Below are positions 1 through 64,000 of a stretch of 64,000 nt of DNA, in pieces. Source of the DNA: a virus; IMG/VR virus record IMGVR_UViG_3300047678_000276, positions 1-64,000 of that record; one strand, given 5' to 3'. The first letter of the stretch is position 1. Each line of letters begins with the position of its first letter. A model generated the notes under the pieces. That model was not told the origin of the DNA, did not search any database, and saw nothing but the letters and a program-made list of their open reading frames with translations. The position numbers and the translations under genes are program-made.

Positions 1-265
1 CCATGTGATCTACCACACATTTAACATACTTAGGCATGTCTTCAATAGTTCTTTCTTCAAACCACTTAAGTTCCCTATAAATGTGAGGATAATTTTCCAT
101 ATCGTATATGCCTTTAGCACCTTCAGCGGTATAAGCACAAATGTTACTAGGGCTAAATCTTTCGTCAACTTTATCGAAGACAATTATTTCCCCTACATTA
201 AATCCACTATTAGGATAATCTAAAATAACTTTAAATCTTCGTATTATTAATTCAGTAGTTGTCAT
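1..265 (-). CDS. Partial hypothetical protein, runs off left edge
   Basis: Open for 88 codons from ATG at 263-265 to the window edge with no stop, so the C-terminus is missing. The visible protein reads as a short beta-rich domain (FKVILDYPNSGFNVGEIIVF) followed by YPHIYRELKWFEER and a DMPKYVK segment. This arrangement recalls small repeated domains in Bacteroidota phage proteins, but I cannot name it. No class A promoter is adjacent. The leader GAATAAATATTGAAATG is A-rich without a Shine-Dalgarno sequence. Confidence 0.75.
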   Translation of the reverse strand, partial: MTTTELIIRRFKVILDYPNSGFNVGEIIVFDKVDERFSPSNICAYTAEGAKGIYDMENYPHIYRELKWFEERTIEDMPKYVKCVVDHM

Positions 266-347
266 TTCAATATTTATTCTTATCTGTTTTTAATATGAAA
301 CCAAGCGTCCTTATACACATACTCAAATTAATTTATTTAAAATTTTA

Positions 348-458
348 TTACTCATACCACTCTATAAAAGGCCCATCCACACCATGGATAATTTTACCCC
401 TGAGCATCCACCCAAAGTTTTCATCCCATCCATATATGTCATTTCCTAATTGCATCAT
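348..458 (-). CDS. Small hypothetical protein, 36 aa
   Basis: Begins with two consecutive ATG codons and ends in TAA. The peptide is rich in Gly, Trp and acidic residues (LGNDIYGWDENFGWMLRG) and looks protein-like, not random. It lies downstream of the class B promoter at 541-575 and upstream of the edge gene, so both may be in one transcript. Short length keeps confidence low. Confidence 0.4.
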   Translation of the reverse strand: MMQLGNDIYGWDENFGWMLRGKIIHGVDGPFIEWYE

Positions 459-540
459 AAGCTCTTATTCACCTTTCTTATTTAAACCCCTTCTCTCCAG
501 GGGGAGAGTTGCTTCTTATAGGGGAGAGTTGTATTTTTTA

Positions 541-575
541 GATTATACGATTTTTCTTCCAATAAGTTACATAAG
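541..575 (-). promoter_or_regulatory. Class B (ECF-like) promoter
   Basis: Minus strand reads TGTAAC, 16 bp, CGTATAATC, matching the other class B sites. It drives leftward towards the 36-aa ORF and the edge gene. Confidence 0.6.
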
Positions 576-598
576 ATACAAGACCTATTAGGGAGAGT

Positions 599-622
599 TC
601 TTTGGGGCCGAAGGCCCCCAAA
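599..622. terminator. GC-rich hairpin
   Basis: TTTGGGGCC and GGCCCCCAAA pair around a GAA loop. It is the most GC-rich hairpin in the left region. It may end transcription in either direction, although the T-run after it is poor. Confidence 0.45.
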
Positions 623-639
623 TTCACGTTATTAATTAA

Positions 640-1140
640 CCCCTCTCTCTGATCTCTCACAAGGGGGAGAGATGTCTATTTCTAGGCAGGGAATTTCTAG
701 GGGAAATTCCTCATTTAATTGTGGTGAATTTTACGTGAATTTTATGTGAATTAATTGGTGGTAAATTGTGGGTAATTAGGGAGGGAAATTATGCCCTAGA
801 ACCATCGAAATTTTAGGTATATTGATGGTTGGAATATAACCAACTGACCCTCAACCTATCCCCTCAGATATGTTAACTACTTGTTAATAACTTTGTTGAG
901 TGAATTTAGGTGGGTTTTGGGTGGTATAAAAAAGGAGGCCTGTTCTCTCCACATTTTACCACTATTTACCACTCCAAATTCTCGACCATCGAAATTTCGG
1001 AAATTTTGTTGGTTGGCATGATTTTTGATGACCGCTGCGGATTTTTAAAAATTCGACACCAACGAAAAAACCATAATTTCATTGGTTGCGTGGAACGTCA
1101 AAAAAGGTTCTCCGTGGAACATAAAAAATAACATCTTAAG
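640..1140. repeat. Repeat-rich non-coding region, candidate origin
   Basis: About 500 bases with no convincing gene. It holds three GTGAATTTTA-like direct repeats (about 723-752), a GGAATTT/AAATTCC inverted repeat near 690-710, and two copies of CCATCGAAATTT (about 803 and 988), each followed by a TGGTTGG motif. AT-rich iteron-like repeats without genes fit a replication origin, but no DnaA-box set was established. Confidence 0.35.
1107..1122 (+). repeat. 16-bp repeat, copy 1 (parS-like half-palindrome)
   Basis: GTTCTCCGTGGAACAT occurs here and again, identically, at 1600-1615. A shorter CGTGGAAC copy lies near 1090. The outer arms GTTC/GAAC are inverted, which loosely resembles parS (GTTNCACGTGNAAC). 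The resemblance is weak. Confidence 0.45.
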
Positions 1141-1149
1141 GATAAAGAG

Positions 1150-1240
1150 AATAAGGAAAATTAAGGCAAAGAATTGCCAGCAAATTCATGGTGAATTTGT
1201 CACTTAATTTAAGGCAATAAATTGCCAGGCCCAAGAGTGG
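1150..1240. repeat. Cluster of three small hairpins
   Basis: GGCAAAGAATTGCC, AAATTCATGGTGAATTT and GGCAATAAATTGCC are consecutive perfect or near-perfect inverted repeats. The first and third are related in sequence. They lie downstream of two minus-strand class B promoters (1281-1313 and 1368-1398), so they could form a structured RNA. Confidence 0.5.
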
Positions 1241-1280
1241 GATTTTTGATCTATATGACCTTGTCTAAATGGCCATACTT

Positions 1281-1313
1281 GTTATACGTATACTGAGAGA
1301 AAAGTTTACATAA
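1281..1313 (-). promoter_or_regulatory. Class B-like promoter
   Basis: Minus strand reads TGTAAACTT then CGTATAAC. It departs slightly from the consensus (extra A in the -35 box). It directs transcription into the hairpin cluster at 1150-1240. Confidence 0.45.
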
Positions 1314-1367
1314 TCTTGAAAATTTAACAAATAACTTTTTAAGTTTTCGATTAGTGCTTATATGAGT

Positions 1368-1398
1368 ATTATACGCATGAGATCCTAAAAAGTTACAC
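1368..1398 (-). promoter_or_regulatory. Class B promoter
   Basis: Minus strand TGTAAC, 16 bp, CGTATAATA. It is a full match to the class B consensus, with no gene immediately downstream, only the hairpin-rich stretch. Confidence 0.6.
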
Positions 1399-1430
1399 GG
1401 CGGAACTTAAAAAATTTTTATTTATTTTTC

Positions 1431-1470
1431 TTTTAAGTTCCTCAAGAATTCTTTCTATTGGTTGGCACTT
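1431..1470 (+). promoter_or_regulatory. Orphan class A element with GGTTGGC extension
   Basis: TTTTAAGTTC, then TTTCTATTGGTTGGCACTT on the plus strand. No plus-strand gene follows. A minus-strand copy of the same element lies at 1492-1530 and another plus copy at 1541-1580, giving three in 150 bases. Confidence 0.6.
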
Positions 1471-1491
1471 AAAAATAATAACTCAGATCTT

Positions 1492-1530
1492 GGGCCAACA
1501 TATAGAAAGTTATTAACAAGAACTTAATAA
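1492..1530 (-). promoter_or_regulatory. Orphan class A element, minus orientation
   Basis: Minus strand reads TTATTAAGTT then TTTCTATATGTTGGCCC. It is divergent from the plus-strand element at 1541-1580 and convergent with that at 1431-1470. Confidence 0.5.
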
Positions 1531-1540
1531 CTTTTTTTCT

Positions 1541-1580
1541 TTTTTAAGTTTGGCGGAAAAAGTTTCTATAGGTTAGCTAA
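1541..1580 (+). promoter_or_regulatory. Orphan class A element with GGTTAGC extension
   Basis: TTTTTAAGTT then TTTCTATAGGTTAGC on the plus strand, followed by the second parS-like repeat and the 3' end of the HNH gene on the opposite strand. Confidence 0.55.
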
Positions 1581-1599
1581 TGAAGGAGTTACAAAATAT

Positions 1600-1615
1600 G
1601 TTCTCCGTGGAACAT
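1600..1615 (+). repeat. 16-bp repeat, copy 2 (parS-like half-palindrome)
   Basis: Identical to the copy at 1107-1122. Here flanking bases extend the inverted arms to TGTTC/GAACA. Confidence 0.45.
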
Positions 1616-1621
1616 ATGAAA

Positions 1622-2083
1622 TTATAGATATTTGTTATATCTATTCTCGATTTCATATTCACACTTAGAGATTAGTTTTGTTAGGATTTCTATATTTCCA
1701 GGATCTGTTTCTTTTTTAATTTTGTTTTGCAGCTTCTGGATAGAGAAGTGTACTGAGCATCCTTTTAGTCTATTGTCTTCATTGAACATTGGGAACATAT
1801 TTAAATAATGATAACACAATTTTAAATCTTCTTCATTATTTAAATCAAAAACTTCAACGGGTATTATATGATCTATTCCCCAGATGACACCAAAATTTTC
1901 ACTTAACATGTCTGGTAATATTTGGGCATCTAAATAATTTTTAAAGCCACCTTTGTCAATAGACAAATATTTAGATATTTCTTTTGATGGGCTGTCAGAA
2001 ATATAGAATCTCCTAATGGATATCTGGTATTTCTTCTTTGTTCTGTAGTTGTTTTCTTTTTCTATAATATATTTTGTGTGCAT
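1622..2083 (-). CDS. HNH homing endonuclease, free-standing
   Basis: A 153-residue protein with a basic N-terminus and an HNH core: IDHIIP (Asp71, His72), Asn95 in HYLNMFPM, and NEDNRLKG (Asn104, Lys107), typical of phage HNH nucleases. An upstream in-frame extension to 2203 is rejected because it would read through the terminator at 2128-2160 and a GCTCG/CGAGC hairpin. The ATG at 2081-2083 is the first start after them. Probably a selfish DNA endonuclease. It has no partner domain and lies beside the repeat-rich left region. Confidence 0.75.
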   Translation of the reverse strand: MHTKYIIEKENNYRTKKKYQISIRRFYISDSPSKEISKYLSIDKGGFKNYLDAQILPDMLSENFGVIWGIDHIIPVEVFDLNNEEDLKLCYHYLNMFPMFNEDNRLKGCSVHFSIQKLQNKIKKETDPGNIEILTKLISKCEYEIENRYNKYL

Positions 2084-2127
2084 AGACACAAAAATAAATA
2101 GTATGAAATTTTTGCCGCTCGCCGACG

Positions 2128-2160
2128 AGCTAAAAAAAGGTCCCCGTTTCCAGGAACCTT
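2128..2160 (-). terminator. Rho-independent terminator
   Basis: Minus strand AAGGTTCC-TGGAAAC-GGGGACC followed by seven T. It ends transcription of the 2190-2444 gene and precedes the HNH start. Confidence 0.75.
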
Positions 2161-2189
2161 TTCGGACATTATATCGGATATGTCCGATA

Positions 2190-2444
2190 TCAATATTTGC
2201 CATTGAACTTATCCAAGAATAAGTTTTGATCCTTAGTTAAGGAGTCTCTTAAGCCTACCCAGTCGATTCTATCGCAGTAGGCTTTTAAGTATGCTCTTAA
2301 GTCAGCTACATTATCTATGTAGGTCTTAACAACGAAATCAGAGTCATTAGAATTTGAATCGATATCTTTCTTTATATAGCCTAAGGCTAAGTTGGTTTTA
2401 ATGATCTTGAAATATACATCTCTATTTATTTTTCCGAATAACAT
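2190..2444 (-). CDS. Hypothetical protein, 84 aa
   Basis: Small, mildly charged, with no domain I recognise. Unlike most genes here it has a strong Shine-Dalgarno sequence (AAGGAGGG, 8 bases before ATG) and a class A promoter at 2470-2500. It is the last gene of the left cluster before a terminator. Confidence 0.75.
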   Translation of the reverse strand: MLFGKINRDVYFKIIKTNLALGYIKKDIDSNSNDSDFVVKTYIDNVADLRAYLKAYCDRIDWVGLRDSLTKDQNLFLDKFNGKY

Positions 2445-2469
2445 AGCGTTACCCTCCTTTCTTTTCTTT

Positions 2470-2500
2470 AATAGAATGGAAAGGTTGGAAAACTTAAAAA
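2470..2500 (-). promoter_or_regulatory. Class A promoter
   Basis: Minus strand TTTTTAAGTT then ATTCTATTAAAG, directly upstream of the Shine-Dalgarno sequence of the 2190-2444 gene. Confidence 0.7.
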
Positions 2501-2772
2501 GTATATTTTTCTTTTTTACCTCGAATAATAAATTGTTCTCCTTCTACTCTATTTTTAAGGTAGATTGATTTGCTTAAGGCCCAGTTTCCGCTTAGATCGG
2601 AGTTTGCCAGGAAATACCATAGACCAGTTCTATTGCCGTGGTCATCCCATTGGTTGGGTTTTGATTTAGAATTCGATTTCTTCACCTTCTTTAATTTGGT
2701 CTTTAAATATAACGAATAAACTTGGTTCGGTTTCTGAGGAGACGTAAGCTTTAAATAATCCTTGCCAGACAT
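2494..2772 (-). CDS. Hypothetical protein of the GE-tail set, start uncertain
   Basis: The convincing part is the last ~55 residues (NQWDDHGNRTGLWYFLANSD to RVEGEQFIIRG), which carry the EGE-hydrophobic signature shared with neighbouring genes. The only in-frame ATG is at 2772, which makes an unusually long 107-base overlap with the upstream gene. A non-ATG start nearer 2665 or coupling from the upstream gene is possible. Its stop is close to the next promoter. Confidence 0.5.
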   Translation of the reverse strand: MSGKDYLKLTSPQKPNQVYSLYLKTKLKKVKKSNSKSKPNQWDDHGNRTGLWYFLANSDLSGNWALSKSIYLKNRVEGEQFIIRGKKEKYTF

Positions 2773-3049
2773 TATTTATTAACTGGACTTCGAATAGGAG
2801 TTTAGATTCTGAGTTCTCATCATAGATAAAAGCTCTCTTGAGTCCTGTGACTTGTCCTTTGGAGTTTACTGTAAAGAGTTGAGCTATGTATGATTTGGTT
2901 TTATCTATACAGGAATTATGTTTAAAGCGGACCTGATATTGATCTGGGAATTCAGTATTGGTTGTAACCCAAATTTTCGGTTCAGGAATTCCTTCGGCGT
3001 GTTTAAATAGTTCTATATGGGATCCGTTTGGAAAGAAGTATAATGCCAT
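2666..3049 (-). CDS. Hypothetical protein of the GE-tail set, 127 aa
   Basis: Starts MALYFFPNG at 3049. A longer GTG-initiated reading to 3130 would cross a terminator hairpin and is rejected. The protein ends KEGEEIEF, the Gly-Glu-hydrophobic tail seen in six nearby genes. WQGLFKAYVSSETEPSLFVIFK near the end suggests a beta-rich fold. No known family recognised. Confidence 0.7.
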   Translation of the reverse strand: MALYFFPNGSHIELFKHAEGIPEPKIWVTTNTEFPDQYQVRFKHNSCIDKTKSYIAQLFTVNSKGQVTGLKRAFIYDENSESKLLFEVQLINNVWQGLFKAYVSSETEPSLFVIFKDQIKEGEEIEF

Positions 3050-3063
3050 TGAGTTATTTATAA

Positions 3064-3160
3064 AAAACCAAAAGCCCCTGTCTTTGAAATTGGGGCCTCT
3101 GGTTTCATAGTTTTTAAAATCAGGCCACACTAAAACGCAAATTTCAAAATAAGACCTGAT
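3064..3160 (-). ncRNA. Candidate short RNA or attenuated leader
   Basis: A class B-like promoter at 3168-3199 is followed by an ATCAGG/CCTGAT hairpin and a terminator-like hairpin (AACCAGAGGCCCC with GGGGCTTTTGGTTTTTT) ending near 3064. The unit is about 95 bases and lies just before the ATG at 3049. It could be a small RNA, an attenuator for the 2666-3049 gene, or the terminator of the 4192-3219 operon. Confidence 0.45.
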
Positions 3161-3167
3161 TCTATAT

Positions 3168-3199
3168 GATTATACGTTTATAATTTCAAAAAGTTATAA
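3168..3199 (-). promoter_or_regulatory. Class B-like promoter
   Basis: Minus strand TATAAC, 16 bp, CGTATAATC. One mismatch in the -35 box compared with the other class B sites. Confidence 0.55.
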
Positions 3200-3218
3200 G
3201 AAGTTATCAAGAGTATGT

Positions 3219-3380
3219 TTATAACTCTATTTCCAAAGATTCTCCGATTGGAGTACGCCATTCGGCCATTGTCAGTGGGTTGTCTTTATTAAGTATTTCT
3301 ATTTCTAATAAAAGGATACATCTTAGTTCGGCGCATATATTCTTGGTATCTGATAATTCTATGGTTGGTTTATTTAGCAT
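3219..3380 (-). CDS. Small GE-tail protein, 53 aa
   Basis: Starts MLNKPTIELSDT and ends RTPIGESLEIEL, again a Gly-Glu plus hydrophobic tail. Overlaps the upstream gene's end by 11 bases, so translation is probably coupled. Below usual annotation size, but the sequence and spacing fit the operon. Confidence 0.6.
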   Translation of the reverse strand: MLNKPTIELSDTKNICAELRCILLLEIEILNKDNPLTMAEWRTPIGESLEIEL

Positions 3381-3537
3381 AAGCTATATCGATTGATTCC
3401 CCGTTTTTTTGGAAGTTTGTGCAAGGTCCTGTTATTGTGATCTTGCGGATTTTAAATATTACATTGGTATGTTCGCCGTAGATATTTTTGGTTCCTTTAA
3501 ATATTGGACCTTTAGGAGATAGGGGTTTGTTTTTCAT
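3370..3537 (-). CDS. Small GE-tail protein, 55 aa
   Basis: Starts MKNKPLSPKGPIFKG, ends NGESIDIAYAK. Basic N-terminal half, then a predicted strand-rich tail. Its start codon directly abuts the stop of the upstream gene. Function unknown. The conserved tail suggests a shared partner or processing signal with its neighbours. Confidence 0.6.
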   Translation of the reverse strand: MKNKPLSPKGPIFKGTKNIYGEHTNVIFKIRKITITGPCTNFQKNGESIDIAYAK

Positions 3538-3729
3538 TTAAAAAAATATTTCTAATTCTTCGCCTTCTTGGTGTGTATTTCTTATCGATGGGTGTTGGAA
3601 AGAATAAATTTGTTCGCCGACCAATTTATCTCCTACATGAGGATAATGGAGATTTGTCTGGACCACTCTTAGATCGCCTATTACTTTTGGCCAACCTGGT
3701 TTTAATACTGGTATTGTATATTCGCTCAT
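3538..3729 (-). CDS. Small GE-tail protein, 63 aa
   Basis: Reads MSEYTIPVLKPGWPKVIGD and ends QEGEELEIFF. VGEQIYSF earlier in the chain looks like a second weaker copy of the tail motif. It overlaps the upstream gene by 4 bases. Confidence 0.65.
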   Translation of the reverse strand: MSEYTIPVLKPGWPKVIGDLRVVQTNLHYPHVGDKLVGEQIYSFQHPSIRNTHQEGEELEIFF

Positions 3730-3935
3730 ATCATTACTTCTAAATGTTCACCTTCGAAGAAGGATCCGCTGATCATTAAACCTTTTGATGATGGTGTTCT
3801 TAAAAGAAGAAATTCATAACCAACGATGGCCCATGAATCAAATCCTGTGTTGGATTCGTGGATATTGTTTTTATATGTTGACAGTTCTCCATTTCTTTTT
3901 GGATACCCTGAAGCTAATCTATAATTTAATCCCAT
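3726..3935 (-). CDS. Small GE-tail protein, 69 aa
   Basis: Reads MGLNYRLASGYPKRNGEL and ends FFEGEHLEVMI. Aromatic and Gly-rich. It overlaps both neighbours by a few bases, in line with one polycistronic mRNA from upstream of 4192. Confidence 0.65.
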   Translation of the reverse strand: MGLNYRLASGYPKRNGELSTYKNNIHESNTGFDSWAIVGYEFLLLRTPSSKGLMISGSFFEGEHLEVMI

Positions 3936-4192
3936 ATTAATACAACTTGTTCTCCTTCTCTGTCATTATCTTTTACGCCGTGGACATTTAGTAACAACCA
4001 GCAATAACAATCTGTAACGTCCCATGTTTCTTCTCTGACCTGGTAAATTGATTTGGAGTCCCTGTAGTTTATGGTTCGTTGATCTATAGAAGCAACATGC
4101 CATACTTCAGGTTGATATTTTGACCAGCTTACATTACATGGGCGATTTGCATCCAGGCCGATTAGGATTAGATATGGGTGTTTCTTTTTCAT
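3926..4192 (-). CDS. Small GE-tail protein, 88 aa, first gene of operon
   Basis: Starts MKKKHPYLILIGLDANRPC, ends REGEQVVLIWD. Four Trp and three Cys residues in a short chain. It is preceded by a terminator at 4205-4240 and then about 90 bases before the 4333-4701 gene. I see no clear promoter, so read-through or a weak host-type promoter must drive it. Confidence 0.65.
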   Translation of the reverse strand: MKKKHPYLILIGLDANRPCNVSWSKYQPEVWHVASIDQRTINYRDSKSIYQVREETWDVTDCYCWLLLNVHGVKDNDREGEQVVLIWD

Positions 4193-4204
4193 TGAGGGTT
4201 ATAA

Positions 4205-4240
4205 AAAAAGCTGCAGGTTTAAATTGCAGCTTCTTGTTTT
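4205..4240 (-). terminator. Rho-independent terminator
   Basis: Minus strand GAAGCTGCA-ATTTAAACC-TGCAGCTTTTTTT. It ends the 4333-4701 transcript. Confidence 0.8.
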
Positions 4241-4332
4241 GTTAAACAAACCATAGGAAGAGGAGTTAAAAAAAATATGACTGAACACAATAAAATCTCC
4301 TCTCCTCTACAGTGCGGTTCTCTTTAGAAGAA

Positions 4333-4701
4333 TTAGTCTCTAACTTTTTCTAAAGCTTTAGTGAAGGGGTTGTATTGACGTTGAACAGTACGTAAGTAAT
4401 AACCTTCTTCTAAAGTGATTGGTCCGTGTTCTTCGTGTAGAATAACAGCTTTACCTTTAACTTCGAAAAAGATATTCTCTCTGTCTGTTAGGTCTTTAAT
4501 TTCTGCTGAATCATAACCAGCAACCTGGTGATGTTCGATGATCATAGAATCATCCATTGCAATTACTTCATGGCTATGTCCTGTAACTTCTCCAAGTCCA
4601 AGAGTTAATCTTTTTAACTCTGCTGTTTGCATTCCTGCAACTTGGTCTTTGGATACTCTGAAAATTGTCATGTCTCCGTGGCGTGCGATAATGTTTGTCA
4701 T
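4333..4701 (-). CDS. Conserved phage protein with GHSH and QRQYNPF motifs
   Basis: 122 residues: MTNIIARHGD start, LGEVTGHSHE, a second half with VILHEEHGPITLEEGYY, and a closing VQRQYNPFTKALEKVRD. This two-half layout is common in phage proteins of unknown function. The tail is echoed by the 40739-40999 protein (RQVEYNPFKQTISQVWD), so the two are probably paralogs. A host-type promoter (4725-4763) drives it, which hints at early expression. The histidines could bind metal, but that is inference. Confidence 0.8.
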   Translation of the reverse strand: MTNIIARHGDMTIFRVSKDQVAGMQTAELKRLTLGLGEVTGHSHEVIAMDDSMIIEHHQVAGYDSAEIKDLTDRENIFFEVKGKAVILHEEHGPITLEEGYYLRTVQRQYNPFTKALEKVRD

Positions 4702-4724
4702 TTTATTTATTGTTTTAAGTTAAT

Positions 4725-4763
4725 TATTGTTGTTTACAAATATAGTGAATTAATTTTATAAAG
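4725..4763 (-). promoter_or_regulatory. Class C host sigma-A-type promoter
   Basis: Minus strand TTTG, 20 bp, TATATTTG, matching the Bacteroidota consensus TTTG / TAnnTTTG. It lies between the 4773 stop and the 4701 start. Confidence 0.65.
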
Positions 4764-4772
4764 GCAAATAAA

Positions 4773-5501
4773 TTATGCTTCAGATTGAAGTTTCATATAT
4801 TCTTCTTTAGTTAAGCAATCACCATTGTCTTTAACCATTGTCCAGGCAACTGCACCGATTGCATCTTTACATTGTGGTTCAGTACCATCAACGAAGATGA
4901 AATAGTTCTGGTGAGTAGAAGGACATTGTACCTGAAGAACGAATACATCATTCTCTAATCCAGAGTTCTCGCCGAAATTCTTTTTGTCAATCTTGTGAAG
5001 AATATATTTATCTTCATAAGTTACATCTTTGATCTCGAATAATTCTGAACTTACAGAGGGAGACTTCTCAGTTTTCGCTGAACCAAAGTTCAGGGTATTT
5101 GCGTCTTTAAGGAAAGTTCTTTTTTGAGTTTTGATTATTGTCTGAGTATCAAACACTTCAGACTTCAGGGCTTTAAAAGTTTGTTCAGGGCCCATGATTG
5201 ACATTACTGTCATTAATTGTTGTGCGTTTGAGGAGTATTTTTTAAACGCCTCCTTAGGTTCGATTGCTGGAACTGTGTCCCATAATTTGCGAATTTCTTC
5301 TACAGGTGTAGAGTATTCTGTTTGCAAGGCTAGAGTTTGTTCTACGTGTTTTTCAACGCCGCCGAAATCTGGTTGATGTTTACGAATGGCAACATATTCT
5401 TCGATTGTATCGAATTTAACGCCACGTACATAATAAGACTTCTTAATTGATTTTGGCTTCTGTGCTTCGGTTGCCTCAGGGGCTTTTTCTTTATCGCTCA
5501 T
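4773..5501 (-). CDS. Conserved hypothetical protein, 242 aa, paralog of 38878-39555
   Basis: N-terminal 20 residues are low-complexity and charged. The middle has FDTIEEYVAIRKHQPDFGG. The C-terminal half shares its plan with the 38878-39555 protein: LFEI/LFEV, STHQNYFIFVD versus STKREYLIWVD, DAIGAVAWTM versus NAIQCIAWTI, GDCLTKEEYMKL versus GDCV..LTEKEYKKL. That makes an ancient duplication likely. Class B promoter at 5537-5566. Function unknown. Confidence 0.8.
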   Translation of the reverse strand: MSDKEKAPEATEAQKPKSIKKSYYVRGVKFDTIEEYVAIRKHQPDFGGVEKHVEQTLALQTEYSTPVEEIRKLWDTVPAIEPKEAFKKYSSNAQQLMTVMSIMGPEQTFKALKSEVFDTQTIIKTQKRTFLKDANTLNFGSAKTEKSPSVSSELFEIKDVTYEDKYILHKIDKKNFGENSGLENDVFVLQVQCPSTHQNYFIFVDGTEPQCKDAIGAVAWTMVKDNGDCLTKEEYMKLQSEA

Positions 5502-5536
5502 ATTATTTTTTTGTTGTTATTGTATTTTGTGATGAA

Positions 5537-5566
5537 TTATACGAATTAGATTTAAAAAAGTTACAA
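5537..5566 (-). promoter_or_regulatory. Class B promoter
   Basis: Minus strand TTGTAAC, 16 bp, CGTATAATTC, upstream of the 4773-5501 gene. Confidence 0.75.
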
Positions 5567-5761
5567 TCAGTATCTATTTTTTTTTGAGGCCTGGCTAATT
5601 TTAAACTGTTGTTCTTTCTCAGCATGGAATAACCATTGAGCCACAGCCATCTGATCCTGTGGGGAGAGCTGCATAATTGATTCAGCTGCCTGGTTTGTTA
5701 ATTGAGAATTATTGCTCAAAGAGATCATTCTCATTAATATGACTTGTTTATTTATGGCCAT
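5567..5761 (-). CDS. Hypothetical protein, 64 aa
   Basis: Gln/Ser-rich helix-prone peptide (QAAESIMQLSPQDQMAVAQWLFHAEKEQQF). Last gene of the 6485-5567 operon. Its stop sits next to the class B promoter of the following gene. Confidence 0.7.
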   Translation of the reverse strand: MAINKQVILMRMISLSNNSQLTNQAAESIMQLSPQDQMAVAQWLFHAEKEQQFKISQASKKNRY

Positions 5762-5765
5762 GATC

Positions 5766-5948
5766 TTAATCGTTATCTTTTAATTCGAAGATGGCTCCTT
5801 CACACAATTCTGATAAGGCTATCCAGAATGCTAGACTACGTTCTTTATTACCTGTCAGGATCCTAACTTCGTTTCCTGCGTCTCTTTCTACAAGCAGATC
5901 TAATCCTCCTGCAGAATTTTCCACTGATGTGGGTTGTTTTTTTGCCAT
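5766..5948 (-). CDS. Hypothetical protein, 60 aa
   Basis: MAKKQPTSVENSAGGLDLL followed by an acidic tail EGAIFELKDND. Spacing of 4 and 8 bases to its neighbours places it inside the operon. No family recognised. Confidence 0.7.
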   Translation of the reverse strand: MAKKQPTSVENSAGGLDLLVERDAGNEVRILTGNKERSLAFWIALSELCEGAIFELKDND

Positions 5949-5956
5949 GGTATTTA

Positions 5957-6232
5957 TTATTTAATTTCTTTTTTCAAACAGATCAATACATCACCTACAA
6001 CATAGTCATCAGATGCAATAGCTTTTAATTCTGAAAGAACACTTGTTGCCTCATCATTATTAGGGAGACCCATTAGTTTTCCTTCTTCGTTCATCACCAT
6101 GATCTCACCATCCATGTGACGAAACTCGATGTATCCGCCGACAAAGGATTGTAATTCTTGTAATGTAAAGAACTTTCCGTTTCCTGGAAGGACCTCACTG
6201 GTCTGTCCGTTTGCTTTAATTAGTTGAGCCAT
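5957..6232 (-). CDS. Hypothetical phage protein, 91 aa
   Basis: MAQLIKANGQTSEVLPGNGKFFTLQELQSFVGGYIEF followed by MVMNEEGKLMGLPNN. This pattern (a proposed substrate-like LQ-xxVGG-IE core, then NEEGKLxGLP) occurs in DUF3846-like phage proteins, an assignment from memory of the motif only. Second gene of the class B-driven operon. Confidence 0.75.
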   Translation of the reverse strand: MAQLIKANGQTSEVLPGNGKFFTLQELQSFVGGYIEFRHMDGEIMVMNEEGKLMGLPNNDEATSVLSELKAIASDDYVVGDVLICLKKEIK

Positions 6233-6236
6233 GATT

Positions 6237-6485
6237 TTATCCGAAATTTAATTTGATTGCTGATTTAATTTGTGCAGGAGTTAAACCAGATTGTTTTAAT
6301 CTGTTCAACCATCTAGTTTGTGCTTGCTTTTGTGTTAACTCGCCGTCGCACATATAGTTCTCTGGCGCCTCACCTGGTTCAGTAATAATATATTCCTGAT
6401 CTTCAGTTAAATTTGTTAAACCTGCCTTGGCTAATTTCTCAGCCATTTCTTTTTTATATTCTGCGAACCAATCTTTATCTGCCAT
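6237..6485 (-). CDS. Hypothetical protein, 82 aa
   Basis: MADKDWFAEYKKEMAEKLAKAGLTNLTEDQE, acidic then basic, with two helix-prone segments. First gene of an operon of four with gaps of 4-8 bases. Class B promoter at 6496-6526 immediately upstream. Confidence 0.75.
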   Translation of the reverse strand: MADKDWFAEYKKEMAEKLAKAGLTNLTEDQEYIITEPGEAPENYMCDGELTQKQAQTRWLNRLKQSGLTPAQIKSAIKLNFG

Positions 6486-6495
6486 GTTGTTTGTT

Positions 6496-6526
6496 ATTAT
6501 ACGTTTAAATTAAGGAGAAGTTACAA
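6496..6526 (-). promoter_or_regulatory. Class B promoter
   Basis: Minus strand TTGTAAC, 16 bp, CGTATAATAA, driving the 6485-5567 operon. It overlaps the 3' end of the 6510-6875 gene. Confidence 0.75.
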
Positions 6527-6875
6527 AAGAAACCACTTGATTATATTCTCTTATGCCTCCTTCACTTTCTCCATCCAGGTGTTTATAGATTATCAAATAA
6601 GTTTTGCCGACATTCTTTTTAACAGTTTTATTTATTCCGCCGATGACCTGGTCTGTTGCTTCTTCATCCCAGAATTCTTTTTCGAATTCTTTTGTGATGT
6701 TCTGGTTAATAAGCGTTACAAGACTCAAGGTGTCCCCTAGTTTGTTTTTGAATGTCATGTCGCTACCTGCAAGATCCCATTCAACTGCACCTATGTAAGT
6801 GCATGTGCAGGTGTAACTCTGAGATAAGACATTGAGACTTATCAGGGAGAGTATTATAGAGAGGAGTTTTTTCAT
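6510..6875 (-). CDS. Secreted or periplasmic hypothetical protein, 121 aa
   Basis: Begins with a typical signal peptide (MKKLLSIILSLISLNVLSQS, likely cut after Ser-Gln-Ser). The mature part has CTCTY near the new N-terminus and no known domain. One base separates it from the upstream gene's stop. An exported phage protein could act in lysis or superinfection exclusion, but nothing shows which. Confidence 0.75.
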   Translation of the reverse strand: MKKLLSIILSLISLNVLSQSYTCTCTYIGAVEWDLAGSDMTFKNKLGDTLSLVTLINQNITKEFEKEFWDEEATDQVIGGINKTVKKNVGKTYLIIYKHLDGESEGGIREYNQVVSFVTSP

Positions 6876-6876
6876 T

Positions 6877-7260
6877 TTATATTCCTCTTAGTGCTTGTTC
6901 AACTGTGCATCCATATTCTTTATCTGTTTGGATATCTTTTATCTTAACAGCATACTTTGGTTTATTGATATTAAATCCAATAACTTCATAAACCTTTCCG
7001 TTGATGGTTGTTGTGGACCCAACGATATCTTCTGGCAATCCAAGCAACTTTGCATGCATTGCATTCTTTTCTTTAACCAAAGGGTTGTCCTCGCTTGTTG
7101 ATAGGACAATTCTTAGCTTACCTGTAGCTTCTAGATCTGAGTAGGTGATACCTTCAAGCTTCATTGACTCAAGACCTAAATCTTTGGCCACAGATACTAA
7201 TGCTTCATTTACTTTTTGGCGCATGAGGCGCAGGAATTCTTTATCGTCTAATTTGTTCAT
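6877..7260 (-). CDS. Hypothetical protein, 127 aa
   Basis: Start chosen at MNKLDDKEFLRLMRQ because the class A promoter (7280-7310) lies just upstream. An ORF extension to 7329 would overlap that promoter. C-terminal half has KVYEVIGFNINKPKYAVKIKDIQTDKEYGCTVEQA, beta-rich and suggestive of a small RNA/DNA-binding or KOW-like domain, unproven. Confidence 0.75.
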   Translation of the reverse strand: MNKLDDKEFLRLMRQKVNEALVSVAKDLGLESMKLEGITYSDLEATGKLRIVLSTSEDNPLVKEKNAMHAKLLGLPEDIVGSTTTINGKVYEVIGFNINKPKYAVKIKDIQTDKEYGCTVEQALRGI

Positions 7261-7346
7261 GTTTGTTTGTTTTATATTAGAATAGAAAATAATTAGGGAG
7301 AACTTAAAAAAAAGAGGGAGAATTTTCATCCCCCTCTTTTATATCT

Positions 7347-8297
7347 TTAAAGAGCCAATAACATTTCAGTTGCCTTGCTTGCAATCTTTGTGCTCTCACC
7401 TTCAATCAAGTTAACGAACTTTGAAGTTTGGCTTCTGTAGTTCTTCTCATGATCTAAGTAGTGAGTGATACCATTAATAACACCCCAAGCAGTTCCAAGA
7501 ATGTTTTCTTGACCAACACCTTCGCCATAAGAGCGCATAACAGCCTCATGGATGTTCTTCATGCGAGTACTATCTTCTTTCTCACTTTTAAATAACTCCT
7601 CAACCAGAGCCTTTACTTGTGTATCAGTAACCACTTTCTTTGCAAGCACATTGAAGCATTGATTTAATTCTTCAGTGTATTTGTGAGCAATCCCAAGAAC
7701 ATTGTGAGCTTCTTCAAGCTTCACCATAACGCTTGAACTGTGGCGTACAGCAACTTTGCTGATGGTATCTTTCAATGCCATGTTTAAAGTATTATTGCAT
7801 ACAACTCTCACAGGAGTAACAGCTGCAATAATTGATCCGCTTCCATCGTGTGATGAAGTAAGAAGTACATATACTTCTGTCAAGTCATCTGTCCCTGCGA
7901 TGCGAATCATGTCAGGCATTTTTGCTGTGATAAAGATACGTTCACCTTTACCTAGAACTCCTGCAGTTTCATACATTGCGTAGTCTGCACCTACGATTGA
8001 ATCAAAGAAACCGAATGCTTCTTTATTCTGAACGATTGTATAACCTTTACCCAAACGTCCGCCTAATATGTCCCCTGTATCAGTTCTATGAACCGAGAAC
8101 GAACCAGGTGATTCAACAAACTTTCCGTCTATTAAGGCGTAGTTTGGAACTTTGGCCACCTCATAATCGAGGTTTGCGAGTTTGATAGCTTCTTCAGCTG
8201 TCATTGCGCCGTTGACGATCTGACCTAGACCGTGCCATGCTTTTTGAGTGCTTGCGAATGAAGCGACTCCTTTTCTGATTTCGATGTTGTGTGCCAT
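7347..8297 (-). CDS. DUF932 phage/plasmid-like protein
   Basis: 316 residues with the family's signatures: AWHGLGQIV near the N-terminus, LTSSHDGSGSI in the middle, TPVRVVCNNTLNMAL, and a C-terminal SYGEGVGQENILGTAWGVINGITHYLDH. This full-length DUF932 (TIGR03299-type) family is widespread in phages and plasmids and its biochemical role is unknown. It has tandem promoters: class A at 8325-8358 and class B at 8383-8413 with a 12-bp palindrome between them, implying strong, two-step control. Confidence 0.92.
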   Translation of the reverse strand: MAHNIEIRKGVASFASTQKAWHGLGQIVNGAMTAEEAIKLANLDYEVAKVPNYALIDGKFVESPGSFSVHRTDTGDILGGRLGKGYTIVQNKEAFGFFDSIVGADYAMYETAGVLGKGERIFITAKMPDMIRIAGTDDLTEVYVLLTSSHDGSGSIIAAVTPVRVVCNNTLNMALKDTISKVAVRHSSSVMVKLEEAHNVLGIAHKYTEELNQCFNVLAKKVVTDTQVKALVEELFKSEKEDSTRMKNIHEAVMRSYGEGVGQENILGTAWGVINGITHYLDHEKNYRSQTSKFVNLIEGESTKIASKATEMLLAL

Positions 8298-8324
8298 TTT
8301 CTCTTTTTTTATTTGGTTTATATT

Positions 8325-8413
8325 ATGATAGAATTAAAACTCTTGGAAACTTAAAAACTTTTTTTGGAGTTTTATTGCAATAATTATACGGATGAGGAAC
8401 AGAAAAGTTACAG
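8325..8413 (-). promoter_or_regulatory. Tandem class A and class B promoters with palindrome
   Basis: Class A (8325-8358) is proximal, class B TGTAAC-16-CGTATAAT (8383-8413) distal. The perfect palindrome TTATTGCAATAA (8372-8383) abuts the class B -10 box. The same arrangement recurs at 52911-53003. Confidence 0.75.
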
Positions 8414-8443
8414 CTTCGCTCGGATAAATCCACAACAATAAAC

Positions 8444-8486
8444 TTTTTAAGTTTTGATCAGGATGTTTCTATTGGTTGGCGCTATA
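8444..8486 (+). promoter_or_regulatory. Orphan class A element with GGTTGGC extension
   Basis: TTTTTAAGTT then TTTCTATTGGTTGGCGCTATA, plus strand, pointing into the terminator at 8504-8536 with no gene between. Confidence 0.6.
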
Positions 8487-8503
8487 GGAAAAATACGGCA
8501 AAA

Positions 8504-8536
8504 AAAAGAGGAGACTATTTCTAATCTCCTCTTTGT
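8504..8536. terminator. Bidirectional terminator
   Basis: GAGGAGA-ctatttctaa-TCTCCTC with A-run on the left and short T-run on the right. It ends the minus-strand tRNA transcript and could end an orphan plus-strand RNA. Confidence 0.75.
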
Positions 8537-8609
8537 GGACCAGCCTGGGCTCGAACCAGGGACCCTCAGATTATGAGTCTGATGCTCTAACCAACTGAGC
8601 TACAAGTCC
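8536..8609 (-). tRNA. tRNA-Met(CAT)
   Basis: Cloverleaf with acceptor GGACTTG/CTGGTCC, D-arm GCTC/GAGC, anticodon stem CAGA-CTCATAA-TCTG giving anticodon CAT, and TTCGAGC T-loop. No CCA is encoded. Elongator Met is most likely, though a lysidine-modified Ile tRNA also has CAT. Transcribed with the Arg tRNA upstream. Confidence 0.92.
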
Positions 8610-8745
8610 GATTGAAGGCCTGGACTTTACAAAAATAAGCGGAGTGTTTCATCACTACTCGTATCGTTGTACCTTCTGATTAACTTTATTTTTCTGATGC
8701 TAGGTGCAGCTTATTCACCTCTTGACCAGCGATATGGCTGATCTG

Positions 8746-8819
8746 TAGTCCCGATGCGATTCGAACGCATGGCCGCAGGTTTAGAAAACCTGTGCTCTAT
8801 CCAGCTGAGCTACGGAACC
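8746..8819 (-). tRNA. tRNA-Arg(TCT)
   Basis: Acceptor GGTTCCG/CGGGACT, anticodon stem CAGGT-TTTCTAA-ACCTG giving TCT, T-arm ATGCG-TTCGAAT-CGCAT. Reads AGA codons, which suit an AT-rich phage. A possible promoter lies directly upstream (8820-8850). The 136 bases between this tRNA and tRNA-Met contain an AGGTG/CACCT hairpin but no further tRNA. Confidence 0.92.
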
Positions 8820-8844
8820 ATATGATAAATATACGAAAAGTTTT

Positions 8845-9198
8845 TTAGATCAAACCACCGTCAAGTAATTTCTTTTCGAGTTTTTTAATTTGTTTTTCTC
8901 TGTTGGAGATATCTCTTTTAAATTTGTCATACTCCTCTTCTTCCATACCATCATGAAGCTCTGATTCAATGAGATAAATTTCTCTCTTGCCTTCTGCGAT
9001 TGTATTTAAAATCATTTCTCTCTCTGTGGCAACCGATTCTTTTTTGGTATCATATAAACCAGCAAGATATTTTTTGGCCTCGTCGATCATATCATGACTC
9101 CAAACCATATTATCGCTAACAATAACCTCTGCATCTATTGGCCACAAGCCAACTGATGGATCTCCAGGAGAATGTATAAAGAATGTAATTTTTGCCAT
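8845..9198 (-). CDS. Hypothetical coiled-coil protein, 117 aa
   Basis: N-terminal half MAKITFFIHSPGDPSVGLWPIDAEVIV, then a long charged helix ISNREKQIKKLEKKLLDGG likely to form a coiled coil. Start ATG overlaps the last base of the upstream gene, so the pair is translationally coupled. Confidence 0.75.
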   Translation of the reverse strand: MAKITFFIHSPGDPSVGLWPIDAEVIVSDNMVWSHDMIDEAKKYLAGLYDTKKESVATEREMILNTIAEGKREIYLIESELHDGMEEEEYDKFKRDISNREKQIKKLEKKLLDGGLI

Positions 9199-9494
9199 TA
9201 TTTTATTTCGTCAAAGTAAAATGTTAAAACACGATTTTTTCCTGTTATTAAATTAGCGTATGTATCACCCATTTCAAATATAGCCCCTTTATTAATTAAA
9301 GTCTTTGCTCGTTTAAGTCGCTTAATAATAAGTGCATCATTAACCTCCGAGCGTTGTGCTGTGCTATATGATGATGTAACATATTCGCCACCGCATCCAC
9401 ATCTACAACCTTCTTTACCGCTATATACAGTTGAAATGTCTTTGATTGAAGCTTTTAAGAAATCTTCTTTTGATTTGATATTTGACGTTTTCAT
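9198..9494 (-). CDS. Hypothetical protein with Cys/Gly-rich knuckle, 98 aa
   Basis: Contains EGCRCGCGGEYV near residues 31-42, a possible one-sided zinc knuckle, followed by a helical ALIIKRLKRAKTLINKG segment. Tandem class A (9508-9538) and class B (9539-9568) promoters precede it, as for the DUF932 gene. Confidence 0.75.
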   Translation of the reverse strand: MKTSNIKSKEDFLKASIKDISTVYSGKEGCRCGCGGEYVTSSYSTAQRSEVNDALIIKRLKRAKTLINKGAIFEMGDTYANLITGKNRVLTFYFDEIK

Positions 9495-9507
9495 TTGCGT
9501 TTTATTT

Positions 9508-9568
9508 AATAGAAATAAAGTTCATAGGAACTTAAAAGATTATACGTTTAATTTCAGGAAATGTTACA
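9508..9568 (-). promoter_or_regulatory. Tandem class A and class B promoters
   Basis: Class A -35/-10 at 9508-9538, directly followed upstream by class B TGTAAC-16-CGTATAATC at 9539-9568. Confidence 0.7.
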
Positions 9569-9582
9569 CCAGCGCAAAAGAA

Positions 9583-9661
9583 AAGCCCTAGGTGGCAACC
9601 CAGGGCTCTCTTAGACTTGGCAAAGTCTGCGTAAATATTAAACAAACGATTATAGCATTTA
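9583..9661 (-). ncRNA. Candidate short RNA with own promoter and terminator
   Basis: A full class B promoter (9668-9697) has no gene behind it. Within 80 bases come an AGACTT/AAGTCT hairpin and a strong terminator AGCCCT-GGGT...ACC-AGGGCT followed by TTTTCTTTT. This is the clearest promoter-hairpin-terminator unit without an ORF in the left third. Confidence 0.6.
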
Positions 9662-9667
9662 CACTAC

Positions 9668-9697
9668 ATTATACGTTTGGCGTTTAAAAAAGTTACA
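9668..9697 (-). promoter_or_regulatory. Class B promoter (orphan)
   Basis: Minus strand TTGTAAC, 16 bp, CGTATAATG. It drives the candidate short RNA at 9583-9661. Confidence 0.7.
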
Positions 9698-9720
9698 ACT
9701 TCGTTGGGATAAATCCACAA

Positions 9721-10374
9721 TTATTTTTGGCTCTTCTCCTTAATCTTGTCCCTAACAGCTGCAGCCCAAATCCATTCTTCATCCTGTTCAGCCTTAATTC
9801 TCTCAGCCTCAAGTTCTTCTAAGGTCATTGTGTCGAGCATTTCCTGTTTAGTTACTTGTTTTCCTTTAAACTCTTTTTGAGAATTTAACATGCTGGTTAG
9901 GAGTTTATTTCTTAATTCGTGTAATTCATTTAGGTTAGAAAAATCCCCTTTGAACATTGATTCTCCTGTTCCGCCGTTTGTTAGATCTATAATATTGATT
10001 GAACCTTTTATATCTTGTCCTGCTGGACCTGACATATTTCTCAGGAAATCTAGAGGAGAAGCTGGCATTGGTGATTTTGGTTTTAACAGAACAATAACAG
10101 CTTCGCCGATTGTTTGAAGCTTTTGTTTTATTTCTACAGATATAACTATAATGGCCATTAGAAATAATAAAGCTAAGCCCCCAGTAAGTTCCACAGCATC
10201 TATTGCTTGTAAGTCATAAGTGGTGAATAATGATTGGCCTAATTTAATTAATCCTGTTAGTGTAAAACCAACAGCTACAACAATCATTATTAGTATTGCT
10301 ATAGATTTAAAAAATAAGCTTATTTTACTGCCAGCAGTTTCTTTTTTTTCAGGAGCATCAAATTTTATATCCAT
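9721..10374 (-). CDS. Membrane protein with C-terminal UVR-like motif, 217 aa
   Basis: Two hydrophobic helices (about residues 22-45, SIAILIMIVVAVGFTLTGLI, and 65-88, GGLALLFLMAIIVISV) anchor it in the inner membrane. The cytoplasmic part ends in ELEAERIKAEQDEEWIWAAAVRDKIKE, which fits the UvrB/UvrC interaction motif (UVR; AAxxRD core). It may tether a nuclease or Clp-type adaptor at the membrane, which is an inference. A host-type promoter with TATCTTTG lies at 10392-10426. Confidence 0.75.
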   Translation of the reverse strand: MDIKFDAPEKKETAGSKISLFFKSIAILIMIVVAVGFTLTGLIKLGQSLFTTYDLQAIDAVELTGGLALLFLMAIIVISVEIKQKLQTIGEAVIVLLKPKSPMPASPLDFLRNMSGPAGQDIKGSINIIDLTNGGTGESMFKGDFSNLNELHELRNKLLTSMLNSQKEFKGKQVTKQEMLDTMTLEELEAERIKAEQDEEWIWAAAVRDKIKEKSQK

Positions 10375-10391
10375 GGTTTAATGAGATTTTA

Positions 10392-10426
10392 AACAAAGAT
10401 AATAATTTAAAAATAAAAAAACAAGA
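10392..10426 (-). promoter_or_regulatory. Class C host sigma-A-type promoter
   Basis: Minus strand TTG, 20 bp, TATCTTTG, immediately upstream of the membrane-protein gene. Confidence 0.6.
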
Positions 10427-10427
10427 A

Positions 10428-10685
10428 TTATTCTGCTTCGTCTTGAAGTTCGTTATACAGGTCCTGGATGTCTGATTTGATTTGTTTTACCTCATCATCA
10501 TCCCAGGTAACTTCATCTACATAAAACATTAGATCACTAGTTAACTGGAGAACTTCATCAATACTTTCAACACTCTCTATGTCCCTATAGATTGACTCTA
10601 ATGCGTCGTTTAATATTGGATCATCTATCCTAATACAAAGCTCAGAGATCTCATCAAAAATGTTTTTTGCTTCTTTTAGATTCAT
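10428..10685 (-). CDS. Acidic hypothetical protein, 85 aa
   Basis: Strongly acidic and helical throughout (FDEISELCIRIDDPILNDALESIYRDIESVESIDE). It could mimic nucleic acid or serve as an inhibitor, but there is no direct sign. It follows the sigma-factor gene's terminator. Confidence 0.75.
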   Translation of the reverse strand: MNLKEAKNIFDEISELCIRIDDPILNDALESIYRDIESVESIDEVLQLTSDLMFYVDEVTWDDDEVKQIKSDIQDLYNELQDEAE

Positions 10686-10724
10686 ATCAACAGTTGTTGA
10701 AATTTATTCTAAATAGAATGTAAA

Positions 10725-10755
10725 AAAACAAAACCTAGACTTTTGATCTAGGTTC
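10725..10755 (-). terminator. Rho-independent terminator of the sigma gene
   Basis: Minus strand AACCTAGATC-AAAA-GTCTAGGTT followed by TTGTTTTTTT. Confidence 0.8.
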
Positions 10756-10767
10756 GTTAATTATTCT

Positions 10768-11427
10768 TTATGAGTTGAAAGAGAAGTCAGGAGTTTTTCT
10801 CGTAATGAATTCCTGAATTTCTGCCCGTCCACGATTCACGTATGCTTTAATACTTCCTTTTGGTAAGCCCGTCATCTCAACAATTTTATCGTAATCCAAA
10901 TCCTCTAAGTAGCGTAATTTAATTACTTCACGAACAGTTTTGTTTTTGATTGATTCGATTGCGTTAAGAACCATTTCAGCACGCTCTTGTTTTACAATAT
11001 CAGCAAACCCATTGCCCATGTTTGATTTGTCCGCAATTTGGAAACTGAATGTGCTGTCATCTGTATTGTCTCCGTTTTTTACGTTAAGTTCTTCAATACT
11101 TAATACCTCATACTTTTCAGCACGTTTGTAATCAATTAAGCGATTGTTTGCGATTGTATAAATCCAAGTAGACAATGCCGCCTCATTTGGATTGTAAGAT
11201 TCGAAATTAAGATGAATCTTTGTAAAGATATCCATCATTAAATCTTTTGCCACTTCTGTGTTGTAGCGTACACCCATGGACATTTTTTGAAGAACTCCTG
11301 GTTTAAACTTTGCAAATAGCTTTGCAAATGCTGCTTGCTTTTCAGATTCAGAACCTGATTTTATAATTAATGCCAAGACTTTGTCTTGGTCAATTGCTGA
11401 TGTTACTTCTGCTTTTGCGTTTTTCAT
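10768..11427 (-). CDS. Phage-encoded ECF-type RNA polymerase sigma factor
   Basis: 219 residues with two sigma-70 domains. Region 2 spans about residues 30-103 (LMMDIFTKIHLNFESYNPNEAALSTWIYTIANNRLIDYKR). Region 4 spans about 150-205, with a helix-turn-helix LDYDKIVEMTGLPKGSIKAYVNRGRAEI. There is no region 1.1 or 3, as in ECF factors. Its own upstream region has a class B ECF-like promoter (TTGTAAC-16-CGTATAAC) interlocked with a class A promoter, suggesting it redirects host RNA polymerase to class B genes and autoregulates. A terminator follows. Confidence 0.92.
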   Translation of the reverse strand: MKNAKAEVTSAIDQDKVLALIIKSGSESEKQAAFAKLFAKFKPGVLQKMSMGVRYNTEVAKDLMMDIFTKIHLNFESYNPNEAALSTWIYTIANNRLIDYKRAEKYEVLSIEELNVKNGDNTDDSTFSFQIADKSNMGNGFADIVKQERAEMVLNAIESIKNKTVREVIKLRYLEDLDYDKIVEMTGLPKGSIKAYVNRGRAEIQEFITRKTPDFSFNS

Positions 11428-11448
11428 GTTATTTGCGTTTTAGATTAT

Positions 11449-11490
11449 GTTATACGTTAATAGATTCAAAAAGTTACAAAACTTAAAAAC
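11449..11490 (-). promoter_or_regulatory. Interlocked class A and class B promoters of the sigma gene
   Basis: Class B TTGTAAC-16-CGTATAAC overlaps a class A TTTTTAAGTT ... ATCTATT in the same bases, so only one polymerase form can bind at a time. Confidence 0.65.
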
Positions 11491-11788
11491 TATTTTTTCC
11501 TTTCGGCGTTGGATCTACTTTCGGCCCAGGAACATTCCAGGGACTATCCTCATCAGGATCCTGTTGCGGGATAATTTCAGGTTTTGGCACAGTACTGGGA
11601 CCTGGTTTAACCAGCGGCTCTGGAGCAACCAACGGTTCAAAGCTCGTTTTAAATTTAAACTGTTTTAGATTTAAAAACCCCTTTTTTGTTTCACTGGTTA
11701 CTGGTGAAATCACTGGAGCTGCCAGCAGCTTTATTCTATTTTTTCTCATTTTAAATTTAAACTGTTTTAGATTTAAATTACCTTCCAT
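11483..11788 (-). CDS. Proline-rich repeat protein, 101 aa, doubtful
   Basis: Basic N-terminus with two LNLKQFKFK copies produced by a 29-bp DNA repeat, then a Pro-rich tail (EPLVAPEPLVKPGPSTVPKPEIIPQQDPDED). Could be a flexible structural linker. A start at MRKNRIKLL, just after the second repeat copy, is equally possible. It sits between the sigma gene and a homing endonuclease. Confidence 0.45.
   Translation of the reverse strand: MEGNLNLKQFKFKMRKNRIKLLAAPVISPVTSETKKGFLNLKQFKFKTSFEPLVAPEPLVKPGPSTVPKPEIIPQQDPDEDSPWNVPGPKVDPTPKGKNSF
11647..11778 (-). repeat. 29-bp direct repeat, two copies
   Basis: The sequence TTAAATTTAAACTGTTTTAG with flanks is present at about 11647-11675 and 11750-11778, identical over 29 bases. 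The rightmost copy leads directly into an ATG on the minus strand. Confidence 0.7.
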
Positions 11789-11798
11789 ACCTGCAGCT

Positions 11799-12722
11799 TT
11801 ATCTTGGCGGCTTTCTAGTTAATAATTGTATTTGGTCATCTACAACATCTTTAATGTCTTGGTTATATTTTATTCTAATTAATTTAATTTTATGTTTTTT
11901 ACAAAATTTAGTTTTAAATTTATCATTCTTTTGTGTTGTTTTAAAACCTTCTTCTCCACCAAACCAATCGACAATTTTATAATGTTGTTCCCCATCAAAT
12001 TCTATACACACATTAAGTGTTGGTAAATAAAAATCAAATGGTAAATAATTTTTTATTTTACACTGACCAAATGTTTTCTGTGTCTCAAATATAATGTTAT
12101 TTTTCGAAAGTATATTAGCTATTTCTCGCTCTCCTTTAGATTCTCTACATCTACCACATCCTTTTCCAGCCCAGTGTGCGTTTGGAGTTTGTTTAAATTC
12201 GCCATGTTCAGGGCAAAGAATAACAACCTGATCTCTACTATGTTTATATTCCACTAAAGAATAATCATATTTATTACCATGTATGTTTTTAGCTTTTTTA
12301 ATAAATTCAAAAGTATTATATGTTTTTTTGTTTGAGGTTGTTTCTATTCCGCACAAAAAACAACCATTGCTATTCATATGCCTATCAGGTGTTTGTTCAA
12401 ATTCGCCATGTTTTGAGCATATGATTTTTACTTTATTAAAAACTCCAGCATAGTTTACTAAAGAATAATTGTATCTGTTGTTATGTATTTTATTAGCTCT
12501 GTTAATAAACTCTATTGTATTCATTTTATAACCAGAACATGCTGGGCATTTTCTTCCTTTAAAGTGTTTACAAGGAGGAATCCAAAAACTCCCATGCACA
12601 GGACAAATTATTTCTACCAATTGTTGATTATCCTTATATTCAACTTTTGAGTAATCGTATGTTTCACCATGTACTATTACACTTTTATTAATAAATTCTT
12701 CTTTAGTTAATTTTTTTGGCAT
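11799..12722 (-). CDS. DUF723 / Vsr-like homing endonuclease
   Basis: 307 residues. Three repeats of a zinc-ribbon-like unit (HGxxYDYSxVxY ... IxCxxHGxFxQxPxxHxxxxGCxxC) occupy about residues 18-58, 74-118 and 144-190. A PD-(D/E)xK nuclease of Vsr type follows (GEREIANILSKNNIIFETQK, YLPFDFYLPTLNVCIEFDGEQHY, then KTKFCKKHKIKLIRIKY). Such proteins are free-standing or intron-borne homing nucleases. It is preceded by a class D-like TATATTTATAA box. Confidence 0.88.
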   Translation of the reverse strand: MPKKLTKEEFINKSVIVHGETYDYSKVEYKDNQQLVEIICPVHGSFWIPPCKHFKGRKCPACSGYKMNTIEFINRANKIHNNRYNYSLVNYAGVFNKVKIICSKHGEFEQTPDRHMNSNGCFLCGIETTSNKKTYNTFEFIKKAKNIHGNKYDYSLVEYKHSRDQVVILCPEHGEFKQTPNAHWAGKGCGRCRESKGEREIANILSKNNIIFETQKTFGQCKIKNYLPFDFYLPTLNVCIEFDGEQHYKIVDWFGGEEGFKTTQKNDKFKTKFCKKHKIKLIRIKYNQDIKDVVDDQIQLLTRKPPR

Positions 12723-12770
12723 ATTATTTATTATAAATATACAAAAAATTTATTAAAATGAAGAATGGCA

Positions 12771-13835
12771 TTATATTATTTTATAGTAAATTGCTTTTTC
12801 TCTACCTTTTGCCTTGTCATTAATTATAGTTCTAAATAAATCAGTAAGTTCAGAATAAGATAATTTAGTTATTTGCAATATTGCATTAGGTATGAGATGG
12901 CTATCTATGTGTAATACATCTAATAAATCAACCCACAACGTCGGCGACAACAAGTAGTGATAGAATTCATGTTGGTAATTATCCGCCTTGCTATAGTAAT
13001 ACGCCAGCTCTTCTTTAGAATAATGCTTTGGTATACTGTGACAGATCAGATAATCAATAACTCCTTTATTCACCTCATGTAGAAGTGCAGGAAAATTTAT
13101 AGCCTTACAAAGAACGGTTGCTTGAGGTTTTCCAGGCTGGTCAAATTTTATTTCATTAAACCCCTGTGTTAATTGTTGCCCATTTTCAATTGCATTTTGA
13201 ATTCCTTCAGGGTTCATCATCCAAAATTGGAAATTGATTCCTGCTGTGAACTCATCATATAATTCCACCAGCTGTGGATTCATCTCATCCAGTTTATCTT
13301 TGACCAGGTAGTAAACTCCTTTCCAAATATGCATTGAGGATCCATGAACCAGCCCGTTTAAAATAACACGCTTTTGAATCTCATCTCTCATGGTGTTCTT
13401 TTGCTCCAGGCTGAGTTCTAAGAACGGTTCAGGATTATTATCTTGTTCTGTATCTAAATGAATCCTGGGCTCAATGAACGCCTTTAAATCGACATGTTCA
13501 GGAACATCATAAAGGTCTCTGATTATTTCAACTGCTAGGCTCTGGAGATCTGCAACAAATGGTTTCTCTTTTCTGGAGATATATTCGAACAGGCCCATAA
13601 CTTTTAAAAGAACGTCGGAGGGTTTAATCTCATCTCCGAATCGGCGCTGGAATAAATCACAAACTGATTTAAATTCTTGTCCAGCCAGGTATTCAGGTTT
13701 ATAGCTGTATACATTATTTGCATCCAAGGAAAATAGTTTAGCATCTAGTTTCTTTATTATTCCCCTGTTTGGAGTATAAGGAAGATTCTGGATTGTCTTA
13801 GAGAATTCTTTATTGCCTATGTCTATTTTTGCCAT
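12771..13835 (-). CDS. Hypothetical protein, 354 aa
   Basis: One of the larger unknowns on this strand. Mostly helical and soluble, no transmembrane segment. LSLEQKNTMRDEIQKRVILNGLVHGSSMHIWKGVYYLV and IPKHYSKEELAYYYSKADNYQHEFYHYLLSP are the most distinctive stretches, the latter His-rich. The shape recalls phage tail or minor structural proteins, but I recognise no family. A host-type promoter at 13842-13872 overlaps the end of the upstream gene. Confidence 0.85.
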   Translation of the reverse strand: MAKIDIGNKEFSKTIQNLPYTPNRGIIKKLDAKLFSLDANNVYSYKPEYLAGQEFKSVCDLFQRRFGDEIKPSDVLLKVMGLFEYISRKEKPFVADLQSLAVEIIRDLYDVPEHVDLKAFIEPRIHLDTEQDNNPEPFLELSLEQKNTMRDEIQKRVILNGLVHGSSMHIWKGVYYLVKDKLDEMNPQLVELYDEFTAGINFQFWMMNPEGIQNAIENGQQLTQGFNEIKFDQPGKPQATVLCKAINFPALLHEVNKGVIDYLICHSIPKHYSKEELAYYYSKADNYQHEFYHYLLSPTLWVDLLDVLHIDSHLIPNAILQITKLSYSELTDLFRTIINDKAKGREKAIYYKII

Positions 13836-13841
13836 TTCAGC

Positions 13842-13872
13842 AAAGATACGATTTTATTCCTTTAAGCCAAAT
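13842..13872 (-). promoter_or_regulatory. Class C host sigma-A-type promoter
   Basis: Minus strand TTTG, 19 bp, TATCTTTG, ending about 6 bases before the ATG at 13835, so the mRNA would be nearly leaderless. Confidence 0.5.
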
Positions 13873-14351
13873 TTCAATTCTTTATATCCTGCTGGTATTT
13901 CTTTTTCCATAGATATGATGTTGCGAGCCCAAGAGCCGATTAATCCTTTTGGATCTCTGCCTCTGAAATCTCCACCGCCTCCACCGTTTCCTTCTGCTGT
14001 TAACAGGGAGAGAGGATGAATTTGATATCCGTCTTTCTCAGGAGACTTTGATTTATCCACATATTGTTTTGTGGTATGATTCACAACAAACTTATATTTG
14101 CTTGATTGTGCTAAGGTTAAAGCTTTTGGACTTTGAATCTTGAAAGATAATTGTTCTCCTTCTGTTCTTTCTTCATCAGACATTGAATATAAATTATCTT
14201 CAGATCCTTCTTCAGGAGCTGCATAATCACCTGCCCAAACAATTGGTTTTTTATACCAAGCACCGCCAGGGATTAATAATTTCTCAACACAGTGCATGAG
14301 TTTGTTTTTAACGTAGGAGTGTTCCATTAATTTCAGGCCCTCACCTATCAT
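13854..14351 (-). pseudogene. Conserved phage protein gene split by a homing-endonuclease insertion
   Basis: From ATG 14351 the protein reads MIGEGLKLMEHSYVKNKL and continues 165 residues. The same frame stays open upstream without an ATG and encodes GQYYKPCQIENKKAIEWIYSHDVKS (to about 14456). This is the N-terminus expected for this MGQYYKP...YSHD...GLKLMEHS family. The missing ATG-GGA-CAG-TAT-TAT-AAA start lies 868 bases away at 15304-15327, beyond the GIY-YIG gene. The ORF is truncated unless splicing or re-initiation at 14351 rescues it. A class A promoter inside the insertion (about 14505-14552) could drive the remnant. Confidence 0.75.
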
Positions 14352-14440
14352 GAATGATTTACCGTCATCACGTGTGAATTTTGATTTAACATCGTGGCTA
14401 TAGATCCATTCAATAGCTTTTTTGTTTTCGATTTGGCAAG

Positions 14441-14456
14441 GTTTATAATATTGTCC
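14441..14456 (-). repeat. Right-hand partner of a 16-bp direct repeat flanking the insertion
   Basis: GTTTATAATATTGTCC here and GTTTATAATACTGTCC at 15309-15324 differ at one base. They bracket 852 bases containing the GIY-YIG gene. Confidence 0.75.
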
Positions 14457-14504
14457 GATAATTTTAACCCTCTTTTGGATGGGCCCTCATTTTAATTGTT
14501 AAAC

Positions 14505-14552
14505 ATTTATTTACTTATACTTGTATAGACACATTTAAATTAAAAACTTAAA
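14505..14552 (-). promoter_or_regulatory. Class A-like promoter inside the insertion
   Basis: Minus strand TTTTTAAGTT then TGTCTATACAAG, at the end of the GIY-YIG gene. It points into the split gene and could replace the promoter separated from it by the insertion. Confidence 0.5.
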
Positions 14553-15276
14553 AATATTTCCACAAATAATTTCCTGCACTTTTTCTTTTGTTAACACATA
14601 CTTCTCTAATATGACCACCGCTTATTTTTAATTTCCTTGAAGCTTCTTCTGTGGATTTCCAGATTTTAATTTCATTTCCTTCTCTATCCAATTGAATTAC
14701 TTTTTTAGAAAGTCGATCTGATAGTTTTTCTTTTAAATTTTTAATTGGATCGACTGTATTTGATTTATAATTTTTTACAATATATCCTTTTATTAAGTGA
14801 TTTTTGTTTATACTTAAAGACAAAGAAACTCTTTTAACCTCTAAAAAATCAGCACAATCTATGTGTGCATCGAATTGTCTAAAAAACGTACCATCTTTTT
14901 TATAGAGGAAAACTGATTTTATAGCATTCTTGTCTCTGAAGCCTACCATCCCATCTCCACCATCAGTCAAATTAACTAAAGAACCTTTTTTATTATCAAT
15001 TTTTTTGCCGTAAAACTTTATTAATTCTTTTTCTTTGTTTTTTATCTGGTCATGGTCATCACTTTCAAAGATAATATTTATAGAATATTCTGTTTTAGAA
15101 GTTATATTATTCCAAAATTTACTTCTATATCTGCCTTTTTGTTTAGATCTAGAATAATCTTTCGAATTATTATATTTAGCCCCTATGCCAATATAGAATA
15201 TTTCATTAGTGTCTAACCTTAAATGTGAGTACACATAATACTTACCATTTAAATCTGTTGTCTTAATTATAATCAT
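14548..15276 (-). CDS. GIY-YIG homing endonuclease with NUMOD1 repeats
   Basis: 242 residues. An N-terminal GIY-YIG nuclease (about 1-105) has YYVYSH and FYIGIG as the two signature strands, a catalytic Glu in NKEKELIKFYG, and NLTDGGDG. Two C-terminal NUMOD1-type DNA-binding units follow (KSVFLYKKDGTFFRQFDAHIDCADFL and KVIQLDREGNEIKIWKSTEEASRKLK). This is typical of intron-borne or free-standing phage homing nucleases. It sits inside another gene, flanked by a 16-bp repeat of that gene's first codons. A TATATTTATAA box precedes the start. Confidence 0.92.
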   Translation of the reverse strand: MIIIKTTDLNGKYYVYSHLRLDTNEIFYIGIGAKYNNSKDYSRSKQKGRYRSKFWNNITSKTEYSINIIFESDDHDQIKNKEKELIKFYGKKIDNKKGSLVNLTDGGDGMVGFRDKNAIKSVFLYKKDGTFFRQFDAHIDCADFLEVKRVSLSLSINKNHLIKGYIVKNYKSNTVDPIKNLKEKLSDRLSKKVIQLDREGNEIKIWKSTEEASRKLKISGGHIREVCVNKRKSAGNYLWKYF

Positions 15277-15303
15277 GTTTTTAATTATAAATATACAAAA
15301 AAA

Positions 15304-15327
15304 TTATAGTTTATAATACTGTCCCAT
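15304..15327 (-). pseudogene. Detached 5' end of the split gene
   Basis: Behind a class A promoter and an AACAACATG leader, the reading MGQYYK then Leu and TAA occurs. It is the expected N-terminus of the gene continued at 14456-13854. It is now a 7-codon ORF ending at the insertion boundary. Confidence 0.65.
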
Positions 15328-15347
15328 GTTGTTATTTTTTAAAGTTT

Positions 15348-15386
15348 ATATATGAATAGAAAGGTTTATAGGGAGAACTTAAAAAT
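15348..15386 (-). promoter_or_regulatory. Class A promoter
   Basis: Minus strand TTTTTAAGTT then TTTCTATTCATATA, upstream of the detached MGQYYK start. Confidence 0.7.
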
Positions 15387-15408
15387 TTCTCAAAAAAAAA
15401 GAGGAGAT

Positions 15409-16344
15409 TTAATTCTCCTCTTCTACATTTGATACTTCCGTTATTTTTGTGTCGATTCTACCGACAAGTTCGTACAGTTCTTTTTCGAGCAACTCTCCCT
15501 TTAATGCTTCAAGCAATGTTGTTGTGTTGTAGTAATTATCATTTGCAATAGCAACTTCAACAACTCTTTCTGGACTTAACTTACTAAGCAAGACAGCTAC
15601 AATATCAGAGGCAAACTCCTCATCTTCACAACTACCATACATATCAATCAAATCCGTAATATCATATCCTTTAACTTCTGTAGCAAGGATTAAAGCTTTA
15701 GGGCTTCCGCCTTTTGGTACATTTTCTTCTGTTACAATACCTTTTTGAAAAGTTAATTCACCGCAGTTATGTCCAAAGTCCTCATCAGCATAGCGCACAA
15801 ATAATTTAACTTTTGGAAACATTTCAGAAAGCTTTTTGATAATAGGATATGGAGTACCCCATGCTGTATTGAAACTGAACGAATCGATGCTTTCCTCTGT
15901 TTGAGAATAAGCATTCCATTTTGTTCCCCACTTATCGTTGCACCAAGAATACCAATCCTTATGACCGTATTTCTTTATGTTGTCAAGAGCTTGTTGACCA
16001 GTAACCAGATTAGCACGATTTTCTTTCAAAAGATAATCCGTCAATGTGCTTATATCTTTTATTCCTTCAGCTTTAACCCAAGGCCAAGATAACATGTTTG
16101 TTAATTCTGCTGAATCCCCTGTTTTTCTAAAGATAAGTATCGCCATTCCGTTGTCTGTAGAAGAACCCGATTCTATACGTAACTCTTCTGGCATTGGAAT
16201 AATCTTATTGAAATCGATTATGGTCCCAACGTCGTCATCTTCTTTTCCGTCCGCAGTTGCATCAGGTCGAATTGCGTTTCTTAAGGCGATGATATCTTCC
16301 TTGGCCCCTTTTAATTTTATTTGTGTTGTTACGTGATTAGGCAT
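15409..16344 (-). CDS. DUF1281 / Api92-like protein
   Basis: 311 residues. N-terminal MPNHVTTQIKLKG, DFNKIIPMPEEL and KDWYSWCNDKWGTKWNAY, then FNTAWGTPYPIIKKLSEMFPKVKLFVRYADEDFGHNCGEL, all typical of the ferredoxin-like Api92/YubB family found in phages and plasmids. The last ~100 residues (KALILATEVKGYDITDL...) look like a family-specific extension. Function unknown. The -10 box upstream is a variant (ATTATAT) of class A. A small terminator (GAGGAGA/TCTCCTC) lies at 15396-15422 at its stop. Confidence 0.9.
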   Translation of the reverse strand: MPNHVTTQIKLKGAKEDIIALRNAIRPDATADGKEDDDVGTIIDFNKIIPMPEELRIESGSSTDNGMAILIFRKTGDSAELTNMLSWPWVKAEGIKDISTLTDYLLKENRANLVTGQQALDNIKKYGHKDWYSWCNDKWGTKWNAYSQTEESIDSFSFNTAWGTPYPIIKKLSEMFPKVKLFVRYADEDFGHNCGELTFQKGIVTEENVPKGGSPKALILATEVKGYDITDLIDMYGSCEDEEFASDIVAVLLSKLSPERVVEVAIANDNYYNTTTLLEALKGELLEKELYELVGRIDTKITEVSNVEEEN

Positions 16345-16399
16345 GATGTATTGTTTTTATATTAATATATAATGATTAATAGGGAGAACTTAAAAACTT

Positions 16400-17161
16400 T
16401 TATCCTTTTAATTCAGTAATGTTTTTGCCTTGTTTAACAGAGTATGCTCTTTCCTTTTTATCAACCAACCCTTCTGTATATTGACGAACAACATTCATAA
16501 GAGTTCTCAATTGTTTGTCATCAAGATTTTCTTTTAACCCATCAATTTTGATTGTAATAGGTTTTGGCTTTGAAACTTTCTTTGCAGCAGTTTTCTTCTC
16601 AGTAGTTTTTTTATCAATCAAGAATACTACATCAGTCTGCATAAAATTGCTCTTGCTTTGTGGATAAGCATATGCCTCACAATTTTCAGGAGTAATTTCT
16701 TTTTTAGTTCCTTTATAAGGCTCAGTAAACACTTTATTGTTTTCAATATAAATTTCACCAACATCCCCTGTTTCTTCACCTTGCCAAGTTACCTGTCCGT
16801 TTAAGACATAACCATTTGGTGCAAGTATTTTATGAATGAGATAAACCAACCATTCAGTATAGTAATAGAATTTCCCACCACCATCCCACACAATTTCTGT
16901 CCCATCTTCATTTGGAACCCATTGACACCATAATCCTGGTTGAGTTCTTGGTGGTTTGTTATGGTCAATAACATCAGGCATTGTGCCTTGACCTGAATTT
17001 CCTGTGCCTTCAATGAAGAATTCACCTTCAACACCAAACTCTTTTGATTGTTTGCGTGCCATTCTACGAGTTCCTGAGAACTTTGTGATGAAATCTTTCA
17101 TCTTTTCTGATAGTGGCTTGTTTAATTCAAAACTGCCATCGAAGTCTGTTGTATATCCCAT
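16400..17161 (-). CDS. Conserved phage protein, 253 aa
   Basis: MGYTTDFDGSFELNKPL, TRRMARKQSKEFGVEGEFF, PPRTQPGLWCQWVPNEDGTEIVWDGGGKFYYYTEWLVYLIHKILAP and VTWQGEETGDVGEI are hallmark stretches of a family common in phages of many hosts, with no assigned function. The basic linker (KKTTEKKTAAKKVSKPKP) and C-terminal helix (residues ~205-250) seem to be additions. Class A promoter at 17174-17208. Confidence 0.88.
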   Translation of the reverse strand: MGYTTDFDGSFELNKPLSEKMKDFITKFSGTRRMARKQSKEFGVEGEFFIEGTGNSGQGTMPDVIDHNKPPRTQPGLWCQWVPNEDGTEIVWDGGGKFYYYTEWLVYLIHKILAPNGYVLNGQVTWQGEETGDVGEIYIENNKVFTEPYKGTKKEITPENCEAYAYPQSKSNFMQTDVVFLIDKKTTEKKTAAKKVSKPKPITIKIDGLKENLDDKQLRTLMNVVRQYTEGLVDKKERAYSVKQGKNITELKG

Positions 17162-17207
17162 ATTTGTTTTTTTATTAATAGAATGATTTGTTTGTGAAAC
17201 TTAAAAA

Positions 17208-17519
17208 TTAAATGTGTGGTAAATATCTGCTTGGCCCAGTCTCCATATAGTACTTGCCATCCTTTTCTTTGCGAACCATTTTAAACCCCTCAATAATATC
17301 CTGACAAGTTTGCTTCGCACCATCATTTCTGCCATCAGTCCGATAACCCTGGTCTGCTGCAGCTTCGATTGTTTCCAGAAATAATCTGATTGTTGATTGT
17401 TGTAAAGTTCTGTGCTGGTTAAATAGAGCTTTAATAAAAGCCTTTCTGTTCTCATCACTGAATGTGTTCACAAAATCTGTGATTGTTTCTGCTAATTCTT
17501 CTGGTGTTAATCGTTTCAT
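17208..17519 (-). CDS. Hypothetical protein, 103 aa
   Basis: MKRLTPEELAETITDFVNTFSDENRKAFIKALFNQHRTLQQS, helical, with a C-terminal GRNDGAKQTCQDIIEGFKMV. A phage-type small protein with no assigned family. Interlocked class A and class B-like promoters at 17534-17575. Confidence 0.8.
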   Translation of the reverse strand: MKRLTPEELAETITDFVNTFSDENRKAFIKALFNQHRTLQQSTIRLFLETIEAAADQGYRTDGRNDGAKQTCQDIIEGFKMVRKEKDGKYYMETGPSRYLPHI

Positions 17520-17533
17520 GTTTGTGTTTTTAT

Positions 17534-17575
17534 ATTATACGTAAGGATAGAATAAAGATTACAGGAACTTAAAAA
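17534..17575 (-). promoter_or_regulatory. Interlocked class A and class B-like promoters
   Basis: The same bases read TTTTTAAGTT...TTCTATCC (class A) and TGTAAT-16-CGTATAATA (class B variant), as at the sigma gene. Confidence 0.6.
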
Positions 17576-17836
17576 TTAATATATCCAGGTCTCAAGGATT
17601 CTTATTTCATATTCCAACCCGTCAATGTTAACCAGGAAATCTTCATATGGAGAGCCAGCGAACAGGTCAGGAATTTCCGTAAGCTCTATATCCATAACAT
17701 CGTAATGTTCACATATAGCTTTTGTAAGTCTTTCTATAAATAATTGTTTGCCGACTTTGTTGTTTGTTACATTATCAATTGTGCCGATCATTGGAGATTC
17801 ATTATCTCCTAATTCTATAATTGTGAAATGTTTCAT
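17576..17836 (-). CDS. Hypothetical protein, 86 aa
   Basis: Acidic: MKHFTIIELGDNESPMIGTIDN, then VMDIELTEIPDLF and EIRILETWIY. No family recognised. Class A promoter at 17848-17882 overlaps the terminator of the tRNA-Phe transcript. Confidence 0.75.
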   Translation of the reverse strand: MKHFTIIELGDNESPMIGTIDNVTNNKVGKQLFIERLTKAICEHYDVMDIELTEIPDLFAGSPYEDFLVNIDGLEYEIRILETWIY

Positions 17837-17880
17837 ATTGTTTTTATTTAATAGAATGAAACTTCTGGGAAACTTAAAAA

Positions 17881-17912
17881 TAAAAAGGGAGAGCTATTAA
17901 CTCTCCCAATTT
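17881..17912 (-). terminator. Terminator of the tRNA-Phe transcript
   Basis: Minus strand AATTGGGAGAGTT-AATA-GCTCTCCC followed by TTTTTATTTTTAAG. The T-run runs into the -35 box of the next class A promoter. Confidence 0.75.
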
Positions 17913-17939
17913 ACCCGTACCAAGATCAAGTCTTGTTTG

Positions 17940-18013
17940 TGAGAAAGGCGTGGAGTTGAACCAGCGACACAAGACTGTTCAGGTCTTTGCTCTACCACCT
18001 GAGCTACTTCCTC
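17940..18013 (-). tRNA. tRNA-Phe(GAA)
   Basis: Acceptor GAGGAAG/CTTTCTC, D-arm GCTC/GAGC, anticodon stem AAGAC-CTGAACA-GTCTT with anticodon GAA, T-loop TTCAACT, discriminator A. No encoded CCA. A class A-like promoter (TTTTAAGC then TTATATTT, 18018-18055) precedes it. Confidence 0.92.
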
Positions 18014-18062
18014 ATTTATTAAAGTAAATATAATAAAGGGAGAGCTTAAAACAAAATATTTT

Positions 18063-18887
18063 TTAATTTTCTTCTTCGAATTCTGGTTCGTTAATTTCTT
18101 CTAAATAACCTGCTGCCTCACCGAAAGTATCCCACATTTCAGGGCGATAGCATCCAATAAGTTGTGAAGGTCTGCCTTCATTTCCAGAAGGGAATATGAA
18201 TTTGCTATTGAAAAAACCTTCTTCAGTCATTTGTCCTTTGATATTCACAAGGTTATCAAAAGCTAAGGCCGCTATTGTCAAGTCATGAATTCTGTCATGG
18301 CTGTGTGCGCCGTGTCCAAAATAATTGCCATAAGCAAGATGTTCCTGGAATAACTTATAAGCCCTGTCATATCTTTCTTGAAAGTCTTTTCTTCTATTGC
18401 CTGTGAAATTCTCCAATGGTTTGCCGATTGGATTAACATTTCTTTTTGAGAAGCTTTTTGAAGCTGCAATTATACTTTGTTGTTTTGGATCAATTTTACA
18501 TAATTGGTGAATTCTTTTAACCACTTCTGTATGGCCAACAACATCTCTGAAATAATTATTTGCTCCTCCAGAATAATCTTTCATATTCTTTATGGTGCGA
18601 TATAAGAATGTGCATCCACTATGATTAAAAGCTCCTTTTGAGATGGTGATATAAATACCCATAACATCATTAAACATCCCCATAAGATGGAGGTCACCTG
18701 AAACCGCAATTCCGCCTGCATTAAAACTAACTTCAAATTCTCGAAGCTTCAGAGCGCTTGCCAGATGTTTCATTGCTTTAAGACCTCTTTCTTTAAATTT
18801 GTCTTTTGCAGATTGATCATAAGAAAGGTCATTATACTGTACGAATCTTATAAGTCTTGCCAATTGGCTTGTGCTTGTTGTTTTCAT
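18063..18887 (-). CDS. Hypothetical protein, 274 aa
   Basis: Basic-helical N-terminus (LARLIRFVQYNDLSYDQSAKDKFKERGLKAMKHLASAL), then VSGDLHLMGMFNDVMGIYITIS, FLYRTIKNMKDYSGGANNYF, and an acidic tail ending EFEEEN. The middle resembles polyvalent-type proteins shared by phages and conjugative elements, with no firm match. Class A promoter at 18900-18936. Confidence 0.85.
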   Translation of the reverse strand: MKTTSTSQLARLIRFVQYNDLSYDQSAKDKFKERGLKAMKHLASALKLREFEVSFNAGGIAVSGDLHLMGMFNDVMGIYITISKGAFNHSGCTFLYRTIKNMKDYSGGANNYFRDVVGHTEVVKRIHQLCKIDPKQQSIIAASKSFSKRNVNPIGKPLENFTGNRRKDFQERYDRAYKLFQEHLAYGNYFGHGAHSHDRIHDLTIAALAFDNLVNIKGQMTEEGFFNSKFIFPSGNEGRPSQLIGCYRPEMWDTFGEAAGYLEEINEPEFEEEN

Positions 18888-18917
18888 GTTGCTTAATTTA
18901 TATGAATAGAAATTATT

Positions 18918-19388
18918 TTAAGAAAACTTAAAAATGTATTTGTCTGAATCTGAAGTTTTTATAAACTGACCGTATTCTTTGTCTTCACCTCTAGATTTAA
19001 TTTTAACATAATGCATGCCCGTGGTTGTATGTTTTTCTTCTGTTTCGAAGTTAAAGATTGAAAGTAATAGTCTCATCTCAAGTTTATCAATTGTTCTTCT
19101 GTCAGTGTGAATTCTCATTACCAATTCTTTAAAGTCTTTGCATTTTAAGAATGAGTTAATTTTTTCGCAAGCAGTTAAATAATCTTCAGTGTCGTCAATC
19201 AATTCGTTCAAGCGCTGAAAAGCATATTCTGTTTGTTCTTTGGTGCCAATATTCATTCTGCCAAAACTCAATTGTGAGTTGGCCACATCAATCCCGTATG
19301 TACCGCTGTCAACAAATACCAATACAATAAGGCTATCCTTTTTGTATTTGTGTGTTTGTTCTTTTATTATTCTAAATCCTCCGCTCAT
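18918..19388 (-). CDS. Hypothetical protein, 156 aa
   Basis: MSGGFRIIKEQTHKYKKDSLIVLVFVDSGTYGIDVANSQLSFGR, mixed alpha/beta. GTYGIDVANSQLSFG could form a sheet edge, followed by helical YAFQRLNELIDDTEDY. No known family. Class A promoter at 19419-19452 points leftward to it. Confidence 0.8.
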   Translation of the reverse strand: MSGGFRIIKEQTHKYKKDSLIVLVFVDSGTYGIDVANSQLSFGRMNIGTKEQTEYAFQRLNELIDDTEDYLTACEKINSFLKCKDFKELVMRIHTDRRTIDKLEMRLLLSIFNFETEEKHTTTGMHYVKIKSRGEDKEYGQFIKTSDSDKYIFKFS

Positions 19389-19457
19389 ATTAAACCGTAT
19401 TGTTAATGCGCTCTTTTCTTTGATAGAAAGGAAACTGTGTAAAACTTAAAAAACTTT

Positions 19458-19500
19458 ATTTTTAAGTTCTGGTCAGAAACTTTCTATTGGTTGGCACTTA
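19458..19500 (+). promoter_or_regulatory. Orphan class A element with GGTTGGC extension
   Basis: TTTTTAAGTT then TTTCTATTGGTTGGCACTT, plus strand, divergent from the class A promoter of the 18918-19388 gene and facing the terminator at 19522-19546. Confidence 0.6.
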
Positions 19501-19521
19501 CAGATCCAGGAAAGAAATAAA

Positions 19522-19546
19522 AAAAAGGAGAATGATCTCCTCTTTT
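19522..19546. terminator. Bidirectional terminator
   Basis: GGAGA-atga-TCTCC with an A-run before and TCTTTTAATTT after. It serves the minus-strand gene ending at 19550 and any plus-strand orphan RNA. Confidence 0.75.
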
Positions 19547-19549
19547 AAT

Positions 19550-19903
19550 TTATTTAAACATTTCCATTTGAGTTCCAATTCCTGTGAAGTCTGCAAGTTG
19601 CATTTCGAAAACCTCATCAATGAAACCTCCATACTGGTCTAGCATATCAGGATGATATAACCCGTCTTTATCAGCAACCCAAAAACCTTTCTCATAATCT
19701 TCCTTAATGAGCTTGGCTAGTTCTTTATGGTCTTTTTCTGTTGAGGCTAATTTTGGTTCGAACTGAATTGACTTCTCGCCGAACTTATCATACCAGTCTC
19801 TGGCCATCCAGTGTCCATCAGGGTCATTTCCGATTGATTCATTCTCTAATTGGAATAGTAATTCAGCTAGACCAATAAATTCTTTCATTGTGTATTTTTT
19901 CAT
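19550..19903 (-). CDS. Hypothetical protein, 117 aa
   Basis: Start chosen at the ATG inside the upstream gene's stop (ATGA overlap, MKKYTMKEF). A longer reading to 19948 would overlap that gene by 49 bases. Contains GHWMARDWYDKFGEK and EDYEKGFWVADKDGLYHPDMLDQYGG, acidic and aromatic. Function unknown. Confidence 0.8.
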   Translation of the reverse strand: MKKYTMKEFIGLAELLFQLENESIGNDPDGHWMARDWYDKFGEKSIQFEPKLASTEKDHKELAKLIKEDYEKGFWVADKDGLYHPDMLDQYGGFIDEVFEMQLADFTGIGTQMEMFK

Positions 19904-20121
19904 TTTAATTCTTTTAAGAGTTTTTGATATTTCTTTGTATTCATCCATTTAATAACTGTGGTCGCATTATGTCCGATATTTTTATCTCCGCTTACAGGAT
20001 AATCAACCAGGATATAATCAGGCTTGTCAGAATTAAAAGACGCTGCCTGGATTATGCCTCTCTCTTTACGAAAGGGGTTATAAAAATCTATGCCGCTACT
20101 TATTGCAAATACTTTGTCCAT
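19900..20121 (-). CDS. Hypothetical protein, 73 aa
   Basis: MDKVFAISSGIDFYNPFRKERGI, DYILVDYPVSGD, basic C-terminus KYQKLLKELK. It overlaps the downstream gene by 4 bases (ATGA). Class A promoter at 20127-20158 overlaps the stop of the upstream gene. Confidence 0.75.
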   Translation of the reverse strand: MDKVFAISSGIDFYNPFRKERGIIQAASFNSDKPDYILVDYPVSGDKNIGHNATTVIKWMNTKKYQKLLKELK

Positions 20122-20137
20122 GTTTTAATAGAATGAT

Positions 20138-20377
20138 TTATTTGCGAAACTTAAAAATACGATCAACTAATTCCTGAGGATTGGTATGAAACAAGTGAAC
20201 TGCATTCACCATTGGTATAGCAACCGAAGCGTCCTCCTCAATTTCATCCAGGTGATAATAAACCACATGAATAGGATCCTTGGTCTCGCCTTTGTCGATG
20301 TAAATTCCTACACTTTCCTGGTCGATAGAAATTTCTAACTTTTCTTTTTTTCCGTTTATGATTACTTGTTTTCTCAT
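20138..20377 (-). CDS. Hypothetical protein, 79 aa
   Basis: Start at the ATG of an ATGA overlap with the upstream gene. An in-frame TTG at 20386 is less likely. MRKQVIINGKKEKLEIS and YIDKGETKDPIHVVYYHLDEIEED suggest a beta-rich small domain. No family. Confidence 0.75.
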   Translation of the reverse strand: MRKQVIINGKKEKLEISIDQESVGIYIDKGETKDPIHVVYYHLDEIEEDASVAIPMVNAVHLFHTNPQELVDRIFKFRK

Positions 20378-20706
20378 GCTACCCAAAATATATCTTTAAT
20401 TTCTTTATTTTTTATTGTGAAATGAACCTCCACATCAATGAAGCGTGTTAGTGATTCATGTTGGTCTGTAATACTTTCAACATGAACCTTGCCGAATTTA
20501 ACAGCTAGTTCAGTTTCAGGATTTTCAACATAATCCTTTGATAGTTTCATTACTTTAAACTCCTCAATGCCAAGACTTACAAAAAACTCACTAAAGTCTT
20601 TTTGTGAAGGATGTTTAGCAATTGAAATAATCTTGTTTTTAAGTTTATCAACCACTCCAAACAATTTAACTTCTTCTTCTTTTTTTAAAGGATAATGTCC
20701 AGCCAT
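20374..20706 (-). CDS. Hypothetical protein, 110 aa
   Basis: MAGHYPLKKEEEVKLFGVVDKLKNK then SQKDFSEFFVSLGIEEFKVMKLSKDYVEN, ends DIFWVA. Coupled to the downstream gene. Class A promoter at 20718-20751. Confidence 0.78.
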   Translation of the reverse strand: MAGHYPLKKEEEVKLFGVVDKLKNKIISIAKHPSQKDFSEFFVSLGIEEFKVMKLSKDYVENPETELAVKFGKVHVESITDQHESLTRFIDVEVHFTIKNKEIKDIFWVA

Positions 20707-20752
20707 GTTATTTTTATTTAATAGAATGATTTGTTTATGAAACTTAAAAAGA

Positions 20753-21043
20753 TTATTTTGTTATAAGCAATTCAACTTCACTTGGCGCAACTTCAACGAA
20801 ACCAAGTTTTTGAATATCTTTTTCAAATTCATATTCAGAAATGTTTTCAAAGAAGTCTGGATAAACTCTTAAGAACCCTCTCATTGTGTCAATGAAACAA
20901 TCTACCATAACTCCCATGTAAGTATTGCTTATACTGTTATAGGTGTAAATAAATGATATAGTTGAATCTCTGTAGTGATGAACATTAAATACAATGTCCT
21001 TATTTTCTTTTACGATCTTCGAATAATTTGGCTTAAATTCCAT
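20753..21043 (-). CDS. Hypothetical protein, 96 aa
   Basis: Start MEFKPNYSK placed directly after the class A promoter (21056-21088). A 20-residue longer reading would start upstream of that promoter. Contains HHYRDSTISFIYTYNSISNTYMGVMVDCFIDTM, beta-rich. The promoter sits right against the inverted repeat of the RNA candidate to its right. Confidence 0.78.
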   Translation of the reverse strand: MEFKPNYSKIVKENKDIVFNVHHYRDSTISFIYTYNSISNTYMGVMVDCFIDTMRGFLRVYPDFFENISEYEFEKDIQKLGFVEVAPSEVELLITK

Positions 21044-21086
21044 GTTGTTTTTATTTAATAGAATGATTTGTTTGTGAAACTTAAAA

Positions 21087-21302
21087 ACTAAACGTACTGG
21101 CACAGCGCTATCAAATGAGGGTGCAGTTCTCTAAGACAGTCCACTTACAGTATCGTGGAGATAACCTATAACTCAATGCTCTGAATTCAATCTTTGATAA
21201 GATCTCTTTCTATAGGTTGCTTCATGGAAGTGCCAAGCTTTCGAGTCAAATTATGTCTACCTATGCATTACCTCAGCACTGCACCAGTACGTTTAGTTAT
21301 TT
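21087..21302. ncRNA. Candidate structured RNA bounded by 13-bp inverted repeats
   Basis: CTAAACGTACTGG at 21087-21099 is the perfect inverse of CCAGTACGTTTAG at 21290-21302. The stem can be extended inward by about ten more, partly wobble, pairs. The intervening 190 bases have no ORF, no class A promoter in the plus orientation, and can fold into a rod. It lies in the 3' untranslated region of the 21305-21514 gene and upstream of the next promoter. Strand undecided. Confidence 0.5.
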
Positions 21303-21304
21303 AT

Positions 21305-21514
21305 TTAAAAACCTTCTCCTCTTTTTTCTTCCTCTTCATCAAATGGACATTCCAGGTCATCAACGATTTGTTCGATGTGTTCAAATGGATTATCCATTAA
21401 TTTCTCAGACAACTTTGGAACAGCTGCTTCCATAATATCTTGTTCAGTGGCATTCTCATCCACAATTACCCTGGTCAATAAAGACACATATACTAACTTT
21501 GCTACTTTTTTCAT
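21305..21514 (-). CDS. Hypothetical protein, 69 aa
   Basis: MKKVAKLVYVSLLTRVIVDENATEQDIMEAAVPKLSEKLM ... IEQIVDDLECPFDEEEE, a strand followed by a helix and an acidic tail. This is a common build in phage small proteins of unknown role. Class A promoter at 21516-21551. Confidence 0.8.
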   Translation of the reverse strand: MKKVAKLVYVSLLTRVIVDENATEQDIMEAAVPKLSEKLMDNPFEHIEQIVDDLECPFDEEEEKRGEGF

Positions 21515-21551
21515 ATTTGAATAGAATTAAATTAAACCAGAACTTAAAAAC

Positions 21552-22600
21552 TTATCTCTCTGCTTTATAAATGATTTGTTTCATTGTGCAATCTGTCAAA
21601 TCGCTGTCAGGTCGCTTGCCTAAATATACAGGTTGAAATATAGCACCGCCTTTATAGGCATATAAATATCTTACTTCAACCAAGTCTCCAATTTCAGGTA
21701 CGTCGTAGTTTGGAGAGATAGTTACCTTGCCCATAAATATCCTCTCTGAGCCTTCTATAAGCTCTAAGCCAACACTTCTTTTGGCTTTGGTAATGTTTGC
21801 CACAATGAATGTTGCAGTCTTTTGAAACTTGAATTTTAACTGGTCTCCGCCACTTGCTGGTCTACCATGTTTATAAGTAGCATTTTTCTTTTTAAATACA
21901 ATCCCCTCTTTATTCTCCTTTTTGAGTTTGTCAAATAAAGCTCTTTTTTGTTCTGTGGTATAAGCTGTTTCAACAACTTGAATGTTCTCATCAAATTTTA
22001 AAGTTCCTAAAACATTTAACCTACCAACACAAGGTTGGCTTTTCATATCATTGCCATTAAGAGATAGAATATCAAATACATATAATTTGTTTCCGATAAT
22101 CTCTCCATCAAGAATGAAGTCTGCTGCGTGTGAACGCTCGCCGAGAACTGAATTGATAATTGTATCAGGTAATGGAACTTCTGTTCCTTTTTTGTTCAGA
22201 CCAAAGATTTTTGGTCCAGTGATAAGCATTCTTCTTTCGCCGTCTTGTTTTTCTTGAGCGATGTATTCGTCGTTTGTAATATATTCTTCCACGTCCTCAA
22301 TAGTATTAAGGAGCTGTGGAAGAATAATAACTTCTTTAGAAACAACAGTTACATTAGAGAATTCTTTTTTTTTTCGCCTTCAGTGTAACCTTTTCTTAGC
22401 TGTTCTTTTAATTTGCTTTCATAAACCTTGTCAGCCTCTTTTAAAGGTAAAGGAGTAGGAGTTTTTGTTCCAGCCGAAAGGTTGCTGCCTCTGCGACCAT
22501 ACTGAAAGTTAACCACAAAGCCATCACCAGATTTTTCTAACTGGATATGGTATTCTTTGTCGCTGTTTCCTTCTTGAAAATAAAGTGATACGTTTTTCAT
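21552..22600 (-). CDS. ATP-dependent DNA ligase with N-terminal WGR domain, frame broken at an A10 run
   Basis: 22349-22600 encodes a WGR domain (YFQEGNSDKEYHIQLEKSG..FVVNFQYGRRGS). After ten A residues that frame stops (KKKNSLM). The -1 frame continues KKKEFSNVTVVSKEVIILPQ into a ligase core (21552-22292 from its first Met) with motif I KQDGER, EGIVFKKK (motif IV), KFKF (motif V) and a C-terminal OB part. WGR-ligase fusions are known in phages. One extra A would restore a single ~350-residue protein. Class A promoter at 22614-22652. Whether this is slippage, mutation or a sequencing error is open. Confidence 0.85.
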
Positions 22601-22644
22601 ATTGTTTGTTTTTATATAAGGATAGAATGAAAATTAGGGAGAAC

Positions 22645-22914
22645 TTAAAAATCTATTAATTTTTTATCTAATAATTTACTACCACTATTTAAAAGAGAGG
22701 CTAAATTATTAATTAATAACCCCATGTGTTTTACACCTCCAAATCCTTTTAATTCAGCTGCGCTAAAACTACTTAAAAAATACCCTAACTGTGAAATATC
22801 TGTCGTTAATGCCTCACGTAAAGTGTTGCTTTCTTCGTAATTTGAAAGGAAATCATTTATTTTGCTTTTACAACTCAAGCCTAAATTTTGTAATCTTTGT
22901 TCTTGTTCTTTCAT
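22645..22914 (-). CDS. Hypothetical protein, 89 aa
   Basis: Helical MKEQEQRLQNLGLSCKSKINDFLSNYEES, then QLGYFLSSFSAAELKGFGGVKHMGLLINNLASLLNSGSK. Gly/Leu-rich end, no transmembrane prediction. It lies between ligase and methyltransferase genes. Class A promoter at 22930-22967. Confidence 0.75.
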   Translation of the reverse strand: MKEQEQRLQNLGLSCKSKINDFLSNYEESNTLREALTTDISQLGYFLSSFSAAELKGFGGVKHMGLLINNLASLLNSGSKLLDKKLIDF

Positions 22915-22974
22915 ATTGTTTGTTTTTATATAAGGATAGATAGAAATTCAGGGAGAACTTAAAAACTTTTAAAT

Positions 22975-23841
22975 TTATTTTAACCCCTGAAAAAGAAATG
23001 CTATTGTATCTACATTCCAACCATTGCCAAGAGCTTTATATCTTGCCCCGTCGCTTACCATTGCTGTATGTCCTTCAGGAACGCCTTGAAGTCTTTCGTA
23101 TTCAGTTGGAGTTAATTTTCTAACTCTACCATCCTGGATAACTTTCTTTTGTTGATTACCTCCACAAACTGCTGTTAAGGTTTGGCATTTATGTTTTGTT
23201 GAATTAACACGCTTTAAAATATCATGTCCATTGATTGCAAGTGTGGCGCAAACAACTTTATCATCGCCGTGGAATACAAATGGCTCTTTATAGAAATACT
23301 TCTCCGCCACAGTTGGCTCTAATATATCTCCAAGAACCAAGGAGTTTTTTTCTGTTGGTAATTCTAACAATGGAATGTTGGTCCAGTATAATCTAGGACG
23401 ACTTTGTGCCGAAAAGATCTCAGAATTGATTTGTATAGGCTCCACGCCGAGAATATCTGTGATAACTTGTTCCCATTGTTTTTTCATTACAACATTCTCC
23501 AAGAAGAAATACTTTGGCTTCAGTTCTTTTAATAATCGAACATATTCGAAAAATAATTTTGATTTCCCGTCAAACCCAGTATTAGATGAGATGGCAGGTG
23601 AAAAGCTTTGGCAAGGTGAACCGCCGATTAATAGATCAATCTGAGGGAGTCCTTGAGCTGTAACCTTGGTAACATCTCCTAATTGAACTGTTCCAGGAAA
23701 GGTGTTTTGTGTAACTTTAATAGAAGCTTTCTCGATCTCAGAAGCGAAATATTGCTTCACTTGGATTCCTAATCTCTGTAGAGCCAATTGGCCACAGCTA
23801 ATGCCATCGAATAATGATAATACGTTTATTGGTTCTTTCAT
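22975..23841 (-). CDS. DNA (cytosine-5) methyltransferase, Dcm-like
   Basis: 288 residues with all main C5-methylase motifs in order: LFDGISCGQ (I, 10-18), SPCQ with catalytic Cys77 (IV), ENV 115-117 (VI), QSRPR 146-150 (VIII), the RKLTPTEYERLQGVP target-recognition end (IX) and GNGWNVDTIAFLF (X). Transfers a methyl group from S-adenosylmethionine to cytosine. In a phage it probably shields DNA from host restriction. No cognate nuclease gene is nearby. Class A promoter at 23843-23878 lies directly before the ATG. Confidence 0.95.
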   Translation of the reverse strand: MKEPINVLSLFDGISCGQLALQRLGIQVKQYFASEIEKASIKVTQNTFPGTVQLGDVTKVTAQGLPQIDLLIGGSPCQSFSPAISSNTGFDGKSKLFFEYVRLLKELKPKYFFLENVVMKKQWEQVITDILGVEPIQINSEIFSAQSRPRLYWTNIPLLELPTEKNSLVLGDILEPTVAEKYFYKEPFVFHGDDKVVCATLAINGHDILKRVNSTKHKCQTLTAVCGGNQQKKVIQDGRVRKLTPTEYERLQGVPEGHTAMVSDGARYKALGNGWNVDTIAFLFQGLK

Positions 23842-23859
23842 ATTGGAATAGAAAGAAGC

Positions 23860-24279
23860 TTAGTTAGAACTTAAAAGTAATTTTATTCTAGCTCTTTCTT
23901 CTTCTTCTATTCTTTGTGCTTCTATTCTTTTATTTGAAGCTCTGATGTACCAAATCCAACGAGAGATATTATTTTTAAAATCTACTGGTCTGGCAACTGT
24001 TTTCTCAATCTTTAACTCAGGAATATACTCATCATTTGGATTGAATAATTTATAACGTGTGTACCCTTTATTGTCTTTGTATTTTATCAGTTTCTTACCA
24101 ACAATTAATTCAATAGCTTTATGTTTGAAAGTTTTGTTTTGGTCTAAACTTTCATTATAAAGATTTCTAATTAAATTCTTATCTCCTTCAGAGATAAATA
24201 CAAGGTCATCATTTTTCTTTGAAGCCATTACTCTTCCGAGTAAATCTTCATTAATTCTGAATTTATTAAATATTGGCAT
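23860..24279 (-). CDS. Hypothetical protein, 139 aa
   Basis: Charged and helical: LGRVMASKKNDDLVFISEGDKNLIRNLYNESLDQN, a basic middle, and IEEEERARIKLLL at the end. Class B promoter at 24288-24317, so likely in the sigma-factor regulon. Confidence 0.78.
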   Translation of the reverse strand: MPIFNKFRINEDLLGRVMASKKNDDLVFISEGDKNLIRNLYNESLDQNKTFKHKAIELIVGKKLIKYKDNKGYTRYKLFNPNDEYIPELKIEKTVARPVDFKNNISRWIWYIRASNKRIEAQRIEEEERARIKLLLSSN

Positions 24280-24287
24280 GGTATATT

Positions 24288-24317
24288 ATTATACGTTAAA
24301 ATTAATAAATTGTTACA
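24288..24317 (-). promoter_or_regulatory. Class B promoter
   Basis: Minus strand TGTAAC, 16 bp, CGTATAATAA. Confidence 0.72.
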
Positions 24318-24331
24318 TTAATGCAAAATTT

Positions 24332-24571
24332 TTAGTTCTTGCATATCAACTGCAAATACATATCTCTTGCATCCTCAATGAATTGTTCAAAAGAAATATT
24401 TTCAATATACTCTTGGTCAATTCCGTTTTTTTGGTCATAGGTCTTAACAATTAAACCAATATCATCTCTACGAATGGTAATGTTTTGTTCTGTCTTAGAT
24501 AGAACAGCATACAATCCAAATCCGATTAAAGGATATACGAATGTGTTTTTTGAGGCTTTGGTTGCTAACAT
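24332..24571 (-). CDS. Hypothetical protein, 79 aa
   Basis: Starts with a short hydrophobic stretch (FVYPLIGFGLYAVL) that may be a membrane anchor, then ITIRRDDIGLIVKTYDQKNG. Class A promoter at 24586-24622, back-to-back with the plus-strand host-type promoter of the tRNA island. Confidence 0.72.
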   Translation of the reverse strand: MLATKASKNTFVYPLIGFGLYAVLSKTEQNITIRRDDIGLIVKTYDQKNGIDQEYIENISFEQFIEDARDMYLQLICKN

Positions 24572-24626
24572 AGTTCTTGATTTATAAGAGGATAGAAATA
24601 TATTTTAAACAAACTTAAAAATTTAT

Positions 24627-24657
24627 TTTGTTTTTGTTGTAACTTTTATTATCTTTG
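24627..24657 (+). promoter_or_regulatory. Class C host sigma-A-type promoter of the RNA island
   Basis: TTTG, 19 bp, TATCTTTG, a perfect Bacteroidota match. It is the only promoter of this type found on the plus strand and drives tRNA-Met and downstream RNAs. Confidence 0.75.
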
Positions 24658-24706
24658 TACGTATAAATTGATAAGAAACAAAAATTTTAACTATTTAAAG
24701 ATATAT

Positions 24707-24779
24707 TGCGGGTTGGAGAAGGGGTTATCTCGAATGGCTCATAACCATTAGGTCGGTGGTTCGAATCCATCACCCGCTA
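24707..24779 (+). tRNA. tRNA-Met(CAT)
   Basis: Acceptor TGCGGGT/ACCCGCT (first pair T-T mismatched), D-stem GAGA/TCTC, anticodon stem AATGG-CTCATAA-CCATT with CAT, T-arm GGTGG-TTCGAAT-CCATC. An unpaired 1-72 end is an initiator trait, but the anticodon stem lacks the three G-C pairs, so elongator Met is likelier. No encoded CCA. Confidence 0.88.
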
Positions 24780-24781
24780 CT

Positions 24782-24960
24782 AAAAGCCTGAAAGGGCGGA
24801 CACCTAAAACTACCCAATTAAAGCTAGGATATACAAACGGGGACACTAGTACAAGTTTAGGTTAAAGAAATTAAAAGAAATGAACAGAATAATTAACATA
24901 TTAAATGAACGTGAGGAAAGCCAGATGACTGACCTCACTTCGACTATATGTTAATTTAAA
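24782..24960 (+). ncRNA. Candidate structured RNA between tRNAs
   Basis: No ORF. Three nested structures are visible: GCC-tgaaa-GGGC; ACCTAAA pairing with TTTAGGT across about 55 bases; and an 11-bp perfect stem AATTAACATAT/ATATGTTAATT (about 24892-24956) enclosing a GTGAGG/CCTCAC hairpin. It shares a transcript with tRNA-Met and ends in the terminator at 24979-25013. I recognise no known RNA family. Confidence 0.6.
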
Positions 24961-24978
24961 AATATAACTTATCAAGTC

Positions 24979-25013
24979 AAAAGGGTGGTCGCTAAGCGTC
25001 TGCCCTTTTTTTA
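24979..25013 (+). terminator. Rho-independent terminator
   Basis: AAGGGTGGTCGC-TAA-GCGTCTGCCCTT followed by a run of T. It lies between the structured RNA and the two Glu tRNAs, which must come from read-through or an unseen promoter. Confidence 0.75.
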
Positions 25014-25017
25014 TTAT

Positions 25018-25090
25018 GCTCCATTCGTCTAGAGGCCCAGGACGATGCACTTTCACTGCATAAACACGGATTCGAATTCCGTATGGAGTA
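25018..25090 (+). tRNA. tRNA-Glu(TTC)
   Basis: Acceptor GCTCCAT/ATGGAGT, D-arm GTC/GAC, anticodon stem ATGCA-CTTTCAC-TGCAT with TTC, T-arm ACGGA-TTCGAAT-TCCGT. Close to the usual bacterial tRNA-Glu pattern. No encoded CCA. Confidence 0.92.
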
Positions 25091-25099
25091 CAAATTTAT

Positions 25100-25185
25100 C
25101 GTCCGTTAGACTAGCGGTTATGGTCGCTGTGCTTTCACCACAGTGTTTCGAAAGGAGCTCATGGGTTCGAATCCCATACGGACGA
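25100..25185 (+). tRNA. tRNA with TTC anticodon and an extra-long variable arm
   Basis: Acceptor CGTCCGT/ACGGACG, D-arm GAC/GTC, anticodon stem CTGTG-CTTTCAC-CACAG with anticodon TTC (Glu), T-arm ATGGG-TTCGAAT-CCCAT. The variable region is 17 bases and can form GTTTC-GAAA-GGAGC, a class II-like arm normally seen only in Leu, Ser and Tyr tRNAs. Anticodon predicts Glu, architecture does not. Confidence 0.8.
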
Positions 25186-25199
25186 CAATTTTAACATAT

Positions 25200-25382
25200 T
25201 TATTTGTATGAGTAAAAATTGCGCAAAATGTAACTTGCACTCAACATACGTCCGTGTACATTTGTTGGAATGTGTGTAGGACTGTCCTCAACAAGTGTTT
25301 TGCTTAGTGCTTTATTTTCTTTTGAGTAAGCACCTTTGCCGTCCAAGTATGTTTTGTCAAGTGGGGTTGATTTTCTTTTCAT
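25200..25382 (-). CDS. Hypothetical basic protein, 60 aa
   Basis: MKRKSTPLDKTYLDGKGAYSKENKALSKTLVEDSPTHIPTNVH, basic and unstructured. The class A promoter at 25383-25419 directly precedes the ATG, which supports it as a real gene. It is convergent with the tRNA transcript. Confidence 0.65.
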   Translation of the reverse strand: MKRKSTPLDKTYLDGKGAYSKENKALSKTLVEDSPTHIPTNVHGRMLSASYILRNFYSYK

Positions 25383-25417
25383 ATTAATATAGAATTAAAA
25401 CAGGGAGAACTTAAAAA

Positions 25418-25672
25418 TTAAAGACCGATTCTACAATCTTTTTCAATGCTCTCCTCAAAATTTCCATTGATAATAGCCTGGTCCAATATCTTATCTTCAA
25501 ACTTATTCCAATCACTTGGTTCATTTGTAAATTGAGCATTGGCAAACAAATCATTCAACTCATCAGTATTAACGTCTTCGTTGCTACCGTCATAAAATCC
25601 CAAGATTTCACATAACTCATCTAAAGTGTAATGTTTCTTTAGAATTTCTTTTTTCTCTTTGTTTGATTGCAT
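25418..25672 (-). CDS. Acidic hypothetical protein, 84 aa
   Basis: MQSNKEKKEILKKHYTLDELCEILGFYDGSNEDVNTDELNDLF, helical and acidic. Class A promoter at 25675-25707, whose -35 box contains the stop codon of the next upstream gene. Confidence 0.75.
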   Translation of the reverse strand: MQSNKEKKEILKKHYTLDELCEILGFYDGSNEDVNTDELNDLFANAQFTNEPSDWNKFEDKILDQAIINGNFEESIEKDCRIGL

Positions 25673-25701
25673 ATTGATATAGATATTAATTCAGGGAGAA
25701 C

Positions 25702-25943
25702 TTAAATAAATTCCTTATATTCTTTTAGGCGAGTTTCTAAATGTTTTAAACTGTTTGTTGAATTGGTGATGAATTCATCAGCTTTATGGCTTGTAGAACC
25801 ATTATAAAAAGTCTCCTTAAAAAGGACATATTTATAATACGTGCTTTTATAGCCTGGAGTGTTGCTAAATGAACCCTCTCTTTTTCGATCATCCTTTCTA
25901 CTGAAGGTATGATAATTGTTCTCATTTCGTCTTTAAATTCCAT
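25702..25943 (-). pseudogene. Frameshifted small gene
   Basis: After the class A promoter (25953-25990) the ATG gives MEFK. Only the -1 frame then reads as a protein (NYHTFSRKDDRKREGSF, then STYYKYVLFKETFYNG and LKHLETRLKEYKEFI) down to TAA at 25702-25704. The zero frame runs on as an unconvincing 65-residue peptide. One extra A after the TTTAAA codons would join the start to this frame. Small hydrophilic phage protein, function unknown. Confidence 0.6.
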
Positions 25944-25967
25944 GATTGTTTTTATATATGAATAGAA

Positions 25968-25998
25968 ATAAAAAAGGAGAAACTTAAAAATTTCTCCT
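25968..25998 (-). terminator. Terminator hairpin containing the next promoter's -35 box
   Basis: GGAGAAA and TTTCTCC pair around CTTAAAAA. On the minus strand the loop is the class A -35 box and the following T-run is its spacer. Confidence 0.7.
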
Positions 25999-26006
25999 CA
26001 ATTTTT

Positions 26007-26462
26007 TTACCAAGATGCTCGATAATAATAGTCGCCTTCTTCTTTTAAGAGTTCCTCAAGTAATACAATAGTTTCTTTCACATCCTGAAAGTAATACTCA
26101 TCATAATCAGTTCCGCCAAAAAAGAACCCGCTTGCAGTTGGCAATACTTTCTTTGCAGTTTTTGCATCTGCAGCAGCAATAGTTTTCAAAGCATCAAGCA
26201 ACTCTTTAAGTTTTTCTTCACTTACATAAGTTTCCTGACATTCATCTCTGCCTCCTTGACAATTTTGAACGAACCAATTATGAAGTGCATTGAATTTTCT
26301 CCAATAACCAACTTGTTCAGTTATTTCTGAAATTCGTTCAGGTTTAATATCCTTGCGAACCTTACCACCCTTCTTAACAGTGATTTGATGTTTTTCTTCT
26401 TTAGACATATGGTTCCAATTCTTCACATAAGTCTTTTTGTGCAAATACATATCTAATCCCAT
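26007..26462 (-). CDS. Conserved phage protein, 151 aa
   Basis: MGLDMYLHKKTYVKNWNHMSKEEKH, KPERISEITEQVGYWRKFNALHNWFVQNCQGG and GFFFGGTDYDEYYFQDVKETIVLLEELL match a family common across phages (often described only as phage protein). Several aromatic clusters and a His-rich first third. Function unknown. Class A promoter at 26488-26524. Confidence 0.88.
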   Translation of the reverse strand: MGLDMYLHKKTYVKNWNHMSKEEKHQITVKKGGKVRKDIKPERISEITEQVGYWRKFNALHNWFVQNCQGGRDECQETYVSEEKLKELLDALKTIAAADAKTAKKVLPTASGFFFGGTDYDEYYFQDVKETIVLLEELLKEEGDYYYRASW

Positions 26463-26522
26463 GATTTCTTTTTTTTAATTGTTTATATGTTTATAGAATA
26501 ATTTATAGGGAGAACTTAAAAA

Positions 26523-26744
26523 TTAAATTTCTCTGAAACGACAACAATCTTGTAGGTCTGCCAAAGGTATTCTGCCATATGAAGCAGAGCTATAATAACC
26601 TTGACCTTCATATCTCTTTGCCCATTCTTTAAAAGACGCAAGGGCTGTAGCCATGTTCTTATATGAGCTTTTATCAAACTCGATTGTAAACCCATCAGGG
26701 GAGATTACTTCAACTCGTTTTTCTTTTATTTTTGTCTTTGCCAT
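26523..26744 (-). CDS. Hypothetical protein, 73 aa
   Basis: Start MAKTKIKEKRVEVISPDGFTIEFDKSSY is preferred, with the usual AACAAACAATT leader. A 19-residue N-terminal extension is possible but would begin within about 12 bases of the -10 box. Contains SFKEWAKRYEGQGYYSS. Class A promoter at 26800-26836. Confidence 0.75.
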   Translation of the reverse strand: MAKTKIKEKRVEVISPDGFTIEFDKSSYKNMATALASFKEWAKRYEGQGYYSSASYGRIPLADLQDCCRFREI

Positions 26745-26814
26745 AATTGTTTGTTTAAATAATAATTGATTTGTTGTTGTTGCTATTAAGACTTTTTTCA
26801 TATAAAGATAGAAA

Positions 26815-26845
26815 CAAAAAAGGAGAAACTTAAAAATCTCTCCTT
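26815..26845 (-). terminator. Terminator hairpin containing the next promoter's -35 box
   Basis: AAGGAGA and TCTCCTT pair with AACTTAAAAATC between them. The minus-strand T-run leads into TTTCTATC, the class A -10 box. Confidence 0.7.
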
Positions 26846-26851
26846 TTAATT

Positions 26852-27403
26852 TTATTTATCTGCTTTTTCTGCAAATGCCATAAATTCTTTTATTGTTGGC
26901 AATTTGTCTAGTGAGAACTTTTTGATAAGTCTTGGAGGAAAATATTCCCCTTTTTTGCTATCCTTATTGTATTTGGCAAAGCGATTATTTTTTGCCACAG
27001 GATGTACATTAAATCCTTTATACACCTCAAAAGTTTTCTTGTCAAGGTCAATAACATATGCCCACTCACACATTAATCCATCACCCACGAATTCTTCGTT
27101 ATTGACAAGCCCAAGCACTTTCTTTTTGTAAACCATTTCCAGTATTTGCGCACCTGCATCTCTGCTTAGGTATGGATAATTTTCTGTCCAATTTGGATCA
27201 GCATTTACTTTTTCCACTTCTTTGTCTGTAAGCCAACGAAGTCCTCTAATTTTCTCTGTGAATTTTTTTAAATTAAAACCTTTTGACCTTAAGAATTTCA
27301 ATGCTGTTAAACCTTGTCCTCTTGGATACCCATCCCATTGTCCATATTGTGCAATTTTTGTTTCTGCACTTTCAATAACCATTGTTACATTTCTTGTTCC
27401 CAT
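26852..27403 (-). CDS. Conserved phage protein, 183 aa
   Basis: MGTRNVTMVIESAETKIAQYGQWDGYPRGQGLTALKFLRS is the start of a family found in many phage groups. Also YPYLSRDAGAQILEMVY and MCEWAYVIDLDKKTFEVYKGF. The 37761-38177 protein starts similarly (MATRSTISI..IYCHWDGYPSNNG), so the two may be distant paralogs. Class A promoter at 27423-27460. Confidence 0.88.
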   Translation of the reverse strand: MGTRNVTMVIESAETKIAQYGQWDGYPRGQGLTALKFLRSKGFNLKKFTEKIRGLRWLTDKEVEKVNADPNWTENYPYLSRDAGAQILEMVYKKKVLGLVNNEEFVGDGLMCEWAYVIDLDKKTFEVYKGFNVHPVAKNNRFAKYNKDSKKGEYFPPRLIKKFSLDKLPTIKEFMAFAEKADK

Positions 27404-27461
27404 TTTTCTAGTTTTTGTTTGTTATATGAATAGAATGATTTATCTGTGAAACTTAAAAAGA

Positions 27462-27749
27462 TTATTTAAGTGTTGGTACGTGAACATAAGATACCCAAAA
27501 ATGTTCCAGGTTAATTTGTTGTTCGTTGCAGTCCTCCATAAAATTATTCATTTCATATACAAGTATTTCTAAGTCATCGAACGCATCACCATTACCTTCA
27601 TCTCTGCCAACACCATTGCTCTCAACAATTTTCTTTACATCAGCAATAGAAGGCAGTCTTTCTCCTTGAATTAAATTTGCAACCTTTCTACCATTTGAGT
27701 AGCGGTCTACTGGTATTAATACCACCCTGACTTCATATTGTGTTTTCAT
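27462..27749 (-). CDS. Hypothetical protein, 95 aa
   Basis: MKTQYEVRVVLIPVDRYSNGRKVANLIQGERLPSIADVKK, then an acidic middle and VSYVHVPTLK. No family. Class A promoter at 27752-27784. Confidence 0.78.
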   Translation of the reverse strand: MKTQYEVRVVLIPVDRYSNGRKVANLIQGERLPSIADVKKIVESNGVGRDEGNGDAFDDLEILVYEMNNFMEDCNEQQINLEHFWVSYVHVPTLK

Positions 27750-27778
27750 ATTGTTATAGAATTAAAATTAGGGAGAAC

Positions 27779-28621
27779 TTAAAACTTTAATAAAGGTATC
27801 AAGTGATTGTTGAAAGAATCATCCGAACTATCAATGGTATGGCACATTCTTTTTAATTCCTGACAAGCCTTCAAAATCTTTCCTGAGCCACCAAAAGGGT
27901 CCAGCACCCAATCTCCAATCTTTGTCCCCTGAGCAACCAAAGTCTTAATCATTTCATAAGGCTTTGAAGTAGGATATTCTCTTAAGTCAGGAGTTAATTT
28001 AAAGTCCATTATCCATTGGTCAAGATTTTCAACCTTGCCTGACTTACTAAATACATAAATATGTTCCTCAGGCATCAAATACTTGCCCATATTCATGCGA
28101 TTACCATTGCTCCATAGCTTTGTGTAGCTACCAATCTTATCGCATTGCTTAAGGCTTGTCTTATTGAATTGAGACATATATTTGTCATGTGCCGACTTGC
28201 TTGTCTTTCCTGAGGTGAACATGAATAATAAAGGACTTACATCAGTTTTTAAAAGTCCTTCAAGTTTTTGAACAAATGTTCCAAATTCCTCAGGAGATAT
28301 TGTGTCTCTAGCAAATAAATTTCTATTGCCACCTTTTTGACCTGCAGCTGAATATGGAATATCCAAGAAGATAAAATCAAATAAGTCCCCTTCTGAACTT
28401 ATCCTATCAATAACTTCAAGGGAGTTTCCATGTTCGATTATTGCTTGCTCCGATACATATAAGCCTTTGCCCACACGTTGAATGCCTTTGCCTAGACTGT
28501 CATATACTCTCCCTCGAACAGTGGTTTTTGCGATTTCAGGAAACTTTGTATAGATTTCCTGCATTGTCATTTTATCATTGCTATTATTTAATAGCGCTAA
28601 GATTTTGCTTTTTAAACTCAT
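27779..28621 (-). CDS. DNA N6-adenine or N4-cytosine methyltransferase, beta class
   Basis: 280 residues. N-terminal ~55 residues look like a winged-helix domain (MTMQEIYTKFPEIAKTTVRGRVYDSLGKG). Then the catalytic DIPY at 87-90 (a DPPY variant) precedes the cofactor motif DPFGGSG at 241-247, the order of beta-class methylases. In phages such enzymes usually protect DNA. The Ile in DIPY is unusual and may alter specificity. Class A promoter at 28638-28674. The stop overlaps the -35 box of the next gene. Confidence 0.9.
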   Translation of the reverse strand: MSLKSKILALLNNSNDKMTMQEIYTKFPEIAKTTVRGRVYDSLGKGIQRVGKGLYVSEQAIIEHGNSLEVIDRISSEGDLFDFIFLDIPYSAAGQKGGNRNLFARDTISPEEFGTFVQKLEGLLKTDVSPLLFMFTSGKTSKSAHDKYMSQFNKTSLKQCDKIGSYTKLWSNGNRMNMGKYLMPEEHIYVFSKSGKVENLDQWIMDFKLTPDLREYPTSKPYEMIKTLVAQGTKIGDWVLDPFGGSGKILKACQELKRMCHTIDSSDDSFNNHLIPLLKF

Positions 28622-28644
28622 GGTTTGTTTGTTTGTTATATGAA

Positions 28645-28680
28645 TAGAAACAAAAAAGGGAGAACTTAAAAATTCTCCAT
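28645..28680 (-). terminator. Terminator hairpin containing the next promoter's -35 box
   Basis: GGAGAA and TTCTCC enclose CTTAAAAA, with T-run on the minus strand between it and TTTCTATTCATAT. Confidence 0.65.
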
Positions 28681-28695
28681 TTGTTTTTTAACTTT

Positions 28696-29445
28696 TTATT
28701 TAAGGACCTTCACCTTGGTAGGGAGCGTTCGAATTGCAAACCCTGTATCAAAAGCTTGTTGTTTGCCTTTTGTATTTTTAAACTTCAAACCAACAATAAC
28801 ACCTTCTTTGTCTAAGAAACGCAAGTCCGTTTCGTCTCCATCTATAACCTTAAAGCCTTCAAACTTTTTTGGTGGAGTGTCAAATACCATTGCTACCTTA
28901 ATACCTTTCTTAAGCAACTCAATTGATTTATCATGATTGTATTCTGAACGAGAAAATAAAAGTGAGTAATTTTTTGGCATTGCTTGTTCAAAGCGAAGAT
29001 GATTTTTTGTATAATCATAGAATTGAACATTTGGAAACAACTCAAAGATATTTTTGTTATCCTTAATTTTAAACTTCTCCCAACGAATATCAGAGGTTCC
29101 GTTTAAACGAATTGCCACATTATCATTTTTGTGTCTCTTCTCAATTAAGATTAACTCTCTGTAGATCTGTTCCATAAAAGCCGTTCTGTCTGCAAGAAAA
29201 TATTCTGTCTTATTTAATCTCGCACGTTCCACGCTTGTAAAGCGACCACGTCCTGCTCCAACTAAACACGAAGCAACGCAACCTGCAGATGCATGAGGAC
29301 ATATGTTAATGCCTTTTGAGTTTGCCGTATAAGGAGACATATACATGATATATGTTATCCAACCTTTTTTGAGACCTTTAATTGTTTTTGCGTCTCCATT
29401 GGCATTCAGTAATTTTGTTGGGATGTAGTAATTTGTCTTTTTCAT
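28696..29445 (-). CDS. GP88-domain protein, 249 aa
   Basis: Start MKKTNYYIPTKLL chosen since class A promoter is at 29460-29500. Contains the GP88 motif set: PHASAGCVASCLVGAGRGRF, RLNGTSDIRWEKF, YDYTKNHLRF, VAMVFDTPPKKFEG. Members of this Pfam family occur in phages of varied hosts with unknown function. Conserved Cys-rich stretch may bind metal. A second member is encoded at 61071-62258, on the opposite strand. Confidence 0.88.
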   Translation of the reverse strand: MKKTNYYIPTKLLNANGDAKTIKGLKKGWITYIMYMSPYTANSKGINICPHASAGCVASCLVGAGRGRFTSVERARLNKTEYFLADRTAFMEQIYRELILIEKRHKNDNVAIRLNGTSDIRWEKFKIKDNKNIFELFPNVQFYDYTKNHLRFEQAMPKNYSLLFSRSEYNHDKSIELLKKGIKVAMVFDTPPKKFEGFKVIDGDETDLRFLDKEGVIVGLKFKNTKGKQQAFDTGFAIRTLPTKVKVLK

Positions 29446-29500
29446 GTTTTGTTTTGGTTTATATGAGTATAGAAAGATATACGTATGAAACTTAAAAAGA

Positions 29501-29668
29501 TTACTCTTCAACTTTATTTTCTATCATGTAGATATACATTTCCATATCAGTCATGTGAAAATAGTCTATATCATTTTCATTAAAAAAATGAATTAACTCC
29601 TGTCTGTCAATTTCTCTATTCACTCTTCTAAGAGCTTCTAAGTCAGGTAAAAGTTTGTATATTGCCAT
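29501..29668 (-). CDS. Small hypothetical protein, 55 aa
   Basis: MAIYKLLPDLEALRRVNREIDRQELIHFFNENDI then DMEMYIYMIENKVEE, acidic and helical. Its leader folds into a hairpin (29684-29750), so translation may be controlled by structure. Confidence 0.7.
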   Translation of the reverse strand: MAIYKLLPDLEALRRVNREIDRQELIHFFNENDIDYFHMTDMEMYIYMIENKVEE

Positions 29669-29683
29669 GATTTAAAAAAACAA

Positions 29684-29750
29684 CCAGTTTGAGTGTGGAG
29701 AGCTATATTATCCCTTTCAATTCCCGATATTGGCTGGTTGTCTATTATAT
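29684..29750 (-). ncRNA. Terminator-like leader hairpin, possibly a short RNA
   Basis: ACAACCAG pairs with CTGGTTGT about 45 bases later, followed by a run of T. It starts right behind the class A promoter (29740-29777), so the transcript either ends here as a ~60-base RNA or reads into the 29668 gene. Confidence 0.5.
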
Positions 29751-29784
29751 AGAAACAAACATAGGATAAACTTAAAAATAAAAG

Positions 29785-29824
29785 TTTTTAAGTTTTGATC
29801 AGGAAGTTTCTATATGTTGGCACA
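29785..29824 (+). promoter_or_regulatory. Orphan class A element with GTTGGC extension
   Basis: TTTTTAAGTT then TTTCTATATGTTGGCACA, plus strand, divergent from the class A promoter at 29740-29777. Confidence 0.6.
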
Positions 29825-29849
29825 AAATAAAAAAGGTGCCGAATTATAG

Positions 29850-29886
29850 GAATAAAAAAAGCCCCTGTTTCCAGGAGCTTCCTAAT
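29850..29886 (-). terminator. Rho-independent terminator
   Basis: Minus strand AAGCTCCTG-GAAA-CAGGGGCTTTTTTT. It ends the transcript of the 29973-30257 gene. Confidence 0.75.
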
Positions 29887-29968
29887 GATAGTCTACGCAT
29901 TTGGCACTAGTTGCATAGTGGCAACCCATTTGCGGACAGTATCGACCCGCCGTTAAACCTTACATCGA
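29887..29968 (-). ncRNA. Structured 3' region
   Basis: About 80 non-coding bases with a GTTGC/GCAAC hairpin inside a CGCA/TGCG stem. The 10-mer GGGTTGCCAC also occurs in the candidate RNA at 9583-9661. Possibly a 3' UTR-derived RNA. Confidence 0.35.
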
Positions 29969-29972
29969 CTTA

Positions 29973-30257
29973 TCAATTTTCTTGTAATTCTTTGTGCTGT
30001 TCAGCCAATTCCAAAATTTCGTTTAAAACATCTGTCTTAAGGTCTTCGTATTTTATGTAATCCGAACTAGTTTCGTTCTCATGGACATAAATAACAGCTT
30101 CTATTTTATGAAGTTCAAAACGTTCAGCGAGCATACAAGTATCTTTTCCAAGAGTTTTAATGACAGGACTTGACGTTGCTTCAACATCAGCAGTTGTAAA
30201 TCCACCATAGTTTTCTATGATAGTTTTAATTTTTTTGATTATGTTTGCTTTTTTCAT
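29973..30257 (-). CDS. Hypothetical protein, 94 aa
   Basis: MKKANIIKKIKTIIENYGGFTTADVEATSSPVIKTLG and a helical acidic end (LNEILELAEQHKELQEN). The N-terminal half resembles small phage proteins of unknown function. Class A promoter at 30259-30295. Confidence 0.8.
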   Translation of the reverse strand: MKKANIIKKIKTIIENYGGFTTADVEATSSPVIKTLGKDTCMLAERFELHKIEAVIYVHENETSSDYIKYEDLKTDVLNEILELAEQHKELQEN

Positions 30258-30275
30258 ATTGTTATAGAACTAAAT

Positions 30276-30485
30276 TTAAGGATAACTTAAAAAGTCAATG
30301 TCATCACAAAGGATTAATTGATATCTTTCGCCGTCTTTACCAACCCATCTCTCAAAGCCCACATTTGTCCCAGAAGGAACTTTTTTACCTGTAGCTTTAT
30401 AGATATACTCCTGAAAATCTTCTCCATCCTCAGCCTGAACTATGTTCTCTAATGGGACGATCCTTTCTATTGTTTTGCTTGTCAT
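30276..30485 (-). CDS. Hypothetical protein, 69 aa
   Basis: MTSKTIERIVPLENIVQAEDGEDFQEYIYKATGKKVPSG, ends ILCDDIDFLSYP. It follows the next gene's stop after only 4 bases, so is cotranscribed with 30490-30909. Confidence 0.75.
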   Translation of the reverse strand: MTSKTIERIVPLENIVQAEDGEDFQEYIYKATGKKVPSGTNVGFERWVGKDGERYQLILCDDIDFLSYP

Positions 30486-30489
30486 AAAA

Positions 30490-30909
30490 TTATCCCTCTA
30501 ATTCAACGTTAATTTCATATTCCTTTTCGCCCACATAAACTGTGCAACCTATTTCAGCAGCTTCAAAATCGAAGGCATCCTCAATATCCACATCACAATC
30601 AGAGCAATAAAATTCAGCTTTTAATTTGTCGCTTTTTAAATCTTCTTCTGTCAGCTTATAATTATATTCTTTGCCTTCTTCAAAAGTATCAAGGTCAACA
30701 AATAATCTAGCTGAGAATTCAAAATTCTTTCCTTTCTTTCTAGGATTTGTAAAATCTGTGTTATCAGCGTCCAGAATGAAATTTCTGCCGCCAAGGCTTA
30801 ATGTTAATGCCCCTGTGTTTAAAGAGAAACCATTATCAGGCAATGTCTTTAAAATTGGAATTGATACAGAGATTTCCGCAGTTGTTGTGTCTTTGTTTAG
30901 CTTGCTCAT
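30490..30909 (-). CDS. Acidic hypothetical protein, 139 aa
   Basis: Start MSKLNKDTTTAEISVSIPILK is placed after the class A promoter (30921-30961) and AACAAACATG leader. Beta-rich (GALTLSLGGRNFILDADNTDF) and acidic, with a FYCSDCDVDIED segment. Confidence 0.78.
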   Translation of the reverse strand: MSKLNKDTTTAEISVSIPILKTLPDNGFSLNTGALTLSLGGRNFILDADNTDFTNPRKKGKNFEFSARLFVDLDTFEEGKEYNYKLTEEDLKSDKLKAEFYCSDCDVDIEDAFDFEAAEIGCTVYVGEKEYEINVELEG

Positions 30910-30953
30910 GTTTATTTGTTTTATATGTGAATAGAACAAACTTTAGGCAAAAC

Positions 30954-31205
30954 TTAAAAACCCATAATTTTCTTTTTGAGTTCAATGATTGACTCCTTCT
31001 CATTTATAATGTCCATTATTAAAGAAAGAGCATCTGCCGAGTCCAACTTCCCTTTTGAACTGTATCTTTTTTTGACAAAGGCAATAACTTCTGCTCCAGA
31101 AACATTACCGTATAAAACTTTGTGAGCATCTTCTTTGGCCATCATTTGTGAACCAACCAAGATGTGAGTTATTTGGCCGTCTTGGCCTCTTTTTACTGTT
31201 TGCAT
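30954..31205 (-). CDS. Hypothetical protein, 83 aa
   Basis: MQTVKRGQDGQITHILVGSQMMAKEDAHKVLYGNVSGAEVIAFVKKRY then a charged helix (EKESIIELKKKIMGF). Class A promoter at 31207-31240. Confidence 0.78.
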   Translation of the reverse strand: MQTVKRGQDGQITHILVGSQMMAKEDAHKVLYGNVSGAEVIAFVKKRYSSKGKLDSADALSLIMDIINEKESIIELKKKIMGF

Positions 31206-31233
31206 ATTGTTATAGAAATTTTATTTGTGAAAC

Positions 31234-31518
31234 TTAAAACAAATGGTATATGATATAATCATCTTTCTTGCCTTCGTCTTTTAAAGACTTAATTTCATCT
31301 TTAAGAGTTTCTATTTCAAAATCATCCAAGCCTAATTCATCTGCACTTTCTAATGCTTCTTCTAAAACATGAAACTGAGTTTCAATCTGTCCTCCGCCAT
31401 CACTTTCAGTTGTATCATCGTGTTTCATTATGAAATCACCTAATTTACTTTGACCTAACTTAAATAGCGTTTGTTCAGTATATTCAATTACCTTAACTCT
31501 GTGCGCTCTAATTCCCAT
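31234..31518 (-). CDS. Acidic hypothetical protein, 94 aa
   Basis: MGIRAHRVKVIEYTEQTLFKLGQSKLGDFIMKHDD then a strongly acidic helix and LKDEGKKDDYIIYHLF. Recalls small phage proteins that begin MGIRAxxV. No function known. Class A promoter at 31537-31576. Confidence 0.78.
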   Translation of the reverse strand: MGIRAHRVKVIEYTEQTLFKLGQSKLGDFIMKHDDTTESDGGGQIETQFHVLEEALESADELGLDDFEIETLKDEIKSLKDEGKKDDYIIYHLF

Positions 31519-31569
31519 GATTATTTGTTTTTTAGTTTATATATGAATAGAATGTTATTTGATTGAAAC

Positions 31570-32034
31570 TTAAAAGTATTTTATTTTTGTCCAAGCAATA
31601 GGAGTTATTTTATATCCTTTACCATCGCTACCAACAACGAACAACCCCTCATTATCATAAACAGGATATTCTTCTCCTTTGATAAATTTGTCGTTTACTG
31701 AAAGTTTTGCTAATTGTCCTGTGAATTTATCTCCTTTAAACTTCATTGTGCCTATGGCAAATAAAGGACGCATTGGAAAGTTTTTTGGTACAGCAGGAAA
31801 AATAACTCTTAATTGTTTTTCTGTAAGATAATTTCTTTGTGGAATAACCATTGATATTTCACTATCAATACTTAGATTATGAGTTACTGCCCAAGTAAAG
31901 ATTTTATGCACTTCATTTACAGGAGTTGTAAATCCATGAGGGAGTTTTTCTCCTTTGAATATCAATTTGGCCGCATCTGTTTGAGGCTTAATTATTGCTT
32001 GCTTGCCGTTTTTTGTTATAATGATGTCTTTCAT
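31570..32034 (-). CDS. Hypothetical protein, 154 aa
   Basis: MKDIIITKNGKQAIIKPQTDAAKLIFKGEKLPHGFTTPVNE, beta-rich, ending KITPIAWTKIKYF. No known domain. Class A promoter at 32050-32086. Confidence 0.8.
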   Translation of the reverse strand: MKDIIITKNGKQAIIKPQTDAAKLIFKGEKLPHGFTTPVNEVHKIFTWAVTHNLSIDSEISMVIPQRNYLTEKQLRVIFPAVPKNFPMRPLFAIGTMKFKGDKFTGQLAKLSVNDKFIKGEEYPVYDNEGLFVVGSDGKGYKITPIAWTKIKYF

Positions 32035-32088
32035 GTTTGTTTGGTTTTGTATATGAATAGAATGATTTACAGGGAGAACTTAAAAACT

Positions 32089-32304
32089 TTACATTGCTTT
32101 ATTCCATTGCCGATTAACAAGGTCATAAAAATCCAGGATCTCCTTATCAGTTATCCACCCATCAGCAAAATCATCATTTGTCAAATCAGAAACATGAACG
32201 TTCCTGAACTCAACATTCTTCCACTTCATTGTTTGCTTTGTGGATTGTCCACCATCCTTCTGAATGATGTACATTATTCTTTCAATCATTAAATGCTTAA
32301 ACAT
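32089..32304 (-). CDS. Hypothetical protein, 71 aa
   Basis: MFKHLMIERIMYIIQKDGGQSTKQTMKWKNVEFRNVHVSD with a GWITDKEILDFYDL end. Overlaps the upstream gene by 8 bases (ATGTTTAA). Its stop lies against the -35 box at 32086. Confidence 0.72.
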   Translation of the reverse strand: MFKHLMIERIMYIIQKDGGQSTKQTMKWKNVEFRNVHVSDLTNDDFADGWITDKEILDFYDLVNRQWNKAM

Positions 32305-32446
32305 TGGCTTTTATTTTAACGAGTGTATAAGGTCTGTCCCAACATTCTCTAATCCATTTCTTTGCAGATGCAATACTTTTAAATTCGCCAGTTAAGATTT
32401 CTCTTCTAGAACCATGCAGTCTTATTTTGCATTTTTGTGCTTTCAT
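32297..32446 (-). CDS. Small basic protein, 49 aa
   Basis: MKAQKCKIRLHGSRREILTGEFKSIASAKKWIRECWDRPYTL, strongly basic. SIASAKKWIRECWDRP resembles the usual ending of small phage proteins in which a helix follows a beta hairpin. Class A promoter at 32446-32481. Confidence 0.68.
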   Translation of the reverse strand: MKAQKCKIRLHGSRREILTGEFKSIASAKKWIRECWDRPYTLVKIKANV

Positions 32447-32474
32447 ATTGGTATAGAATTAAATTAGATGAAAC

Positions 32475-32690
32475 TTAAAAATTATTATCGACAAGCCAAT
32501 TAATTACTTCGTTATCGAATTTTATATTCTCCTCTTCATCCTCAATATCAGGGATTTCTAATCCAACGATTGAGCCTAAGCGCTCCCCATCTTTAAATAC
32601 TTCGACTCCACTCAAATCAGGGTCTACATCAGTGAATGATTGGCATTGATATTCATCGCCAAATTGGAATACAGATTTTTGATTTTTCAT
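32475..32690 (-). CDS. Acidic hypothetical protein, 71 aa
   Basis: MKNQKSVFQFGDEYQCQSFTDVDPDLSGVEVFKDGERLG then an acidic end (PDIEDEEENIKFDNE). Cotranscribed with 32696-32914, 5 bases apart. Confidence 0.75.
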   Translation of the reverse strand: MKNQKSVFQFGDEYQCQSFTDVDPDLSGVEVFKDGERLGSIVGLEIPDIEDEEENIKFDNEVINWLVDNNF

Positions 32691-32695
32691 ATCTT

Positions 32696-32914
32696 TTATT
32701 TTTTAATTTCACGTAATCCACAAGGGACTAATTTAATTTTTGGAAATTGTTTTTCAGGAGTCCAAGTTTTAGCTTCTCTTTCTTCTAGCCAATAAGTTGC
32801 TTCGTTAATATCTTTTACAAAAGTTGTAACAAAAGTGCCTCCAGTTTTCTTTTTATTTGTACTTATTTTTAGATAAGTATTATTTATTTTATAGACGTAA
32901 AATACTGTTTTCAT
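32696..32914 (-). CDS. Hypothetical protein, 72 aa
   Basis: MKTVFYVYKINNTYLKISTNKKKTGGTFVTTFVKDINEATYW, a beta hairpin followed by helix. Class A promoter at 32915-32951 overlaps the terminator of the preceding transcript. Confidence 0.75.
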   Translation of the reverse strand: MKTVFYVYKINNTYLKISTNKKKTGGTFVTTFVKDINEATYWLEEREAKTWTPEKQFPKIKLVPCGLREIKK

Positions 32915-32927
32915 ATTGGTATAGAAA

Positions 32928-32964
32928 TAAAAAAGAGGGGAACTTAAAAATCCCCTCTTTTAAT
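32928..32964 (-). terminator. Terminator hairpin containing the next promoter's -35 box
   Basis: AAGAGGGGA and TCCCCTCTT pair perfectly, the loop being ACTTAAAAA. Minus strand T-run and TTTCTATA follow, so one 45-base element is both terminator and class A promoter. Confidence 0.85.
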
Positions 32965-32967
32965 TTG

Positions 32968-33477
32968 TTATAATTTAATTCCCAATTTCTCCAAGTTCGT
33001 ATTTAAAAATACTTCTCCTTTTTTAAACTCCATTTTATATTTGTTAATGTACGTTTGTAATTGAGCCAAAGGAATTTGAGATAATGGAACTTTAAACTTT
33101 ACTTGTTGATAGCGAAAGCCATTTGGAACACCCCACATAATAGACTTCTCCATTTGCTTCTCCATTTTCTTTTCGCCTTTATTTTTTAACTCAGCTTCAA
33201 CCAAATCATCAACGAAGTTTATTAAATTCATTTTGATTTCAAATGGCTTACCACTAAGTCCATCCAATACAGTTGGAGGGAGAGATTTACAGAATTCTTC
33301 TGCCTTTTTTAGCATACCATTGTTATTTGATGCAGGATGATAATAGGTCTCCCCCCCATGCCCATCATTTTTTGCATGAGCAACTAGAACTCCATTAGCA
33401 TAAACGTCTGAAACAAAAGCATTTGTTTCTTCACTCATTCTTTCAAAGAATTGGAACTTTTTTAATTCAATTTTCAT
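32968..33477 (-). CDS. Hypothetical protein, 169 aa
   Basis: MKIELKKFQFFERMSEETNAFVSDVYANGVLVAHAKNDGHGGETYYHPASNN is the pattern of a phage family in which GGETxYxP is conserved. The second half is charged and helical. Class A promoter at 33496-33532. Confidence 0.82.
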   Translation of the reverse strand: MKIELKKFQFFERMSEETNAFVSDVYANGVLVAHAKNDGHGGETYYHPASNNNGMLKKAEEFCKSLPPTVLDGLSGKPFEIKMNLINFVDDLVEAELKNKGEKKMEKQMEKSIMWGVPNGFRYQQVKFKVPLSQIPLAQLQTYINKYKMEFKKGEVFLNTNLEKLGIKL

Positions 33478-33562
33478 ATATTGTTTTTTTAAGGTTATAC
33501 ATGAATAGAAACAAAAAAGGAGAAACTTAAAATTTCCCCTCTTTTAATTTGTTAAATTTTTA

Positions 33563-34114
33563 TTATTCTGCTGCCCAACCAAAGAATACAAATGTACCTT
33601 CTTTTTCGCTTGTAGATTGTTTATAGCTTACTTCTGCAACTTTTGAACCTCCGCCATCCAAAACTTTTTCCATGTGAATAGAGCAACGTGTTTGATTTTT
33701 TTCAGCATAAGCACGTGCAACCTTAACTGCATCGCCTTTTGTACGTTTTGAGTCAATGGTTCCGTTTCTGTCTGATACAACAAACTTCAATACCCACTTC
33801 TTTGTACCTTTACTTACAATATGTTCAACTTGGCTCTTAACCTTATTTGTATTGCCTTTTGGTTGTTCAATACAGATCGCCAGGCAAGAACCCCATTTTT
33901 CTGCTCTGTCAATATTCTTATTGATAAAGGCATTTAATTCTTGTTTACTACGTTTAAATTCATCAGTAACGTCTCTGAAACCATGTGTGGTTGAAATTGT
34001 GCCATTGTAACCATCTTGATGTCCGTATTCCTCTCTTGCATCTTCGCAAGCTCTGTTATACGCATCATTCATTGTTTTACCTCTTCTTTTTGTTGTGAAA
34101 CTACAAGCTCCCAT
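33563..34114 (-). CDS. Conserved phage protein, 183 aa
   Basis: MGACSFTTKRRGKTMNDAYNRACEDAREEYGHQDGYNGTISTTHGF has the MGA-SF-TT ... GYNGTI layout of a phage family of unknown function. Later VVSDRNGTIDSKRTKGDAVKVARAYAEKNQTRCSIHMEKVL. Class A promoter at 34137-34176. Confidence 0.85.
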   Translation of the reverse strand: MGACSFTTKRRGKTMNDAYNRACEDAREEYGHQDGYNGTISTTHGFRDVTDEFKRSKQELNAFINKNIDRAEKWGSCLAICIEQPKGNTNKVKSQVEHIVSKGTKKWVLKFVVSDRNGTIDSKRTKGDAVKVARAYAEKNQTRCSIHMEKVLDGGGSKVAEVSYKQSTSEKEGTFVFFGWAAE

Positions 34115-34175
34115 TTTGTTTTAGTTTTTATTGGTTTATATGAGTATAGAATGAATTGTTATTGAAACTTAAAAA

Positions 34176-34586
34176 CTATTTTCCACGTGGATATAAAAAT
34201 GAAATATCTTTATTTTTTTCTTTGCACCATTGTATTAAAACTTTGCTTGCATTTAAATACTCTGCATGGCTTATTTTCTCAGGTTTAAGACTACCAAATA
34301 CTTTAACACCCTCATTGTCCCAAAAAGCAGTATAAAGGCTCTTAGACGTTTTAAATGGCTTTGACAAGGTAGCATCATCAACATTAGCATTGTGAAACCC
34401 AATCCAAGTAAAATCTTTTAATTGAAAGAATGTGTGGCAATGATTTCCACCCGATTGAAAAGATGAGGTAATGCCGTTTAATTGGTCAGTGTATTTGTTT
34501 AATGTTTTATACACTTTTTTCTTTTCATCTTCGTTGAAACCAATTAGGTTATTATCAACCAATGTTTTTATATATGCTTTTTCCAT
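34176..34586 (-). CDS. Hypothetical protein, 136 aa
   Basis: MEKAYIKTLVDNNLIGFNEDEKKKVYKTLNKYTDQLNGI, then DFTWIGFHNANVDDATL. No family. Class A promoter at 34587-34623. Confidence 0.8.
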   Translation of the reverse strand: MEKAYIKTLVDNNLIGFNEDEKKKVYKTLNKYTDQLNGITSSFQSGGNHCHTFFQLKDFTWIGFHNANVDDATLSKPFKTSKSLYTAFWDNEGVKVFGSLKPEKISHAEYLNASKVLIQWCKEKNKDISFLYPRGK

Positions 34587-34622
34587 ATTAGTATAGAATT
34601 AAAATTAGGGAGAACTTAAAAA

Positions 34623-34973
34623 TTATAATGCTCTTACTGAACTCTCAGAAATAATTGTATTCATTTTTGGAGTTTTTACTGTATAGGCATATCCCTTGAA
34701 TTTTGAGATGTGAGTACGAGCCTTTATGATTATTTCACCCAAGTCAGATTGAGGCATTTCAATGGTTAAAGTCTCTCCATCAAACGTATAAGGCAATCTA
34801 ATGCTGTTTATGGTTGACTCTAATGTTGTCAAGCCACCAACTTTAAATTCGCCATTACGATCCAGTTCATGGAATATCTTTTCTACTTCAGTGATCTCTC
34901 CTTCGTTTTCGCCGTAAAGATTTTTGCTCGTCATCCTTACTTTATCGCCGACTTTATATTTTGGTTGCTTCAT
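34623..34973 (-). CDS. Hypothetical protein with SH3/KOW-like start, 116 aa
   Basis: KYKVGDKVRMTSKNLYGENEGEITEVEKIF resembles an SH3-like or KOW beta-barrel start, as seen in many phage proteins. The rest is beta-rich. Class A promoter at 34974-35009. Confidence 0.78.
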   Translation of the reverse strand: MKQPKYKVGDKVRMTSKNLYGENEGEITEVEKIFHELDRNGEFKVGGLTTLESTINSIRLPYTFDGETLTIEMPQSDLGEIIIKARTHISKFKGYAYTVKTPKMNTIISESSVRAL

Positions 34974-35001
34974 ATTGGAATAGAATGAAATTTAATAGAA
35001 C

Positions 35002-35238
35002 TTAAAAATCAGTTAAACATAAATGAGGATTTGCCTTAAGAACGTCTTTTAACTGTTCTTGTTTTTCTGCAATCTCCTGCTCTACAGTCATTGTAGCTTC
35101 CCATATATCAACTTTTTTGAGCATATAGTATGTCAAGTCCCAAACCTTGCGAATTAGCTTCAAGGCTTCTTTTTCAGAATTGGCATGAATGTCATATGCA
35201 TTCCAACTGCCAGGTAATTGATATTTATAGCGTATCAT
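35002..35238 (-). CDS. Hypothetical protein, 78 aa
   Basis: MIRYKYQLPGSWNAYDIHANSEKEALKLIRKVWDL, a beta strand then helix, with an amphipathic TVEQEIAEKQEQLKDVLKAN end. The upstream gene's stop is next to its ATG. It has no promoter of its own. Confidence 0.75.
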   Translation of the reverse strand: MIRYKYQLPGSWNAYDIHANSEKEALKLIRKVWDLTYYMLKKVDIWEATMTVEQEIAEKQEQLKDVLKANPHLCLTDF

Positions 35239-35239
35239 A

Positions 35240-35470
35240 TTAAGCAATTTTACAACGTTTTCTCACCAATTCATTAAATACTTGTTGAGTTACTTTAAAG
35301 TTTCCTTTTGGATGCCTACGACCATTCTTTGTTAATTGGTAATAGCCCTTGCCGAATATACCTGTCCACTTCCATTCCCAGAAATGTTGTATGTCCCCTT
35401 TTTCTCCGACGTATTCATAAACAACTTTTGGATGTTCTTTTAAAAAGTCTATGTATTTTGGTGTTTCCAT
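35240..35470 (-). CDS. Hypothetical protein, 76 aa
   Basis: METPKYIDFLKEHPKVVYEYVGEKGDIQHFWEWKWTGIFG, Trp-rich, with a basic end RKRCKIA. Class A promoter at 35471-35506. Confidence 0.75.
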   Translation of the reverse strand: METPKYIDFLKEHPKVVYEYVGEKGDIQHFWEWKWTGIFGKGYYQLTKNGRRHPKGNFKVTQQVFNELVRKRCKIA

Positions 35471-35505
35471 ATTAAGATAGAATGAAATTATTTGAAACTT
35501 AAAAA

Positions 35506-35715
35506 TTAAAGTTCATCTATTGTATCTAAATACAAAATAGAGTCATTTAGAGTGATGTACTCTCGTTCTTCCATCTCAGCGTCATACCAAACTTTAAACC
35601 ATCCCAATTCGCCTTTAATATCGTCATGGAGGCATATAACATCTCCTTTGTGTTCAAAGAATAGATTTTCTTCTGAAGAAATATCAGCGTGTTCAATTGT
35701 TTTTATTTTTCCCAT
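35506..35715 (-). CDS. Acidic hypothetical protein, 69 aa
   Basis: MGKIKTIEHADISSEENLFFEHKGDVICLHDDIKG, beta-rich and acidic. Class A promoter at 35717-35753. Confidence 0.75.
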   Translation of the reverse strand: MGKIKTIEHADISSEENLFFEHKGDVICLHDDIKGELGWFKVWYDAEMEEREYITLNDSILYLDTIDEL

Positions 35716-35751
35716 GATAACATAGAAACAAATAAAAAGGAAACTTAAAAA

Positions 35752-36015
35752 CTAAAGTTCATCAATATCAACCAACTCTCCATCAACCTCAATGAATTGG
35801 AATTCACTTTCATCCTCCCATGCAGTCCAATAAGAGTCTGTCTCTCCATCTGCATACATTTCCTTCCATTCTTTTTTGGTGTAATGTTTATGGAGACATT
35901 TATCAGAACAATAATACTCCTCTCCTCCGTTTACAACAAAGCCTTCATTCATGCCTTGTTCACATTCATCGCATTTGCGTGCGTATTTCAGATTGGTTAA
36001 ATTTTTCTTGCTCAT
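35752..36015 (-). CDS. Zinc-ribbon-like hypothetical protein, 87 aa
   Basis: Start MSKKNLTNLKYARKCDEC follows the class A promoter (36016-36051). A CDEC knuckle (about 15-18) and a YYCSDKC knuckle (about 35-41) suggest one structural zinc site. The last half is acidic. An upstream extension across the promoter and a terminator is rejected. Confidence 0.78.
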   Translation of the reverse strand: MSKKNLTNLKYARKCDECEQGMNEGFVVNGGEEYYCSDKCLHKHYTKKEWKEMYADGETDSYWTAWEDESEFQFIEVDGELVDIDEL

Positions 36016-36058
36016 GTATGAATAGAACCAAAACAAGGGAGAACTTAAAAAGAAAAAG

Positions 36059-36100
36059 TTTTTAAGTTTGGGCCAGAAACTTTCTATTTGTTGGCGCTTA
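36059..36100 (+). promoter_or_regulatory. Orphan class A element with GTTGGCGCTTA extension
   Basis: TTTTTAAGTT then TTTCTATTTGTTGGCGCTTA, plus strand, followed in 40 bases by a bidirectional terminator. Confidence 0.6.
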
Positions 36101-36131
36101 GGATCCAGATCTGAAAAAGGGAGAGAAAACA

Positions 36132-36164
36132 AAAAACCCCTCCTTGTGAGAGGGGCTTTTCGAA
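36132..36164. terminator. Bidirectional terminator
   Basis: CCCCTC-cttgt-GAGAGGGG with A-run to the left and TTTT to the right. It ends the minus-strand 36198 gene and could end the orphan plus-strand RNA. Confidence 0.75.
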
Positions 36165-36197
36165 CCAAACCAAAACTAAGAGAACCACCACTTAGTG

Positions 36198-36488
36198 CTA
36201 TTTATAAAAGAAACATTTTCTTTCAGGAATTTCTTTGCCTTTCCAGGCGCATTTATACATTTCTAATAACTCATCCAAAGACGAACTTTTAAGACGATGA
36301 CTGCGAAACTTACCTTTCTTATCAGTGTAGTTTACACAATAAGTAACTCCGCCGACAAACTCAATAACACGTGTATCTCTATTGAACTTGCGTTCTAATC
36401 TTTCAAATTCTTTTTCAGAGAACACAACATCAGCTGCTTGTATTTTAACAGTCTTTGAACCGTCTTTTGTATTTACTGTAGCTTTCAT
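36198..36488 (-). CDS. Hypothetical protein, 96 aa
   Basis: MKATVNTKDGSKTVKIQAADVVFSEKEFERLERKFN then VGGVTYCVNYTDKKGK, basic, with a Cys-Trp-Lys end (CAWKGKEIPERKCFFYK). Three bases from the upstream gene, so cotranscribed. Confidence 0.78.
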   Translation of the reverse strand: MKATVNTKDGSKTVKIQAADVVFSEKEFERLERKFNRDTRVIEFVGGVTYCVNYTDKKGKFRSHRLKSSSLDELLEMYKCAWKGKEIPERKCFFYK

Positions 36489-36491
36489 ATC

Positions 36492-36860
36492 TTAAATACT
36501 CTTTGAGTTAATTTTAATCAATTCATCTGCCTTGCCCATTTTAACGAAGTCGCAAATAATATCAACTCCTTCGTTTGTTTTTGGATTAATCCAAAAGAAC
36601 ATTTCAAGACTTTCAATTTGTTCCACTTGCCAACTTGTGCCATGCGTACACCATTTCTTTGTGTGAGTTACGAATGTGTCCCCAAGTTCAATAATTTCTT
36701 CTTTATATTCAACCTCAATCTCATCCAAACACACATTGAATTGGATTGCCATTGTGCATTTTAAATCCTCGATTTCACATAGACTTTGTTCGTCTGCATT
36801 TACTGAGGTAATAATTTCATTGTTTATTCTAAAAATGGTTCTTCTGATTTTGTGTAACAT
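36492..36860 (-). CDS. Hypothetical protein, 122 aa
   Basis: MLHKIRRTIFRINNEIITSVNADEQSLCEIEDLKCTM then VTHTKKWCTHGTSWQVEQIESLEMFFW. Five Cys residues, none in a clear metal site. Class A promoter at 36880-36919. Confidence 0.78.
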   Translation of the reverse strand: MLHKIRRTIFRINNEIITSVNADEQSLCEIEDLKCTMAIQFNVCLDEIEVEYKEEIIELGDTFVTHTKKWCTHGTSWQVEQIESLEMFFWINPKTNEGVDIICDFVKMGKADELIKINSKSI

Positions 36861-36921
36861 TTGTTTTTGGTTTATTTGGTTATATGAGTATAGAATGATT
36901 TGTTATAAGAACTTAAAAATA

Positions 36922-37122
36922 TTAAGGAAAAGTTCGCCAAGCCTTTTCTATATTCACAACCCAATCCTCAACTTTTTTTGGATCGACACCTGCGCCCAAT
37001 TTCCTTAAGGCTTCTTTAAAAAGAACTTGTTTAAAACTTCCTGGCATACTAAAATTTACCTCATCAGCATACATGATGACAAGTCCGTTTCTGTGTTCTT
37101 CTTTTGTAATTGTTTTTCCCAT
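36922..37122 (-). CDS. Hypothetical protein, 66 aa
   Basis: MGKTITKEEHRNGLVIMYADEVNFSMPGSFKQVLFKEALRKLG, helix-rich, ends ENWVVNIEKAWRTFP-like. Class A promoter at 37123-37159 begins at the ATG side of the next gene. Confidence 0.72.
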   Translation of the reverse strand: MGKTITKEEHRNGLVIMYADEVNFSMPGSFKQVLFKEALRKLGAGVDPKKVEDWVVNIEKAWRTFP

Positions 37123-37151
37123 GTTTATATAGAATGATTTGTTGTAATAAC

Positions 37152-37364
37152 TTAAAAACGTTTTAAGTGAAATTCAGTCCCTCTATCATCAATAACTCGA
37201 TAGATTATGTTTTCCACAATTAAATCCCATGTCCCCGTAGGGTCATTTTCTTCTTCTCCAGGATATTCATCTATAATGAATTGGATTTCTTCATCAGTTA
37301 CTTCTTGTTTGATTGACTGTGCAACGTTCTTAACGTCCTCAGGAGTTATTTTTGGTGTTTCCAT
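37152..37364 (-). CDS. Acidic hypothetical protein, 70 aa
   Basis: Start METPKITPEDVKNVAQSIKQEVTDEEIQFI follows the class A promoter (37365-37401). A longer ORF starts upstream of it. Helical with an IIDEYPGEEENDPTGTWDLIVENIIYR core typical of small phage proteins. Confidence 0.75.
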   Translation of the reverse strand: METPKITPEDVKNVAQSIKQEVTDEEIQFIIDEYPGEEENDPTGTWDLIVENIIYRVIDDRGTEFHLKRF

Positions 37365-37394
37365 GATAAGATAGAATATGAACTGGACCAAACT

Positions 37395-37735
37395 TAAAAA
37401 GAAAAACCCCTCATGGACTTTTATCGTCTACCAAAGGGGTTTTTATTATCTAGTTATCTTTATGTGATTAATAAGTAAAGAACTTATTTAGGGATTGTCT
37501 CTTGCTCTGTTCATATCCGAGTTATTAGCGGGTAATTTAATTTTTTTAATTGTTGTCACCTTTAGGAAGTATGTTTAGTGCCGTCTCTAATTCTGTTCAT
37601 ATAATATCTTTTTAGGCGTTTTTAATTAATTTACTTGTCAGTGGACAGTTTGTCTTGGGTGATGGCCACACCCTTAAATGTTACTTCTTCATGATTTCCA
37701 GGTTTTCGTTTGTTTGTTGCATTAAGATAGAACGT
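37395..37735 (-). ncRNA. Non-coding transcription unit with own promoter and terminator
   Basis: A class A promoter (37720-37757) is followed by 330 bases with no ORF above 13 codons and then a strong terminator (AAACCCC/GGGGTTT, 37398-37443). A GGGTG/CACCC hairpin lies near 37655-37675, and two related stretches read ATATGAACAGA-nnn-AGAGAC (about 37606 and 37516 on the minus strand). Either a long regulatory RNA or a decayed gene. Confidence 0.55.
37398..37443. terminator. Bidirectional terminator
   Basis: AAAAACCCCT and AGGGGTTTTT pair around 25 bases, flanked by A and T runs. Confidence 0.75.
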
Positions 37736-37760
37736 TATTTGGCCAAACTTAAAAACTTTT

Positions 37761-38177
37761 TTAATCTCTTTGACACATTTCTTTTGTCAGCAACTTTAAC
37801 TTGCCTCCGTGGTCGCTTACATACCATTTCTTTTCATCTTCTTTGTATATGTAATCAAATTCCTCGCCCATATTAGAAGGAAGTTTATTTTTAAAAGACT
37901 TTGCCTCAATGCCAGTTTCTCCCCTGTCTCTACCATAAGCATTTACAACACCTTTAATAGGATTGTCGAATGTATGTCCATCTCCTTTTTTTGGAGCCAC
38001 GTTTGGAGCTAAAGAACTAATATCGCCCACTGCAATAAGTTTCTTTATTTTTGCTGCAGTCTTATAATGTTCCAATAAGATTGTGCCGTTATTTGAAGGA
38101 TAGCCATCCCAGTGGCAATAAATTCTTTTGCCATTTCCTTCTTTGTCAATTATTGATATTGTACTTCTTGTTGCCAT
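37761..38177 (-). CDS. Conserved phage protein, 138 aa
   Basis: MATRSTISIIDKEGNGKRIYCHWDGYPSNNGTILLEHYKTAAKI matches a family seen in many phages (ATRSTI start, CHWDGY core), also GVVNAYGRDRGETG. Function unknown. Distantly like the 26852-27403 protein. Class A promoter at 38191-38227. Confidence 0.88.
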   Translation of the reverse strand: MATRSTISIIDKEGNGKRIYCHWDGYPSNNGTILLEHYKTAAKIKKLIAVGDISSLAPNVAPKKGDGHTFDNPIKGVVNAYGRDRGETGIEAKSFKNKLPSNMGEEFDYIYKEDEKKWYVSDHGGKLKLLTKEMCQRD

Positions 38178-38228
38178 GTTTTGTTTATTTAAATGAATAG
38201 AAAGGTTTATAGATAGAACTTAAAAAGA

Positions 38229-38486
38229 TTATCGTCTTTTGTGAATATAATCCGAACTCTTATCATCCAAATAGCGATTAACTTCTTGGTGCAAAATTTC
38301 AGTATCATTGATTTCTTCAATTTTATAATACAACGCATGGTCATATTTGAATAGCTCGTCAATACCTATGCTATGGTCGCCTCCTTTAAATACAGAGCCA
38401 CTCATAAATTCCTCATCAGGAGTTTGTTTCCTTGACTCAAAGAATTTGTCAAGCAGTTTCTTTTGTTTTGAAGTTAATTGTCTCAT
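38229..38486 (-). CDS. Hypothetical protein, 85 aa
   Basis: MRQLTSKQKKLLDKFFESRKQTPDEEFMSGSVFKGGDH, charged and helical. No family recognised. Class A promoter at 38488-38523. Confidence 0.75.
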   Translation of the reverse strand: MRQLTSKQKKLLDKFFESRKQTPDEEFMSGSVFKGGDHSIGIDELFKYDHALYYKIEEINDTEILHQEVNRYLDDKSSDYIHKRR

Positions 38487-38524
38487 GTTGGTATAGATTG
38501 GTTTTTGATTGAAACTTAAAAAGA

Positions 38525-38809
38525 TTATGCAGCTTTTAACATTCCTCTAATGTCTCCACAAGGAAGTTCTTTAAAGGTTGGAGTTACTGCGTAATAACGA
38601 TATACAAACATTTTCTTCTTACTAGGTATCATTACTCTAATGCGAGTGATTAATTTCTTTTCCATAGCAACCGAAAGAAGTGCATTATGACTTTTCTTTC
38701 TTTGTTGGTGCCAACATTCTCTAGCAATTTCGTATTCAGACTTGTGAGGATTTGCGATAATGAATTTAACCAAATCCTTTACACTATTTCTTTGTGGTTT
38801 GTTTCTCAT
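38525..38809 (-). CDS. Small DNA-binding-like protein, 94 aa
   Basis: Basic: MRNKPQRNSVKDLVKFIIANPHKSEYEIARECWHQQRKKSHNALLSVAMEKKLITRIR. Helices 10-55 have the spacing of a winged helix, so DNA binding is plausible, not proven. Class A promoter at 38811-38846. Confidence 0.75.
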   Translation of the reverse strand: MRNKPQRNSVKDLVKFIIANPHKSEYEIARECWHQQRKKSHNALLSVAMEKKLITRIRVMIPSKKKMFVYRYYAVTPTFKELPCGDIRGMLKAA

Positions 38810-38849
38810 ATTGGAATAGAATAAGATCCAGGATAAACTTAAAAAGAAA

Positions 38850-38880
38850 AAAGGGGAATTTTATTTCCCCTCTTTATTTA
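38850..38880 (-). terminator. Rho-independent terminator
   Basis: GGGGAAATAAAATTCCCC followed by TTTTTTCTTTTTAAG on the minus strand. The T-run runs on into the -35 box of the 38809 gene's promoter. Confidence 0.8.
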
Positions 38881-39555
38881 ACTTTCAGCTACAAGCAACT
38901 TTTTATATTCTTTTTCAGTCAGGTGTCGTGGAGTTTCCAACATTTTTTCTTTCATATCTTTTGGCTTAACAAGTACACAGTCCCCTTGTCTTAAAATTTT
39001 CTCAATGTTCCCCTCTGCAACTGTTGTTTGAATTGTCCAAGCAATACATTGAATTGCGTTGATTGTTTTAATGTCAACGTGCCATCTTGAACCTCCATTT
39101 GTTTCAGAAACTCTTTTTATGTCAACCCAAATAAGGTATTCTCTTTTTGTTGAGGTATCTTTACATTTTACGAAGTGGCAATTTTCCATTTTTTGGTGGC
39201 TTTGTAAGCCTTGACTGAAATATGCACCCTCAACTTCAAAAAGTTCATAAGTATCATTAAATTTACTTACAACAACCTTGCCTTCCTTATCAATATAAGT
39301 TGTTGTCTTTTTGATTGTTTGTTTATCAATCAACTTTGGCTTAACTTCTTTTATTAATCTTTCAATTCCCAAACAAAGAATACCAACTCGTCTTTGTTCC
39401 AAATTTTCCATCTTTGCGATTTCTTTGAAAGTTAATGGCTTAATGTTGTTCCACTCACCTTTCAATTCTTTAAAAGGACAAACTTCATTTTTTAATTTTA
39501 GAAGTCTGCAACCTAAGTCATAAGGAAATTCTGTATTTTCAATTACTATTTTCAT
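38878..39555 (-). CDS. Conserved hypothetical protein, 225 aa, paralog of 4773-5501
   Basis: The C-terminal part matches the 4773-5501 protein motif by motif (YELFEV, CHFVKCKDTSTKREYLIWVD, NAIQCIAWTI, GDCVLVKP, LTEKEYKKLL). The N-terminal part (GCRLLKLKNEVCPFKELKGEW) is unrelated. A shared module fused to different front ends. Class A promoter at 39568-39605. Confidence 0.8.
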   Translation of the reverse strand: MKIVIENTEFPYDLGCRLLKLKNEVCPFKELKGEWNNIKPLTFKEIAKMENLEQRRVGILCLGIERLIKEVKPKLIDKQTIKKTTTYIDKEGKVVVSKFNDTYELFEVEGAYFSQGLQSHQKMENCHFVKCKDTSTKREYLIWVDIKRVSETNGGSRWHVDIKTINAIQCIAWTIQTTVAEGNIEKILRQGDCVLVKPKDMKEKMLETPRHLTEKEYKKLLVAES

Positions 39556-39623
39556 TTGTTTTGGTTTATAAGTTTATAGAAATAAAAGAGAGAGAAACTT
39601 AAAACTTCTCTCCCTTAAAATGT

Positions 39624-40262
39624 TTAATCACTATCTTTAAATTCTGTATAGCTATTTCTTATTGATATTTTCAAAGAATTTCCTTTGATTGTTAAAACAT
39701 CTCCTTCTTCGTTTGTTGTGTATGTAAACCATTCTTCCATCTCCCCATCTTCATTCTCCAACTCAGGAGTGAACTCAGAAGTTTCTTTTTCTATTTTTGC
39801 TTTGATTTCTTCTAACAGAGTTTCTTGTTCATCTGTCATAATAAAATCTCTGCTAAAATTCACAACAACATCACTACCCTCACCTCCATTGATATTCAAC
39901 ACATTCTCCTTAATGAATTTAACCATTTTAGGGGAGAGTTCAACTTCCATTTCGCTTGTTTGAGTTTCGCTATATTCACTTTGAGCAGTTTTAGAATACT
40001 CAAAATTTTCTTCTTCCTCGTCTAAGGTTATTTCAACCGTTCCACTTTCTCCTTGATAGTGTCCATCAGAGTTTACATAAAATTCAACGTGGTCATAGAC
40101 TGCATTATCAAAGTAGGTTGTCAATTCCTCACTTTCAACTTCTTCTCCATCTTTGTCAAAGAAAGTAAAAGAGGTATTCCCCATACTATCTCCGCCACAG
40201 TCAAATTCCAATGTAGATGAAACTATGCCGAGTTTTTTCCAAATTTTTATTGCGTTTTCCAT
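39624..40262 (-). CDS. Acidic hypothetical protein, 212 aa
   Basis: Start MENAIKIWKKLGIV follows the stop of the upstream gene by one base. Central EYSKTAQSEYSETQTSEMEVELSPKMVKFIKENVLNINGGEGSDVVV, with many Glu/Asp throughout, and a beta-rich N-terminal VSSTLEFDCGGDSMGNTSFTFFD typical of a phage DUF. No firm family. Confidence 0.8.
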   Translation of the reverse strand: MENAIKIWKKLGIVSSTLEFDCGGDSMGNTSFTFFDKDGEEVESEELTTYFDNAVYDHVEFYVNSDGHYQGESGTVEITLDEEEENFEYSKTAQSEYSETQTSEMEVELSPKMVKFIKENVLNINGGEGSDVVVNFSRDFIMTDEQETLLEEIKAKIEKETSEFTPELENEDGEMEEWFTYTTNEEGDVLTIKGNSLKISIRNSYTEFKDSD

Positions 40263-40263
40263 T

Positions 40264-40665
40264 TTATTTTTTAGTGTTAAGTTTTTCAATAAGTTCTTCT
40301 GCTACTTTTGTTGCCTCAGGATTTTCAACATCCTTTACCCCATTACACATCCAAGCCTGAACTTGCATATGTTTTAAATAATCTTGTGGTGTTGGCACAA
40401 ACTTCATTCTAAAGTCCTCTGCAACGTGCAACATAGCAATATCAACCGTATCCACTGACCTGCCATCAGAGTTTGTAATGTTATATCCAAATATCTTTGG
40501 AATAATTGAATAACAGAACCAAGTGTTGTGAGTAAGTGTACGAGAAGTGTTGTTGTTCATAGATGCCTTTGGGCTATCTATTAATTCGTGGATTGCTAAA
40601 TAATCTTCAACTTTGCCACCCCAGCGTTTTACGCTTGATTTTGAATGTATTAGTGGATTTGCCAT
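40264..40665 (-). CDS. DUF6915-like phage protein, 133 aa
   Basis: MANPLIHSKSSVKRWGGKVEDYLAIHELIDSPKASMNNNTSRTLTHNTW ... NITNSDGRSVDTVDIAMLHVAEDF fits the DUF6915 pattern (HSxSS-K, GG-EDYL-IH, D-SK, TNSDGR). Member family common in bacteria and phages. Class A promoter at 40685-40723. Confidence 0.82.
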   Translation of the reverse strand: MANPLIHSKSSVKRWGGKVEDYLAIHELIDSPKASMNNNTSRTLTHNTWFCYSIIPKIFGYNITNSDGRSVDTVDIAMLHVAEDFRMKFVPTPQDYLKHMQVQAWMCNGVKDVENPEATKVAEELIEKLNTKK

Positions 40666-40738
40666 TTGGTTTTAGTTTGTTGGTTTATATGAGTATAGAA
40701 CAAAAAAAAGAGGAACTTAAAAAATTCCCCTTAAAATT

Positions 40739-40999
40739 TTAATCCCAAACTTGAGATATAGTTTGCTTAAATGGATTGTATTCCACTTGTCTACCCATAA
40801 CCCATTCGCCCTTATCCACTTTTAAAGCGTTGTGTTCGCCAAATGAACCATCAGGTTGTTCGTGTTTTAAAACAGTTTCTTTTAGCACTATAACTTCTGC
40901 AAAGTCAGGTTGCTTATCTTCCATCTTAAATTCTCCATACAAAGTATGTTGGTTTGCACCACTTCCTTTAAGAATGATTTTATTATTGCTTTTTTTCAT
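40739..40999 (-). CDS. Small paralog of the 4333-4701 protein, 86 aa
   Basis: The C-terminal GEWVMGRQVEYNPFKQTISQVWD aligns with GYYLRTVQRQYNPFTKALEKVRD of the 4333 protein. The first half lacks the GHSH motif. Probably a shortened duplicate. Class A promoter at 41007-41042. Confidence 0.78.
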   Translation of the reverse strand: MKKSNNKIILKGSGANQHTLYGEFKMEDKQPDFAEVIVLKETVLKHEQPDGSFGEHNALKVDKGEWVMGRQVEYNPFKQTISQVWD

Positions 41000-41041
41000 A
41001 TGTTTATTTTTATAGAAATTTATTTAAGGAGAACTTAAAAA

Positions 41042-41209
41042 TTAAACTTTATCGTATTTAATCGCACAGCCATTCATCCCATCAATCATCCCAGATAGCT
41101 CTACGCCATCTATAAAGGCATCAGCTTCTTGTTTTGTGGCAAATGAACGTACTTTTTTTGTCTTTAACGAATCTTCGAAGTGAAGTGTTACTTTGTGTGG
41201 CTTTTTCAT
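41042..41209 (-). CDS. Small basic protein, 55 aa
   Basis: Start MKKPHKVTLHFEDSLKTKKVRSFATKQEADAF directly follows the class A promoter (41210-41246). A longer upstream reading crosses it. Ends DGMNGCAIKYDKV, helical-beta. Confidence 0.7.
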   Translation of the reverse strand: MKKPHKVTLHFEDSLKTKKVRSFATKQEADAFIDGVELSGMIDGMNGCAIKYDKV

Positions 41210-41222
41210 ATTTGAATAGAAA

Positions 41223-41480
41223 TTATTTTTCTTGTAACTTAAAAGATTTATTCTGAATTTGCAGTTTTTCTTCTTTGGTTGGTCGATAATATACCTCAAA
41301 GTCATCCTTTAAAAATGTGTTTACACAAGGAATAGAAAGTTTTTGATGAATCTCCATAACATCCATACGATTATGATTGTCATCAGGAGTTTTATCCACC
41401 ACAAGAAAGATTTGATCTTTCTCATAATCTGCCATTGGTGTATGGAATTTTACAAAATCCAGGTGTTTAAATTTGCTCAT
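41223..41480 (-). CDS. Hypothetical protein, 85 aa
   Basis: Start MSKFKHLDFVKFHTPMADYEKDQIFLVVDKTPDD follows the class A promoter at 41493-41532 and an AACCAACCATG leader. Stop overlaps the next promoter. Confidence 0.75.
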   Translation of the reverse strand: MSKFKHLDFVKFHTPMADYEKDQIFLVVDKTPDDNHNRMDVMEIHQKLSIPCVNTFLKDDFEVYYRPTKEEKLQIQNKSFKLQEK

Positions 41481-41524
41481 GGTTGGTTGGTTTATATGAG
41501 AATAGAAAGAAAACAAGGGAGAAC

Positions 41525-41854
41525 TTAAAAATCGTCCTCCGTAAATAATTCTTTTTTGCCACCATCTTTTGTGATAGAGAAACACTCCCCGTGCAAACTG
41601 TTTTTATCAAGGTAGTTCTCAATATATTCTTGTAATTCAGGATAAATTTTTTTCTTGTCCTTTACCTCAATAGTAAAATTTTCCTCAATTAAACCGTAAT
41701 TGTGTTGGTCAGGTTCTCCTTCATATTCCACCCCTTCAACAGTGATTATCCTATTGTTTTTAGCGTATGTTTTATAGAACTTTTCAAGAGTGCCGAACTC
41801 ACTGCAAGTGATTGCTATTTTTAATTCGATTTTTGTTTTTGCTTTCGTTTTCAT
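41525..41854 (-). CDS. Hypothetical protein, 109 aa
   Basis: MKTKAKTKIELKIAITCSEFGTLEKFYKTYAKNNRIITVEGVEYEG, beta-rich with VKDKKKIYPELQEYIENYL. Class A promoter at 41856-41890. Confidence 0.78.
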   Translation of the reverse strand: MKTKAKTKIELKIAITCSEFGTLEKFYKTYAKNNRIITVEGVEYEGEPDQHNYGLIEENFTIEVKDKKKIYPELQEYIENYLDKNSLHGECFSITKDGGKKELFTEDDF

Positions 41855-41889
41855 GTTGATATAGAATGTTTATTTATGAAACTTAAAAA

Positions 41890-42249
41890 TTAATCAACAA
41901 CGCCACCACCATAATACAAATTAAAACTCTTTGCCTTATAGTCATCTGAATTTAGCCAAGCATTATATTTGATTTCCCAATTGTGTTTTTTATCATAGAC
42001 AAATTTATAATACGAGCCATTACAATAGCGTAAAGAATTATTTAGTTTATAGAATATCTCAAACAATTCTATTTCAGTATCAGCTTGAATAAGTTCTTGT
42101 CTTACAATTTCAGAAGTTTGGTCTTGGTAATATCCACCACCCGATAAATACTTTCCGTTCGCATCATATTTTATTGGATATTGCTTTGTTTTGCGTAAGC
42201 AGTCCCAGTAATCTAAAATCGCTTTTAATGGTTTTTTTTGTTGGCATAC
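41890..42249 (-). pseudogene. Frameshifted gene, 118-aa reading
   Basis: The coding frame (KKPLKAILDYWDCLRKTKQYPIKY...) begins after an A8 run. The nearest ATG behind the class A promoter (42251-42283) lies in another frame (MPTKKTIKS..., stop after 27 codons). Removing one A would give MPTKKPLKAILDYW in one ORF. Contains GGGYYQDQTSEIVRQELIQADTEIELF and an NLYYGGGVVD end. Similar to two other A-run frameshifts in the window. Confidence 0.6.
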
Positions 42250-42289
42250 TATAATAGAAACAAACATTGAGCAAACTTAAAAGAAAAAG

Positions 42290-42330
42290 TTTTTAAGTTC
42301 TGATCTGAAATGTTCTATTGGTTAGCACTT
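42290..42330 (+). promoter_or_regulatory. Orphan class A element with GGTTAGC extension
   Basis: TTTTTAAGTT then GTTCTATTGGTTAGCACTT, plus strand. An AAGACG/CGTCTT hairpin (42397-42419) with a GGAACCACCC loop lies about 65 bases downstream, without a good T-run. Confidence 0.55.
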
Positions 42331-42432
42331 AGAACGGATCTCCAGAAAAAAAGAAAGGCGATGAGAATTAACCCACCGCCATTTAAAGACGGGAACCACC
42401 CACGTCTTATTGATAAACCAACCTAGAAAACT

Positions 42433-42609
42433 TTAATCTTTTTTGCGAAGTGCTAATGCCTCCGTGTATTTTTTGAGGTAATCTTCATATAATCCCTCGT
42501 TAATGCCTTTTAAACGATTTAAATGAGGTGCAATGTCTTTTGGTTCTTTCGTTCCGTTTTTAATCCCCATTATTCCGCCTGTGATTTTTTTGATTAGTTG
42601 CTCTTGCAT
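42433..42609 (-). CDS. Small hypothetical protein, 58 aa
   Basis: MQEQLIKKITGGIMGIKNGTKEPKDIAPHLNRLKGINEGLYEDYLKK, basic helical ends around a Gly-rich start. Class A promoter at 42632-42671 supports it. Confidence 0.7.
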   Translation of the reverse strand: MQEQLIKKITGGIMGIKNGTKEPKDIAPHLNRLKGINEGLYEDYLKKYTEALALRKKD

Positions 42610-42647
42610 AGTGTTTTGGTTTATTTGGTTTATATGGTTATAGAAAT

Positions 42648-42680
42648 AAAAGGGAGAGAAACTTAAAAATCTCTCCCCAA
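42648..42680 (-). terminator. Terminator hairpin containing the next promoter's -35 box
   Basis: GGGAGAGA and TCTCTCCC pair perfectly around AACTTAAAAA. Minus strand T-run leads into TTTCTATAACC. Confidence 0.85.
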
Positions 42681-42684
42681 TTCT

Positions 42685-43014
42685 TTAATCTTCTTCTTCA
42701 ACGTGAACTCCACGTTCTGTCCAAGGATTTTCAGTTACAATGTAACCAATCCGATTAACAAACCAGCACCCAGTTTGAATAACCAAGTCGCCATCGCAAT
42801 CCACAACAGTCCACACAAGATTTTCTTTGCCTTCTTTACAAAGTGAACGTATGTATTCCACGTCCTCTCCATAAGTTTCGTACATCGTACCTCCATAAGA
42901 TGCCACGTCCTCGTCATCAACGCTCTTTGGCTGCTTTTTTCTCTCAATGTGATTGATAACTGGCTTATACTTGTCGTAAAAGTCCTCTTCTGAAATTGGT
43001 TTATATTCGCTCAT
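42685..43014 (-). CDS. Acidic hypothetical protein, 109 aa
   Basis: MSEYKPISEEDFYDKYKPVINHIERKKQPKSVDDEDVAS then CKEGKENLVWTVVDCDGDLVIQTGCWFVNRIGYIVTENPW is typical of small phage proteins of unknown role. Class A promoter at 43028-43067. Confidence 0.8.
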   Translation of the reverse strand: MSEYKPISEEDFYDKYKPVINHIERKKQPKSVDDEDVASYGGTMYETYGEDVEYIRSLCKEGKENLVWTVVDCDGDLVIQTGCWFVNRIGYIVTENPWTERGVHVEEED

Positions 43015-43058
43015 AAGTTGTTTGGTTTATATGAGTATAGAAAGAAAATGATTAGAAC

Positions 43059-43430
43059 TTAAAAAATATGATTGAACTTTTTTGGCTCAGGTTTAGGTTC
43101 AGACATTTGTGGCATTGCGCAACCTTGTGGCGCAGGCTCACCTTTTATTTCTTTATTCTCTAAAGAATTTAAAAAATGAACCAAGTATTCATTGTTAAGT
43201 GTGTGTCTAACAGTTTCAATTTCACCTTGTTTATTTACAAAGTTAGCTCCCACAACATACATTGGATTTCCAGGTGTGTCAGTGATTGAAATAATGCCAA
43301 TGAATTTGTTTGTTGAAAGTTCAAAAGTTAATCCTAAAAAACTTTCATAGGCACTTTCTATCATCCAATTTTTTGTTACATCCACATTTTTTTTGAACTC
43401 CTCGATTATTGATTGAATTAGTATTTTCAT
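43059..43430 (-). CDS. Hypothetical protein, 123 aa
   Basis: MKILIQSIIEEFKKNVDVTKNWMIESAYESFLGLTFEL, beta core, Pro-rich end. Class A promoter at 43443-43481. Confidence 0.78.
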   Translation of the reverse strand: MKILIQSIIEEFKKNVDVTKNWMIESAYESFLGLTFELSTNKFIGIISITDTPGNPMYVVGANFVNKQGEIETVRHTLNNEYLVHFLNSLENKEIKGEPAPQGCAMPQMSEPKPEPKKFNHIF

Positions 43431-43483
43431 GATTGGTTTGGTTTATATAAGAATAGAATAAAATCCAGATAAAACTTAAAACT

Positions 43484-43774
43484 TTAATTTAAAACTTCAG
43501 AAAATATATATGCAGCAGTGTATAATTCTATGCAATGATTAACTTCTTCAAGTTCATTATTGAACTTTGTTTGCATAAACTTTTTGTTTTTTTGAAGTCT
43601 GTTATAAATTTCAATCAATATATTGTCAGGTTTCAAAGTTCTTTGTAAAAGCAATTGATAACTTTCGTCAAATAAGCCTTGCATAAAATCAATGTTTGTG
43701 ATCTTGCCATCTGTTTTCTCTATTAAAACATATCTGTCATAACCTTTGATAGCCGTTATTTGTAATTCTTTCAT
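43484..43774 (-). CDS. Hypothetical protein, 96 aa
   Basis: MKELQITAIKGYDRYVLIEKTDGKITNIDF then helical. No family. Class A promoter at 43788-43826 and leader AACCAATCATG. Confidence 0.76.
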   Translation of the reverse strand: MKELQITAIKGYDRYVLIEKTDGKITNIDFMQGLFDESYQLLLQRTLKPDNILIEIYNRLQKNKKFMQTKFNNELEEVNHCIELYTAAYIFSEVLN

Positions 43775-43816
43775 GATTGGTTGGTTTATATGATTATAGA
43801 ATAACTAATAAGAAAC

Positions 43817-44047
43817 TTAATAAATAAAATCTTTAAGATGATTTACTGATTTAAGATGATTTACCAATTCTTGTTTTTCGTTTGGTGTTAGAGGAGAACC
43901 TGATATCCAAAAGTTTGGATACATACCCATGGCATCTATAGGAAGTCCGTGTTTAGAGTTTTCTTTTTCGAAAAGAAGTAAGGCCGCACCATGACTCCTG
44001 TCTAACCACAATTCATATCCGCCTAAGGTAATTTTTTCTCTGATCAT
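43817..44047 (-). CDS. Hypothetical protein, 76 aa
   Basis: MIREKITLGGYELWLDRSHGAALLLFEKENSKHGLPIDAM, beta then helix. Class A promoter at 44047-44082. Confidence 0.76.
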   Translation of the reverse strand: MIREKITLGGYELWLDRSHGAALLLFEKENSKHGLPIDAMGMYPNFWISGSPLTPNEKQELVNHLKSVNHLKDFIY

Positions 44048-44076
44048 ATTAGAATAGATAAATTTATAGGGAGAAC

Positions 44077-44439
44077 TTAAAACTTTCTCCTCTTTTTTCC
44101 TTTAGCAAATTTCTCATACCATTGCTTATTCATATCATCCCTCTTAATATGAATCTCAGGGAGATGTTCATGGTAGTTTCTAATTGGAATTGGTGGAGGT
44201 GCAAACATCTCCTTATTCTTTTGAATGATTTTATCCTGATTAATTTTATCTTGGTCAGCTTGTGGCAAATCCCCCATGCCGATAATCATTATCTCATGTT
44301 TTTTGCTCATTCTCGCAATTAATTCAGCGTGCTTTAAACCCGCCCCTTCATCTTCGATAATAATGAGCTTAATGCCTTTTTTGTCAGTTTCCTCTATAAG
44401 CTCGCTAAGAGATTTTCCTGAGGGGTTTGTGTTTTCCAT
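44077..44439 (-). CDS. Hypothetical protein, 120 aa
   Basis: SLSELIEETDKKGIKLIIIEDEGAGLKHAELIARMSKKHEIMIIGMGDLPQ looks like an alpha/beta (Rossmann-like) start, then a charged basic tail (KGKKRRKF). It overlaps the upstream gene by 46 bases. Confidence 0.76.
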   Translation of the reverse strand: MENTNPSGKSLSELIEETDKKGIKLIIIEDEGAGLKHAELIARMSKKHEIMIIGMGDLPQADQDKINQDKIIQKNKEMFAPPPIPIRNYHEHLPEIHIKRDDMNKQWYEKFAKGKKRRKF

Positions 44440-44873
44440 ATTTTTACGTTTTCAAATTTATAATGTTTTGTACCTTTATCTTCTAAAAAATCAATCCTAT
44501 TCTTAAATCGCTTATTCATTGTATCAACAACTTTATAAACCCCATCCTTATGCCCCGCTCCTGAAATTTGAACTATGTCCCCATAATGAAACTCTCCGCC
44601 CCACCGTGCAATCATATCTCTACTCATTGCAATCCACTTCTGTTCACTTGCCTTTCCAGGAATGATCTTGTACATTCCAGCAGTAACCAAAGGGTCAGAA
44701 TCACATTGAGATGACACAGGGTAATACATTGTGGCTGTTACCTCATAAGTGTTCACCTTTTTAACTTCAGTGTTTGTACGCTTGAATATGAATGTTTTGA
44801 AGGTGTTGTGAGTTAGCTCATTTATGAAAAGTGATAGAGCTATGATGACTAAGGTGATTTTAATTTTTCTCAT
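44394..44873 (-). CDS. 3D/RlpA-like double-psi beta-barrel protein, exported
   Basis: Residues 1-20 form a signal anchor (MRKIKITLVIIALSLFINEL). The domain contains YEVTATMYYPVSSQCDSDPLVTAGMYKI, KWIAMSRDMIARWGGEFHYGDIVQISGAG and GVYKVVDTMNKRFKNRIDFLED, the SRDxL...GD..Y..DTMN...IDfL signatures of 3D-type barrels. These act on or bind peptidoglycan. In a phage it may aid lysis or wall penetration. The 46-base overlap with the next gene suggests coupling. Class A promoter at 44887-44926. Confidence 0.85.
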   Translation of the reverse strand: MRKIKITLVIIALSLFINELTHNTFKTFIFKRTNTEVKKVNTYEVTATMYYPVSSQCDSDPLVTAGMYKIIPGKASEQKWIAMSRDMIARWGGEFHYGDIVQISGAGHKDGVYKVVDTMNKRFKNRIDFLEDKGTKHYKFENVKIWKTQTPQENLLASL

Positions 44874-44918
44874 TGGTTGGTTGGTTTATATGAGAATAGA
44901 AAGAAACGGAGGGAGAAC

Positions 44919-45251
44919 TTAAAAATCCCCCTCAGTTAAATGATTTTCTTTCATCAAGCGAATAAATGTTTTACGAGCATTTTTGATGTTTGAAGATACT
45001 ATACAATACTCATTTACCTTATAAACTTTCCACCCTTTAAACCTCTCCCCCATATCAGCATTGTGATTTACAATAGCAGTAGCAAGATTAAATAATCTAT
45101 CTGCCTTTAGCTTGTCCATCTCCTCAGGGGAGAGTTTTCTTGGCTCAGGCTCGTTATAACGTCGTTTTGGTGATGAATAGCTTGGCATAGAGTTTCCTCC
45201 CATCATCATAGCCATTGCCATCATCATATACATACTTCCTTTTAAACTCAT
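44919..45251 (-). CDS. Hypothetical protein, 110 aa
   Basis: A Met-rich start (MSLKGSMYMMMAMAMMMGGNSMPSY) is striking, with ten Met in the first 25 residues. The rest is basic and helical. Possibly an early signal or membrane element. Class A promoter at 45266-45302. Confidence 0.75.
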   Translation of the reverse strand: MSLKGSMYMMMAMAMMMGGNSMPSYSSPKRRYNEPEPRKLSPEEMDKLKADRLFNLATAIVNHNADMGERFKGWKVYKVNEYCIVSSNIKNARKTFIRLMKENHLTEGDF

Positions 45252-45281
45252 GTTGTTTGGTTTTTATAAATTAATAGAAAA

Positions 45282-45860
45282 TTATTTTTTAGAACTTAAA
45301 ACTTCATACTTAAATTTGTTTGCCTGAAATTTTACAAGATTACCAATTTCTCTGAATTCTCCGCTTATTTCAAAAACAGGCTTCCAAACATTTGTGCGAC
45401 TTGTCTTTTGAAAAGTATCATAAGAGATACCGCTTCTAAATTCTAATGGCTCACTTACTTTTATAACGTCCCCTTCTTTTACTTTTGGCTTTGAAGTTCT
45501 ATTGTTGATTTTCGCCCAACAACGCTCTCTCCAATTCTTTGCCCATGTAGTTGAACTATCGTCGTTATCAGGAAGAGGAGTTAATAATTCTAAAATTCTT
45601 TTTGGACATTCACTTTGAACAGGTCCAGCGAATTCACTCATATCCTTATACCCAAAATTATCCCATGTTCTGCTATAAGTAAGCATATAAACAAGTGCAA
45701 TAACTTCTCCTGTATCTTTCAAGCGAACTGCCATGTAAGCTGTCATTCGCTTTACAATAGCAATATCAAGCAATTCGTGGTTAGGTTCGTGTTTAAAAGC
45801 ATCTCTGAAATAATCAGAAGGTGAAATGTGTTTTGGTTTATTGAATGTTGTCCAGCCCAT
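45282..45860 (-). CDS. DUF6927-like phage protein, 192 aa
   Basis: MGWTTFNKPKHISPSDYF, VKRMTAYMAVRLKDTGEVIALVYMLTYSRTWDNFGYKDMSEFAGPVQSECPKRILELLTPL and WRERCW are characteristic of DUF6927. Function unknown. The C-terminal KEGDVIKVSEPLEFRSGISYDTF adds a strand-rich part. Class A promoter at 45885-45923, with a CTATTGTAATAG palindromic -10 area. Confidence 0.82.
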   Translation of the reverse strand: MGWTTFNKPKHISPSDYFRDAFKHEPNHELLDIAIVKRMTAYMAVRLKDTGEVIALVYMLTYSRTWDNFGYKDMSEFAGPVQSECPKRILELLTPLPDNDDSSTTWAKNWRERCWAKINNRTSKPKVKEGDVIKVSEPLEFRSGISYDTFQKTSRTNVWKPVFEISGEFREIGNLVKFQANKFKYEVLSSKK

Positions 45861-45915
45861 TGGTTTATTTGTTTAATTGGTTATCTATTGTAATAGAACT
45901 TATTTGAGATGAAAC

Positions 45916-46125
45916 TTAAAAACTTTTCAGCTTTTCATCAATCATTTTAATCCTTCGTTGATAGCTTTCAATATACCCTTGCATATCGTCCATCATAGCG
46001 AATTCAAGCCCCTCAACCGCAATCGCTCTCAATTGCTCATAAACTTCCTTATCTGTTGGAATTCTGCCAAGATCCTCAGTCATGTATCCTTTAACTTTAT
46101 CGAATCTTCTTTGTAAATCTTCCAT
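45916..46125 (-). CDS. Hypothetical protein, 69 aa
   Basis: MEDLQRRFDKVKGYMTEDLGRIPTDKEVYEQLRAIAVEGLEFAM, charged helices. Class A promoter at 46144-46181. Confidence 0.75.
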   Translation of the reverse strand: MEDLQRRFDKVKGYMTEDLGRIPTDKEVYEQLRAIAVEGLEFAMMDDMQGYIESYQRRIKMIDEKLKSF

Positions 46126-46187
46126 ATTTTGGTTTGTTGGTTTCTATTGTAATAGAACGAAATAACACAGAACTTAAAAACAAAAAC

Positions 46188-46230
46188 TTTTTAAGTTTGG
46201 GGCCGAAAGTTTCTATTGGTTAGCGATTTG
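46188..46230 (+). promoter_or_regulatory. Orphan class A element with GGTTAGC extension
   Basis: TTTTTAAGTT then TTTCTATTGGTTAGCGATTT, plus strand, facing the bidirectional terminator at 46256-46290. Confidence 0.6.
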
Positions 46231-46255
46231 GGATCACCAGGAAAAAAAAGATCAA

Positions 46256-46290
46256 AAAAAAGGGGGAAATTAATCCCCTTCAGTTTTTTA
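46256..46290. terminator. Bidirectional terminator
   Basis: GGGGGA-aattaa-TCCCC flanked by eight A and by TTTTTT. It ends the 46288-46446 gene and could end the orphan plus-strand RNA. Confidence 0.75.
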
Positions 46291-46446
46291 ACCTTGTCTG
46301 TCAGCTTTACGACGCAATGTGCGTTTATCTCTGCCACTCATAACCAATTGTGGACAACGAACCACTGAAGGACGTAAGATTGGTAAACGTGTTGCTGATT
46401 CAATTACTGCGATAAAGATTGCTAATAAAATTACTAATGTTTTCAT
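46288..46446 (-). CDS. Small exported or membrane-anchored basic protein, 52 aa
   Basis: MKTLVILLAIFIAVIESATRLPIL is a signal-anchor-like start, followed by a basic tail (RDKRTLRRKADRQG). Class A promoter at 46470-46508. Confidence 0.7.
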   Translation of the reverse strand: MKTLVILLAIFIAVIESATRLPILRPSVVRCPQLVMSGRDKRTLRRKADRQG

Positions 46447-46500
46447 GGTTTTGTTTGTTTTTATTGGTTTATATATGAATAGAACTTTTTTTGATGAAAC

Positions 46501-46785
46501 TTAAAAAATTCTTATTGTTTTTATTACTCTTTTGTCTGCACTTGCATTTATTATAAATGGTCGTTTTGAAGTCCATTCGCTAAATCCAAGTGTTGCTCTT
46601 TTAATGACCGCCCATAAAGGCACGTCCTCAACAAAAATCGTTTGTCTGTATATTGGTATCTTACCAAATAAAAGATAATCGAGATAAACAATGTTTTCAC
46701 AAAATTCTTCTTTATCCTCATATCCACGTACATAACGAAGATGAGTAACTAATTTGCCACAAAGGCGCTTTTTTAATAATATCAT
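46501..46785 (-). CDS. Hypothetical protein, 94 aa
   Basis: MILLKKRLCGKLVTHLRYVRGYEDKEEFCENIVYLDYLLFG, basic. It follows the upstream gene after two bases, cotranscribed with 46788-47030. Confidence 0.75.
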   Translation of the reverse strand: MILLKKRLCGKLVTHLRYVRGYEDKEEFCENIVYLDYLLFGKIPIYRQTIFVEDVPLWAVIKRATLGFSEWTSKRPFIINASADKRVIKTIRIF

Positions 46786-46787
46786 AA

Positions 46788-47030
46788 TTATGCTCTATAA
46801 AATCTTACATAAGTTAAATCCTTTGTGTATTCAACACGCAACTGATTTCCTGGACCACCCAAGCCCCAATACGCTCCGCCTTTATCATAAGCCGAATCTG
46901 AACTCATTGGAACTTTTCTGTCAAAGATTTTTTTGTCTGTTGGCTTTTCTGAAGGTAAGTTTGAACCTCTGCCCATTGGCGCACCGAATTTGCAGTTAAC
47001 AGGGTGAACGATTTTTGAAATTGCGTACAT
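46788..47030 (-). CDS. Hypothetical protein, 80 aa
   Basis: MYAISKIVHPVNCKFGAPMGRGSNLPSEKPTDKKIFDRKVPMSSDSAYDKGGAYWGLG, Gly/Lys-rich. It resembles a small phage protein family with conserved RKVPMSxDGAYDKGGAYWG, an unassigned recurring phrase in phage proteins. Class A promoter at 47051-47089. Confidence 0.82.
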   Translation of the reverse strand: MYAISKIVHPVNCKFGAPMGRGSNLPSEKPTDKKIFDRKVPMSSDSAYDKGGAYWGLGGPGNQLRVEYTKDLTYVRFYRA

Positions 47031-47081
47031 TTGATTTTGGTTTGTTGGTTTATATGAGAATAGAAAGAAAATGTCAGAAAC

Positions 47082-47294
47082 TTAAAGAATTAAAACTTTA
47101 TAGTTATCAACTTTTTCATGTTCAATACCAAGCTTTGTTAACCCCTCACAAATGCGAACAGAATCCATGCTCTCAATCATCCAGCCTCTACCAGCTTTTA
47201 ACCGAGCATCATCCACATCAAGCGCATTAAACGCCTTAAGCATTCGTAGCCAATTCGATTTGCCTTTTTCCTTTGGTGCTAATAATACATCCAT
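47082..47294 (-). CDS. Hypothetical protein, 70 aa
   Basis: MDVLLAPKEKGKSNWLRMLKAFNALDVDDARLKAGRGWMIE, alpha/beta. Three bases after the upstream gene's stop, so cotranscribed. Confidence 0.75.
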   Translation of the reverse strand: MDVLLAPKEKGKSNWLRMLKAFNALDVDDARLKAGRGWMIESMDSVRICEGLTKLGIEHEKVDNYKVLIL

Positions 47295-47297
47295 ATC

Positions 47298-47468
47298 TTA
47301 TTTGTTTTTCTTTTTACGTTGTTCATTTGCGTATTCCTTTAGTCTTTTCTTTTCATAGAAATCTAAAAACTCCCCTTTTCTTTCTTTTCTTAAAAGGTCT
47401 TTAATTAGGTGGAAATACATGGTCGATTCGCCACGTGTTCTGAATGATTTTAAAATACTTGCTCTCAT
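47298..47468 (-). CDS. Small basic protein, 56 aa
   Basis: MRASILKSFRTRGESTMYFHLIKDLLRKERKGEFLDFYEKKRLKEYANE, highly basic helical. Class A promoter at 47481-47515 with an AACCAACCATG leader confirms the start. Confidence 0.72.
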   Translation of the reverse strand: MRASILKSFRTRGESTMYFHLIKDLLRKERKGEFLDFYEKKRLKEYANEQRKKKNK

Positions 47469-47510
47469 GGTTGGTTGGTTTATATGAATAGAAACAAATG
47501 AAGGGAGAAC

Positions 47511-47831
47511 TTAAGATTTTCTTCTCCCTTTTTCAATAATTTTTGCAGTCAATTCCTTATCCTGATTAGGATTATAAGGGTCTGAAATTTCATAGATTGC
47601 AAGTCTGCACATCAAGGCATTTAATTGGTCATCATTTAATTCAGCAGCTCTCTGGCCCACCTCAAATAAAATGTCCCCAAATATCTGCAAAGGAATTCTT
47701 AATGCAAACCCCTCTTTTGAGTATTGTGCAATTTCTTTTAAAAGTCCAGGAGTGTTAACTCTCCACTGAAGTCCACTATCTTTTTCGACTTTGTCTTTGA
47801 ATTGTGCTTTTCGCTTAGGTTCTTTTGGCAT
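47511..47831 (-). CDS. Hypothetical protein, 106 aa
   Basis: MPKEPKRKAQFKDKVEKDSGLQWRVNTPGLLKEIAQYSKEGFALRIPLQIFGDILFEVGQRAAELNDDQLNALMCRLAIY, helical with an amphipathic middle. Such proteins occur in Bacteroidota phages. Class A promoter at 47843-47880. Confidence 0.8.
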   Translation of the reverse strand: MPKEPKRKAQFKDKVEKDSGLQWRVNTPGLLKEIAQYSKEGFALRIPLQIFGDILFEVGQRAAELNDDQLNALMCRLAIYEISDPYNPNQDKELTAKIIEKGRRKS

Positions 47832-47880
47832 GGTTGGTTGGTTTATATTAATAGAAAGGATTTAAGAGGAACTTAAAAAT

Positions 47881-48174
47881 TTACATATCCAAAAAGCTAA
47901 ATAAGCTTGGATGAATTTCTCTTGCTTGTTTTTCAGAAATGCGTTTGCACTTCTCTCTTAAATAATCATTATGAACCGACGTAGAACCAACGCCTGAGTT
48001 TCTTGTGTAAAATACTGCTCCAATGGCATCGTAATGAGCGCCATCTTTATTTATGCGCAATGTATCATCTAACACCGCAACAACGTTTCCTGAGTGATTT
48101 CCTGGATTCTTACGAGTCCCTTTATTTTTTTCAGTCTTATTTTCGTATTCTAAGAAAAATTTGATTCCGTTCAT
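47881..48174 (-). CDS. Hypothetical protein, 97 aa
   Basis: Start MNGIKFFLEYENKTEKNKG is after the class A promoter (48196-48234). An extension upstream of it is rejected. NHSGNVVAVLDDTLRINKDGAHYDAIGAVFYTRNSGVGSTSVHNDYLREKCKRI recurs in phage proteins. Confidence 0.8.
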   Translation of the reverse strand: MNGIKFFLEYENKTEKNKGTRKNPGNHSGNVVAVLDDTLRINKDGAHYDAIGAVFYTRNSGVGSTSVHNDYLREKCKRISEKQAREIHPSLFSFLDM

Positions 48175-48236
48175 GATTTCTTTGGTTGGTTGGTTATATT
48201 GGAATAGAAACAATTCAAGGGAGAACTTAAAAACTC

Positions 48237-48461
48237 CTATAAAGGAAATGCTTTAATGATTGCCTTAATTTCTTTTTTATAGCCCATCATAGCACACTTA
48301 ATAAAAAACTTACCATTCTCCTCTCTACCAAAACAAGTGCCTCCTAGTTGATTCATAATGATGTCATGAGCCTTTTGAGATACCTCAACTTGTGTATCAT
48401 ACTTCAACTTGAATGGTTGAGGGGTTATTTCGTTCATAAAATTTTGTCTTTCAATATCCAT
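48237..48461 (-). CDS. Hypothetical protein, 74 aa
   Basis: MDIERQNFMNEITPQPFKLKYDTQVEVSQKAHDIIMNQLGG, then a basic end. Class A promoter at 48476-48514. Confidence 0.76.
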   Translation of the reverse strand: MDIERQNFMNEITPQPFKLKYDTQVEVSQKAHDIIMNQLGGTCFGREENGKFFIKCAMMGYKKEIKAIIKAFPL

Positions 48462-48506
48462 GATTGGTTGGTTTTATAAATTAATAGAAAGATTATTGAT
48501 TGAAAC

Positions 48507-48863
48507 TTAATAACCCGTAACAATTATTCCTTGTCCTGATACTGATTGCTCACGTCCAAACGCATCCACAAAACGAATGAAGTTTGAACTTTGACTCAAA
48601 ATTGAGTCTGTTACAAATGTTTGGTGGTCGCCATAATTTATTACCTCGACTGTGTAAAACTTTTTGCCGTGCTTTTTTGAATTTGCATAAGTTACGCCAT
48701 TTAATGCGAACTTCGCCACAATAGCAATGATTGCTAATGCGAATACTACTTTAAACATTATTCCAAAATTATTCATAGTTTTTTTGTTTTTTTTAAACGC
48801 ATCATCAAACTCCTTATCAAAATTTTCGAATTCTTTATCGAATTTATCCCAGTCTGTGTGCAT
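48507..48863 (-). CDS. Membrane protein, 118 aa
   Basis: Acidic-basic N-terminal helix (DKFDKEFENFDKEFDDAFKKNKK), one transmembrane segment (FGIMFKVVFALAIIAIVAKFALNG, about 33-56) and a beta-rich outside part. The N-terminal part repeats a KEF(E/D)(N/D) motif. Class A promoter at 48883-48919. Confidence 0.78.
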   Translation of the reverse strand: MHTDWDKFDKEFENFDKEFDDAFKKNKKTMNNFGIMFKVVFALAIIAIVAKFALNGVTYANSKKHGKKFYTVEVINYGDHQTFVTDSILSQSSNFIRFVDAFGREQSVSGQGIIVTGY

Positions 48864-48918
48864 TTGGTTTAGTTTTGTTGGTTATATGAATAGAAACAAA
48901 TTGATTAAAACTTAAAAA

Positions 48919-49212
48919 TTATTCAGCCATTACATGAGCAAATAAAAACCCCTCTCTTTTCATTGTTCCATACAACTCACTCAATTCTTTTTTTTGCTCT
49001 AAACACTCCTTAATGATATTGTTATTGCTTGTTGCATAACTACGCTCCTCTAATTTTTTCATCATATTCTCAACATTCCATTCCAAGCAAATAAAAACCT
49101 CTCCCATCATAATAGACTTAACATCCATAAATGGTGCATTGTGTTTTACAAATTCAAATGTTGATTTTGAAACACGTACATTTATAAGTTTATATTCGCT
49201 GATTACTTTCAT
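48919..49212 (-). CDS. Hypothetical protein, 97 aa
   Basis: MKVISEYKLINVRVSKSTFEFVKHNAPFMDVKSIMMGEVFICLEWNVENM, then a coiled helical end. Class A promoter at 49225-49262. Confidence 0.77.
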   Translation of the reverse strand: MKVISEYKLINVRVSKSTFEFVKHNAPFMDVKSIMMGEVFICLEWNVENMMKKLEERSYATSNNNIIKECLEQKKELSELYGTMKREGFLFAHVMAE

Positions 49213-49268
49213 GGTTGGTTGGTTTATTGTAATAGAATCAAATCCAGTTAGAACTTAAAAAGTATTTG

Positions 49269-49310
49269 TTTTTAAGTTTGGCCCCCGAAACTTTCTATTG
49301 GTTAGCACTT
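49269..49310 (+). promoter_or_regulatory. Orphan class A element with GGTTAGC extension
   Basis: TTTTTAAGTT then TTTCTATTGGTTAGCACTTACAG, plus strand, facing the hairpin at 49332-49358. Confidence 0.6.
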
Positions 49311-49324
49311 ACAGATCCAGGATA

Positions 49325-49358
49325 AACAAAAGCGAGTCGGAACCACCCGACTCGCTAC
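49325..49358 (-). terminator. Terminator
   Basis: GCGAGTCGG-gtggtt-CCGACTCGC on the minus strand, followed by TTTTGTTT. It ends the 49387-49563 gene. Confidence 0.75.
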
Positions 49359-49386
49359 CTTTAGAAACCAAGAAACCAACTACACT

Positions 49387-49563
49387 TTATTTCCCCTTGC
49401 TCACCACTTTGTCAAGAATTTTGACGTGGTGAAAAATATGATGTTCTGACTTGCCATGCTCCGCCATGTGTTCTTCATAGTGAGTGCTTTCAGAGTCATT
49501 CATATACTCCAATACTTTTTTTAATGCTTTTATTTCTTTTGGTGTTAATGTGATTGTTTTCAT
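49387..49563 (-). CDS. Small hypothetical protein, 58 aa
   Basis: MKTITLTPKEIKALKKVLEYMNDSESTHYEEHMAEHGKSEHHIFHHVKILDKVV, His-rich middle (seven His in 27 residues). The EHGKSEHHIFHHVK phrase recurs in Bacteroidota phage proteins. Class A promoter at 49565-49598. Confidence 0.72.
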   Translation of the reverse strand: MKTITLTPKEIKALKKVLEYMNDSESTHYEEHMAEHGKSEHHIFHHVKILDKVVSKGK

Positions 49564-49592
49564 ATTGGTATAGAAAGATTATTGATTGAAAC

Positions 49593-50030
49593 TTAAAACT
49601 CATCTAACACATTTGTCATTTTAATGATATAATCAGAATGACACTCTGACACTTCAGTTATTGCCTTAATCAGAATACAATAGAACTTTTCATTATAAAA
49701 TTCCATTATGTTTTTTGGAAACTTTGAAGGCATGACATTATTAAGCATATCAGTTAATAACTTATGAGGTTTTCTATATTCGTTCAAATAATCTACTGGA
49801 CCCCAATGATAATTAATAGATATATTATATGGTTGAGTTTCATCAAAAATTATAAATACCCTTGCATCTATTGAAGAATTTTTTGGTACATAAGAAAATA
49901 CTCCATCTCCCTCTCCATACTCCATTGGATAGCCTGGATGAATGTGAGTACCCTCAAGTATATTAAGAGCATTTGAAATGTTCTTAAATAACTCTTTTGT
50001 TCTTGACTTTTCTAGTGTGGTTGTTTTCAT
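49593..50030 (-). CDS. Hypothetical protein, 145 aa
   Basis: MKTTTLEKSRTKELFKNISNALNILEGTHIHPGYPMEYGEGDGVFSYV, then aromatic-rich. No family. Class A promoter at 50032-50066. Confidence 0.78.
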   Translation of the reverse strand: MKTTTLEKSRTKELFKNISNALNILEGTHIHPGYPMEYGEGDGVFSYVPKNSSIDARVFIIFDETQPYNISINYHWGPVDYLNEYRKPHKLLTDMLNNVMPSKFPKNIMEFYNEKFYCILIKAITEVSECHSDYIIKMTNVLDEF

Positions 50031-50058
50031 GTTTGAATAGAAAGGAAATGATCGAAAC

Positions 50059-50319
50059 TTAAAAATCTTTTGCAGTTACCAATTCCAATGCCATGTACAA
50101 TCCCAATGGCACATTGATTTGCATAACATCAACCGAGTTCATCATTTGGTCTGCAATCTTAACGCTATTGAAAAACTCAAACTTCATCTCCTTAATGTAT
50201 TTCAAACCTGTTTCAGTTACACCTGTTGCTTTTTCTCCTTCATCACCAACAAGCTGACGAATTGTTAAGAAATGGCTTAACTGTTCTTTTTTATGAATGA
50301 ATATCGAAACTGTGATCAT
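50059..50319 (-). CDS. Hypothetical protein, 86 aa
   Basis: MITVSIFIHKKEQLSHFLTIRQLVGDEGEKATGVTETGLKYIKEMKFEFFN, beta then helix. Class A promoter at 50321-50356. Confidence 0.75.
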   Translation of the reverse strand: MITVSIFIHKKEQLSHFLTIRQLVGDEGEKATGVTETGLKYIKEMKFEFFNSVKIADQMMNSVDVMQINVPLGLYMALELVTAKDF

Positions 50320-50334
50320 ATGGTTATAGATAAT

Positions 50335-50613
50335 TTATTTGTTCAAACTTAAAAACTTCTCCTCATTCAATAAGTCAAACTTTCCTGTCCACCCTTTTAT
50401 CTTTGTCTCTCCCTCAGGATTACCAATGGCAATAATATCTTCGTTCTTAATGAACTCCCCAAGCGAATGATGCCCATAAAGAAAATGAACCAAAACTCTG
50501 TCCTCGTATACCTTTGTGATATTGGTAACTTGTATTTCAGTTGGCTCACCTCCGTGGTAATTAAATCCAAATGCGATAAAATCCCCTTCTTTTAAATCTG
50601 AAACTTTTTTCAT
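50335..50613 (-). CDS. Hypothetical protein with SH3-like start, 92 aa
   Basis: Start MKKVSDLKEGDFIAFGFNYHGGEPTEIQVTNITKVYEDRVLVHFLYGHHSLGEF follows the class A promoter (50628-50661). VSDLKEGDFI...VTNITKVYEDRVLVHF has the rhythm of a small beta barrel. Its stop lies in front of the next promoter. Confidence 0.77.
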   Translation of the reverse strand: MKKVSDLKEGDFIAFGFNYHGGEPTEIQVTNITKVYEDRVLVHFLYGHHSLGEFIKNEDIIAIGNPEGETKIKGWTGKFDLLNEEKFLSLNK

Positions 50614-50647
50614 TGTTGGTTGGTTTAAATGAATAGAAACAAAATGA

Positions 50648-50872
50648 TTAGAACTTAAAACTTTCAAAGTCAATTATTGTCCAATTAATTTCCCCGTTCT
50701 CCCAAGCCTCATTACCATCATTCTCAGCGTTCAGTATCTCTCTTGCTGAATCCATTAAGGCAGTCATCAAATCATCCTCAGAGGTGCTATCAGGCACTTC
50801 CACGTGATAAGGGTCAGTCCCTATGTATTCGCCGTTATGAACGAAACGTATATCTACTTTATAAACAATCAT
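50648..50872 (-). CDS. Hypothetical protein, 74 aa
   Basis: Start MIVYKVDIRFVHNGEYIGTDPYHVEVPDSTSEDDLMTA chosen because its ATG overlaps the upstream stop (TAAAATG). Strand-helix-strand. No own promoter, cotranscribed with 50874-51047. Confidence 0.75.
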   Translation of the reverse strand: MIVYKVDIRFVHNGEYIGTDPYHVEVPDSTSEDDLMTALMDSAREILNAENDGNEAWENGEINWTIIDFESFKF

Positions 50873-50873
50873 T

Positions 50874-51047
50874 TTATTTTTGTTTAATTGAGAATGGAAA
50901 CGCACCTTTGCCTTTTAAGCAACACACACGAATGAAAGACTTTGCTTTCTTGTCATCTCCACCGATGAACATTGTGTTTGTTCCGCCTGAATAGTTTGCT
51001 AAAACTCCGTAGTTGTTTGCTTGTTGAATGAATGCTAATTTTGACAT
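50874..51047 (-). CDS. Small hypothetical protein, 57 aa
   Basis: MSKLAFIQQANNYGVLANYSGGTNTMFIGGDDKKAKSFIRVCCLKGKG, beta-rich, Cys-Cys near the end. Class A promoter at 51068-51106. Confidence 0.72.
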   Translation of the reverse strand: MSKLAFIQQANNYGVLANYSGGTNTMFIGGDDKKAKSFIRVCCLKGKGAFPFSIKQK

Positions 51048-51108
51048 GGTTTATTTTTTTATGGTTTATAATTTAATAGAATGATTTTTGAGGGGAACTT
51101 AAAAAGAA

Positions 51109-51450
51109 TTATAATGAAGTTAGTTGACATTTTTCCCAATAAGTAGGTATAGACCTTTCTAATGTTTTCAAAAGTTCTTTACAAAATTTATCTCCCTTTT
51201 TTGCTTTAGACAACATAATAAAATGAGAATAGATAGCATTTCTAATAAGAGGGTTTAACTCTTTCATTTGCTCATCAGTTAAATGTTTAACATGAAAGTT
51301 CTCTATATTGTTTCTAACTGACAAAGCCAAACATTTTGCTACAAATTCTAATACGACTAATTCATCATCAGACAAAAGAGATAAATCGCTAAGCTTCTTT
51401 TTTGTTTTTGCTATATCTTTTTTAAGATTTTTTATGAAGTCTTTTGACAT
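51109..51450 (-). CDS. Helical hypothetical protein, 113 aa
   Basis: MSKDFIKNLKKDIAKTKKKLSDLSLLSDDELVVLEFVAKCLALSV, then basic helices. No family recognised. Class A promoter at 51470-51504 with AACCAACCAACC leader. Confidence 0.77.
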   Translation of the reverse strand: MSKDFIKNLKKDIAKTKKKLSDLSLLSDDELVVLEFVAKCLALSVRNNIENFHVKHLTDEQMKELNPLIRNAIYSHFIMLSKAKKGDKFCKELLKTLERSIPTYWEKCQLTSL

Positions 51451-51503
51451 GGTTGGTTGGTTGGTTTAAATGAATAGAAAGAAAAATCCAGGAACTTAAA
51501 AAA

Positions 51504-51704
51504 TTATTTCTTAACCTCAACTCCCATAGATTTATAATACTCCTCACTCGTTAATGGCTTGGCATATGCTCTATGTTTGCAGTCAGGACACTCATAAGAA
51601 CCATGAAGTCCAATTCCAGCTTGCCACTCTCCAATGGTTGCATATCTTCCGCATCTGCATCGAGCGTGTGAGCTTGGCATTAAATTGTTGTTGTGTTTAC
51701 TCAT
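51504..51704 (-). CDS. Zinc-ribbon-like protein, 66 aa
   Basis: RCRCGRYATIGEWQAGIGLHGSYECPDCKHRAYAKPL has CRCG and CPDC knuckles 20 residues apart, so a single zinc ribbon is likely. Class A promoter at 51722-51759. Confidence 0.78.
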   Translation of the reverse strand: MSKHNNNLMPSSHARCRCGRYATIGEWQAGIGLHGSYECPDCKHRAYAKPLTSEEYYKSMGVEVKK

Positions 51705-51732
51705 GGTTGGTTTGGTTTATCTATTGTAATAG

Positions 51733-51768
51733 AATAAAAAAAAGGGAAACTTAAAAAAATTTCCCTCT
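51733..51768 (-). terminator. Terminator hairpin containing the next promoter's -35 box
   Basis: GGGAAA and TTTCCC enclose CTTAAAAAAA. A-run (T-run on minus) lies before the -10 box. Confidence 0.65.
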
Positions 51769-51802
51769 CCCAGATAAACAAAAATTTATAAACCCCTCTC
51801 CC

Positions 51803-52039
51803 TCAATTCTCAAACATTGGAACCGCCACATCAATAATAACAATATCACAATGATGGTCAACCAAATCATCTTGACGATAATTCACAATATCTCCCTCCA
51901 CAAGCCCATTATCATCCAAAACACTCCCTCCAATAGCAAACTTCTCCCCAGTCATAATATCCTTTAAAATGTGAGTTAAATCACTCCAGAGAAAATTAAT
52001 CTCTCCCTTTTTGGCTCTTAATAGAATTGCTTTTTTCAT
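51803..52039 (-). CDS. Hypothetical protein, 78 aa
   Basis: MKKAILLRAKKGEINFLWSDLTHILKDIMTGEKFAIGGSVLDDNGLVEGDIVNYRQDD, alpha/beta. Class A promoter at 52052-52090. Confidence 0.76.
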   Translation of the reverse strand: MKKAILLRAKKGEINFLWSDLTHILKDIMTGEKFAIGGSVLDDNGLVEGDIVNYRQDDLVDHHCDIVIIDVAVPMFEN

Positions 52040-52142
52040 ATTGGTTGGTTTCTATTGTTATAGATAAATAACCCACCAAAACTTAAAAACTCTCCCTTTG
52101 CCATTTGCCCACCTTTTTGGATCTACACAAACTCCCACCAAA

Positions 52143-52183
52143 AGCGCTAACATATAGAAACAATAAGCCATAAACTTAAAAAC
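52143..52183 (-). promoter_or_regulatory. Orphan class A element, minus orientation
   Basis: Minus strand TTTTTAAGTTTATGG then TTTCTATATGTTAGCGCTT. It points to a short stretch without a gene before the 52039 start. Confidence 0.5.
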
Positions 52184-52218
52184 TCTCCCCAATATAAAGT
52201 TATAAACATTCTGTCAAC

Positions 52219-52250
52219 AAAAAAACCCCAAGCGATCTGCAAGGGGTTTT
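52219..52250. terminator. Bidirectional terminator
   Basis: AAAAACCCC-aagcgatctgcaa-GGGGTTTTT with A-run and T-run. A second small hairpin GGGGA/TCCCC lies at 52267-52286. Confidence 0.78.
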
Positions 52251-52293
52251 TAAAACTTAAAAAGAAAGGGGAATTTTAACTCCCCTCACTTTA

Positions 52294-52872
52294 TTAATCT
52301 TCGATGATGTAATTTGTACCTTTGAAAGTAAGTGCGATAATGTTTGTAAGTGTGATTGTTAAGCGAAAGAAATTATTTGCCTCGTCAACCAAACCACGAC
52401 CCGCTGTCTTTTTTTCAGCGAAGTAAGCAGGTGCAAACAAATTCTTTGCGATTGCATCCTCCTTAGAGATTTTTTTGCCTTCATTGTATAACCATACATT
52501 TACTTTTGCCTTTTTTTCTTGGTCGCATACCAAATACTCAACATTTGCATTTTTGTTCATAAAGGCTAAACAATTTGAGCCTTCAACAAAAGTCTTTCCA
52601 CTCATTTCCTGACTTTCAAAACCTACTTCATCCCCTTGCTTCTCTAAACGTGTATTAACACGATTTTCGTAATTAGAGCCGATTGTGATGTTTCTGAAAG
52701 TTAATTTTTGAAGTAAGCGTTTACCCTTTACTACACGACTGCCATATTCATCAGTGAACGCTACAATGTGAGCAAATGTTGTACCCTTGTGCTTTAATAA
52801 CATTTCACGTAATTCAGCAAGTGTAATTGTTTTTTGATTTTTTCTTTTACTTGTACGATTGATTTTAGCCAT
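52294..52872 (-). CDS. Hypothetical protein, 192 aa
   Basis: A basic start MAKINRTSKRKNQKTITLAELREMLLKHKGTTFAHIVAFTD, NRVNTRLEKQGDEVGFESQEMSG in the middle and KKTAGRGLVDEANNFFRLTITLTNIIALTFKGTNYIIED at the end. I recognise no family. Tandem class A (52911-52949) and class B (52973-53003) promoters with the TTATTGCAATAA palindrome precede it, as for DUF932, implying co-regulation. Confidence 0.85.
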   Translation of the reverse strand: MAKINRTSKRKNQKTITLAELREMLLKHKGTTFAHIVAFTDEYGSRVVKGKRLLQKLTFRNITIGSNYENRVNTRLEKQGDEVGFESQEMSGKTFVEGSNCLAFMNKNANVEYLVCDQEKKAKVNVWLYNEGKKISKEDAIAKNLFAPAYFAEKKTAGRGLVDEANNFFRLTITLTNIIALTFKGTNYIIED

Positions 52873-52910
52873 TTTTTCTTTTTTTTAAAGGTTTATATTG
52901 TTTGTTTATC

Positions 52911-53003
52911 TATTGTAATAGAACGTTATTTGTTTGAAACTTAAAAACTTTTTTGTTAACCTTATTGCAATAATTATACGAATTAGATACAAATAAGTTA
53001 CAA
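52911..53003 (-). promoter_or_regulatory. Tandem class A and class B promoters with palindrome
   Basis: Class A 52911-52949, palindrome TTATTGCAATAA at 52962-52973, class B TTGTAAC-16-CGTATAATT 52973-53003. Nearly the same sequence as at 8325-8413. Confidence 0.75.
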
Positions 53004-53029
53004 AGTAAATTGTTAAAATTTCAGATTGT

Positions 53030-53250
53030 CAATTAACGTGTTATCTATTGTAATAGATATAAACCCACCCAAAACTTAAAAACTTTTCTTTTTAAGTTTC
53101 ACCCAAAAACTATCTATATGTTAGCACAAAAAAATAACCACATAATGATCAGCGCCAACATATAGAAACAAAAAACAATAAACTTAAAAACTCCTTTTTT
53201 TTAAGTTCATATAAAGATTATATCTATAACAATAGAAACCAATCAAAACC
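53030..53250. promoter_or_regulatory. Strand-switch region with four class A elements
   Basis: The 383 bases between the divergent genes at 52872 and 53256 hold no gene. They contain class A elements on the minus strand (53041-53082 and 53151-53190, the latter with GTTGGCGCT), plus-strand orphan 53088-53128 (TATCTATATGTTAGC), and the plus-strand promoter 53198-53235 (TTTTAAGTT ... TCTATAAC) of the 53256 gene. Confidence 0.65.
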
Positions 53251-53255
53251 AAAAT

Positions 53256-53552
53256 ATGAAAAAAATAACCACATTAGAACAATTACAAAAGGCAGTTGAG
53301 GGAACAAAATTCGCTCAGGACATGACAACCAGCATGAGCGTAAATGGTAACCCAATGCCACACGGATATTGGAATTTAATATGCTCTATTAGAGATTGTA
53401 AGCTCTACTCAAAAGGAATTAAACCAACTCGCAGTTGGAAGATTTCAGATGTGAAATGGTATTTCAGTGTGAGTGGTAGTGCTGAGAAAATTGCTGAAAC
53501 TTTGGAGATGTATAAAAATATCTTAGTGCCAGAGAAAAAAGAAGCTGCTTAA
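53256..53552 (+). CDS. Hypothetical protein, 98 aa
   Basis: MKKITTLEQLQKAVEGTKFAQDMTTSMSVNGNPMPHGYWN then WKISDVKWYFSVSGSAEKIAETLEMYKN, strand-helix. First plus-strand protein gene. Class A promoter at 53198-53235, leader CAAAACCAAAATATG. Confidence 0.78.
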   Translation: MKKITTLEQLQKAVEGTKFAQDMTTSMSVNGNPMPHGYWNLICSIRDCKLYSKGIKPTRSWKISDVKWYFSVSGSAEKIAETLEMYKNILVPEKKEAA

Positions 53553-53561
53553 TTGCAGTTT

Positions 53562-53600
53562 CTTTTTAAGTTTCAGTTAGTTTTCTATCTATAACAATAG
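53562..53600 (+). promoter_or_regulatory. Class A promoter
   Basis: TTTTTAAGTTTCAG then TTCTATCTATAAC, followed by the ACCAACCAACATG leader of the 53613 gene. Confidence 0.7.
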
Positions 53601-53612
53601 AAACCAACCAAC

Positions 53613-53801
53613 ATGGCAAAGAATAAAAATAAAAAACTAAAAATTACAGCAGAACAAATCTATAACATAGAACGTACTGCTCGCAGACAAGCTGATATTG
53701 AAATGGGTGTCCCTTTCTTTAAACATAAAGCTCATAAGACTGCAAAAGACTACACACGAAAGCCAAAACATAAAAAATACATTGACAGAGGGGACGAATA
53801 A
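53613..53801 (+). CDS. Small basic protein, 62 aa
   Basis: MAKNKNKKLKITAEQIYNIERTARRQADIEMGVPFFKHKAHKTAKDYTRKPKHKKYIDRGDE, over a third Lys/Arg/His, suited to nucleic-acid binding. Such proteins are common in Bacteroidota phages. A terminator hairpin overlaps its stop. Confidence 0.75.
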   Translation: MAKNKNKKLKITAEQIYNIERTARRQADIEMGVPFFKHKAHKTAKDYTRKPKHKKYIDRGDE

Positions 53802-53811
53802 CCCCTCTGTC
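53784..53811 (+). terminator. Hairpin overlapping the stop codon
   Basis: GACAGAGGGG and CCCCTCTGTC pair perfectly around ACGAATAA, which contains the TAA stop. The T-run after it is weak. Confidence 0.6.
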
Positions 53812-53945
53812 CTTAGTTAAGGGGTCTATATAAGGCTTTGACTTGACTAGGGGTCTAAAGATAGCCATAAGCCTATTAAGGGTCTTAATATAGGCAATTA
53901 GGGGTCTAATTTAGGGGTCTATCCTAATGGTGCTAATTTTGCGCC
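53812..53945 (+). repeat. Tandem degenerate repeats around GGGGTCTA
   Basis: Five or more AGGGGTCTA / AAGGGTCTT units spaced 18-35 bases (about 53819, 53860, 53898, 53922, 53934), many followed by TATAGG or AAAGATAGCC-like tails. No ORF covers them. Confidence 0.65.
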
Positions 53946-54032
53946 CTAGTTTAAGGTTCTGCCCTGGGGGCCACCCAGGCCTTCACACATTTTTTTCCCA
54001 ATTTTTTGTCCTAAATTCTCAACCAACGAAAT

Positions 54033-54096
54033 AGCCAATATATTAGCTATTTAGACAATATATCGGTTATTTAGACAATATATTAGCTATTTAGAC
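54033..54096 (+). repeat. Three tandem 20-bp iterons
   Basis: AATATATTAGCTATTTAGAC, AATATATCGGTTATTTAGAC and AATATATTAGCTATTTAGAC stand head-to-tail with no spacer. Typical of an initiator or repressor binding array. Confidence 0.8.
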
Positions 54097-54227
54097 ACCC
54101 ACCCCCTTTTCCTTTTGACCTCTAAATAAAGTGATCTGAAAAAAATTTTTCCAAAAAAAATCAGACATAAAAATCCAAAAAAATTATATGTAATTTTTTT
54201 TAATGTATTTATATAAAACAATATAAT

Positions 54228-54704
54228 ATGTTTAAGTGTAAAATATGCGGATGCGATGATATAGACATGTTCTATAAAACAAACAAATCTAACTGTAAAG
54301 TTTGTATTTCTAAACAAATGAAAACAAAATATACAACAATGTCTGCTTCAGACAAAAATGCATATAAAAATAAGCAAACAGTCTGGCAAGAAAACAATAT
54401 GTTAAAATATAGAATGTTAGTAGCAAAAGATAGGGCCAAAAAGAAAAAGATAGCATTCGATATTACAGAAGATTTTCTTTATGAATTATGGGATTTACAA
54501 AAAGGCAAGTGTTATTATTCTAAAATAGATTTAAGTCAAAAAATAAAAGACTTACATTCTGTGTCAATAGATAGAAAAGATAGCAATATTGGGTACACCA
54601 CGCAAAATACAGTCCTGTGTTCTAGTATAGTTAATAGCATGAAAAATGATTTAGATATTAATAAATTTAAAGAAGTAGTTAATATTCTACATAACAATCT
54701 TTAA
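54228..54704 (+). CDS. HNH homing endonuclease with zinc-finger start
   Basis: 158 residues. Two CxxC pairs (Cys4/7, Cys23/26) form a likely zinc finger, then a basic helix, and an HNH core: QKGKCYYSKIDLS (about 91-103), SVSIDRKDSNIGYTTQNTVLCSSIVNSMKND (111-141), typical of T7-type or phage HNH nucleases. The start follows a TATTTATATAAAAC box. Probably a selfish element in the strand-switch area. Confidence 0.85.
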   Translation: MFKCKICGCDDIDMFYKTNKSNCKVCISKQMKTKYTTMSASDKNAYKNKQTVWQENNMLKYRMLVAKDRAKKKKIAFDITEDFLYELWDLQKGKCYYSKIDLSQKIKDLHSVSIDRKDSNIGYTTQNTVLCSSIVNSMKNDLDINKFKEVVNILHNNL

Positions 54705-54714
54705 TTAAGCGATT

Positions 54715-54880
54715 ATTTTCTACTAAGACGACAAGTAATGTCGGAAATGGCGATTATTTTCCACTAAGAGGCTCTTTTAGGCGAATATTTTCTATTATAC
54801 CGAATCTGTATAGTTTATATGCAATGGCGTATAATTATACCAAATCTGTATAGTTTATATGCATGGACATATAATCTTGT
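54715..54880 (+). repeat. Two families of direct repeats
   Basis: GCGATTATTTTCTACTAAG-type units lie at about 54709, 54750 and 54781. Further right, ACCGAATCTGTATAGTTTAT and ACCAAATCTGTATAGTTTAT units are 41 bases apart (about 54798 and 54839), each followed by ATGCA. Non-coding. Possible binding sites for a regulator or partition protein. Confidence 0.7.
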
Positions 54881-54935
54881 CACGGTTCAGCGTCTTATAA
54901 GATGTCACGCTTAGGTATATATATAAAAAGACCAT

Positions 54936-55121
54936 ATGAAAAAAGAAAAAGAACAATTTGCCCAAGCCTTATTAAAGGCCATGAGGAGTTATGGGTATCT
55001 CTTCCCACAAACAGAGGACGAAGTAGAATTATTTTACAAGACATTCGGCCATGAAAAGGCAGAATTGCCAGAGTCTCTAAAAGACGCAAGCTTCTTATTT
55101 AAGGAGAAGATTCGAAAATAG
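54936..55121 (+). CDS. Small hypothetical protein, 61 aa
   Basis: MKKEKEQFAQALLKAMRSYGYLFPQTEDEVELFYKTFGHEKAELPESL, helical and charged. TATATATATAAAAAG precedes the start. The phrase TEDEVExFYKxFG recurs in Bacteroidota-phage proteins. Confidence 0.75.
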   Translation: MKKEKEQFAQALLKAMRSYGYLFPQTEDEVELFYKTFGHEKAELPESLKDASFLFKEKIRK

Positions 55122-55252
55122 GCCACCCCTTTTTCTTTTCACTTATTTTAAAAGGTGTCCCAAAAAAATTTTTTTCCAAAATTTTGAGGTTAAAAATCTA
55201 GGATAGGGGTTTTTCTTATTATTTATCTGTAAACAAATTAACCCAAATAAAC

Positions 55253-56809
55253 ATGACAACACAACCAATCCAATTTAACATTGTAAATCTTAGAAATCTT
55301 GTAGAAGATAACTTAGATTTAAACTTTGCCATTACTTCAAATAATGGTCCTAGTGACCCTGCCACAACTATCGTATCTAATTCTTCTGTGGCTATTCAAA
55401 TGAATACTTCTTATCCTTTATCTGTCTTTACAGGCGATACAATGGAACTTGGAATGAATTTCATAAATTCAGGAAGAATGTATTTTGGTTATGGTGAATT
55501 GCCAACTAATGTATCGGGTTCAACTGCTCCAATTCCTGAAGGTCAACAATATTATGGTTGGATTGAATTTTCTAGAAAGGCAACTGATATGTGCTTGTGG
55601 ATAAACTTATCTAATGTGGATATTGTAGGTCTTCCAATTTCTTTATCTTCTTCAACTTGGTCTTTAGGCTATAAAAATCCAGTTACTGCCATTACAAATA
55701 CTCTAGCAACTGCTTACCCTGGATGTTCTGTGGTGTGTAGTGGAGGAACCAAGACAAAGATTGTGGCGCCAGGGATAAACAATGCACCATATCCAAGTTT
55801 TAGTGATTATCTTTCAAATTTATATAATTCAGGTGTTGACCTATGTATTAATTCAGATACATTATCTGATGGAACTCAAAAGCAGTTCGTTGGTTATTTT
55901 ATGGGATGGGATCCAGAGCCTTGTATTTTCCTTGAAAGTAATTCAGGGGACACTTTTATATTATCTTTCAATCAATTTACAAATGATATTGTTTATAGGG
56001 GTGATGGCGGAACTATTACATATAACGGAGTGGTTATAGACCAAAACAGGGCAGGCGGAAGTGATGATGTTATTTCATCAAACTCTGTATTTAGAAATTT
56101 GGTTATTGGGATGAATGAGGGGTATTTTGAATCTAATCCTACTTATTCTGATGGGATTAACTATAGCATGAATTATTCTTATCTTAAGCCTTTTGGTGAT
56201 AATGGAGATAAAGGAAGTATGTATGCAAAGATTATACATGAGAATTCAAATTCTTATGGTTTTGCTTATTCTGATTCAAATTTAAAAACATTAATACAAT
56301 CTCCTTTGAACCAAGTTGTGACTCTATACATTGTAAAGGATGATGATGCTAGTGGATTATGTTATAAGGATGATGAGAGTTCTACAACAAATTGTCCAGG
56401 ACTTGGATCTACATATATTAGTTTTGGTCAGAATTCAGATTCTCTTGGTAATATTAGAATTGGTAATTGTAATTATCCTGCTACACAACCTTTAGTTGGA
56501 ACTTCAGGTGTATTACCTTGGGTTGACGGTTATGTTCACGTTCGCTTTATGGGAACTATTGGAGCTGATGGCAAGCCGAATTACATATTGGTTAACACAA
56601 AGACTCTTGACTTTATCGTAACAGATGAAAATGGTAATGCATGCTTGACAGGAGGCAATCCAACGATTACCAATGTTCAGAATTCTCAGGGGCAAGTTAT
56701 TGGTCAGGAATTAAGTTGGGGAGCTAATATAACTTGGAATCTAGGAGCGGGTAATGCTTATTTAGCGCCACCAGCACCAAGTCCAAGTCCAAGCGGAATG
56801 CCTAATTAA
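55253..56809 (+). CDS. GH64/thaumatin-like protein, probable virion or wall-acting protein
   Basis: 518 residues, Ser/Gly/Asn-rich, with no signal peptide. YYGWIEFSRKATDMCLWINLSNVDIVGLPISLSSS is the pattern of the thaumatin-like fold of GH64 beta-1,3-glucanases (IWxNLSxVDxVxLPxxL), followed by YPGCSVVCSGGTKTKIVAPG, YFMGWDPEPCIFLES and SDDVISSNSVFRNLV. It ends in a Pro/Ser tail. Could cleave a glucan or be a tail-associated binding protein. The catalytic acids are not confirmed. No class A promoter upstream. It begins the late-looking region. Confidence 0.6.
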   Translation: MTTQPIQFNIVNLRNLVEDNLDLNFAITSNNGPSDPATTIVSNSSVAIQMNTSYPLSVFTGDTMELGMNFINSGRMYFGYGELPTNVSGSTAPIPEGQQYYGWIEFSRKATDMCLWINLSNVDIVGLPISLSSSTWSLGYKNPVTAITNTLATAYPGCSVVCSGGTKTKIVAPGINNAPYPSFSDYLSNLYNSGVDLCINSDTLSDGTQKQFVGYFMGWDPEPCIFLESNSGDTFILSFNQFTNDIVYRGDGGTITYNGVVIDQNRAGGSDDVISSNSVFRNLVIGMNEGYFESNPTYSDGINYSMNYSYLKPFGDNGDKGSMYAKIIHENSNSYGFAYSDSNLKTLIQSPLNQVVTLYIVKDDDASGLCYKDDESSTTNCPGLGSTYISFGQNSDSLGNIRIGNCNYPATQPLVGTSGVLPWVDGYVHVRFMGTIGADGKPNYILVNTKTLDFIVTDENGNACLTGGNPTITNVQNSQGQVIGQELSWGANITWNLGAGNAYLAPPAPSPSPSGMPN

Positions 56810-56813
56810 AATT

Positions 56814-57434
56814 ATGAATCTTAGGAAAATCATAAGGGGTATATTAAACGAGAGCAAGTTTGGGATGTCGTGGGCTTCGCCCATTGATGAGGCTATGGTT
56901 GCTCATGGTAATGTTGGTTCTGATGTGGCATTATTTATTAAGGGCAATGGCACAGTGCGAGATATGACTTTATATGATCCTAAGGAAAATAAGGTATATG
57001 GTCATATTGGCATTCATAAATTGTCCAGCGGTAATTGGGCTGTTGGAGGAGTTGCAGCTGAGCGTGGATATGGGCCATTATTATATGAGCTTGCTATGAC
57101 TTATGTTTACCCTACTGGACTTATGCCGACAAGAGATGGTGATGTTCGTGGTGTGGCTGAAGGTGTGTGGAAAAAATTCTTGGGTAGGGATGATGTTAGA
57201 AAGGAATTTATTGAAGAAGGGGATTCTGATTTTCCTATTAGATATTATGAAGACATGGGAGGGCTTGAGGAGAATCCTGGTTCTGAGTTTATGTATAATA
57301 GATTTTATTATGATGGCGCAGGGGATTTATTGAAGAGGTTAAAAAGGAAGATGTTTGAGTATTTGAGAGCAGGGGTTTCTATAAAGGATGTAGATAGGAA
57401 GGGTAATGAGTATTGGTTAGAGAAATACGATTGA
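56814..57434 (+). CDS. GNAT-like protein with N-terminal head-targeting-like peptide
   Basis: 206 residues. The first 14 residues (MNLRKIIRGILNES) match the basic-hydrophobic start with a (L/I)xE end that also occurs in the kinase-like, GP88 and 63240 proteins. The rest has IGIHKLSSGNWAVGGVAAERGYGPLLYELA, with an R-GYG-P loop like a GNAT acetyl-CoA site. It follows the 55253 gene after four bases. Could be an acetyltransferase injected with phage DNA, which is an inference. Confidence 0.7.
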   Translation: MNLRKIIRGILNESKFGMSWASPIDEAMVAHGNVGSDVALFIKGNGTVRDMTLYDPKENKVYGHIGIHKLSSGNWAVGGVAAERGYGPLLYELAMTYVYPTGLMPTRDGDVRGVAEGVWKKFLGRDDVRKEFIEEGDSDFPIRYYEDMGGLEENPGSEFMYNRFYYDGAGDLLKRLKRKMFEYLRAGVSIKDVDRKGNEYWLEKYD

Positions 57435-57559
57435 TGAAGTGAAATTAGGATGGGACTCTGGGAAAAAAATATGCGGGTGCCGCCTTCGGCGAAAAAAATG
57501 AATATTTATAAAAAAGGAAAAATAAAGATAATGGCGACCTAAATAAAAAACAAACTCTT

Positions 57560-57592
57560 TTAACCCTCTGAAAAAACAGGGGGTTTTTAATT
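57560..57592 (+). terminator. Rho-independent terminator
   Basis: AACCCTCTG-AAAAAA-CAGGGGGTT followed by TTTAAT. It ends the 55253-57434 transcript. Confidence 0.78.
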
Positions 57593-57599
57593 TACAAAA

Positions 57600-57914
57600 A
57601 TGAAATATTGGGTGACCATATTATTTATCTTATTTTCATTCCTTGCTTATTCTCAGAGTGGCGGAAGGATGAAAGAGAGAAAGAATCAAAAGAGACTTGT
57701 GCATCACATTGCAAAGAGTGGATGGCATTACAATCCGACAAGACCTGGCAAGACTCAAAACTACAGAAGAGAGGGGAGAAAATTATTTCATCGAAGCATG
57801 ACAAGAGGGGAAGTATTTAGGTCCAAGTATCAAACTAGGATAAACAGGGATAGGGCGAGAAAAAGAGTGAGGGGTAATTTGGTATTTGCTAAAAAGAAAT
57901 ATAAGAGAGTTTAG
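57600..57914 (+). CDS. Exported basic protein, 104 aa
   Basis: Signal peptide MKYWVTILFILFSFLAYSQS (cut likely after Ser-Gln-Ser), then an extremely basic chain (KNQKRLVHHIAKSG, RRARKRVRGNLVFAKKKYKRV-like). Possibly a cationic envelope-acting protein. Its 3' end overlaps the kinase-like gene on the other strand by 4 bases, so transcription is convergent. Confidence 0.75.
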   Translation: MKYWVTILFILFSFLAYSQSGGRMKERKNQKRLVHHIAKSGWHYNPTRPGKTQNYRREGRKLFHRSMTRGEVFRSKYQTRINRDRARKRVRGNLVFAKKKYKRV

Positions 57915-58663
57915 GATTCTTTTCTCTCTTGATTCATATTTATGTTTTGCATTTTGGGTGATAAGTTTTGATCACCATAGCCAAGGTCAAACATGGCGAG
58001 GTTTCCGCTTTTTTTAATTCCAAGATTTGAAACTCCCCAATCTGTTGATTTTATTTTCCATCCTTTTAATTCTTCTATAATACCGAACATTCCTGTCATG
58101 AACCATATAGTTTTCTCAGCGTCCATATTATTGGAATATTCTGATCTTGCAAAATTACGAATTTCTTTTTTGTATTCTTTTATTTGGTTTTGATCTACGT
58201 GACCATCTATTGCATCTTGAAATATCCACCAAAGAGAATGCCCAAATGTACCTTCAACAAAATCAGATAACCAATCACGACCATTATCAATATCTTCGCT
58301 CTTATCTAGAAGCTCAGAGATGATGACATAGGTTCCTTCGTATTTTCCATGGAGTGCATATACATCATATACATTTGCAAGATGTTTTAAATTCTTGCCC
58401 TTGATCTTAAACGCTTCTACAGCTTCAGATTTATCCTTGGTGATTTTTAGAACTTTGTTGTTTGGAATATAATAGGCAAATCCGCCTGTTCCTTGACCTA
58501 ATGGAGCGACTTTTGATATACCTAGGTGTTTGGTTAGCTTATTTAAGATCTCTGTCTCTTGACCCTTAAATTGATCAACGGGAGACCCTTCTTCAATCTT
58601 CTTCCAAGTTGTGTAATAACTTTCTTTGATGGTGGTTCTAACTATCTTTCTTATGGATTGCAT
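57911..58663 (-). CDS. Protein-kinase-like protein with N-terminal head-targeting-like peptide
   Basis: 250 residues. Starts MQSIRKIVRTTIKES, the shared (L/I)xE leader. A glycine-rich loop (LGQGTGG, 55-61) and a VLKIT lysine (Lys73) begin the kinase fold. A catalytic-loop-like STDWGVSNLGI (Asp208, Asn213) and MFDLGYGD (Asp226, a DFG variant) follow. Likely an atypical Ser/Thr kinase or pseudokinase that could modify host proteins soon after infection. Confidence 0.78.
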   Translation of the reverse strand: MQSIRKIVRTTIKESYYTTWKKIEEGSPVDQFKGQETEILNKLTKHLGISKVAPLGQGTGGFAYYIPNNKVLKITKDKSEAVEAFKIKGKNLKHLANVYDVYALHGKYEGTYVIISELLDKSEDIDNGRDWLSDFVEGTFGHSLWWIFQDAIDGHVDQNQIKEYKKEIRNFARSEYSNNMDAEKTIWFMTGMFGIIEELKGWKIKSTDWGVSNLGIKKSGNLAMFDLGYGDQNLSPKMQNINMNQERKES

Positions 58664-58808
58664 CTTAAGAATAAATAGCTGAAAATTTAAGAAGATTTAA
58701 AGGCTTTTAGTAAGCTATATGTCGGGATTTGTCTTATAATAATATATTTTATTAACAATTTGTTAATATGATTATTTTGTTGTATATTTATAAATAAAGG
58801 AGGTTAAA

Positions 58809-59078
58809 ATGAAAACTATGAAAACAGTTTTGTTCTGCCTTATGTTAACGCTATTATTTTCTGGATTTAGATTTAAAGAAAAAAGCACATCAAGAGTTCT
58901 TCTTGTTTTGGAGAATGTCAATAAAAAAGAAAGTTTCTCAATGTTCTCAATACAAGAAGTGAATGGTATTTTTGTTGGGACCAATATTGATGAGTACAAA
59001 GTTGCGGATGGTATTTATTATATCACAGGCACATCAAATGATAAATTCTATCACAAGAAGATTATCGTTGTTTCTTAA
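58809..59078 (+). CDS. Exported small protein, 89 aa
   Basis: Signal peptide MKTMKTVLFCLMLTLLFSGFRF, then a beta-rich part (RVLLVLENVNKKESFSMF). A strong Shine-Dalgarno sequence (AAAGGAGG, 6 bases before ATG) and a TATTTATAAATAA box upstream, fitting a late gene. Its end overlaps the opposing membrane gene. Confidence 0.75.
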   Translation: MKTMKTVLFCLMLTLLFSGFRFKEKSTSRVLLVLENVNKKESFSMFSIQEVNGIFVGTNIDEYKVADGIYYITGTSNDKFYHKKIIVVS

Positions 59079-59301
59079 ATAGGGCTATCACAGCTAGTAC
59101 AGACCAAATGAAGTTTACGATTGCAGGGGGATAAGACTCTTTGTAAAGGGAAAATATTGTGAGCGTAATCCCTCCGATCAGGTTGGCCACTTTGTATTTT
59201 AATGATAGGGGACTTATTTTATTTAGAGCAACAAAAGAATAGGCCCACATAACGAGTGCTGATCCAATCCAACCTGTTGCTTCTAGAATATAATTAATCA
59301 T
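59062..59301 (-). CDS. Membrane protein, 79 aa
   Basis: Three hydrophobic stretches (MINYILEATGWIGSALVMWAYSFVAL, VANLIGGITLTIFSL, IVNFIWSVLAVIALF). Resembles the small CBU_0592-like membrane family. ATGA overlap with the upstream gene. Confidence 0.78.
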   Translation of the reverse strand: MINYILEATGWIGSALVMWAYSFVALNKISPLSLKYKVANLIGGITLTIFSLYKESYPPAIVNFIWSVLAVIALFKKQR

Positions 59302-59456
59302 TTTAAGAGAAAGTAAAATATAGCAAAGACAACAATTGTGGTCACAACTGTAAGAATTGCGCCTGGGAAACTTTCTTCCAGCTCTTCATTGGTTGCATAA
59401 ATTCCAAATCTAATCAGATTCCAATTTCTTTCTTCGTCTTTGTTTTTGAATTCCAT
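59298..59456 (-). CDS. Small membrane protein, 52 aa
   Basis: Charged first half (MEFKNKDEERNWNLIRFGIYATNEELEESF) and one membrane helix at the end (PGAILTVVTTIVVFAIFYFLLK). GCATATTTATTAAC lies before the ATG, a class D-type box. Coupled to the downstream membrane gene. Confidence 0.7.
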   Translation of the reverse strand: MEFKNKDEERNWNLIRFGIYATNEELEESFPGAILTVVTTIVVFAIFYFLLK

Positions 59457-59457
59457 G

Positions 59458-59667
59458 TTAATAAATATGCGTTATTTCTCTTCCGTCAGGATAACCTATT
59501 CTTATCCAAGCTGCTTGTCTAAACTCTTTGATAATCATTCCTTTAAAATGTTTATTAAGGAGTTTGTTTGCTTCTTCCCAACTGTATGCGGTAAAGTCTT
59601 TTTTTTGGGTTATTCCTGGTGAGTCTGGATGTGAATATTCGACTCTATACATTTTTAAATCATTCAT
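59458..59667 (-). CDS. Hypothetical protein, 69 aa
   Basis: MNDLKMYRVEYSHPDSPGITQKKDFTAYSWEEANKLLNKHFKGMIIKEFRQAAWIRIGYPDG, strand-helix. Start chosen at the ATG overlapping the upstream stop (ATGAATGA). A longer ORF in this frame reads through the upstream gene in the wrong frame and is rejected. Confidence 0.76.
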   Translation of the reverse strand: MNDLKMYRVEYSHPDSPGITQKKDFTAYSWEEANKLLNKHFKGMIIKEFRQAAWIRIGYPDGREITHIY

Positions 59668-60112
59668 CGTCATCGTCATCAACCATCCAACTAGCTTTTT
59701 CCATTCCAAGTTCTTCGAGTGTGTATTTTCCTTCAGAAAGTAATCTCTCGGCGGTCCTAATTCTACACCAGCGGAATAGTTGGTCAAAGCATGGTCTGTC
59801 GAATCCTGCCTCCTTGGCTTGTTTAATAACATCTTCCATGTCCACATCATTTTCATCAAAAATATATGGTGATCCAAATAGGAAGTCGTGTATTTCAATT
59901 TTCCATTTCTTAGCAAATTCATTCTCGCCAACTCCGCAACCTCCGCATGGATCTAGGGAGTTATATTCTAGGGTATATTCAGTCCCAAGGCCTTCTGGAA
60001 ATTCTTCAGACTTTCCTGTGAAATCGCAAATGACTCCGCATTGTTCCATTTGTGGTTTTAATTTCTTTCCTGTCTTGGGGTCGAATCTATCGACCATTTT
60101 ATATAATCTCAT
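59660..60112 (-). CDS. Hypothetical protein, 150 aa
   Basis: MRLYKMVDRFDPKTGKKLKPQMEQCGVICDFTGKSEEF, a DPCGGCGVGENEFAK knuckle (about 54-68), and WCRIRTAERLL. Ends in five Asp plus Glu. A zinc-binding role is possible. It overlaps both neighbours by a few bases. Confidence 0.8.
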   Translation of the reverse strand: MRLYKMVDRFDPKTGKKLKPQMEQCGVICDFTGKSEEFPEGLGTEYTLEYNSLDPCGGCGVGENEFAKKWKIEIHDFLFGSPYIFDENDVDMEDVIKQAKEAGFDRPCFDQLFRWCRIRTAERLLSEGKYTLEELGMEKASWMVDDDDDE

Positions 60113-60321
60113 ATTTTATTTGGCTTTGGTATGTTCATCATTTTGTTTTCTGGGATGGGCATGGCCTGTGGATGTATTCTTCTATCAACTATATTTCCAT
60201 TTGGAAGAATGCCTGCATAACCTTCTCTGTTTGCTTTCATGATGTCGGCTAGATCTGTTCGGCCCATTTGGCGAAGTTGGTCTTCTCTTTCTGAGGAGTT
60301 ATTAAAAAATTCGTCTTTCAT
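60109..60321 (-). CDS. Hypothetical protein, 70 aa
   Basis: MKDEFFNNSSEREDQLRQMGRTDLADIMKANREGYAGILPNGNIVDRRIHPQAMPIPENKM, a recurring small phage protein with conserved REGYAGxLPNGNIVDRR. It overlaps both neighbours by 1-4 bases. Confidence 0.8.
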   Translation of the reverse strand: MKDEFFNNSSEREDQLRQMGRTDLADIMKANREGYAGILPNGNIVDRRIHPQAMPIPENKMMNIPKPNKI

Positions 60322-60965
60322 TATTTGTTTTTATATTCAATGATTGGACAAAATTTGTTTTTTACAGCCATGATGTATTCAAATACAAACCATGTTTTTT
60401 TCTCTTTATCGGTTACTTCTTTAGGAATGTGATACCAATCTTTGGCTTCAGGGTGTTTGGCTATATAATCTGCCTTTCTCTTTTCTTCTTTGATTTCTTT
60501 ACGGCGTTCTAACATGTTGCCTATTAAAATTACAATGCCAATTATAGCGCCTAGAGCTGCGACTAAAAGAACAATAAATACAAATGAGTAATAATAAAGT
60601 GATAAGGCATCTATTATTAAATCATGCCAATTCTTAGATCCTGGGTTTGTTGGTAGGTGTAAAAACGTAAGTGTTGTGCAACATAGTTTCCACCCGAATG
60701 CGCCACCTGCAGCAAGCATGGCAAATCCAACACCAAGAGCATTACAAAGACCTGTTTTATATTGGTGACTGGGGTCACGCTCGTCTTTTCCATATAATTC
60801 TCTTATATTCCAAAGATGGCCCCAAAGGGATATTGGGAATAAAATAATTGAGGATAGGAATACCCAAAAGAACGAGCAAAGACTTTTTGGCAAGCTATCT
60901 GAGTCTTTTATGGCATAGGTTGATCTGATTAATTGTACTTTCCAATTTCTGATATTTAATTGCAT
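60321..60965 (-). CDS. Polytopic membrane protein, 214 aa
   Basis: Four hydrophobic segments (about 30-52, 78-100, 121-150 and nearby) and a basic C-terminal domain (ERRKEIKEEKRKADYIAKHPEAKDWY). First gene of a five- or six-gene minus-strand operon down to 59062. Function unknown. Confidence 0.82.
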   Translation of the reverse strand: MQLNIRNWKVQLIRSTYAIKDSDSLPKSLCSFFWVFLSSIILFPISLWGHLWNIRELYGKDERDPSHQYKTGLCNALGVGFAMLAAGGAFGWKLCCTTLTFLHLPTNPGSKNWHDLIIDALSLYYYSFVFIVLLVAALGAIIGIVILIGNMLERRKEIKEEKRKADYIAKHPEAKDWYHIPKEVTDKEKKTWFVFEYIMAVKNKFCPIIEYKNK

Positions 60966-61070
60966 AATTTTTTAATTTAATTTAGGTCAAATATAATAAA
61001 AACAAAGGAGATGACAAAATTTTGCATGAAGGGTTTTTTGGACTATTTATTGGAAACCTTTTCTGTCATA

Positions 61071-62258
61071 ATGTCAATTAGAAAACTAATAAGAGAAACC
61101 TTAGAGAACCATCTTAATGAGATTGATTGGAATAGGGCATTTTCTGACGTTAAAGGCACTTGTTTAAGTCCTGTGGCGGTTGTTAAGTGGTTAAATGATG
61201 AGCTCGCTAGAATCGATTATAATAAGGAAAATCCCCAAGGAGATAGAATTAAGAGAGGCAAGAAGGATATTATTGTAACAAGAGGGACAATTGAGGATGT
61301 AATGGATGAGAAGGGGACAATTAATATTGACCAATTCATTAAGAACATAACTGCAGAACCTGATTCTATTTTTGAACATAACCCTAAAATGGAGAAGAGT
61401 GATGTGGGTAGGCCACAAGTTACAATGAATACAGGGCTTCCTGCAATTGTTGGTATTGTATATGATCTAGAAAATAAGAAATTTTATTCTGTATCAACAT
61501 GTCCTGGAGCTGGCGCTTGTCAGCTTGGTTGTTATGCGAGAAAGGCGTTTTATGGGATGGACAATTCAAAGACCATGAAACTTACAAGGAGATTAAATTT
61601 ATTATTTAACAATCCTGAGGGGTATAAGGCTAGAATTTTAAGTGAGATTGAGCCAATGGCCAAAAATCTAAAAGTAAGTTCAATTGGAATGCCTCAACAA
61701 ATGCAATTGGTATTAAGATGGAATGATGCTGGAGATTTCTTTGGAGATGCGTATTTTAATATCGCTGTGGAAGTTACAAAGGAGTTGATTGATAAGGGGT
61801 ATAATGTGAAGTCTTATGCTTATACGAAGAATAGCAAGTATTTAATTGCGATGGATAAGAATAAGAATTTCGTTGTAACATTTTCTAGTGATGCTAAACC
61901 TGGAGAATTAAAAAAAGCTCAGGATTATGATGTTAAGGGTAAAATGAAGATGGCTGAGAACGTTCCAAAAGATTTATTTTCAGATATCTTTATTAAAGAA
62001 CATTCTAGCTATAAAAAAGGATATAATGGACTTCCATTATTTTCAAACGAGCAAGCTCCTGAAATATTGAAGAAGAGAATTTATGAAGCTTATAAAGACA
62101 AATATAAGTTTAGTAAGAACAGTTTAAAATATACATTTGAAATGCCTCCGCAAGAAGGTGGAAAAAATGAATATAATTTAATTGTATTGCCGACTGGAGA
62201 TAGTGATATAGGGGCTCAAAGAAAAGACGTTCAGATATCATTCTTATTACAACATTAA
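61071..62258 (+). CDS. GP88-domain protein with N-terminal head-targeting-like peptide, 395 aa
   Basis: Start MSIRKLIRETLENHLNEI at 61071 is chosen because it fits the shared leader peptide. An in-frame ATG at 61011 adds 20 residues. GP88-type core: GLPAIVGIVYDLENKKFYSVSTCPGAGACQLGCYARKAFYG, MQLVLRWNDAGDFFGDAYFNIAVEVTKELIDKGYNVKSYAYTKN, FVVTFSSDA. A longer relative of the 28696-29445 protein. Cys-rich centre. Function unknown. Confidence 0.8.
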   Translation: MSIRKLIRETLENHLNEIDWNRAFSDVKGTCLSPVAVVKWLNDELARIDYNKENPQGDRIKRGKKDIIVTRGTIEDVMDEKGTINIDQFIKNITAEPDSIFEHNPKMEKSDVGRPQVTMNTGLPAIVGIVYDLENKKFYSVSTCPGAGACQLGCYARKAFYGMDNSKTMKLTRRLNLLFNNPEGYKARILSEIEPMAKNLKVSSIGMPQQMQLVLRWNDAGDFFGDAYFNIAVEVTKELIDKGYNVKSYAYTKNSKYLIAMDKNKNFVVTFSSDAKPGELKKAQDYDVKGKMKMAENVPKDLFSDIFIKEHSSYKKGYNGLPLFSNEQAPEILKKRIYEAYKDKYKFSKNSLKYTFEMPPQEGGKNEYNLIVLPTGDSDIGAQRKDVQISFLLQH

Positions 62259-62268
62259 AAATAAAAAT

Positions 62269-63177
62269 ATGAAAAACAAAAAAACGCTTAACGAAGAAAT
62301 GAATAGAATGAAAAAACTTTCTGGACTTCTTAAAGAATCAGAAGGAGATTTTATGGAAGAAAAATCTATTCAAGAGTTTCACAATACAACTTCAAACATT
62401 GAGATCAATGGAAAAAAAGTTGATGTTGGTTCTATTAAAATTGACGGTATTGACAGAGGAGATTATCCTGATTTTTCTGATGCATATGTAACGAGTGCTC
62501 AATTTGAAGATGGTTCTGAGTTAGATGAAGATGAATTAATGGAATTAGACTCTAGTCATGGAGATAAAATTCATGAATTGATTTTTGACAGACAACTTTA
62601 TCTTGAAGAGAGTGAGAAAAACGAATGTATGAATGAAGGCGTTGATGGTGGTGTTCTTACTTATGATGGTCTACCAAATAAAGTTAAAGAATATTTTCAA
62701 AGAAACATTACTATAAGCGTGGCCTTTGTAAAGAAAGATGGATCTGTTAGACATATGGCATTTAGAAGAAGTTTAAAAGCATATGAAAAAAGCGATAAGG
62801 AAAAAACTGACGCTCAGATGAATGTTCTTAAAAACAATAATTTAATGAATGTTTATGACACAAACGTATACATCAAAACCAAAAAAGAAACTGGAGACCC
62901 CGCATTGGCAGCAAAGAGTAGTTTTAGAAACTTCAAACTAGAGAATGTTTTGGCGTTTCTTTGTGGTGGAGAGGTTTTTGACATGAGAGAAAACAACAAG
63001 ATCAAAGAGAGATTTGGAGAAGTGGTTTATGATTCATTAACAAGAAATATGGTTTCGGCCCTAGAAAAGGATGAGGCTGAGGGTGAGATGGGAATGAAGA
63101 CAGATGAGACTATGAATGAATCTATGATTAGGAGAGTTGTAAGGGGTATTATGTTAGATTTTATACCTAAAAAATAA
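62269..63177 (+). CDS. Hypothetical virion-like protein, 302 aa
   Basis: N-terminal LNEEMNRMKKLSGLLKESEGD again has a basic helix ending in LKE. DGRQ-free, acidic middle (YPDFSDAYVTSAQFEDGSELDEDELMELDSS), a basic domain RNITISVAFVKKDGSVRHMAFRRSLKAYEK, and a C-terminal copy-like MNESMIRRVVRGIMLDF. That end looks like another leader peptide. Ten bases after the GP88 gene. Confidence 0.75.
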   Translation: MKNKKTLNEEMNRMKKLSGLLKESEGDFMEEKSIQEFHNTTSNIEINGKKVDVGSIKIDGIDRGDYPDFSDAYVTSAQFEDGSELDEDELMELDSSHGDKIHELIFDRQLYLEESEKNECMNEGVDGGVLTYDGLPNKVKEYFQRNITISVAFVKKDGSVRHMAFRRSLKAYEKSDKEKTDAQMNVLKNNNLMNVYDTNVYIKTKKETGDPALAAKSSFRNFKLENVLAFLCGGEVFDMRENNKIKERFGEVVYDSLTRNMVSALEKDEAEGEMGMKTDETMNESMIRRVVRGIMLDFIPKK

Positions 63178-63239
63178 ACGGCTTTTGGTCTAAAATTACT
63201 TTTTTTGATATATTTATAAACAAACAAATCTATTATACT

Positions 63240-63824
63240 ATGAAAAAACAAATTATATCTGAGTCTAAACTTAGAGAAATAATCAAAGAAGAAGCTCTTA
63301 GAATGAAAAAGAGAATCACTCTTGAGAACGAAAAGAAGACTCTTTTAAAGAAGCTTAATGAAATGTATATGGAAGATAGCGCTTCTGACGACAACACTGA
63401 CGATGGTGAGTGTGACGGTTCAATGGCAGGTGCAATGGGAGAAGGACAAGTAGAAGAAGGCGTTTTTAGTAAGCCTGATTATGCTGCTGACGCTGATCAA
63501 AAACTTGCGCTTCCAGCGTATAAAAAAGCTGCACAAGGACTTATATCTGCTCTTGTTAGAAAAGGCGCAGAAGCTGTTGGTGATTGGGCTAAACACTTCT
63601 TTGAAGGTAAAGACATAACTGATCAAGCTCAAGCTAATGAAGTATTCAGAAACATGCTTGGAACTTATAAAAACCTTTGGAAATCAGCTTATATTGCAAA
63701 CGAAGGAAACATGGCAAATATGTCATTTAATCCTTTAACTGGAGCATTTGAAAAAGGTGCTGGTCCTAGCTCAGGAACTTGGTTTACAGGTTTAACTGGA
63801 GAAGGAAAAGAAGTTAAAAAATAA
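63240..63824 (+). CDS. Hypothetical virion-like protein, 194 aa
   Basis: Starts MKKQIISESKLREIIKEEALRM (IKE motif), then charged coiled-coil, an acidic Asp/Ser/Gly linker, and a helical domain (LALPAYKKAAQGLISALVRKGAEAVGDWAKHFFEGKD). TATATTTATAAACAAACAA precedes it. Resembles an internal head protein by build only. A terminator follows. Confidence 0.72.
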   Translation: MKKQIISESKLREIIKEEALRMKKRITLENEKKTLLKKLNEMYMEDSASDDNTDDGECDGSMAGAMGEGQVEEGVFSKPDYAADADQKLALPAYKKAAQGLISALVRKGAEAVGDWAKHFFEGKDITDQAQANEVFRNMLGTYKNLWKSAYIANEGNMANMSFNPLTGAFEKGAGPSSGTWFTGLTGEGKEVKK

Positions 63825-63836
63825 TATTAAAACATA

Positions 63837-63866
63837 TAAAAAAAGCCCTCAACTTGAGGGCTTTTT
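63837..63866. terminator. Bidirectional terminator
   Basis: AAAAAGCCCTCAA-CTTG-AGGGCTTTTTT. It separates the 63240-63824 gene from the opposing gene at the right edge. Confidence 0.85.
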
Positions 63867-63870
63867 TGTT

Positions 63871-64000
63871 TTAAATCGTTTTGTTTATTCTGTCTAGATC
63901 ATCTTGACTTAGGAACAGAAAACTAATGAATGAGTGTTTCGTTTCAGCTGAAACTTTTCTGTCTTCATATAGCTTATATATGATAAAAGACATGGCAAAA
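63871..64000 (-). CDS. Partial hypothetical protein, enters from right edge
   Basis: The minus-strand frame is open from the window edge to a stop at 63871-63873: FAMSFIIYKLYEDRKVSAETKHSFISFLFLSQDDLDRINKTI. Only the C-terminus is seen. An ATG at 63992-63994 may be internal. No family recognised. Confidence 0.6.
   Translation of the reverse strand, partial: FAMSFIIYKLYEDRKVSAETKHSFISFLFLSQDDLDRINKTI

What the first reader, a model, noticed from the sequence alone, without database searches (positions are those of the whole stretch)
56814..63824. Unrelated proteins share a leader peptide ending in (L/I)xE, possible head-targeting and injected effectors
Starts MNLRKIIRGILNES (GNAT-like), MQSIRKIVRTTIKES (kinase-like), MSIRKLIRETL...LNE (GP88), LNEEMNRMKKLSGLLKES and ESKLREIIKEEALRM are alike in being basic-hydrophobic and ending with LNE, IKE or LKE. 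T4 prohead protease cuts after (L/I)xE, and T4 internal proteins carry N-terminal head-targeting peptides. These genes lie in the late-looking region, so the enzymes may be packaged and delivered with DNA.
Basis: partly seen in the sequence, partly recalled or inferred. Interest (0 to 1): 0.8.

Follow-up and report, generated by a model that had tools for sequence, protein, structure and literature searches.

The report
Head-targeting tags on phage cargo proteins
Several unrelated proteins of this uncultured aquatic phage begin (or end) with a short tag that copies the tail end of the phage's own head-scaffold protein and is followed by a likely protease cut site, which suggests that dozens of proteins are packed into the virus head, and perhaps delivered to the host, through a common address label.

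Summary
The shared leaders are real and far beyond chance. They are not one motif but at least two: type A (IRKIIRExLxE) and type B (NEExxRMKKLAGLIKE); relatives add C (FDLKKFLVENKLT) and D (MIKLIDLLNE). The record continues past the window with more copies, some at protein C-termini. A profile built only from eight tags on non-scaffold proteins of this phage and a close relative finds the extreme C-terminus of the head scaffold in 47 of 69 relatives and nowhere else in those proteins. Unbiased DNA-pattern scans put 185 of 195 tags within 12 codons of an ATG, on 108 unrelated protein families; 96 of 99 type-B tags are followed by (L/I)xE. Of 14 large tag-bearing contigs, 11 encode a T4-type prohead protease and capsid protein. 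In this phage and a relative, tagged genes share a TATTTAT promoter-like motif; in the relative the protease and scaffold genes carry it too. Best reading: capsid-targeting tags that imitate the scaffold and are trimmed by the prohead protease. It works like T4's capsid targeting sequence but differs in sequence and is far more widely used. Packaging, cutting and injection are not shown; this 76-kb record contains no head genes.

The parts
56814..56852 (+). type A tag MNLRKIIRGILNE|S at the N-terminus of a 206-aa protein (56814-57434)
   Evidence: sequence; regex; HMM without this genome E=0.23
56853..57434 (+). body of the tagged protein; paralogue at 68483 in the same record (by eye); no family match; GNAT-like at best
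58622..58663 (-). type A tag MQSIRKIVRTTIKE|S of the kinase-like protein (57911-58663)
   Evidence: sequence; regex only
57911..58621 (-). kinase-like body; 40% identical over 47 aa to the immuto protein at MW353175 103366-103806, which starts MISIYNILKEVIS
58670..58678 (-). CTATTTATT promoter-like motif upstream of the kinase-like gene
61043..61051 (+). CTATTTATT promoter-like motif upstream of the GP88 gene
61071..61121 (+). type A tag MSIRKLIRETLENHLNE|I of the GP88 protein
   Evidence: HMM without this genome E=8.5e-4
61122..62258 (+). GP88-domain body (PF17338, E=1.9e-21)
62269..62337 (+). type B tag MKNKKTLNEEMNRMKKLSGLLKE|S, flanked by LNE and LKE
   Evidence: HMM without this genome E=6.9e-5
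62338..63114 (+). body with weak WYL_2 match; relatives of this body carry B, C or A tags
63115..63174 (+). C-terminal A-like piece NESMIRRVVRGIMLDFIPKK
63210..63218 (+). ATATTTATA promoter-like motif upstream of the 63240 gene
63240..63290 (+). type A tag MKKQIISESKLREIIKE|E
   Evidence: HMM without this genome E=1e-3; 57% identical over 37 N-terminal residues to a protein of relative G005
63291..63824 (+). body of the tagged protein, no family match

Best explanation
The leaders are capsid-targeting tags. Each is a short amphipathic helix that imitates a piece of the prohead core. Type B imitates the C-terminal peptide of the scaffold, the part that probably docks on the inside of the capsid shell or on the core. 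Type A resembles the N-termini of small proteins encoded beside the prohead protease. Synthesised late together with the head proteins, a tagged protein is drawn into the growing prohead. The prohead protease then cuts after (L/I)xE, removing the tag and leaving the cargo free inside the head, from where it can leave with the DNA at infection. Shown here by sequence: the tags, their positions, the cut-site motif, the identity of B with the scaffold end, and the protease and capsid genes of relatives. Inferred: binding partner, cleavage, packaging and injection.
For: Tag B equals the scaffold C-terminus: the scaffolds read next to the capsid gene in the printed set end in it. The same end is found in Rhodothermus phage RM378, Microcystis phage Mel-JY01 and a 484-kb phage, and in six more contigs of other clades. 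Independent HMM test: 47 of 69 scaffold ends at E<=1 (19 at <=0.01), none elsewhere in scaffolds, one shuffled hit. Position: 127/131 B and 58/64 A pattern hits lie within 12 codons of the first ATG. Modularity: 145 bodies in 108 unrelated families. Interchangeability: the G000 AAA kinase has its tag at the C-terminus, while homologues (37% over 221 aa, E 7e-45) have it at the N-terminus; WYL_2 bodies occur with A, B or C tags. Cut site: B 96/99, Glu at least 90% conserved. Protease and capsid genes in 11 of 14 large contigs. Promoter motif: 6/7 operon-leading tagged genes against 5/93 others in G000; 18/20 against 43/151 in G005, whose protease and scaffold genes have it too. Selection on the peptide: 38 DNA versions of NEIKRMQQLAG. 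Precedent: 10 residues of T4 IPIII suffice for incorporation into the head, and CTS fusions carry foreign proteins into it (PMC9026906).
Against: No virion proteomics is available. The record itself lacks protease, scaffold and capsid genes, though gene 71498 matches part of the G005 scaffold. A-type similarity to the scaffold's internal LKDIIRDI helix is only marginal (E about 0.5). An A profile from G000+G005 hits only 5 of 147 proteins between portal and protease. Some D-tagged small proteins lie among neck genes, and an A-tagged one lies beside baseplate genes in G002 and immuto, which pure head targeting does not predict. Terminase N-termini resemble A by regex. T4's own gp22 does not end in the B peptide.
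Confidence: 0.8

Rival explanations
1. The tags recruit proteins to the prohead core, but as sacrificial or structural core components (like T4 gp67/gp68), which are degraded or stay in the head; few or none are injected effectors.
For: Most tagged proteins are small and without a known domain: the Pfam scan of 105 representatives lists only 7 families, one member each. Some A-tagged proteins lie between portal and protease or beside the protease, the place of T4 gp67/gp68. The scaffold itself carries B.
Against: Some tagged proteins are complete enzymes: Fe/Mn superoxide dismutase, polyA polymerase/CCA-type nucleotidyltransferase, GH108 lysozyme, polyphosphate kinase 2, AAA kinase. Over 100 unrelated families is more than a core would need.
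Confidence: 0.25
2. The leader is a general assembly or chaperone-recruiting peptide (for example for the phage-encoded GroEL) used by many virion proteins, head and tail alike, not a head address.
For: A- and D-tagged small proteins also lie beside baseplate and neck genes. Immuto encodes GroEL and GroES and G002 appears to (by reading).
Against: The main tail sheath, tube and fibre proteins carry no tag in G002 and immuto. Tag B is the scaffold end. The protease-type site follows the tag.
Confidence: 0.1
3. The leader places proteins elsewhere, such as at the membrane or at a phage replication compartment.
For: Basic amphipathic helices can bind membranes; T4 proheads are themselves built on the membrane (general knowledge). 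No tool result supports this directly.
Against: Use at N- and C-terminus, identity of B with the scaffold end, and conservation of the following LxE are not expected.
Confidence: 0.05
4. The leader has no function: it is a shared 5' segment spread by recombination between genes.
For: Three neighbouring genes in L132 have the same leader MKTHKLKVTLNEIKRM.
Against: 97 copies of the same peptide use 38 DNA versions; tags also occur at C-termini; homologous bodies carry different tags.
Confidence: 0.02

Closest known systems
T4 capsid targeting sequence (CTS) of internal proteins IPI-IPIII, with prohead protease gp21
   Same: Short N-terminal peptide shared by otherwise different proteins, ending in (I/L)xE (T4 IPII/IPIII MKTYQEFIAE|A, read); a T4-type protease is encoded by relatives; the D tags have the same length and format.
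   Different: Types A and B have unrelated sequence; B copies the scaffold C-terminus, which T4 gp22 lacks; tags occur at either end; 17 and 22 tagged proteins in G002 and G005, over 100 families in all.
Phage P1 DarB N-terminal capsid targeting signal (PMC9024508)
   Same: N-terminal signal that directs an antirestriction protein into the head.
   Different: The P1 paper describes no separate scaffolding system, and the passages read mention no short peptide shared by many proteins; no sequence comparison was made here.
Giant Salmonella phage SPN3US head proteins with AxE-cut propeptides (PMC10052503)
   Same: Head proteins cut by a prohead protease after xxE; large load of ejected proteins.
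   Different: Mostly long propeptides (111-254 residues, two of 20-24), AxE site, not described as a reusable tag in the passages read.
Scaffold (gp22-type) protein of immuto-like phages
   Same: Carries the B peptide at its C-terminus, behind an upstream (I/V)xE site.
   Different: The tagged proteins are not scaffolds; they share only this peptide.

Membership tests
T4-type capsid targeting sequence | short terminal peptide shared by proteins of otherwise unrelated sequence | tested here: met
   108 families among 145 bodies; 103 among 174
T4-type capsid targeting sequence | prohead-protease type site (I/L)xE directly behind the peptide | tested here: met
   B 26/31 and A 32/46 against 1.7 and 8.1 expected; B 96/99
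T4-type capsid targeting sequence | phage encodes a T4-type prohead protease and T4-type capsid protein | tested here: inconclusive
   not found in this 76-kb record, which may be a fragment; present in G002, G005 and 11 of 14 further contigs
T4-type capsid targeting sequence | sequence similarity to the T4 CTS (MKTYQEFIAE) | tested here: not met
   A and B differ by eye from the T4 IP N-termini; only D tags of relatives share length and format; no formal alignment made
T4-type capsid targeting sequence | protein found inside the virion with tag removed | not testable with these tools
   needs virion proteomics; none found for immuto
T4-type capsid targeting sequence | tag alone targets a foreign protein to the head | not testable with these tools
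   needs fusion experiments
gp22-type scaffold protein (type B peptide) | B peptide at the extreme C-terminus of the protein upstream of the capsid gene | tested here: met
   for the peptide only; the tagged window proteins are not scaffolds

The most novel reading that the evidence does not exclude
A large clade of T4-like phages of aquatic bacteria uses copies of its scaffold protein's own terminal peptide as a universal, protease-removable address label, at either end of well over a hundred unrelated protein families, so that the set of virion-carried (and probably injected) proteins, including superoxide dismutase, polyphosphate kinase and tRNA-nucleotidyltransferase-type enzymes, can be read from genome sequence alone.
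Probability: 0.6. Interest if true: 0.88.

Novelty: new variant of a known kind. Interest (0 to 1): 0.8.

Why it matters
Injected phage proteins are known in few model phages and are usually found by proteomics. If the tags are head addresses, the internal proteome of hundreds of uncultured phages becomes predictable by a simple motif search, many 'hypothetical' genes get a place of action, and enzymes such as superoxide dismutase or polyphosphate kinase become candidates for delivery at the first moment of infection. It also gives a testable mechanism, scaffold mimicry, and a possible tag for loading proteins into heads of Bacteroidota phages. No paper found in the held library describes it, but that library is incomplete.

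Tried and rejected
(1) Direct DNA similarity to cultured phages: none. (2) GP88 as a query for relatives: no hit. (3) A strict A-type DNA pattern with an N-terminal ATG: no hit; a looser one gave 62 stretches. (4) Reading A as a copy of the scaffold's internal helix LKDIIRDI: only marginal by HMM, not claimed. (5) A on all proteins between portal and protease: weak by an independent HMM (5/147), although clear by eye in several clades. (6) Single-sequence AlphaFold models of 56814 and 57911: pLDDT 43-44, tag drawn as helix, too poor for a fold search. (7) PDB search for the kinase-like protein: nothing meaningful. (8) Virion proteomics of immuto in papers: not found. (10) The A hits at terminase N-termini were taken as unrelated and excluded. 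(11) Pfam S77 search for the protease: silent also in controls, so PHROG families were used. (12) For scanned type-A hits the Glu was part of the pattern, so only type B was used for the site count.
Full report
What is in the window. The window is bases 1-64000 of a 76,322-base uncultured virus record. Nearly all called genes up to about 53 kb lie on the minus strand and are small and unknown; from there genes lie on both strands. The finding's leaders are present: MNLRKIIRGILNE|S (56814), MQSIRKIVRTTIKE|S (57911, minus), MSIRKLIRETLENHLNE|I (61071), MKNKKTLNEEMNRMKKLSGLLKE|S (62269) and MKKQIISESKLREIIKE|E (63240). They belong to two motifs, A (IRKIIRE...LxE) and B (LNEE..RMKKLxGLxKE). The rest of the record adds A at 65142(-), B twice at 66988, B at 67941(-), A at the C-terminus of an AAA kinase at 67219(-), and A-like leaders at 68483 and 72134. 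Profiles trained without this genome recover most of these but only weakly 56814 (E 0.23) and not 57911.

Relatives. A B-tag DNA pattern led to G002 (171.7 kb) with a T4-like portal, prohead protease (phrog_207, E 8e-54) and capsid protein (phrog_138). G005 (222 kb) is nearer to this phage (guaB-like protein 54% identical, small proteins up to 86%) and also has protease and capsid genes. The cultured relative of G002 is Flavobacterium phage immuto (capsid 61% identical). Its genome has tags of all four kinds: A, B, C (FDLKKFLVENKLT) and D (MIKLIDLLTES).

The scaffold link. In the contigs that carry a relative of the G002 capsid gene, the gene upstream of it, the scaffold, ends in a type-B peptide, for example IVESNDVIARMQKLANIIK (about 68 contigs read). 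The same is true of Rhodothermus phage RM378 (ERIKRLAGL), Microcystis phage Mel-JY01 (VVERMKKLAGIVK) and a 484-kb phage (SRMQKLADIS), and of six more contigs, five of them with a clearly different capsid (a seventh, L340, is of the G002 type). T4 gp22 does not end this way. A profile made only from eight B tags of non-scaffold proteins of this phage and G005 hits 47 of 69 scaffold C-termini at E<=1, 19 at E<=0.01, none elsewhere in scaffolds, and one shuffled sequence at E<=1. This is the strongest single argument for a head address.

Unbiased sampling. Scans of the viral collection with DNA patterns for the tag cores gave 131 B and 64 A hits. 127 and 58 of them lie within 12 codons of the first ATG of their frame. 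The bodies behind them fall into 108 families that do not match each other. For B, 96 of 99 distinct proteins have (L/I)xE within nine residues behind the core. In an alignment of 105 representatives the only conserved columns are in the tag, with the Glu of LxE in at least 90%. The peptide, not the DNA, is conserved: NEIKRMQQLAG occurs in 38 DNA versions among 97 copies. Eleven of 14 large tag-bearing contigs encode the T4-type protease and capsid protein; the three without are records of 90, 91 and 114 kb that may be fragments.

Interchangeable tags. The AAA kinase of this record (67219, minus) has its tag at the C-terminus (NEIRRFVRKVLNE). Homologues in L252 and L248, 35-37% identical over about 220 residues (E 7e-45), have an A tag at the N-terminus. 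WYL_2-type bodies occur with B (this window, L043), C (L065) and A (G002 gene 214) tags. The kinase-like protein at 57911 has an A tag, its immuto relative a D-like start.

Cargo. Most tagged proteins are small and unknown. Recognised ones include an Fe/Mn superoxide dismutase (D tag), a polyA-polymerase/CCA-type nucleotidyltransferase (A) and a GH108 lysozyme (A), all in G005, and a polyphosphate kinase 2 with a B-like start in G006 (family hit; assigned to this protein by its sequence). In the window, GP88 is tagged.

Promoter. Tagged genes carry (A/C/T)TATTTAT(A/T) close upstream: 6 of 7 operon-leading tagged genes against 5 of 93 others in this record (p 2.6e-6), 18 of 20 against 43 of 151 in G005 (p 1.4e-7). 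In G005 the protease and scaffold genes have it too. In the scanned contigs 73 of 192 tag genes have TATTTAT within 60 bases, against 9 for the reversed motif. The motif is short and AT-rich; the window as a whole has 30 copies with 20 expected, so only its placement is informative. It fits joint late expression with the head genes but is not proof.

Mechanism. By analogy with T4, where ten N-terminal residues of IPIII suffice for packaging and residues 8 and 10 govern cutting (PMC9026906), I propose that tag B occupies the docking place of the scaffold's C-terminus and tag A a second core contact, and that the prohead protease cuts after (L/I)xE. Packaging and trimming are inferred with about 0.8 confidence, injection with about 0.6.

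Weak points. The head genes of this very phage are outside the record. A and D tags are short, and some tagged proteins lie beside neck or baseplate genes. Gene calls are my own simple caller, and tag counts depend on regex and HMM thresholds, for which shuffled controls were used. Expected site counts for type A are slightly low because the motif itself requires a hydrophobic residue at its end.

Noticed in passing
L001:11499-12086 (record 71498-72085, beyond the window): Gene whose middle matches the conserved core of the G005 scaffold (37% over 59 aa, E 1e-7); perhaps a second core protein or a scaffold relative.
   Followed up: partly
window and record, upstream of genes at 11799, 14548, 58809, 65908: TATTTAT promoter-like motif also precedes some untagged genes, among them the SprT-like protein and an apparent GIY-YIG-type protein.
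   Followed up: partly
record 69908-75586 (L001): Metabolic genes: IMP dehydrogenase/GMP reductase-like, adenylate kinase-like, peptide deformylase-like, NAD synthetase-like proteins, named by motif reading only.
   Followed up: no
L132:5233-6457: Three neighbouring genes with the same leader MKTHKLKVTLNEIKRM on different bodies.
   Followed up: no
L122 (LR756508, 484-kb phage) 492-39196: Arrays of small A-tagged proteins around the capsid genes.
   Followed up: partly
L119:220-1320 (G006): Polyphosphate kinase 2 with a B-like leader.
   Followed up: partly
L110:1596-2321 (G005): Complete Fe/Mn superoxide dismutase with a D-type leader MNLKIVDILREG.
   Followed up: partly
L014:9211-9552 and L097:21526-21945: Small A-tagged protein beside baseplate genes in both G002 and immuto; not explained by head targeting.
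   Followed up: no
window 8535-8819, 17939-18013, 24707-25186: Six tRNA genes (Met twice, Arg, Phe, Glu twice).
   Followed up: no
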